The notes under the pieces were generated by a model. That model made no database searches. It worked only from the letters and a program-made list of their open reading frames with translations, and was not told the DNA's origin. A stretch of 21,237 bases of DNA from assembly GCA_027604665.1 (NCBI GenBank), contig JADGIZ010000178.1:1-21237 (forward strand), in the 5' to 3' direction. The translations under genes and the position numbers were made by a program. The stretch is from Polyrhizophydium stewartii (Eukaryota; Chytridiomycota; Chytridiomycetes; Rhizophydiales). Position 1 is the stretch's first letter, and each line of letters starts with the position of its first letter. Below are positions 1-21,237 of the stretch, piece after piece.

Positions 1-76
1 GGCCTGAAGCACGCGCGCCGGTCATGTGCCCCCGCCTGCCGCAGCGCCGCTGACCATGCGATGCGGCCCCTGGCTG

Positions 77-113
77 CCCTCTGATGCCCCCGCGCCGCCC
101 TCTGATGCCCCCG
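77..113 (+). repeat. Two direct copies of a 16-bp unit, 21 bp apart
   Basis: CCCTCTGATGCCCCCG occurs at 77-92 and again at 98-113. Both copies fall in the inferred AG-free zone before the acceptor at 139, and each contains CTGAT, a weak branch-site-like core. It may be a simple local duplication in a pyrimidine-rich intron end. Confidence 0.7.
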
Positions 114-139
114 CCGCCGCCGGATGCATGCGCGCGCAG

Positions 140-283
140 GAGCTCATGGAGCGATACTGGCCGTCGAGCTCGCTGACGCCGCAGGAGAAGATCGAGCGCA
201 CTGCGAACCGCGTCGGCCTGACGGCGCCCAAGCCCATCAGCTTTCTTATGGACAAGGACGACACGCCCCGCGCCGCTGCGTGA
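140..283 (+). CDS. 3' terminal exon of an unidentified gene (partial)
   Basis: A short open stretch ends at TGA 281-283 and encodes about 47 residues, including the segments ERYWPSSSLTPQEKIE and ANRVGLTAPKPISF. It reads like a real, charged C-terminus rather than GC-rich noise. The frame is closed by a TGA at 5-7, so any upstream coding sequence must join by splicing. A GCTGAC branch-site motif lies at 49-54. The next AG dinucleotide on this strand is the CAG at 137-139, an 85-nt AG-free zone that marks 139/140 as the acceptor, in phase 0. The rest of the gene lies to the left of the window. I do not recognise the family. A reading starting at the GTG at 26 is possible only with a non-standard start and is disfavoured. 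Confidence 0.45.
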   Translation, partial: ELMERYWPSSSLTPQEKIERTANRVGLTAPKPISFLMDKDDTPRAAA

Positions 284-568
284 CGGGCGCCTGCGCCGAC
301 GCAAGCCGAGTGCGGCCCTGCACCCTCTCCACCAAGCCCTATTTCTCTTCGACCTGTGTTTGAATATTGCACAAACATGAACTGGCCGCCGATGCGGCAC
401 GATGCCCGTGACTGTGGGCAGCGCCCCTTCCGTCAGGGGGCAGCGGTGTCCGTATGCGTCGGGTCTGGGGAGCGGGTGGGGTGCGAGATGGAGAACATCA
501 GAGACAGGCCCGACCGGGCGTGCGCCGCTCATCGCAGATATCAGATGTCGGCATCAGCGTCATGTGTG
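284..568. other. Convergent intergenic spacer
   Basis: This stretch separates the left-hand exon (stop at 283) from the RTC4-like gene, which ends at 569 on the other strand. I see no AATAAA on either strand and no convincing coding potential. The open frames here are short and of unlikely composition. It probably holds the two 3' UTRs. Confidence 0.5.
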
Positions 569-2936
569 CTACTCGGACTCGTGCCCGGACTCGGATGCGG
601 AACCGGAATCGTCCGAGTCGGATACGCTGCCGTTCACGCACGCTCCAAACTCGGCGCTGTCGTCCATGATCCCCCGCGCGCGCCGCATGCCCGAGGGAGA
701 GCTCAGATCGATCGCATAGTCGCCGGCAATGAGCCTCAATGCGGCCTCGGGCACAAGCACGTTCTGGATGTAGTCAACAACCGATTGGGGCTCCGTGGTC
801 GACTTGCGCAGCTCCGCGTTCGGGCCGCGGAATAGCGCCTGGATGGTTTTGAAGATGATGTTGCCGCCCTTCTACTCGCCAGACGCATGTGCACGCCGAG
901 TGTGAGCGGGCGAGGCGGCGTCAGCACGCGAGCCCTCCCAGGTGATCTGCAGAATGCAATCCGACACAATGCAGCGCACCCAGCCATAGTAGCCGCACTG
1001 GAGTTTGGATAGACGTGAGAAGCGAGTTTCGTTGGCTGGCGCGTGTTGCGTGTCAGCATGTTTTAAGGCACAGACAAGCAGCTCGGGAGGACTCGAAATC
1101 GGGCAAACCTTGTGCTTTCCAAACGCCCAAGTTGCGGAAAGATGCAAGCGTGGCCTCGAGGAATGGCGACGCAACGCGGCCGCGCAGAATATCAACAAAC
1201 ACGGACCGCATGGCCTCGACGCGCTCGCGGACGCGGCGGAGGTCAATCTCGGCGGGATAGCCTTGCTCGATGCCTCGCGGAATGACCGAAACCTCGGATG
1301 CGTGCAAGCGGCACACCCGGAGCCGGGCCTGCATCAACTGCTCGCGCTGTATGCGGCCGCGGGCAAAGCGGCGCTCGCAGCGGCGGTACTCTTCGATGGC
1401 CTTTTGTAGCGCGGCTGTTGGAGGCACACGCATGCGCGCTGTGCAGTTTGGATCGATAGGGCACGGCGCAAGCTCGGTGCCATCGTCGGCCAGTTCGAGG
1501 GAGTCCGTAGATGCGCCTTCGTCGTCCGAGTCGATTAAAACAATCGGATGTGGCGCTGCTCGCCCCGAAGGCAGGCTCGGTGTCGCTGTCGCGGACGAGA
1601 TGGTAGAGGGCGCCCCCATCGATGCCGGCAGAGTCAGCGCCAGCGTTTCAGCGTGCACGTCTTGCCCGCTGGCGTCGCCATCGGCGTCGGCGGCTGAAGC
1701 CTGGCTTAAGTTGAGCATATCTTCGTAGCCACCAAACTTGTTGCGGGGAATGGGAATCGTCATCTTGAAGCGCGCGGCAACCTCGTCGGAGCGAGACGCC
1801 TGCGAGCGCACAGGTGACCCGTCCAGCGGCGGCGGCGTTGGTTCCTTGTCCTGGCGGTCGAGCCGACGATCCCGGCGTCCTCGCGGTGTGTTTTTGGATA
1901 GGTCTGACGGTGATGACGGCGCCCGCCTTGTGAGCTTGGCAATCGAGCTCTGCTTGCGTCCGGGTGTTTTTTGAGCCGGCCGCGGGGTGGTTTGGAGCGC
2001 CTCGAAATCATCGTCATCGTCTTCAATGTCGTCATCGTCGTTGGCGAGTTTCAAGGGCTTCTTTGGCGGCTTCGCGTCTTGCTGCGACTCGAGAGTATAT
2101 TGAGGCAGAGGAGACTGTGACGGCGGTTCCGATGCGGCGCCACCATCAAGCCGAGTTTTTACGATCGTCAGTTTCGGTTTTCGGGGCGGGCCGATCATGT
2201 TCGCGCGGGATGTGCCGACAGCCTTTGTCGACTTCTTGGCCTCTGTTCGCTTGGATGGGGCAGATGCCTCGCGAGCCGGCGCCGCGATGCGACCGGCGGG
2301 AGCATGCCTGAATGCGTGCGCTTCCTGTCCAGGCCACTCGTCTCGCCGGGGCGAGAGCTCTTTGTCCGAGCCCAGTTCGAGTGTGATGTAACGCTTCGCT
2401 GTCCGAGGGGCGTCTCGGTCGCCGGCCCGCGGGCGAGCGCCCGGGCGGCGCACGGTGCTGCGGCTGGCGGCCGCTGCGGGCGCTTCATCGAGAAGCGGGT
2501 CGCTGGGCCGAAAGTACTTTGACGTGGTGCGCTGCGCGGGACCGTCCGCGGCACGGGCTTCGGACCGCGGGCGGGCGTCGGACACGGGCTGTTCGGACAT
2601 GCCGGTTCGCGACCTGACCTCGGCGGGGCCAGCCTGCTGGTCTCTCTTGCGGAAGGTCGGCAGATCGCGGGGACCGAATAGAGGGAATTCTAGCGCCTCT
2701 CGCTGTGGTGGGCGCTGCGGCTGCTGCAGGTGCGGTTCCTCCAGCCGGCGTGGTGGACGGCGGCTCGCGGCGGCGGCTGCCGGTGTCGGATCGTCTTCGC
2801 TGCCGCTGCTGCTTCTGCCGCCCCCGGTGCGGCTGCGCTGAGCGTTGCGGCTGCGACCTGAGGAGATATCATAGGAGGCCGCGCGCTTGGCCAGCGGCAA
2901 CGGCGCCGAGGCGGCTGCACGGGCTTTGGGCGGCAT
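569..2936 (-). CDS. RTC4-like domain protein (728 aa, 3 exons)
   Basis: The exons, read on the minus strand, are 2936-1109, 1035-980 and 871-569, joined in phases 1 and 0. The start ATG at 2936 sits in a GCCATGC context. Residues 1 to about 490 are a low-complexity, basic and Ser/Pro-rich region with several K/R clusters and an acidic DDDDIEDDDDD run, consistent with a disordered nuclear tail. The C-terminal part, about 492-728, matches the RTC4-like domain. It has a CPIDPNC segment, C-R-L-H, then IPRGIEQGYP (552-561), the hallmark GYYGWKGG (624-631) and NVLVPEAALRLI (665-676), followed by an acidic Ser/Asp/Glu tail. The GYYG motif is rebuilt only by splicing: reading through the 872-979 intron gives GYYGWVRC and ends at the acceptor TAG. 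Yeast Rtc4 was named from a telomere-capping screen and its molecular role is poorly known. The gene is divergent from DPH2 and shares a short promoter with it. Confidence 0.85.
872..979 (-). other. Intron 2 of the RTC4-like gene (108 nt)
   Basis: The donor is GTGCGC after TGG, the branch motif is GTGCTGACGC, and the acceptor is GAGTAG. The length is a multiple of three and the only in-frame stop is the TAG formed by the acceptor itself. The frame is therefore open through almost the entire intron. Confidence 0.8.
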
Positions 2937-3060
2937 GGCGGGCAGTCGTCAACGGCCTCCAGCGCCTTGTCGCCTGCGACTGCGCTCACGTGGCCCCACG
3001 TGGCCCCACGTGGCTGGGTCGCTTACATTGTCGATCAATTTTCGTTATGTTTTTCTGGCA
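2937..3060. promoter_or_regulatory. Divergent promoter with three helically phased CACGTG boxes
   Basis: Only 124 bp separate the two start codons. Perfect palindromic CACGTG hexamers lie at 2987-2992, 2997-3002 and 3007-3012. Each begins exactly 10 bp after the previous one, as a tandem CACGTGGCCC repeat whose third copy is CACGTGGCTG. CACGTG is the core site for bHLH factors of the Cbf1/Pho4/Myc type. With 10-bp spacing all three sites face the same side of the helix. They probably act on both DPH2 and the RTC4-like gene. Confidence 0.6.
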
Positions 3061-5098
3061 ATGGACTTTTCGTCGCCTGCGGCAACGGACCGCACGCTGG
3101 ACGCTGCGCCGGCGCTCCAGCTGCCGCCGCGCGCCGCGGCCACCGCGGCGGCGCTCGCGGCCGAAGCAGGTGCAAGCCACGTTGCACTACAGCTACCGGA
3201 CGCTCTGCTCGCGTCGGCGCCGTCGCTCGCACACGACGTCCAGCGGCTCTCTGGCATCGAAGACGTTGTTGTACTTGCGGACACCACGTTCGGCTCGTAG
3301 GTGCATGCCCTCGCGCCAGCCTTGCACGGTGATACGCGCTCGCTGACGCCGTCTGCCCTGCTCGCCTGCTCCACCTGCCGCTCGCAGATGCTGCATCGAC
3401 ACTGTTGCCGCCGAGCACGCCAACGCCGACTTTGTTGTGCACTTTGGCCCTTCGTGCCTGTCCCGGTGAGTGCGGCCGCCCTCCAGACGCGGTCGCTCAT
3501 GCCGACCCTCTCTGACCCTCCCAGCGTGCTCCCTGTGCGCCAGCCCCTCTGCCCCGTGCCCCGTGCTGCTTGTGTTTGACGAGCTGCCTGTCGACCTGGC
3601 CGCCGCAACCGACTTTTTTTTGTCAACCTTTGGCGGCGACCGCGATCAGCCCGTGCTCGTGCTGTGGGACACCCCCTTCCACCACGCCATGCCGCGCCTG
3701 CGCGCCGCGCTCGACGCCGCCGGCTTCTCGCGCACTGTCTGGCCTCATGTCCGGACGCTTTTCAACATGCCCGCCGGCGCTGATCCGGCCGCGGTCGCCA
3801 TGCACGCCGCGGATCCGGTCGGCCCAGACCCGGACGCTGCTGGATCCGAAGCTGGCGACGTCGCGCCGGTCCGCGAGGCCCAGGGCCGCAGATACTGTCT
3901 CCCCCCAGGAGTCGCTCTCGAGGATCTGTCGCTTTTCTACGTCGGTGGCGAGAGCCTGACCCTGACCAACATCATGATGACCCACAGCCAGTGCAAGCTC
4001 GTTGCCGCCTTTGACCCGACCACCAACGCCGGCCGCATCGAGACGGGCCGCGTCAACAGGCTGCTCATGCGCCGCTACGTCATGGTCCAAAAGGCCCGCG
4101 ACGCGGATGTTGTCGGCATCGTCGTGGGCACGCTCGGTCTCGGTGAGTCCCACTTTAGATCGACTTTGTATTCCCCTGAGCGTCAGCTGGGCATGCGGCA
4201 TGGGAGGGGACAGGTGCGCCTGAGATGATGAAAGCAAAGTGCCTTAGGAAGAGCCGGCTGAGGCGTCGAAAGACGCCCGTGCTGGATGCAAACTTCGCCT
4301 GATCTGTTGCGCATCGCCCTCGTCCCACGTGCGCGCGCCCGGCTGTCGACGGATGCCTCTCAAGCGCCGCGCGGCCTGCTTGCTGACAAACCAACAACGA
4401 CAGCATCTTATCTGCCCGTGATCGAAAACCTCAAACGCCTCGTGCTCGCAAGCGGCAAGAAACCATACATGCTCGCCGTTGGCAAGCCGTCACCCGCCAA
4501 GCTCGGCAACTTCCTCGAGATTGATGTCTTTGTGCTCGTGGCGTGTCCGCAGAACGCACTGCTCGAGTCACGCGACTTCCTGAAGCCCGTCATCACGCCG
4601 CATGAGCTGCAGGTCGCCCTCGATCGGGACGCCGAGTGGGACGCGTCCAAGTACGAGCTGGATCTCGTCTCGATCGACCGCCATCTGACCAAGGTCATCG
4701 ACAGGACCTTGGAGCGCAACGCGGAGCGGGGCCGTGGCGGAGACGACGAAGACGCTAGCGACGACGACGAGCCGCACTTTTCGCTCATCACCGGAACCTA
4801 CAAACAACACCGCAAGTTCGTCACTGTCGTCTCGAGCGACGGCGCCGGCCAGCCTGTCCCCGATGGCACCGTCGCAACGCGGTCGCTCGACTCGACAGTG
4901 TCGCGCTTTGTAGCCACCAGCGCCGCCGCAGAGTTCCTCAACGAGAAGCGCACCTTCCGCGGCCTCGAAGTGCGCATGGGCGAGACGTCGATCGCCGATG
5001 TCCAGGAAGGCCGCCGCGGCATCGCACGCGGATATGTCGTTGGGCAGTCGCCCTCTGACACGCAGGAACAAGGAGGCCCAGGCAGCGCCAAGCACTGA
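3061..5098 (+). CDS. DPH2: Diphthamide biosynthesis protein 2 (535 aa, 4 exons)
   Basis: The exons are 3061-3296, 3388-3465, 3544-4142 and 4404-5098; all phases agree and the sum is 536 codons. In the Dph1-Dph2 radical-SAM-type [4Fe-4S] complex this subunit supports transfer of the 3-amino-3-carboxypropyl group of S-adenosylmethionine to a histidine of elongation factor 2, the first step of diphthamide synthesis, in the cytosol. Recognisable family blocks are [13 protein letters not shown] (cysteines 80-81), [14 protein letters not shown] (Cys102), a block around GTLGLASYL (about 300-308), then [18 protein letters not shown] (321-338) and [13 protein letters not shown] (Cys352). An acidic [10 protein letters not shown] segment follows. 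Length fits the family (about 490-535 residues). The third intron, 4143-4403, is 261 nt, the longest in the window. At the second intron the acceptor at 3543 is chosen because the nearer CAG at 3524 breaks the frame. Confidence 0.93.
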
Positions 5099-5294
5099 CT
5101 GGGTTTTGGTTGTTGTTGTCATCAGAATACTGTGAATAGAGTGACCTTGTAATAGATCCGTGCCGGTACCGATCCGTGGCAGCCATCTGTCCTTGGGGCC
5201 GAGCTTCCTCGTGTGCAAGGCATGCGCACTGTGCCTGCACGCACTTTTCCAGTATCAGTGCGAGATGTTGTGGTTGCATGCTCGACCTGAAGCC

Positions 5295-5404
5295 TCGGAA
5301 GCCCCCAACCAGCGGCCGGAAGACCCCTTGAACGGGCCGGAAGCTGGCCGGAAGCTGGCCGGAAGTCTTCCGGAAGACTCCCGAGGCGTGCCGGAAGCTT
5401 GAAG
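5295..5404 (+). repeat. Degenerate 10-11 bp tandem array of CCGGAAG units
   Basis: Exact CCGGAAG occurs six times, starting at 5316, 5337, 5348, 5359, 5370 and 5391, with spacings of 21, 11, 11, 11 and 21 bp. Degenerate copies fill the gaps: TCGGAAG at 5295, CTTGAACGGG at 5327 and CCGAGGCGTG at 5381. The clearest unit is CCGGAAGCTGG. All copies lie on one face of the helix, 160-290 bp before the alcohol dehydrogenase ATG. GGAA cores of this type are ETS/GABP-like sites in animals; no fungal factor is implied by this. Confidence 0.75.
5364..5379. repeat. Perfect 16-bp palindrome in the CCGGAAG array
   Basis: AGTCTTCCGGAAGACT reads identically on both strands. It is formed where one array copy meets the reverse complement of its core. 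It could bind a dimeric regulator, or may simply be a by-product of repeat drift. Confidence 0.7.
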
Positions 5405-5559
5405 TTCAAAAAGGCCGCCCGCTCCACCCCGATCCCTCTCCCAAATCCACAAGGTGCGACGCCTCCAGCACCGGGGCAGCGGCCGCCTGCGAGGCCTCAG
5501 CGCCGGCGGGGAGTTCCGGCGCAGCGCGCAGTGGGCTGACTCGTGGCTGTCCGGCGGGC

Positions 5560-6603
5560 ATGGCCCACGCAGCCGAGCAGACCATGAAGGCCGCCATCAT
5601 CAGCAAGCCCCACGGCGACTTTGAGATCGTCGAGCGGCCGATCCCGACGCCCGGCCCGGGCCAGGTCGTGCTCAAGACCAAGGCATGCGGCATCTGCCAG
5701 GGCGACTCCATCGTCAAGGACAACCACTGGCACCTGCCGTACCCGCGTGTGCCCGGCCACGAGATCATTGGCGCCGTGCATCAGGCTGGCCCAGGTGTCG
5801 AGGCGCCGTTCAGCACCGTCGGCAAGGTGTTTGGCGTTGGCTGGGCAGGCGCCAGCTGCGGCAGCTGCGCGAACTGCGCGGGCGGCCGGCGCGACCAGTG
5901 CCGCATGCACATCATGACGGGCATCAACTTTGACGGCGGCCTGTCCGAGTACGTGCTGGTCCACGCCAGCGCGCTCGTCGAGATCCCCGACGGCATGGAC
6001 GCGGCCGAGACCGCGCCGCTGCTGTGCGCCGGCATCACGGTCTTTGGCGCGCTGCGCAAGAACGGTATCCTGCCGGGCAGCATTGTCGGCATCCAGGGTC
6101 TCGGTGGCCTTGGCTCGATCGGCGTGTCCATGGCGCGCAGCATGGGCTTCCGCACCGTGGGCATTTCGACGTCCGACTCGAAGCGCGACCTGGCCTTCTC
6201 GTTCGGCGCCGAGGCGTTCGTGAACACGAGCGGCGACGGCGCCGTCGAGAAGATCATGGCTGCGACGGGCGGCCACGGCCTCGACGCTGTCATTGCCACG
6301 GCGCCGTCGGCGGCCGCCGTCGAGGCGCTGCTGCCGGGCCTCGCGTTCGGCGGCGTTGTTGTTGTCGTTGCCGCGCTTGACCGCAACCTGAGCCTCAACC
6401 CGGGCCTCATGCTCAAGAACAACCTCCGTATTGTCTTCCAGACGGCCGGCGCCGCGCACGAGAACGCAGAGAACGTGCGTTTCGCCAAGGCGTTTGGCAT
6501 CAAGCCGCTTGTCGAGCGCTTCCCGCTCGAGCGTGTCGGCGAGGCGTACGACCGCATGATCACCAACAAGGTGCGCTTCCGCTCCGTGGTGGTGTTCGAG
6601 TGA
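5560..6603 (+). CDS. Zinc-dependent alcohol dehydrogenase, MDR superfamily (347 aa)
   Basis: Intronless coding frame for a medium-chain dehydrogenase/reductase that oxidises alcohols or reduces aldehydes with a nicotinamide cofactor. Catalytic zinc ligands are Cys43 (in CGICQGD), His67-Glu68 (GHE) and probably Cys156. The structural zinc lobe has Cys100, Cys103, Cys106 and Cys114. The Rossmann loop is GLGGLG (180-185). The end of the second Rossmann strand has Ser/Ser/Lys/Arg and no acidic residue, which favours NADP(H) over NAD(H). Length is normal for the family. The annotated start is the first ATG (5560). If the candidate 5' UTR intron (5453-5572) is real, that ATG is removed and translation starts at the ATG at 5584, giving MKAAIISKP, the usual N-terminus of this family. 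The precise substrate cannot be read from sequence. Confidence 0.9.
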   Translation: MAHAAEQTMKAAIISKPHGDFEIVERPIPTPGPGQVVLKTKACGICQGDSIVKDNHWHLPYPRVPGHEIIGAVHQAGPGVEAPFSTVGKVFGVGWAGASCGSCANCAGGRRDQCRMHIMTGINFDGGLSEYVLVHASALVEIPDGMDAAETAPLLCAGITVFGALRKNGILPGSIVGIQGLGGLGSIGVSMARSMGFRTVGISTSDSKRDLAFSFGAEAFVNTSGDGAVEKIMAATGGHGLDAVIATAPSAAAVEALLPGLAFGGVVVVVAALDRNLSLNPGLMLKNNLRIVFQTAGAAHENAENVRFAKAFGIKPLVERFPLERVGEAYDRMITNKVRFRSVVVFE

Positions 6604-6644
6604 TCTCGCTCTGCACATTGGGTGCGGGTCTTGCTCGAATGCCG

Positions 6645-6650
6645 AATAAA
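6645..6650 (+). terminator. Polyadenylation signal AATAAA (alcohol dehydrogenase)
   Basis: A canonical AATAAA lies 42 nt after the stop codon, in the 152-bp gap before the convergent acetyltransferase gene. Confidence 0.65.
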
Positions 6651-6755
6651 GCATGACTTTCAGGATCATCGACGCGCTGCTGATCGGGCGGCGCATCTGG
6701 CCGCAGAGCCAAGCGGAGGTTCTGTGGTTATTCATTCGGAGTCGTCAACATCCCC

Positions 6756-7455
6756 TCAAAGATCGAGCACAAACTCGGCAAAGTTTGCGTCTTGGACCTT
6801 GAGCCGCTTTGGGTCGACAAACTCGACGGCGTGGCCGGTCTTTGTGAAGCCCCGCTTTGAATACCAGGCAATCATTTCGGTGCGGATGTGGATGACCCAG
6901 ATGAACGCGCGCTTCTTGCCCAGCTTGCGTGCAAGCTCGAGCGTCGCGTCGAGCAGGAACGAGCCGGCGCCGCGGCTCTGGTACGCAGGCTCGATAGCGA
7001 ACAGACCCAGTAGCACGGCATCAGTCGTTCGGCCGTCATACAACGGTGCTCGCGTGTCGGCGTCGTAGTGCTCAATCTCCATGGAGCCGATCAGCTTGTC
7101 CTCGTCGGCATCCTCGATGACGAGCACAATGACGTTGGGCGACTCGATGGCGGTGGTGATCCGGTCAATGTCGATGCGCACGCCGGCGACGACTGCGGGC
7201 ACCGGAACGGAAAAATGGTCAGCAGACTTGCGAAGCTCGGCCCGCCACGGCGGCAGGCTTCCGAGGACGCGGAGCACCGAGAGTGCACGTAGACGGATCA
7301 AGGCGGGTGGGCGGCGGTCACGCACGGTCGGCCTCAGTGGTCCAGCCGCCGTTGCCACGGTAGGCTGCGTTAATGATAGGCACGAGCGCCGGGCCGTCGG
7401 CGGTCAGGGCCTCGCGGACGCGGTAGTTGGTCTTGGCCTTCGTGCTTGCCGCCAT
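6756..7455 (-). CDS. GNAT-family N-acetyltransferase (188 aa, 2 exons)
   Basis: The exons on the minus strand are 7455-7326 and 7192-6756. The 133-nt intron between them has donor GTGCGT, branch TGCTGACCAT and acceptor CCCGCAG. Splicing in phase 1 rebuilds GWTTEADLVAGVRID (37-51), a segment common near the N-terminus of small GNAT enzymes. The acetyl-CoA binding motif A is present as PAYQSRGAGSFLLDA (112-126), fitting the Q/R-x-x-G-x-G/A pattern. Later WYSKRGF is the usual motif B helix-turn. Substrate is unknown; family members acetylate small amines, peptides or xenobiotics. It is convergent with the alcohol dehydrogenase and divergent from the first 7TM gene, with 277 bp between start codons. 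Confidence 0.88.
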
Positions 7456-7732
7456 ACCGCCAACCGAGGCCTGTTGCACCGTCGCTTTAAACCTCCGAGT
7501 CCTGAGGGCGCGGCCGGAGGAACGCCTTGGCGCTCGTCGGTTTCTCCGCGTCGGCATGCGGCACAATGGCCCAAAGCCGCGCCATTGTTTGGCATATCGC
7601 AGGACGAACGTCGAGGTGGAGATGCGGCCTGCCGTAAGCACCTCTACCACCTCTCGACATCCCAAGCGCGTCGTCGTGTCCCGGGCGCAGCCGCTCCGCC
7701 TCTCAATCGGACCCTCCGCGCCGCGCCCCACC

Positions 7733-8899
7733 ATGTCCTCGCCGATCGACTTGCGTGCCGTCAGCCTGCCGAGCGAGCTCATCGCAACGACCCTCACCGT
7801 TGTGGGCATTGCTGCATCGCCCGTCTTCGGCCTCTGGATCGCGTACCGCCTTGCCACGCGGCCGTCGAGCACACTCTCGGGACTGAGCGTCTGCACGCTC
7901 ATGCTCTTCGCCACGCTCGTCCTGCGTCTCATTGCCGCCAACGGCCCGCCGTACGTCGTCGGGCACATCATGCGTGTCATCTCGACCCACCTGTTCTACT
8001 TTGCGTCGCTCGCATACGTGCTCATCCAGATCTCGGTCCTGCGGCTGTTCCTACCGCACGAGCGTCGCGTGTGGGCACCGCGGCTCCAGGCGTTTGTTGT
8101 TGCGCTCTTTGTCGCATGCTCGCCTCCGGCATTGCTAGATGGAATCGTATTCTCGTCGCTGTATCCGTCGGGCATCTGGAGCACGGTAAGTGTCCAGTCG
8201 GCGTGCTGCGCCACACTGTCAAGTAAGCTGACACGCACCGAGCAGTGGTACCGCTTCACGCTCGTTTATCTCGTCGTGGTCATCTTCCTCGATGCGATCC
8301 AGAGCATCATTGGAATTTCGTACCTCGTGCGCGTTGTCATCCAAATGTTCCATCGGCAGTTGAGGCATCGCGCAGATCTGAGCGAGGCAGTCAGACAGGG
8401 CATGCGCAGTCGGCAGCAGAGCCTGATTCTGCTCATCGTGCTGTTCTTCACAATCGACCTGGTTGCCGTTGCGCTAAACCTGCTGCCAGTACCCGAGAAC
8501 ACGCCTCTTGATATTAGTCAGCGGCTCACGATGAGCTACCGCCAGATCGGGTTTGCCTTGGGGCTTTTCCACGCCATGACGGGCACGTTTATCCTCGAGA
8601 GCATGCGCGATTTTCGCAAGACAGCCGAGTCGTTTCATCTCTCGGCGCTTAACCACTTGGACAGCGAGACAGCCAAGAGCGCCGCGTCTCATCTTGAGGC
8701 ACCGAGCGGCCATGCTGCTGCAAGCTACACCTCGGAGGGAGTCGCGGAATACTCGCTGGCCGTGCAGACCGTTGGAGTGCCGCAGACCTGGGAAAACAGC
8801 CATCTCTCACAGAGTGCGCAGAGTTCAGGGCCGAGCAGGTTCGGTTCTCGAAGTCCTCAGTTTGTCTCAGCTCCCACACCGTCGGTTGTATCCTCATAG
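7733..8899 (+). CDS. Seven-helix, GPCR-like membrane protein A (368 aa, 2 exons)
   Basis: The exons are 7733-8185 and 8246-8899. The ATG is in a strong context (CCACCATGT). Seven hydrophobic segments fall near residues 17-39, 50-70, 85-107, 118-142, 154-178, 208-232 and 250-269, followed by a Ser-rich tail of about 100 residues. Positive charges sit in loops 1, 3 and especially 5 (HRQLRHR...RQGMRSR), predicting an outside N-terminus and inside tail as in GPCRs. There is no lysine in helix 7, so it is not a retinal opsin. I do not recognise a named family. Motifs shared with the neighbouring copy are LLDGIVF at the end of helix 4, SYRQ-x-GF, and GTFILE-x-MRDF at the end of helix 7. A receptor role is inferred only from topology. 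Confidence 0.85.
   Translation: MSSPIDLRAVSLPSELIATTLTVVGIAASPVFGLWIAYRLATRPSSTLSGLSVCTLMLFATLVLRLIAANGPPYVVGHIMRVISTHLFYFASLAYVLIQISVLRLFLPHERRVWAPRLQAFVVALFVACSPPALLDGIVFSSLYPSGIWSTVSVQSACCATLSSKLTRTEQWYRFTLVYLVVVIFLDAIQSIIGISYLVRVVIQMFHRQLRHRADLSEAVRQGMRSRQQSLILLIVLFFTIDLVAVALNLLPVPENTPLDISQRLTMSYRQIGFALGLFHAMTGTFILESMRDFRKTAESFHLSALNHLDSETAKSAASHLEAPSGHAAASYTSEGVAEYSLAVQTVGVPQTWENSHLSQSAQSSGPSRFGSRSPQFVSAPTPSVVSS
8186..8245 (+). other. 60-nt stop-free intron of 7TM gene A
   Basis: Donor GTAAGT, branch GCTGACACG at 8227 and acceptor GAGCAG, phase 0. It contains exactly 20 sense codons and no stop. Alignment with gene B (FWTL joined to WLEF versus IWST joined to WYRF) shows that the spliced form is the conserved one. 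Confidence 0.85.
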
Positions 8900-9403
8900 C
8901 TGGATCCGCGAATTGCTTGCCTCCAGGAACATATGCGACAAAGCAGTCGGCACTTTTCAACCAGTCGACATGAATGCGAATTTCGCAGTAACTCGCTCGA
9001 TCATATCTCGATATCCAGAGGTGGCTCTCGGGGCTGGCCTGTCTCCAATTTTTCAGCCCAGCCCTCCGATCAATAAAATATGAAAGTGATAAGGAGAGCG
9101 CGACTTTCTTGCTTGCCTCCTCCGCCAGTGGATTGCCGATCTAGCAGCACGCTTCGTTGGATTTACTTGCTGCACCTATATCCAGCTGGCTTTGATGACT
9201 CTGATCCATCTCCGAAGCGGATAACATCGATCGCTCGGCCAGGAGACGAGAGCAGAAGCGCCTTTTGATCTTCCCGCAACTGGCAGTCGTGGCAGATCGG
9301 GCCGCGGCATCCGCGCGTGTGATATATTTTGCTTTTGCGCAGCATCGATCACGCACGCGCTGCAATCGGCATCGCCAGATCCCCGCAACGAGAGAGCTGA
9401 CAG
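8900..9403 (+). other. Spacer between the two 7TM genes
   Basis: This 504-bp region is more AT-rich than its surroundings and holds no convincing gene. AATAAA at 9072-9077 is a likely polyadenylation signal for gene A, about 173 nt after its stop. ATATATTTT at 9322-9330, about 75 bp before the gene B ATG, is a possible TATA-type element. Confidence 0.5.
9072..9077 (+). terminator. Polyadenylation signal AATAAA (7TM gene A)
   Basis: Canonical hexamer in the AT-rich spacer downstream of gene A; no other candidate is seen nearer the stop codon. Confidence 0.5.
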
Positions 9404-10807
9404 ATGTCGTCTACCACGGTTGTCGAGGACCCATCGCCACTCAACATCTTCACGATCAGCCTTGGGGTCGAGTACGCGGCGTTCACTCTCACCGTCATGG
9501 GGATGATCCTGAGCCCGGCCTTCTTTGTGTGGGCCGTCGTGCGCTACCAGCGGCGGCCGTCGGGATATATCGTTGGCCTGTCCTTCTGCGTCCTCGGCGC
9601 GCTGAGCGTGCAAATCTTTCGAATCGCGGCGGCATACGCCGGCGACAACTCCAAAACAAAGATCCTCCACACAGTGTCTGTCAACGTGTACTACGATGTT
9701 TCGCTGCTATACTCGCTCATACAGCTGTCGATCATGAGCATCTTTCTGCTTCAGCACCAGCGCCACTGGGCCGTCCGCCTCAAGATCTTCCTGACCGTCG
9801 TGTTCTGCGTCTGCTGTCCGGCTGTGCTGCTTGATGGCATCGTGTTTGACAGCACGACCGACAAGGGCTTCTGGACTCTGGTAATCCATTCTCCGGCCGC
9901 TGCTGTACTTCCCCACAACTCTGTGCTGACGGCAAACCCGCTGCATGCGATGGACCCAACCCCGCAGTGGCTCGAATTTGCGTATCTTTACCTGCTGATC
10001 CTGGTTCTGATCGACTGCGCGCAGAGCGTGCTGGCAATCGCATATCTGTCGCGCGTCGTGATCACCATTTACACCAAAAACTACGACCACAAGGGCCTGA
10101 CCGACAGCGTGCGCAGGGGCATACGCAGGAACCAGCTGCTTCTCAGCGCGATCATTGTCGGCCTCGTCGCGCTCGAGCTCGCCGTCATGTCCATGGTATT
10201 GTTTGTCGACCCGGGCAACGTCGACGCGTATACGCTGCTGCGCATCAAGTCGAGCTACAGACAGTTTGGTTTCACGCTGTCACTGCTGCATACCATGGGC
10301 GGCACATTTATTCTCGAGCGAATGCGCGACTTCAAGAAGATGGCAGAGGGATACCACATCCTGGCGCTCAGTCAGGCGTCCAACGGCGGGCTCGAGCCGT
10401 CGCGCAACCTGTGGCATCGCATAACGGACGGCATCACGGGTCGCAGAAGCCGACGCTTCTCCGAGTCGCATCCCGCGCAAGACCCGGCTCCTGGCTCGCA
10501 CGCCGTCTCGCACAGCAGGTACGAGCCGTCGCGGCCAGCGCGGCCCGTAACATCGTCCATTATGCCGAACAAGTCGGCCGCAGTAGGCGGGATGTTCTCG
10601 TATCCAGACTCGGACCACAGCACGCCTGATGGCCTCGGCGAGCGCTCATCGGCGCCATACCCCGCAGAACCAAGATTAGCCATGCAGAAGCAGGTTTTCG
10701 CACAGCAATCGACGGGAATGTCACATTTGCAACTGGACGATATCAATATCGCGGACAGTCTACCAAGCGAGCCCACTGATCACGCATCTGCGTCGCAAGA
10801 GCAATAG
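9404..10807 (+). CDS. Seven-helix, GPCR-like membrane protein B (438 aa, 2 exons)
   Basis: The exons are 9404-9880 and 9968-10807. This is a paralogue of the upstream gene, with the same order of seven hydrophobic segments, the same LLDGIVF block closing helix 4, a basic third inner loop, SYRQFGF opening helix 7 and GTFILERMRDFKK closing it. The N-terminus is about eight residues longer than in copy A. The tail is about twice as long (roughly 160 residues) and rich in Ser, His, Pro and Arg, which suggests different regulation. The single intron sits at the same codon position as in copy A, so duplication followed intron gain. Function is unknown; a surface receptor or sensor is plausible from topology. 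Confidence 0.85.
   Translation: MSSTTVVEDPSPLNIFTISLGVEYAAFTLTVMGMILSPAFFVWAVVRYQRRPSGYIVGLSFCVLGALSVQIFRIAAAYAGDNSKTKILHTVSVNVYYDVSLLYSLIQLSIMSIFLLQHQRHWAVRLKIFLTVVFCVCCPAVLLDGIVFDSTTDKGFWTLVIHSPAAAVLPHNSVLTANPLHAMDPTPQWLEFAYLYLLILVLIDCAQSVLAIAYLSRVVITIYTKNYDHKGLTDSVRRGIRRNQLLLSAIIVGLVALELAVMSMVLFVDPGNVDAYTLLRIKSSYRQFGFTLSLLHTMGGTFILERMRDFKKMAEGYHILALSQASNGGLEPSRNLWHRITDGITGRRSRRFSESHPAQDPAPGSHAVSHSRYEPSRPARPVTSSIMPNKSAAVGGMFSYPDSDHSTPDGLGERSSAPYPAEPRLAMQKQVFAQQSTGMSHLQLDDINIADSLPSEPTDHASASQEQ
9881..9967 (+). other. 87-nt stop-free intron of 7TM gene B
   Basis: Donor GTAATC, branch TGCTGACGGC at 9924-9933 and acceptor CCCGCAG, phase 0. It has 29 sense codons and no stop. Its position matches the intron of gene A exactly. 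Confidence 0.8.
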
Positions 10808-10890
10808 TCCACTGGTTTTCGCAGAGTTGCGTGTTCCTGTGCCGCGTAATACCGATAAATGCAGCGCATCAGTCCAAGTTCTATCCAACC

Positions 10891-10896
10891 TTTATT
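10891..10896 (-). terminator. Polyadenylation signal AATAAA (minus-strand gene 10916-13488)
   Basis: TTTATT on the plus strand gives AATAAA on the minus strand, 20 nt after the TAG at 10916. It lies in the 108-bp gap between convergent genes. The opposite gene has only a GATAAA variant at 10854-10859. Confidence 0.55.
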
Positions 10897-10915
10897 CTGT
10901 ACGGACTGGAAACGG

Positions 10916-13488
10916 CTACACAGACTCTGCCGAAGGCGCATGCCCCAGATGCACCGCGCCGTGGCTGTGGCCGGATGCTCGGCCTTGTTCCTGGCCGGGA
11001 TGGATGGGAGCCGCCTGCGGCGGCGGCAGCACCAGAGCCTGGCCAAGCAGATGCACATCGGGAGCTTGCTTAATCGGCACGCGGCGTTTCTTGGGCGCCA
11101 CGGCGCTTGGCTGTTTGGCCGGATCCTTTGCGACGGCCTTTCGACCGGGCTTGCTCACAGGCTTGGTCCGTGCCGAGTCCTTGCGGGCAGCCGCGCCGCG
11201 GGTGAAATGCACGGCAGCACCTTCCTCAGCAGCGTCCAGGTCGGCTCCATAGATGTACCGCTGGATGGTGGTCCGCCCCTCCCTGGGCCTCGCAAGGGCA
11301 AAGAAGCTCATCTGCCGCCATGTGCTGCAGTGTCAGCACTCTCGCTCGACCTCCTCGTCACACACGAGGCCCGCACCTTCTTGAGCATGAATCGCATCGA
11401 GATGCGCGTGTCGTGGAGCGTCGTTGTCAGGGCCTGGACGATCGCGTCGCTGGCGCCATCGATGCGCATCAGGATGCCCTGGTGCTTGTATGGCAGATGC
11501 GCGGCCATGGTGATGCTGAACGGGGCCGCGTCGCCGTGCACCTCAAAGAGAGTGTTCTTGGGCACCACCCAGCGCAAGCCGGGGCACTCTGCGAACTCAA
11601 ACAGCACATCAAAGATGCTTCTAGGCTCCCTGCTGCTGGATGTGTCGGCGCGAGCGGTGCGAGTTGCGTTGCTGTCGAGGGCAGGATCGGCGTGTGTCGG
11701 TTCTGCATGAGCGGCTGGCGTAACTTCGAATGCAGCACCTGGCGTCGACTGCGTGATCTGCGGGGTGTCGGCCGGCCGGCTTGGCGTGAGTTGGATCGCC
11801 AGAGCAGGCGTGTTCGCCGCGGCCGCCGACACCTGTGGGGTCTCTGCGTTCATGTGATGCGCCGATCCGAACGGTGTCCGATTAAGCGTCTCGCTGATAG
11901 AGCATGCCGATGCCTTACTGTCGTTCTGGCAGGACAAAGTTCCGTACTGCGACTGCCAGCTGTGCTGGCGTGGATCTGTGCCAGTCAGCGAGCCGAACGT
12001 TGACGGTGCGCGGACGTATTCGTTTGGCGCAAAGTGGTACGGATGCATACTGCGCGGATCGAGCGTGCCAGGATGCACATGGCTGGCGTGGTGCTGTTGA
12101 TGTGTATAGTCGCCTTCGTGCGCGTGTCCGTAGAACCCAGCGTGATCGTGGTCGTATGCGCGCTGGTATGGCGGGATGGCGGCTCGAGGAAGAGCAGAGG
12201 CAGCCGATGAGTGCGCATAGCTTGCGGAGCCATTGCAAGTGCCAAAGTGCTGTTGCTGATGCTGCCGATGAGGCGGCGGCGGTCCATACTCGGTGTTGTG
12301 TCTGTTGTACCTGGCGTAGAGCATGTGGTGGGGCAGCGGCGCAGGACCCATCGAGAACATCGAGCCCGAGTACGCCGAAATGGACTGCTGCGGCATGGAC
12401 GGTGGCGGCGGTGGGTGGAACCTAACAGGCGTTGCTGCGTGCTGGGTGATGTCGCCCGGGGCGACGCAGCCAGGGACAGATACAAGGCCGAGCCCGCGCG
12501 GGATGCCGTCAAAGTGATGCTGCGCGGCCGACATCTCGGGAGGCATGTAGCGCCGCATGCCCTCGCTTGCCATGGGCGGTGCCATCGGCGGCGTGTGCGT
12601 GAGCACGGGAGTACCGACGGTCTTGCTGTCGACGAGGCCCGCCAGATCGCCGTGGCCGAGCAGACCCATGGACGATGGGCCGTGCGCCATCATGAGCGAG
12701 TGAATGCCCGCCGCGGTGTCCGAGCCAGCGAGGGTGCCGATAGGCGGCCCGAGCTCGGCATCACCGCCAAAGAGGCGCAACCCAGAAGGCGCATACTCTT
12801 GGTCGAACAGGTCGTATGCGGGGCTGGCTGCTCGCGTGCCTCGCACTGACGACGGGCTCTGGTCGCGGACGACGAGGCGACGGCGGGCGAGATCCAGTCC
12901 AGGCCCAACCTCCATATCGGGATCGCACGCCTGTGATGCTTCGTGTGGTGCCACAGCCACGCCGTCGCCTCCGTCTCCGTGCCCGCGGTCGTTGCTCTTG
13001 TCGTCGGCATCCTCGCGGCCGCGCTTCTTGCGCGGCTCGGACACGAAGGCGGCGCGGTAAAACGTGGTGTTGTAGAAGATGTGGGGCCCAATGACGAGCG
13101 TCGCCACGCCGAGCGTCTCGACGCTGGTCATGCTTCTTCGCGGCTCGCCGTCATCGCGGTGTCCTGCGGTGCCGCCTCCTTGGGCCGCGGCCACGGCCGT
13201 CCGTGCGCCGACGGCGCGCGCGTGTTGTCCCGTCGTCTGCTCGTCGCGATCCGGCCCATTGTTGTTGTGCTGGCTGCATCGCGCAGCGTCTGGAACCGAG
13301 CCGCACGCAGATGCGGCGGAAGGGCCTGCATTCTCGCCGCCTGCATGGCCACCGCCTCCGCCTGCGCCGATGCGCGCCGCCTCGTGCGGGAACGGCGTCA
13401 GGCAGCGCGAAAAGGCCGTCGACATCCACGACCGCCGCGACAGCTGCAGCCGCTCGAGCATGCCCGAGTCCGCGACGCGTTTCGCCAT
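10916..13488 (-). CDS. Hypothetical large low-complexity protein (835 aa, 2 exons)
   Basis: The exons on the minus strand are 13488-11377 and 11311-10916. The 65-nt phase-0 intron has donor GTGCGG, branch TGCTGACACT and acceptor GGCGGCAG. The start is the first plausible in-frame ATG (MAKRVADSG); the frame stays open further upstream without an ATG. After a Gly/Ala/Asn-rich N-terminus there is a folded-looking segment around TLGVATLVIGPHIFYNTTFY, then EPRKKRGRED, a likely nuclear localisation signal. The middle is Pro/His/Gln-rich, including a patch at about 443-474 with nine histidines. A second ordered stretch spans the intron: LRWVVPKNTLFEV, PYKHQGILMRIDGAS, ISMRFMLKK, then TTIQRYIYGADLD. 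The C-terminus is Lys/Ala/Pro-rich. I do not recognise the family; a nuclear regulator is a guess from composition. Confidence 0.75.
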
Positions 13489-13751
13489 CGAGTTGGACGG
13501 AGAAGCGCACACAACGCGGCAGAGTTTGACTTGATGGATCCGACGCGCAGGACAAGGCCAGGCTCGCCGCGTATCCGCATATGACGACGCACCTTTCCTT
13601 CCGCACACTGGAACCCGCGCATTCTGACTTCAGCCATACCCGCGCAAAGAGTGATTATATTTCGGAACGACGGGCGGCAGCTGGTTCGAGGAGTTTGGGA
13701 TAGAGCGGGAAGGAAGGTTCGCCATGATCGATAGCATTAGAGGAGCGGAGA
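13489..13751. other. Spacer between cyclase 3' end and the downstream gene
   Basis: About 263 bp hold the cyclase 3' UTR and the promoter of the next minus-strand gene. No AATAAA is visible on the minus strand and no gene-like frame is seen. Confidence 0.45.
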
Positions 13752-16700
13752 TCACGCATCGTTTTGGAGAAGCCCGGAAGTGCTCGGACGCCGCCGCACG
13801 TTGAGGCTGGGCACCACGAGACCGTCGCCACCAGAGAGGACGCGCATGCTCGGCGCACGGCGAGCCGAGAGTGTGTGCGCCGACGCGCCAAGTAAGGACG
13901 GCGACGCCTGTGCGGAGCTCTGAGCCGACGGCTGAATGCCTTGGGCCTGCGCCTGCAGCGGCCGCGCCATGCCCGGGATGCCATTGATGGTGGTCATGCT
14001 CATCGTGCCGGCGGCCGCGATCGCGCTCGGATGCGCGGACATGCTGCTGTTGAGCGCATCGCGCGACTCGCGGCTGAGCTTGCGTGTTCCCCCGGATGCG
14101 CCACGTAATGCCTGCATCGACCCCGCGCGCGCGCCGGCGAGCAGCGTCGGGCTGCGCGAGCCGGCCGCGTCGTCGCCGATGGGCCGCAGGCCTTGAGGCC
14201 CAACCATGCTGGCGCTGAGATCGGCGGCAGCGGGCAGCGAGGGCGTGAACGGCCCGCGACGCGGTGTGGTGGTGAGCTGGTGCATGCTCGACGAGACGAT
14301 GCCGAGGCCCACTGCGGTCGTGTTCCTGGCGAGCTGGTCCGGCTGCGTGGTCTGAGAGAGCATCTGCATCGATCGCCGGCGCACGTGTGCTTGCGCAGCG
14401 ACGCTGGTCATGGACGACGTCTTGCGCGGCTGGCGTGCAACCGACTGCGCGAGATCCGGAGTGCCCTGGTCCTGGGTCTCGCTGGGACCCGAGATGTGTG
14501 ACTGGTCCGACGAAGTTGAGTTGCGCTCTGGCGCCACAAGCGAGTTTCGCCCCGCGGGCTCCGCATCTGATGTCGACTTGGACGCATCGATCCCGGGCTC
14601 CTGATCCAGACCAAACTTGACGCTGTTGAGCGAGCACGAGAACATATCCAGCGGCGTTGCGGGCATAAGCGACAGCGTGGGCGTCTCCTTGGCAGCAGAA
14701 TCGGGCTCTGGCGCGCTGAGCGACGGCACGGCGACTGGGTTCGTCGCAATCGCCAGGCCAGCATTCTTTGGAGCAGGAACGAGTCGCTTTCCTGCATGCG
14801 CCGGCATAACCTCGTCCAAGCTCTGCGAGCCGGCGTCAGGGATCGGTTCTAGGACCGCGACTCCGGATGCTGGCCCGCCTATGCGTGAGCGAAATCTGGA
14901 TTGATTGTCCTGCGCCTGCGTCCCAGCGTCGCCGCTGCCGACACTGCCAGCCGAATCGATCTCGGATGAGGCACTTGATCCACCAGACGACGAGCGCCGG
15001 GTTGAGTCGCCGATCTGTGGTGGCTGAGGCTGATGTGGCTGCGGCACACGCAGATTGCCTGTTGATGCTGCAGTCATCTCGTTTGCGACCAGCCGCTCGA
15101 AAACGTCGTCCGGTGCCAGCTCGAGGATGTACGATTCGGTCACCGCAGGCGTCACGCGGTCATGCAGCGTGGTCACAAACGCCTCGTCCTCGATAATCAG
15201 ACTGCGCGTGCTCGGCGAGATGCAGACCTTGCCCGGCGGCGCGACTTCCTGCAGCCGCTCGGCGAGATCGACCGTGTCGCCGAGTACGTTGTACCGGAAG
15301 TTCTTTGGCCCGCCCATGATCGCGGCGTAGCACGAGCCTGGCGCACGCCAACAGCATTGTCAGCGCGTGTGCTTATGATCAAGAAAGAGCCAGCCGGGCG
15401 GCCGCGAGTTTTTAGCAAGGCACAGCGCAGAATGTGTCTCACCCGAGTTGACGCCGATGCGGATCGAGACGCGCGACGGAAAGTTGTTGATGACAAACGA
15501 GAGGCTGTTGAATGTTTGCTCGACATATGCCTGCATCTGAAGAGCAACCATGCACATCAGCGCCGCGCCGAGGGACGGGTCCAGATCGTTCTTGAACGAC
15601 GAGCAGGCGACATAGGCGTCTCCGATGGTCGTGATCTGCAAATGAAGCGGAACGAGAAGGCTGTCAGCAGCAATATTGATGTGGTTTCCCTGTTGACTGT
15701 CGGCGGGGAAGCCGTTGGCCCCACAAGGCTTTGGCAGTGCGCACCTTCTCGACATGGTATTCGTCCGTGACGCTGTCGAAAAAGGTGAAGAGCGTGTTGA
15801 GCATCTCGACAATGATGATGGGCTCCTTGTCGCCCGACATGACCGTGAAGCTGTCGGATCATACAGTCAGCAGCCGACATGAGTCTCTGTTGCGTTTGTG
15901 TGCAGGAAAATCGATGCCGAGCAAATCGGCGGGCCTTACCTGACAATGTCGAGAAAGAGCACCGAGATCGACTCGAGCTCCTCGTACACGATCGATGTGG
16001 GCTCGTCGACGAGCCGCGTGATGACAGTCTCTGGAAGCACAATGTGCAGCAGCTTGGAGCATTTTTCGATTTCCTCCCAAAGCAGATCCGACTGGGTCTC
16101 CATGATGACGTCGAGCAGGTACTCGATCCGCGTGGCGCGCATAGATCGTATGAGGCAGATATACAGAATGCCGCTCATAAAGACGACCGTGGCGGTGATG
16201 TGGCCCGTGGTCTGGCCAAGCAGGTGCTGCATCACAAGCAGGGTGATTCCAAGCAGCGCCGCGGCACGAGTCTTGAAGTGGAACGGCATGCCTTGCATGC
16301 GGAGGATCGAGTACGCCGCAAGCTGCGGGACGGTGCCGCCGGTCATGAACTCGTACTCTGCGAGGCCAATCATGGGCAGCGTGACCGCGATGGCGCAGAC
16401 GGCGATGGTGACGACGAGCACGATAAAGTGGAAGAAGCGCACGTGGAAGGCCGTGAGGGGGTTCTCGACCTCGCGGGCCCACAGCGCCATGAGGACGGAC
16501 CCGACGGCGACGAGTGCGGTCACGCCCAGGCACCCGACCAGAATTGCAAATGCTACCGGTGACGAGAGGAGGTTGCCTCCAGACTTCACATACAGACTGA
16601 CGCCGCCGAGGGCAACGAGCAGCACCTGGAGGATCAGGATGCCGGCGACGCTGTGCATGTACACCTTCCATGTGGCCGTGACAAAGTCGCAGATGAACTG

Positions 16701-19700
16701 CTCCTCGAGCGCGTTGTTGAGAAACTGCAGCGTGTGCATGTTCATCTCGGTGTAAATGACCTTCATGTACCGGCGCATCGTGTCCTCGGCGTTGCCGGAC
16801 CCGCCGAGCTCCTCGACCTTTTCGCACATGCGCATGACAACGTCCGTGACGACCTCGCGCGCCTCGATGCTCGTTTGCATCAGCTGCGCGTCCTCGCGCG
16901 CTGTGAGCTGGCGCTTGAGCGCCGACCCGCTCGGCGCGTCGTCGTTGTCGGCGTTGTCGTTGTCGATGGTTGCACTGGCTGCTCGCACACCGCCCTGCGG
17001 AGCAACGCGCGATGCGCGCATGGTCGACGCGCGCACGACGGACTTGAGCCGCTTGGGCACCGAGTCGCCGATGCTTCCGTATGCGTCGCTGAGCAGGCCG
17101 TCCGAGTTCGAGTCCGAGTCCGAGTCGAACGAGTTCTTTGTCTCGGGCTTTTTCGAGCTTGCAGCGGCCGAGCCAGATGCGGCGCGGGTGTCTGGGGCGA
17201 ATGCGACCGAGGGCTGTGCGCTGGCGGCCTTGCTCGGACTACTCTCGCCGCGGTCGTCCGCCTCTTCATCCTCGTTCTCTGAGTCCTCCATGATCACGGC
17301 GCGCTTGGTCTTGCGATGCAGCCCAAATCCCTTGGCAGAGAAGATGCTGCCTCGGCGCGGCTCTGGCTGCCTGCTCGCTTGGGAGACATCCCCATTGCCG
17401 CCGCCACCGCTGGGCTCGTCCGGCTTGTTGAAGAAGTGGATCTGGTTGATAGAGAACCCACGCGACCGCCGCCGCTCGGACGAGCGGCCAATGGTGCTCC
17501 GCGGCGAGACCACCGCCGAGAGCGCATTTGAGTGTGTGATATGGCCCAGTACGTCGTGCGGCATGTTGTTGAGGCTTGGACTGAAGTGCAGTCCAGACGC
17601 TGAGTGCGTCAGCCCGCTCTGCTCCAGATGTGCGTGCGACCCGGTGTGGCTGCCTCCCGCGGCGGCGTTGACGCTCTTGCGGCGCGAGTCGGGGATGGCC
17701 GTACTGCTCAGTCGGCCCGAGTGCTTGCCATGCGTGCCGCTGTTGTTGAGCTCACCCTCCTGCCCGCCTTCTTCGTCGCACTCGGGCATGTTGTCGAGCT
17801 CGGCGAATCGCGGCGCAGACGATCCGTCGGATGCAGGCGGGTTGCCGGTTGATGATGGGCCGCCGTCGGTGTGCGCCGCACTGGCGTTGTGCCTCGTGGC
17901 GAGCAGCAGCGACTTTAAGTCGGTGCCAGACTGCGATCCGTGCAGGCGGTTGGACTGTGGAGCGCCGAGCGCCTGTTGCTGCGGTGCCGTGTGAGCTGGC
18001 GGAGCGGCGCCACCGGGCCGGTCGTATCTGCTCATGCTGCGTGCGATCACAGTGGTCACGAGCATGCTGAAGCGCTTGCGGTTGTTGTAGGCCGCGTTGG
18101 CCTGCGCGGTGGCGTTGGCACCGCCATAGACTGGAAGTGTAGTGAGATTGTTGCGGCTGCCGTTCCGGCTGGTGACATCATCGACCTGCGTTGGCGGCGA
18201 TGCCGTGCTTCCTCGCCGGGACGAGCTGTCGATCACGAGCCGTGACAGGTCGCCGTCGCGCACGACCGATGGCCGCTGCATGGAGTGTGTCAGCAACAGG
18301 TCGCGTGGACAGAGATCACAGCTTATGCAACATGCCATTGCTGTTGGGCTTGGTGGCTCCAGGCTCTCGCGGCTGCCGAGGCGGGCAGCGACGTCGGCGA
18401 GATGCTTGGCGAGGGATCCCTGAGGCGCAATCAGCTTGGAGGTGGGCACGCGCATCAAGTGCGAGCTCGGCGAACGGTCGTGCAGCGTTGGGATACCCGG
18501 TCCTCCGCCGAAAGCCGCGGCAGCCGGACCAGAAATGCCCGCGCTTAACGGCTGCGGCGGCTTGGTGGCCGCAGGTGCAAGCGGGTTGTCGCGAATGATC
18601 TTGGCGAGGTTGACCCGCTTCCACTTGCTCGAGAGCCCGCCGCCGCCCTTTCCTTGGATACCGGCAGGGGCATCAGTCGTGCTGGTGCGCTCGCCGACCC
18701 GGTTGGTGACGTTGAAGAGCACAACCTTGCCCTTTCCTTTAACAAAGACGAGGCCGAGGCTCTCTGAATCGAATTCGGCACTGATGCCCTGCGAGACGAC
18801 ATCTGACACAATGATTTGGTTCTGGGCCGCGATGCCCAAGTGGCGGCTGGCCATGTTGACAACGTCGCCGTAGATCTCATAGACAAACTTTTTCTTTCCG
18901 ACGATGCAGGCCACAAGCGGGCCGACGGCGATGCCGAACCCGAGCTGGAAGTCGACGCGCTTGGTGATGCCTGCATCGACGACAACGTCGCGCGGTGCAC
19001 GGTAATGTGTCTTGAGCGCGAGCGCCATCTCGATCATTTGTGTCATGTGCTTGGACGATCCGCCCAGGCCGCCGACAATCAGAAACTTGTACGAGATGGT
19101 CTGCACGAGAGTATGTGCGCGTCAGCGCGGGATCGGTGCGTGGATGCTGCGCAAGCTTGAGCATCAACGGAGGCGAACCTTGATTTTCTCGAGCGATTCG
19201 TATGCGCCAATGGACTCGTCGATGTACTCAAAGAGGCTGTTGATGATGACGATGGTGTGCTTCATGGAGCCAACGCTCTCGGCAATGTCTTTGAAGTTTT
19301 TGAGCTCGCCGAACATGACGGTTGCTGCATGCCAACCAGAGAGTGTCAGCATGTTACGCTTAGCTGAAAGTGCCAGCTTCACGCGCACTATCGCGAGGCT
19401 CTCACCGCTCTCGTGGCGATGCGCGATGAGATCAAAGTTGACCTGGCCCTTGAGCTTTGTGATGATGGACTTTGGCAGGCAGACGGACAAGAGGTAATCT
19501 GCCTTGGCGCGCTCGGCTGTGTTCTCGCGCAACTGAGCATCGACAAACTGGCGCTTGAGGAACCTGCGCCGTGCACTGCATGTGAGCGCGTGTACTCGCA
19601 CAGCGACCCGGTGCAGCGGGCTCACCCTATCCGGCGGATGCGGTCGTTTGAGAAGGAGACGTTGTGCATGAGTGCGGTGATGGCCAGCATGGGGATAATG

Positions 19701-20947
19701 TAGATGGCCAGCGAGCTCCAGACAAAGGTGCCATTGCTGGAGGCGCCTATGCCGACAAGAACGGCCTTGGCGGCAAAGATGGCGTAAATGCCGGCCATCC
19801 GCACCGCCGCTTCGATATGCGTGGTCGAGAGGCCGCTGGACATGGCAATAAGCGTGACAAGGAACAAGGTTGTCGTGCCGATGCAATCGAACACCCCGTC
19901 CAAGTAAAAGAACTCGATTGAGCCAACAAGAATGAAAGAAAGAAACTGGACGAGAACAGCGTGCGAGTCAGATTTGATCAAACACATGATGGCGAAGCGA
20001 CCACGGCGCACCTCGAGAAATTGGATGAGGCCATACCACCATTTTGATCTCGTTGCAACCCAAATATAGTATGCGCCGCGCCTGAAAGAGGTGAATACCA
20101 AGTAAACCAGGGCCGAGACCAAAATTATTGACCAGAGCACTGCACTGAGCTGGCGCTCGTAGAGTTGCGTATTTGCAAGAGTGAGGCACAGGACATTGAG
20201 GCACAGCAGGCGCAGAAAGAGAACACGCTGGCGCAGGAGGGTTGAGCAGACGTAGTTGTTCTCGAGCTCCCGCGTTTTGAAGTGCAGGGTCCATGGGTTG
20301 ACGAGCTGCGTCCAGTCGAGCGAGTTGTCCTGCTGCAGCATCTCGTCAAAGGGGATTTCGTCGCGGCTGTCCGAGAGGCCCGATGCGTTTGCAGGGTTCG
20401 AGGAGTCGTAGCCCACATCGATGGCCAGCTGGGTATGCTGCTTTGTGCCAAAAGACGGTGATTGCGAGACATGAGTTTGGAACTGCGAGGCCGATGCTAC
20501 GCTGGTGAAGTTGGAGTGCCTGCCGGCGCCGACCGACTTGCGCGACTGCCGATCGTGAGGAAAGACTCGGCCGGAGTGTGGGTTACGTGGGACCTCTGCG
20601 ACGGATGCGATCATACCGAAAAGCTGTCGAACGACGGCGGGCTGTTTGAACTGAGAGCGGGAGCGAGATCGAGAGCGCTTGCGACTGGGTATTGCGGGGA
20701 CGTGGAGCGTGACGTCCATTTGCATCGAGGCCGCCGAGTGGGAGAGATCCGGCTCGATGGCGTGGACGTGGCGCTGGGGCGGCGCTAGAGGGGCATGCTG
20801 GTCTTGCCGGGTATCATCTTCGCGGGGTTGCGGGAGCTGGGGCGGGGACTGCGGTTGCGGCTGCGGATGTTGCGGTGGGGTGGCGGCCGGCGCGAGGGTT
20901 GTCGGTTGGGCCTCGGCGTCCTCGCAGCGATCTGGTCTGGGCGGCAT
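13752..20947 (-). CDS. Twelve-helix class III (adenylyl-type) cyclase, 2,223 aa, 7 exons
   Basis: The exons on the minus strand are 20947-19626, 19563-19406, 19324-19179, 19100-15940, 15850-15745, 15635-15443 and 15337-13752; every phase matches and the sum is 2,224 codons. Domains in order: a disordered basic N-terminus (1 to about 235), six hydrophobic helices (about 238-430), a linker helix with LLSVCLPKSIITKL, and cyclase domain C1 (about 494-660). A Ser-rich linker of some 650 residues follows, then a second six-helix set (about 1364-1529), a second linker helix with LLHIVLPETVITRL, cyclase domain C2 (about 1586-1760) and a disordered tail. C1 has FGELKNF, EKIK (Lys542), YEIYGDVVNMASR (Glu617, Asn624, Arg628). 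C2 has LFLDIVSF (Asp1593) and TIGDAY (Asp1637). The enzyme should make cyclic nucleotide, most likely cAMP from ATP, at a membrane. The architecture is that of animal transmembrane adenylyl cyclases and is unlike the peripheral LRR cyclase Cyr1 of Dikarya. Confidence 0.9.
15843..15950 (-). other. Exon junction that rebuilds the first metal Asp motif of C2
   Basis: The 89-nt intron 15851-15939 (GTAAGG, branch TGCTGACTGT, acceptor CCGACAG) interrupts LFLDIV and SFTVM. Splicing in phase 2 restores the textbook LFLDIVSFT motif; without it the frame stops at TAA 15936-15938. Confidence 0.85.
17101..17130 (-). repeat. Short GAGTCC hexanucleotide repeat in the cyclase linker
   Basis: About four imperfect tandem copies of a CGAGTC-type hexamer encode alternating Asp-Ser (DSDSDS) on the minus strand. 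It is a small in-frame coding microsatellite in the disordered linker. Confidence 0.6.
18276..18335 (-). other. Candidate 60-nt GC-AG intron inside the long cyclase exon
   Basis: The minus strand reads ATG, then GCATGT, then a TGCTGACACA branch motif, then CCATGCAG before CGG. The 60-nt stretch is in frame and stop-free. It encodes a Cys-rich segment (ACCISCDLCP) out of character with the Ser/Pro-rich linker around it. GCATGT is the GC version of the common fungal donor GTATGT. If removed, the protein is 2,203 residues. Confidence 0.5.
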
Positions 20948-21237
20948 GGCGGGCAGGCGGACCGGCTGCTTGCGGCGCCGACAGGCGAGGCGGCGGCGGG
21001 TCGGAGGGCGGAGGGCGAACGGCGGATGGGGCGGTCGCCCGTGCTTGTGCGTCTGTGGCGTGGTTGAGGGCGGACAAGCGCGAGGCGCTGCTTGCGGGCG
21101 CGTGGAGTCGATGGACGCGACACGGGGAAGGCCGTCGGGGTGCCGCCTTGTGGAGCGCCGTCTTGTGGGCTGCAACAGTGACCGCGCAGATGCCGGCCGC
21201 GGTGGTGTCGGTGGTGGGCGAGCGGGCGGAGCTGGGG
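20948..21237 (-). promoter_or_regulatory. Upstream region of the cyclase gene
   Basis: These 290 bp precede the cyclase ATG. The cyclase frame stays open here back to about 21175 but has no further ATG, so 20947 is the first possible standard start. No TATA-like element or recognisable operator is seen; the sequence is very GC-rich. Confidence 0.4.

Follow-up and report, generated by a model that had tools for sequence, protein, structure and literature searches.

The window analysed here, a 21,237-nucleotide stretch of DNA from the chytrid Polyrhizophydium stewartii, carries a minus-strand gene that, with a probability of about 0.84, encodes a membrane-bound class III cyclase whose C1 and C2 domains would form a pseudo-heterodimer with one composite active site of reversed layout; its activity is predicted from sequence. 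In the animal-type layout the metal-binding Asp pair lies in C1 and the substrate residues in C2, and here this arrangement is reversed. Splicing by hand joins 7 exons (20947-13752), separated by GT-AG introns, into an open frame of 2223 amino acids. The deposited P. stewartii "adenylate cyclase" P0068 agrees with the spliced protein at 98.96% over 2112 columns, spanning residues 112-2223. A second deposited model, P0069, departs from the spliced protein in places. The gene and its parts are as follows.

13752..20947, minus strand: whole coding gene, 7 GT-AG-spliced exons, 2223 amino acids
20947-19626, 19563-19406, 19324-19179, 19100-15940, 15850-15745, 15635-15443, 15337-13752, minus strand: exons
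19628..20362, minus strand: membrane block 1 (residues 196-440; hydropathy segments 237-433)
18657..19478, minus strand: C1 catalytic domain, substrate half (residues 470-690; PF00211, E 5.5e-29)
16905..18656, minus strand: long linker from C1 to membrane block 2 (residues 691-1274; low complexity by eye)
16047..16904, minus strand: membrane block 2 (residues 1275-1560; hydropathy segments 1353-1532)
15054..16049, minus strand: C2 catalytic domain, metal half (residues 1560-1790; PF00211, E 1.8e-36)

Both catalytic domains exceed the curated PF00211 cut-off of 21.9 bits (C1 101.5, C2 125.9). Hydropathy reveals two hydrophobic blocks and does not settle a six-plus-six helix count; about 200 amino acids at the N-terminus are of low complexity, as judged by eye. 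In the precomputed Pfam annotation P0068 and P0069 have PF00211 as their only entry, and neither a P4-ATPase domain nor leucine-rich repeats are listed.

The catalytic positions, numbered in the spliced protein, were located by splicing and by alignment.

19305..19307, minus strand: Glu500 of C1, in place of the first metal Asp (splice and alignment)
19179..19181, minus strand: Lys542 of C1, base-binding Lys at the Lys938 position (splice and alignment)
19089..19091, minus strand: Tyr546 of C1, second metal Asp lost (splice and alignment)
18843..18878, minus strand: Glu617, Asn624 and Arg628 of C1, at the Asp1018, Asn1025 and Arg1029 positions (splice and alignment)
18738..18740, minus strand: Lys663 of C1, at the Lys1065 position (alignment)
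15948..15950, minus strand: Asp1593 of C2, first metal Asp (splice and alignment)
15618..15632, minus strand: Thr1633 (base Lys lost) and Asp1637 (second metal Asp) of C2 (splice and alignment)
15459..15461, minus strand: Arg1690 of C2, at the Arg484 position, gamma-phosphate (alignment)
15255..15290, minus strand: Asn1712 and Asp1719 of C2, degenerate at the Asp1018 and Asn1025 positions, and Arg1723, the Arg kept

The signature of C1 is E Y G / K E N R K and that of C2 is D D R / T N D R, so that a full catalytic set is obtained only from C1 and C2 combined, and in that set one Asp is replaced by Glu: in the adenine pair Lys542 is present and Glu617 stands where Asp is expected. Two extra positions also fit the swap: C2 has Arg1690, where C1 has Gly, and C1 has Lys663; the numbering and roles of Arg484 and Lys1065 are those of the mammalian enzymes. 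The Lys1065 column in C2 varies with the alignment and was excluded from the argument. All residue numbers of the original prediction were reproduced exactly by our independent splice, and its assignment of positions agrees with HMMER alignments to AC5, AC8 and AC9. Its central claim of swapped half-sites, with substrate and transition-state residues in C1 and metal residues in C2, is confirmed by both. The range given for it, 15337-19324, leaves Asn1712, Asp1719 and Arg1723 (15290-15255) just outside.

The reversed layout is widespread among chytrids and is not an oddity of one species. We examined 27 chytrid-type proteins, and the counts refer to the 21 that are readable at every position. 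Asp, Asp and Arg of C2 are kept in 21/21. The second metal Asp of C1 is lost in all 21, as are the base Lys and the Asn in C2, while Lys-(Asp/Glu)-Asn-Arg-Lys is found in C1 of 19/21. The degeneration noted originally is partly general (losses at Tyr546, Thr1633 and Asp1719) and partly local (the states of Glu500, Asn1712 and Arg1723): the first metal Asp of C1 is absent in only 3/21 (the window protein, B. dendrobatidis and P0082), Asp is retained at the 1712 position of C2 in 18/21, and the 1723 position is Lys, not Arg, in 17/21. The gene model of P0082 looks faulty at the site of the first metal Asp of C1, and the Rhizophlyctis protein P0006 is without part of two motifs, probably through a model error. 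Because the swap is conserved across chytrid genera, chance is untenable as its cause.

A single complete site with exchanged roles, as originally proposed, is supported by the complementary sets (21/21 on the metal side and 19/21 on the substrate side). It is likely that C1 and C2 of the same chain pair as a pseudo-heterodimer with a single working site. To this site C2 would give both Asp that bind metal and an Arg for the phosphate; C1 would give the Lys/Glu pair for base recognition, the Asn and Arg of the transition state, and a Lys for the phosphate. In the predicted model of an orthologue (mean pLDDT 63.3, pTM 0.47, no nucleotide) C1 pairs with C2 as in AC9. Note that the structural search matches chains in sequential order, with C1 superposed on C1; it shows the paired fold and cannot itself show the swap. 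With an animal structure as template and C1 placed on C1, the catalytic site would fall in the forskolin pocket of the animal enzymes, and the decayed pocket would occupy the place of the animal active site. ATP is the likely substrate because Lys542 stands at the base position, and the enzyme probably makes cAMP; the choice of nucleotide is not certain, since the adenine-side Asp is Glu in 20/21 of the fully read proteins.

The same genome holds other cyclases. Contig C82 encodes a two-domain cyclase in animal order, metal half first and substrate half second. Thus both layouts, reversed and animal-order, coexist in one genome, which is new. In trees of the separate halves C1 of C82 groups with animal C1 (99/93) and its C2 with animal C2 (88/79); in the joint tree the second domain is weakly placed (46/83 with animal C2). 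A further reversed paralogue, likewise new, lies on C160. The metal half of P0083, a protein likened to that of C160, joins the chytrids, and its first domain, omitted from the substrate-half tree, stands beside C2 of P0016 (82/82).

Profile comparison gives a crossed pattern. With catalytic columns masked, chytrid C1 favours the animal C2 profile and chytrid C2 the animal C1 profile in 17/17 proteins tested; in this test the C82 and C160 rows were unmasked and all other rows masked. Against the same animal profiles the animal-order gene of C82 scores collinear (C1 146.5 vs 79.7, C2 119.6 vs 72.6), as does P0016 (97.9 vs 77.8; 85.5 vs 77.8); the method does not, then, impose a crossed result. 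Crossed similarity could partly be ancestral sequence retained around working sites. For alveolate and animal profiles the substrate half alone is collinear after flank masking (134 vs 112, then 108 vs 78), and the profile sums stay crossed despite this. A comparison of membrane-block profiles across the three groups (animals, chytrids, alveolates) yielded no usable signal of orientation. Taken by descent, the C2 metal half is probably homologous to animal C1, in which case the order of the halves would differ and not merely the pattern of decay.

Trees were compared by 19 finished AU tests (4 + 2 + 8 + 5), whose p values are given uncorrected; none passes a Bonferroni correction for 19. Outside this count are three groupings that the best tree already contained. 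The first 4 tests were unfair, as they separated chytrid C1 from P0091, its relative in Neocallimastix, and they were redone on a cleaned set; P0091 is unplaced in the joint tree with paralogues. The smallest p, 0.0079, is that for joining fungal C1 to the alveolate and animal metal halves. Fungal C1 is not placed beside animal C2 in the 3 joint trees, and this grouping is not rejected (p 0.142). In one joint tree fungal C2 weakly adjoins C2 of P0016 (82/61).

How the inversion arose can be explained in several ways. It is possible, at odds well short of even, that it is ancient and shared with P4-ATPase guanylyl cyclases of the alveolate type, and perhaps with others. Our alveolate-type set of 121 (120 listed of 692 matches, plus Theileria equi P0085) consists mostly of metagenome proteins, the named ones being from Blepharisma, Stentor and Theileria. 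In all 121 the substrate half comes first and the metal half second, and the decay is similar: in this set the second metal Asp of D1 is absent in 121/121 and the first kept in 117/121, Lys occupies the Arg1029 position of D2 in all printed patterns (111/121), and the base position has a GTP-type Glu in 121/121. Chytrid and alveolate profiles prefer collinear pairing (355 vs 251), and one clade of their swapped metal halves is not rejected (p 0.128; 0.147 with paralogues). Against a shared inversion, chytrid C1 with alveolate C1 is disfavoured (p 0.013), and alveolate C2 lies nearer to animal C1 (98/89 in the joint tree; 86/81 in the metal-half tree).

It is rather doubtful that chytrids duplicated a single-domain cyclase of their own and reversed the roles by chance. 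A clade of fungal C1 and fungal C2 is allowed (p 0.296; 0.19 with paralogues), and one clade of all substrate halves (fungal C1, animal C2 and alveolate C1) is disfavoured (p 0.0155). However, the metal halves of four groups, including chytrids, alveolates and animals, unite at 94/89, a value below the support threshold, in a clade that excludes the metal half of P0016; moreover, the fungal C1 profile scores 110 with that of fungal C2 and 170 with that of animal C2.

Only tentatively, and with slightly less conviction still, we suggest that the reversed order is the older one among eukaryotic two-domain cyclases and was kept by chytrids and alveolates, the animal order being derived and both being ancient paralogues in chytrids. 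Such a history needs one change of order, because in the metal-half tree with a bacterial root the alveolates neighbour the animal-order enzymes (86/81) and the reversed chytrids stand outside. P0016, a protist-like protein of animal order, has a metal half that groups among bacteria, and on this reading it would be a case apart.

An ancestor with two sites in the same order, of which animals and chytrids lost opposite ones, would make C1 equivalent to C1 by descent. No reordering of domains is necessary in this case, the tests do not reject a pairing of fungal C2 and animal C2 (p 0.295; 0.076 with paralogues), and within AC5 the best single-sequence stretch for C2 of the window protein is AC5 C2, not C1. 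We consider it unlikely: besides the union of metal halves and the 17/17 crossed preferences, the tests disfavour a grouping of fungal C1 and animal C1 (p 0.011; 0.038 with paralogues), which is absent from 3/3 joint trees. The original prediction had named that grouping as evidence against itself, which is slightly mis-aimed, since it would mean reciprocal decay and leave the residue swap intact. That both sites are dead, with the protein acting as receptor or scaffold, is very improbable; Glu617 is unusual and activity is a prediction, but complementary catalytic sets are conserved across chytrid genera. An artefact of gene model or assembly can practically be dismissed: splicing was by hand and P0069 differs in places, yet P0068 agrees at 98.96% and orthologues in other assemblies share the order.

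For the composite site of reversed layout, the significance lies in an adenylyl-type reversed enzyme kept across many chytrid genera; at least the present genome also encodes an enzyme of animal order. If this is true, catalytic and allosteric pockets exchanged places on one scaffold, and chytrids would have a source of cAMP unlike the leucine-rich-repeat enzyme of yeasts and moulds. With both layouts in one organism the two can be compared side by side, and direct comparison could address the origin of the forskolin-type pocket, G-protein control and which order came first. We found no description of reversed cyclases in chytrids in the full-text literature searched, a weak negative because most subscription journals are outside its coverage.

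An inverted order in ciliate and apicomplexan guanylyl cyclases, invoked by the original prediction, is published for Toxoplasma: it is stated for the cyclase domains of T. gondii ATPaseP-GC (PMC6592433), and the chytrid case is adenylyl-type, with Lys. In the alveolate P4-ATPase guanylyl cyclases, as in the chytrid protein, the substrate half precedes the metal half; they differ in having P4-ATPase domains and a base Glu, whereas the chytrid protein has Lys542 and only PF00211 listed. The residue order of Dictyostelium GCA is probably swapped. This guanylyl cyclase is described as two-domain with 12 helices (PMC11988041, PMC1435932), and it resembles the window protein in having two domains. 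The fungal leucine-rich-repeat adenylyl cyclase (Cyr1 type) is also a fungal class III enzyme; the repeats present there are not listed here, and B. dendrobatidis is reported to have six PF00211 proteins, 0 with leucine-rich repeats (PMC2939053). Human soluble AC10, which is without membrane blocks, matches the window protein less than AC9, AC5 and AC8 do. Within P. stewartii, the C82 enzyme shares two domains with the window protein and has the opposite order of halves. Animal membrane adenylyl cyclases share with it the membrane-catalytic-membrane-catalytic plan, the pseudo-heterodimer fold and the base Lys, but their halves stand in the opposite order, and at the second base position they have Asp where the chytrid protein has Glu.

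The two catalytic domains of the Polyrhizophydium stewartii cyclase are best explained as a reversed C1–C2 pseudo-heterodimer, in which one working site would form with exchanged roles (probability roughly 0.84). The gene and two neighbouring reading frames are placed as follows.
20947–13752, minus strand: cyclase gene, seven exons, 2223 residues in the spliced sequence
5332–6600, plus strand: reading frame matching zinc-type alcohol dehydrogenase
3470–4225, plus strand: reading frame matching a diphthamide synthesis protein
Eight of the ten neighbouring frames scanned in the window are without a Pfam match. The residue numbers of the original prediction are identical to those of the spliced 2223-residue product, and P0068, the deposited P. 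stewartii "adenylate cyclase type 9", aligns to residues 112–2223 with 98.96% identity over 2112 columns.

Eight mammalian-derived positions were scored (two metal Asp, Arg484, Lys938, Asp1018, Asn1025, Arg1029 and Lys1065), numbered as in the mammalian enzymes. PMC6592433 and PMC12264004 describe the roles of both Asp residues, of the base pair and of the Asn/Arg. In the animal sequences compared, C1 has DDR and C2 has KDNRK. The window protein has Glu, Tyr, Gly / Lys, Glu, Asn, Arg, Lys in C1 and Asp, Asp, Arg / Thr, Asn, Asp, Arg in C2. Each set supplies what the other lacks, in the opposite order from the animal sequences, in line with the predicted half-site swap. This residue swap is independent of trees.

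Protein searches found relatives in Batrachochytrium, Spizellomyces, Phlyctochytrium, Thoreauomyces, Geranomyces, Rhizophlyctis, Powellomyces, Nowakowskiella, Gaertneriomyces, Blyttiomyces, Dinochytrium, Chytriomyces, Chytridium, Entophlyctis, Podochytrium and Physocladia. Conservation was tallied over 27 chytrid-type proteins, window included, leaving out P0068 and P0069 (same gene as the window) and the C1-only fragments P0013–P0015; six (P0006, P0008, P0009, P0010, P0011, P0081) are unreadable at some position. All 21 fully read proteins have Asp/Asp/Arg in C2, where both the base Lys and the Asn are gone, and all 21 have lost the Arg484 equivalent from C1. K-[DE]-N-R-K is present in C1 of 19, the deviations being P0082 at the first position and P0083 at the last; P0083 is a paralogue, not an orthologue, of the window protein. 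C1 had been described as lacking the metal Asp pair. This is general for the second Asp (missing in 21/21); the first is missing in only 3/21, and that part of the description is therefore a local feature. In the annotation of the Gaertneriomyces orthologues P0070 and P0071, RasGEF and SH3 domains share a chain with the cyclase, either by fusion or through a gene-model error.

Lys542 of the window C1 is the ATP-type residue; alveolate-type proteins (P4-ATPase guanylyl cyclases) have Glu there in 121/121, among the 120 matches listed of 692 plus Theileria equi P0085. Synthesis of cAMP is thus predicted from sequence, a prediction weakened, not reversed, because Glu replaces Asp at position 617, as it does in 20/21 fully read chytrid-type proteins.

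Searching the genome (12.86 Mb, 690 contigs) with PF00211 gave 16 exon-level matches on seven contigs, including two further two-domain genes, which were hand-spliced with approximate boundaries.
Contig C82, about 1957–4937: animal-order cyclase, first domain DDR / KDDL, second STK / KDNRK
Contig C160, minus strand: reversed cyclase, EGR / KDNRK then DDR / SEEF
The first C82 domain groups with C1 of animal membrane adenylyl cyclases (99/93) and the second with animal C2 (88/79). Since this animal-order cyclase is in the same genome, the reversed enzyme is a paralogue beside the animal-type one, not its rearranged substitute. Each half of the C160 protein groups with the window family (95/89 and 98/93), and its C1 has Asp at the position of Glu617. 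C160 thus carries a divergent paralogue of the cyclase in the window, and the metal half of its product resembles that of P0083 from Phlyctochytrium bullatum. Contigs C41 and C200 carry two single cyclase domains of guanylyl-type look (KVETIGD, YCLIQGDTVNTASRM). Exon-level matches on contigs C474, C83 and C256 point to about four G-alpha genes, possible cyclase partners.

With catalytic columns masked as X, the animal C2 profile scored higher on chytrid C1, and the animal C1 profile on chytrid C2, in 17/17 tested of the 27 proteins. The same crossed preference was found in 118/121 (C1) and 121/121 (C2) alveolate-type proteins, among matches listed plus P0085. Profile–profile sums for chytrid versus animal were 290 crossed and 194 collinear, or 110 and 79 with six residues masked either side of each site. 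Single-sequence comparison with the animal enzymes AC9 and AC8 agrees with crossed pairing; contrary to it, the best stretch for window C2 in AC5 is AC5 C2.

Trees built without catalytic columns grouped animal C1 with alveolate C2 (98/89). Once paralogues shortened branches, the chytrid, alveolate, animal and C82 metal halves grouped just below the support threshold (94/89), the metal half of P0016, an animal-order protist-like protein, staying outside; resolution among the substrate halves was poor. Contrary to crossed descent, the trees do not recover fungal C1 with animal C2, a pairing that AU does not reject (p 0.142); these two with alveolate C1 as one group are disfavoured (p 0.0155), and AU does not reject a clade of fungal C1 and fungal C2 (p 0.296; 0.19 in a second run). 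The latter pairing is what chytrids would show had they duplicated a single-domain cyclase themselves and divided the roles in opposite order, an independent origin that we consider rather unlikely. Reciprocal decay, with the animal domain order kept and opposite sites lost, is quite improbable: AU does not reject a grouping of fungal C2 and animal C2 (p 0.295; 0.076 in the second run), contrary to crossed descent, but fungal C1 with animal C1, the grouping named in the original prediction as speaking against the exchange of roles, is disfavoured (p 0.011; 0.038 in the second run, uncorrected). None of the reported p values passes Bonferroni across the 19 finished AU tests, and crossed descent of the halves is therefore likely, not proven.

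P0091, a partial Neocallimastix californiae protein, has a lone substrate-half domain behind a hydrophobic stretch and groups with chytrid C1 (98/94; 97/89 in another tree), but its base pair is Lys/Asp whereas the chytrid pair is Lys/Glu. In the metagenomic P0093 (940 aa), the first domain, which is cut, bears the substrate-type residues and the second bears those for metal binding; this protein is perhaps a further reversed lineage, and had no placement in the metal-half tree.

Ciliate and Plasmodium enzymes were reportedly treated by Linder et al. in 1999. No description of the chytrid reversal was found in the full-text literature searched. Soanes and Talbot 2010 (PMC2939053) group B. dendrobatidis cyclase domains with metazoan and amoebozoan ones, and the reversal is absent from their cyclase section (section 6). 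It is unlikely that the reversed order is the older eukaryotic layout and the animal order derived, with chytrids keeping both as ancient paralogues. Chytrid and alveolate profiles match better collinearly than crossed (355 vs 251; 134 vs 112), and a reversed domain order is stated in PMC6592433 for T. gondii ATPaseP-GC.
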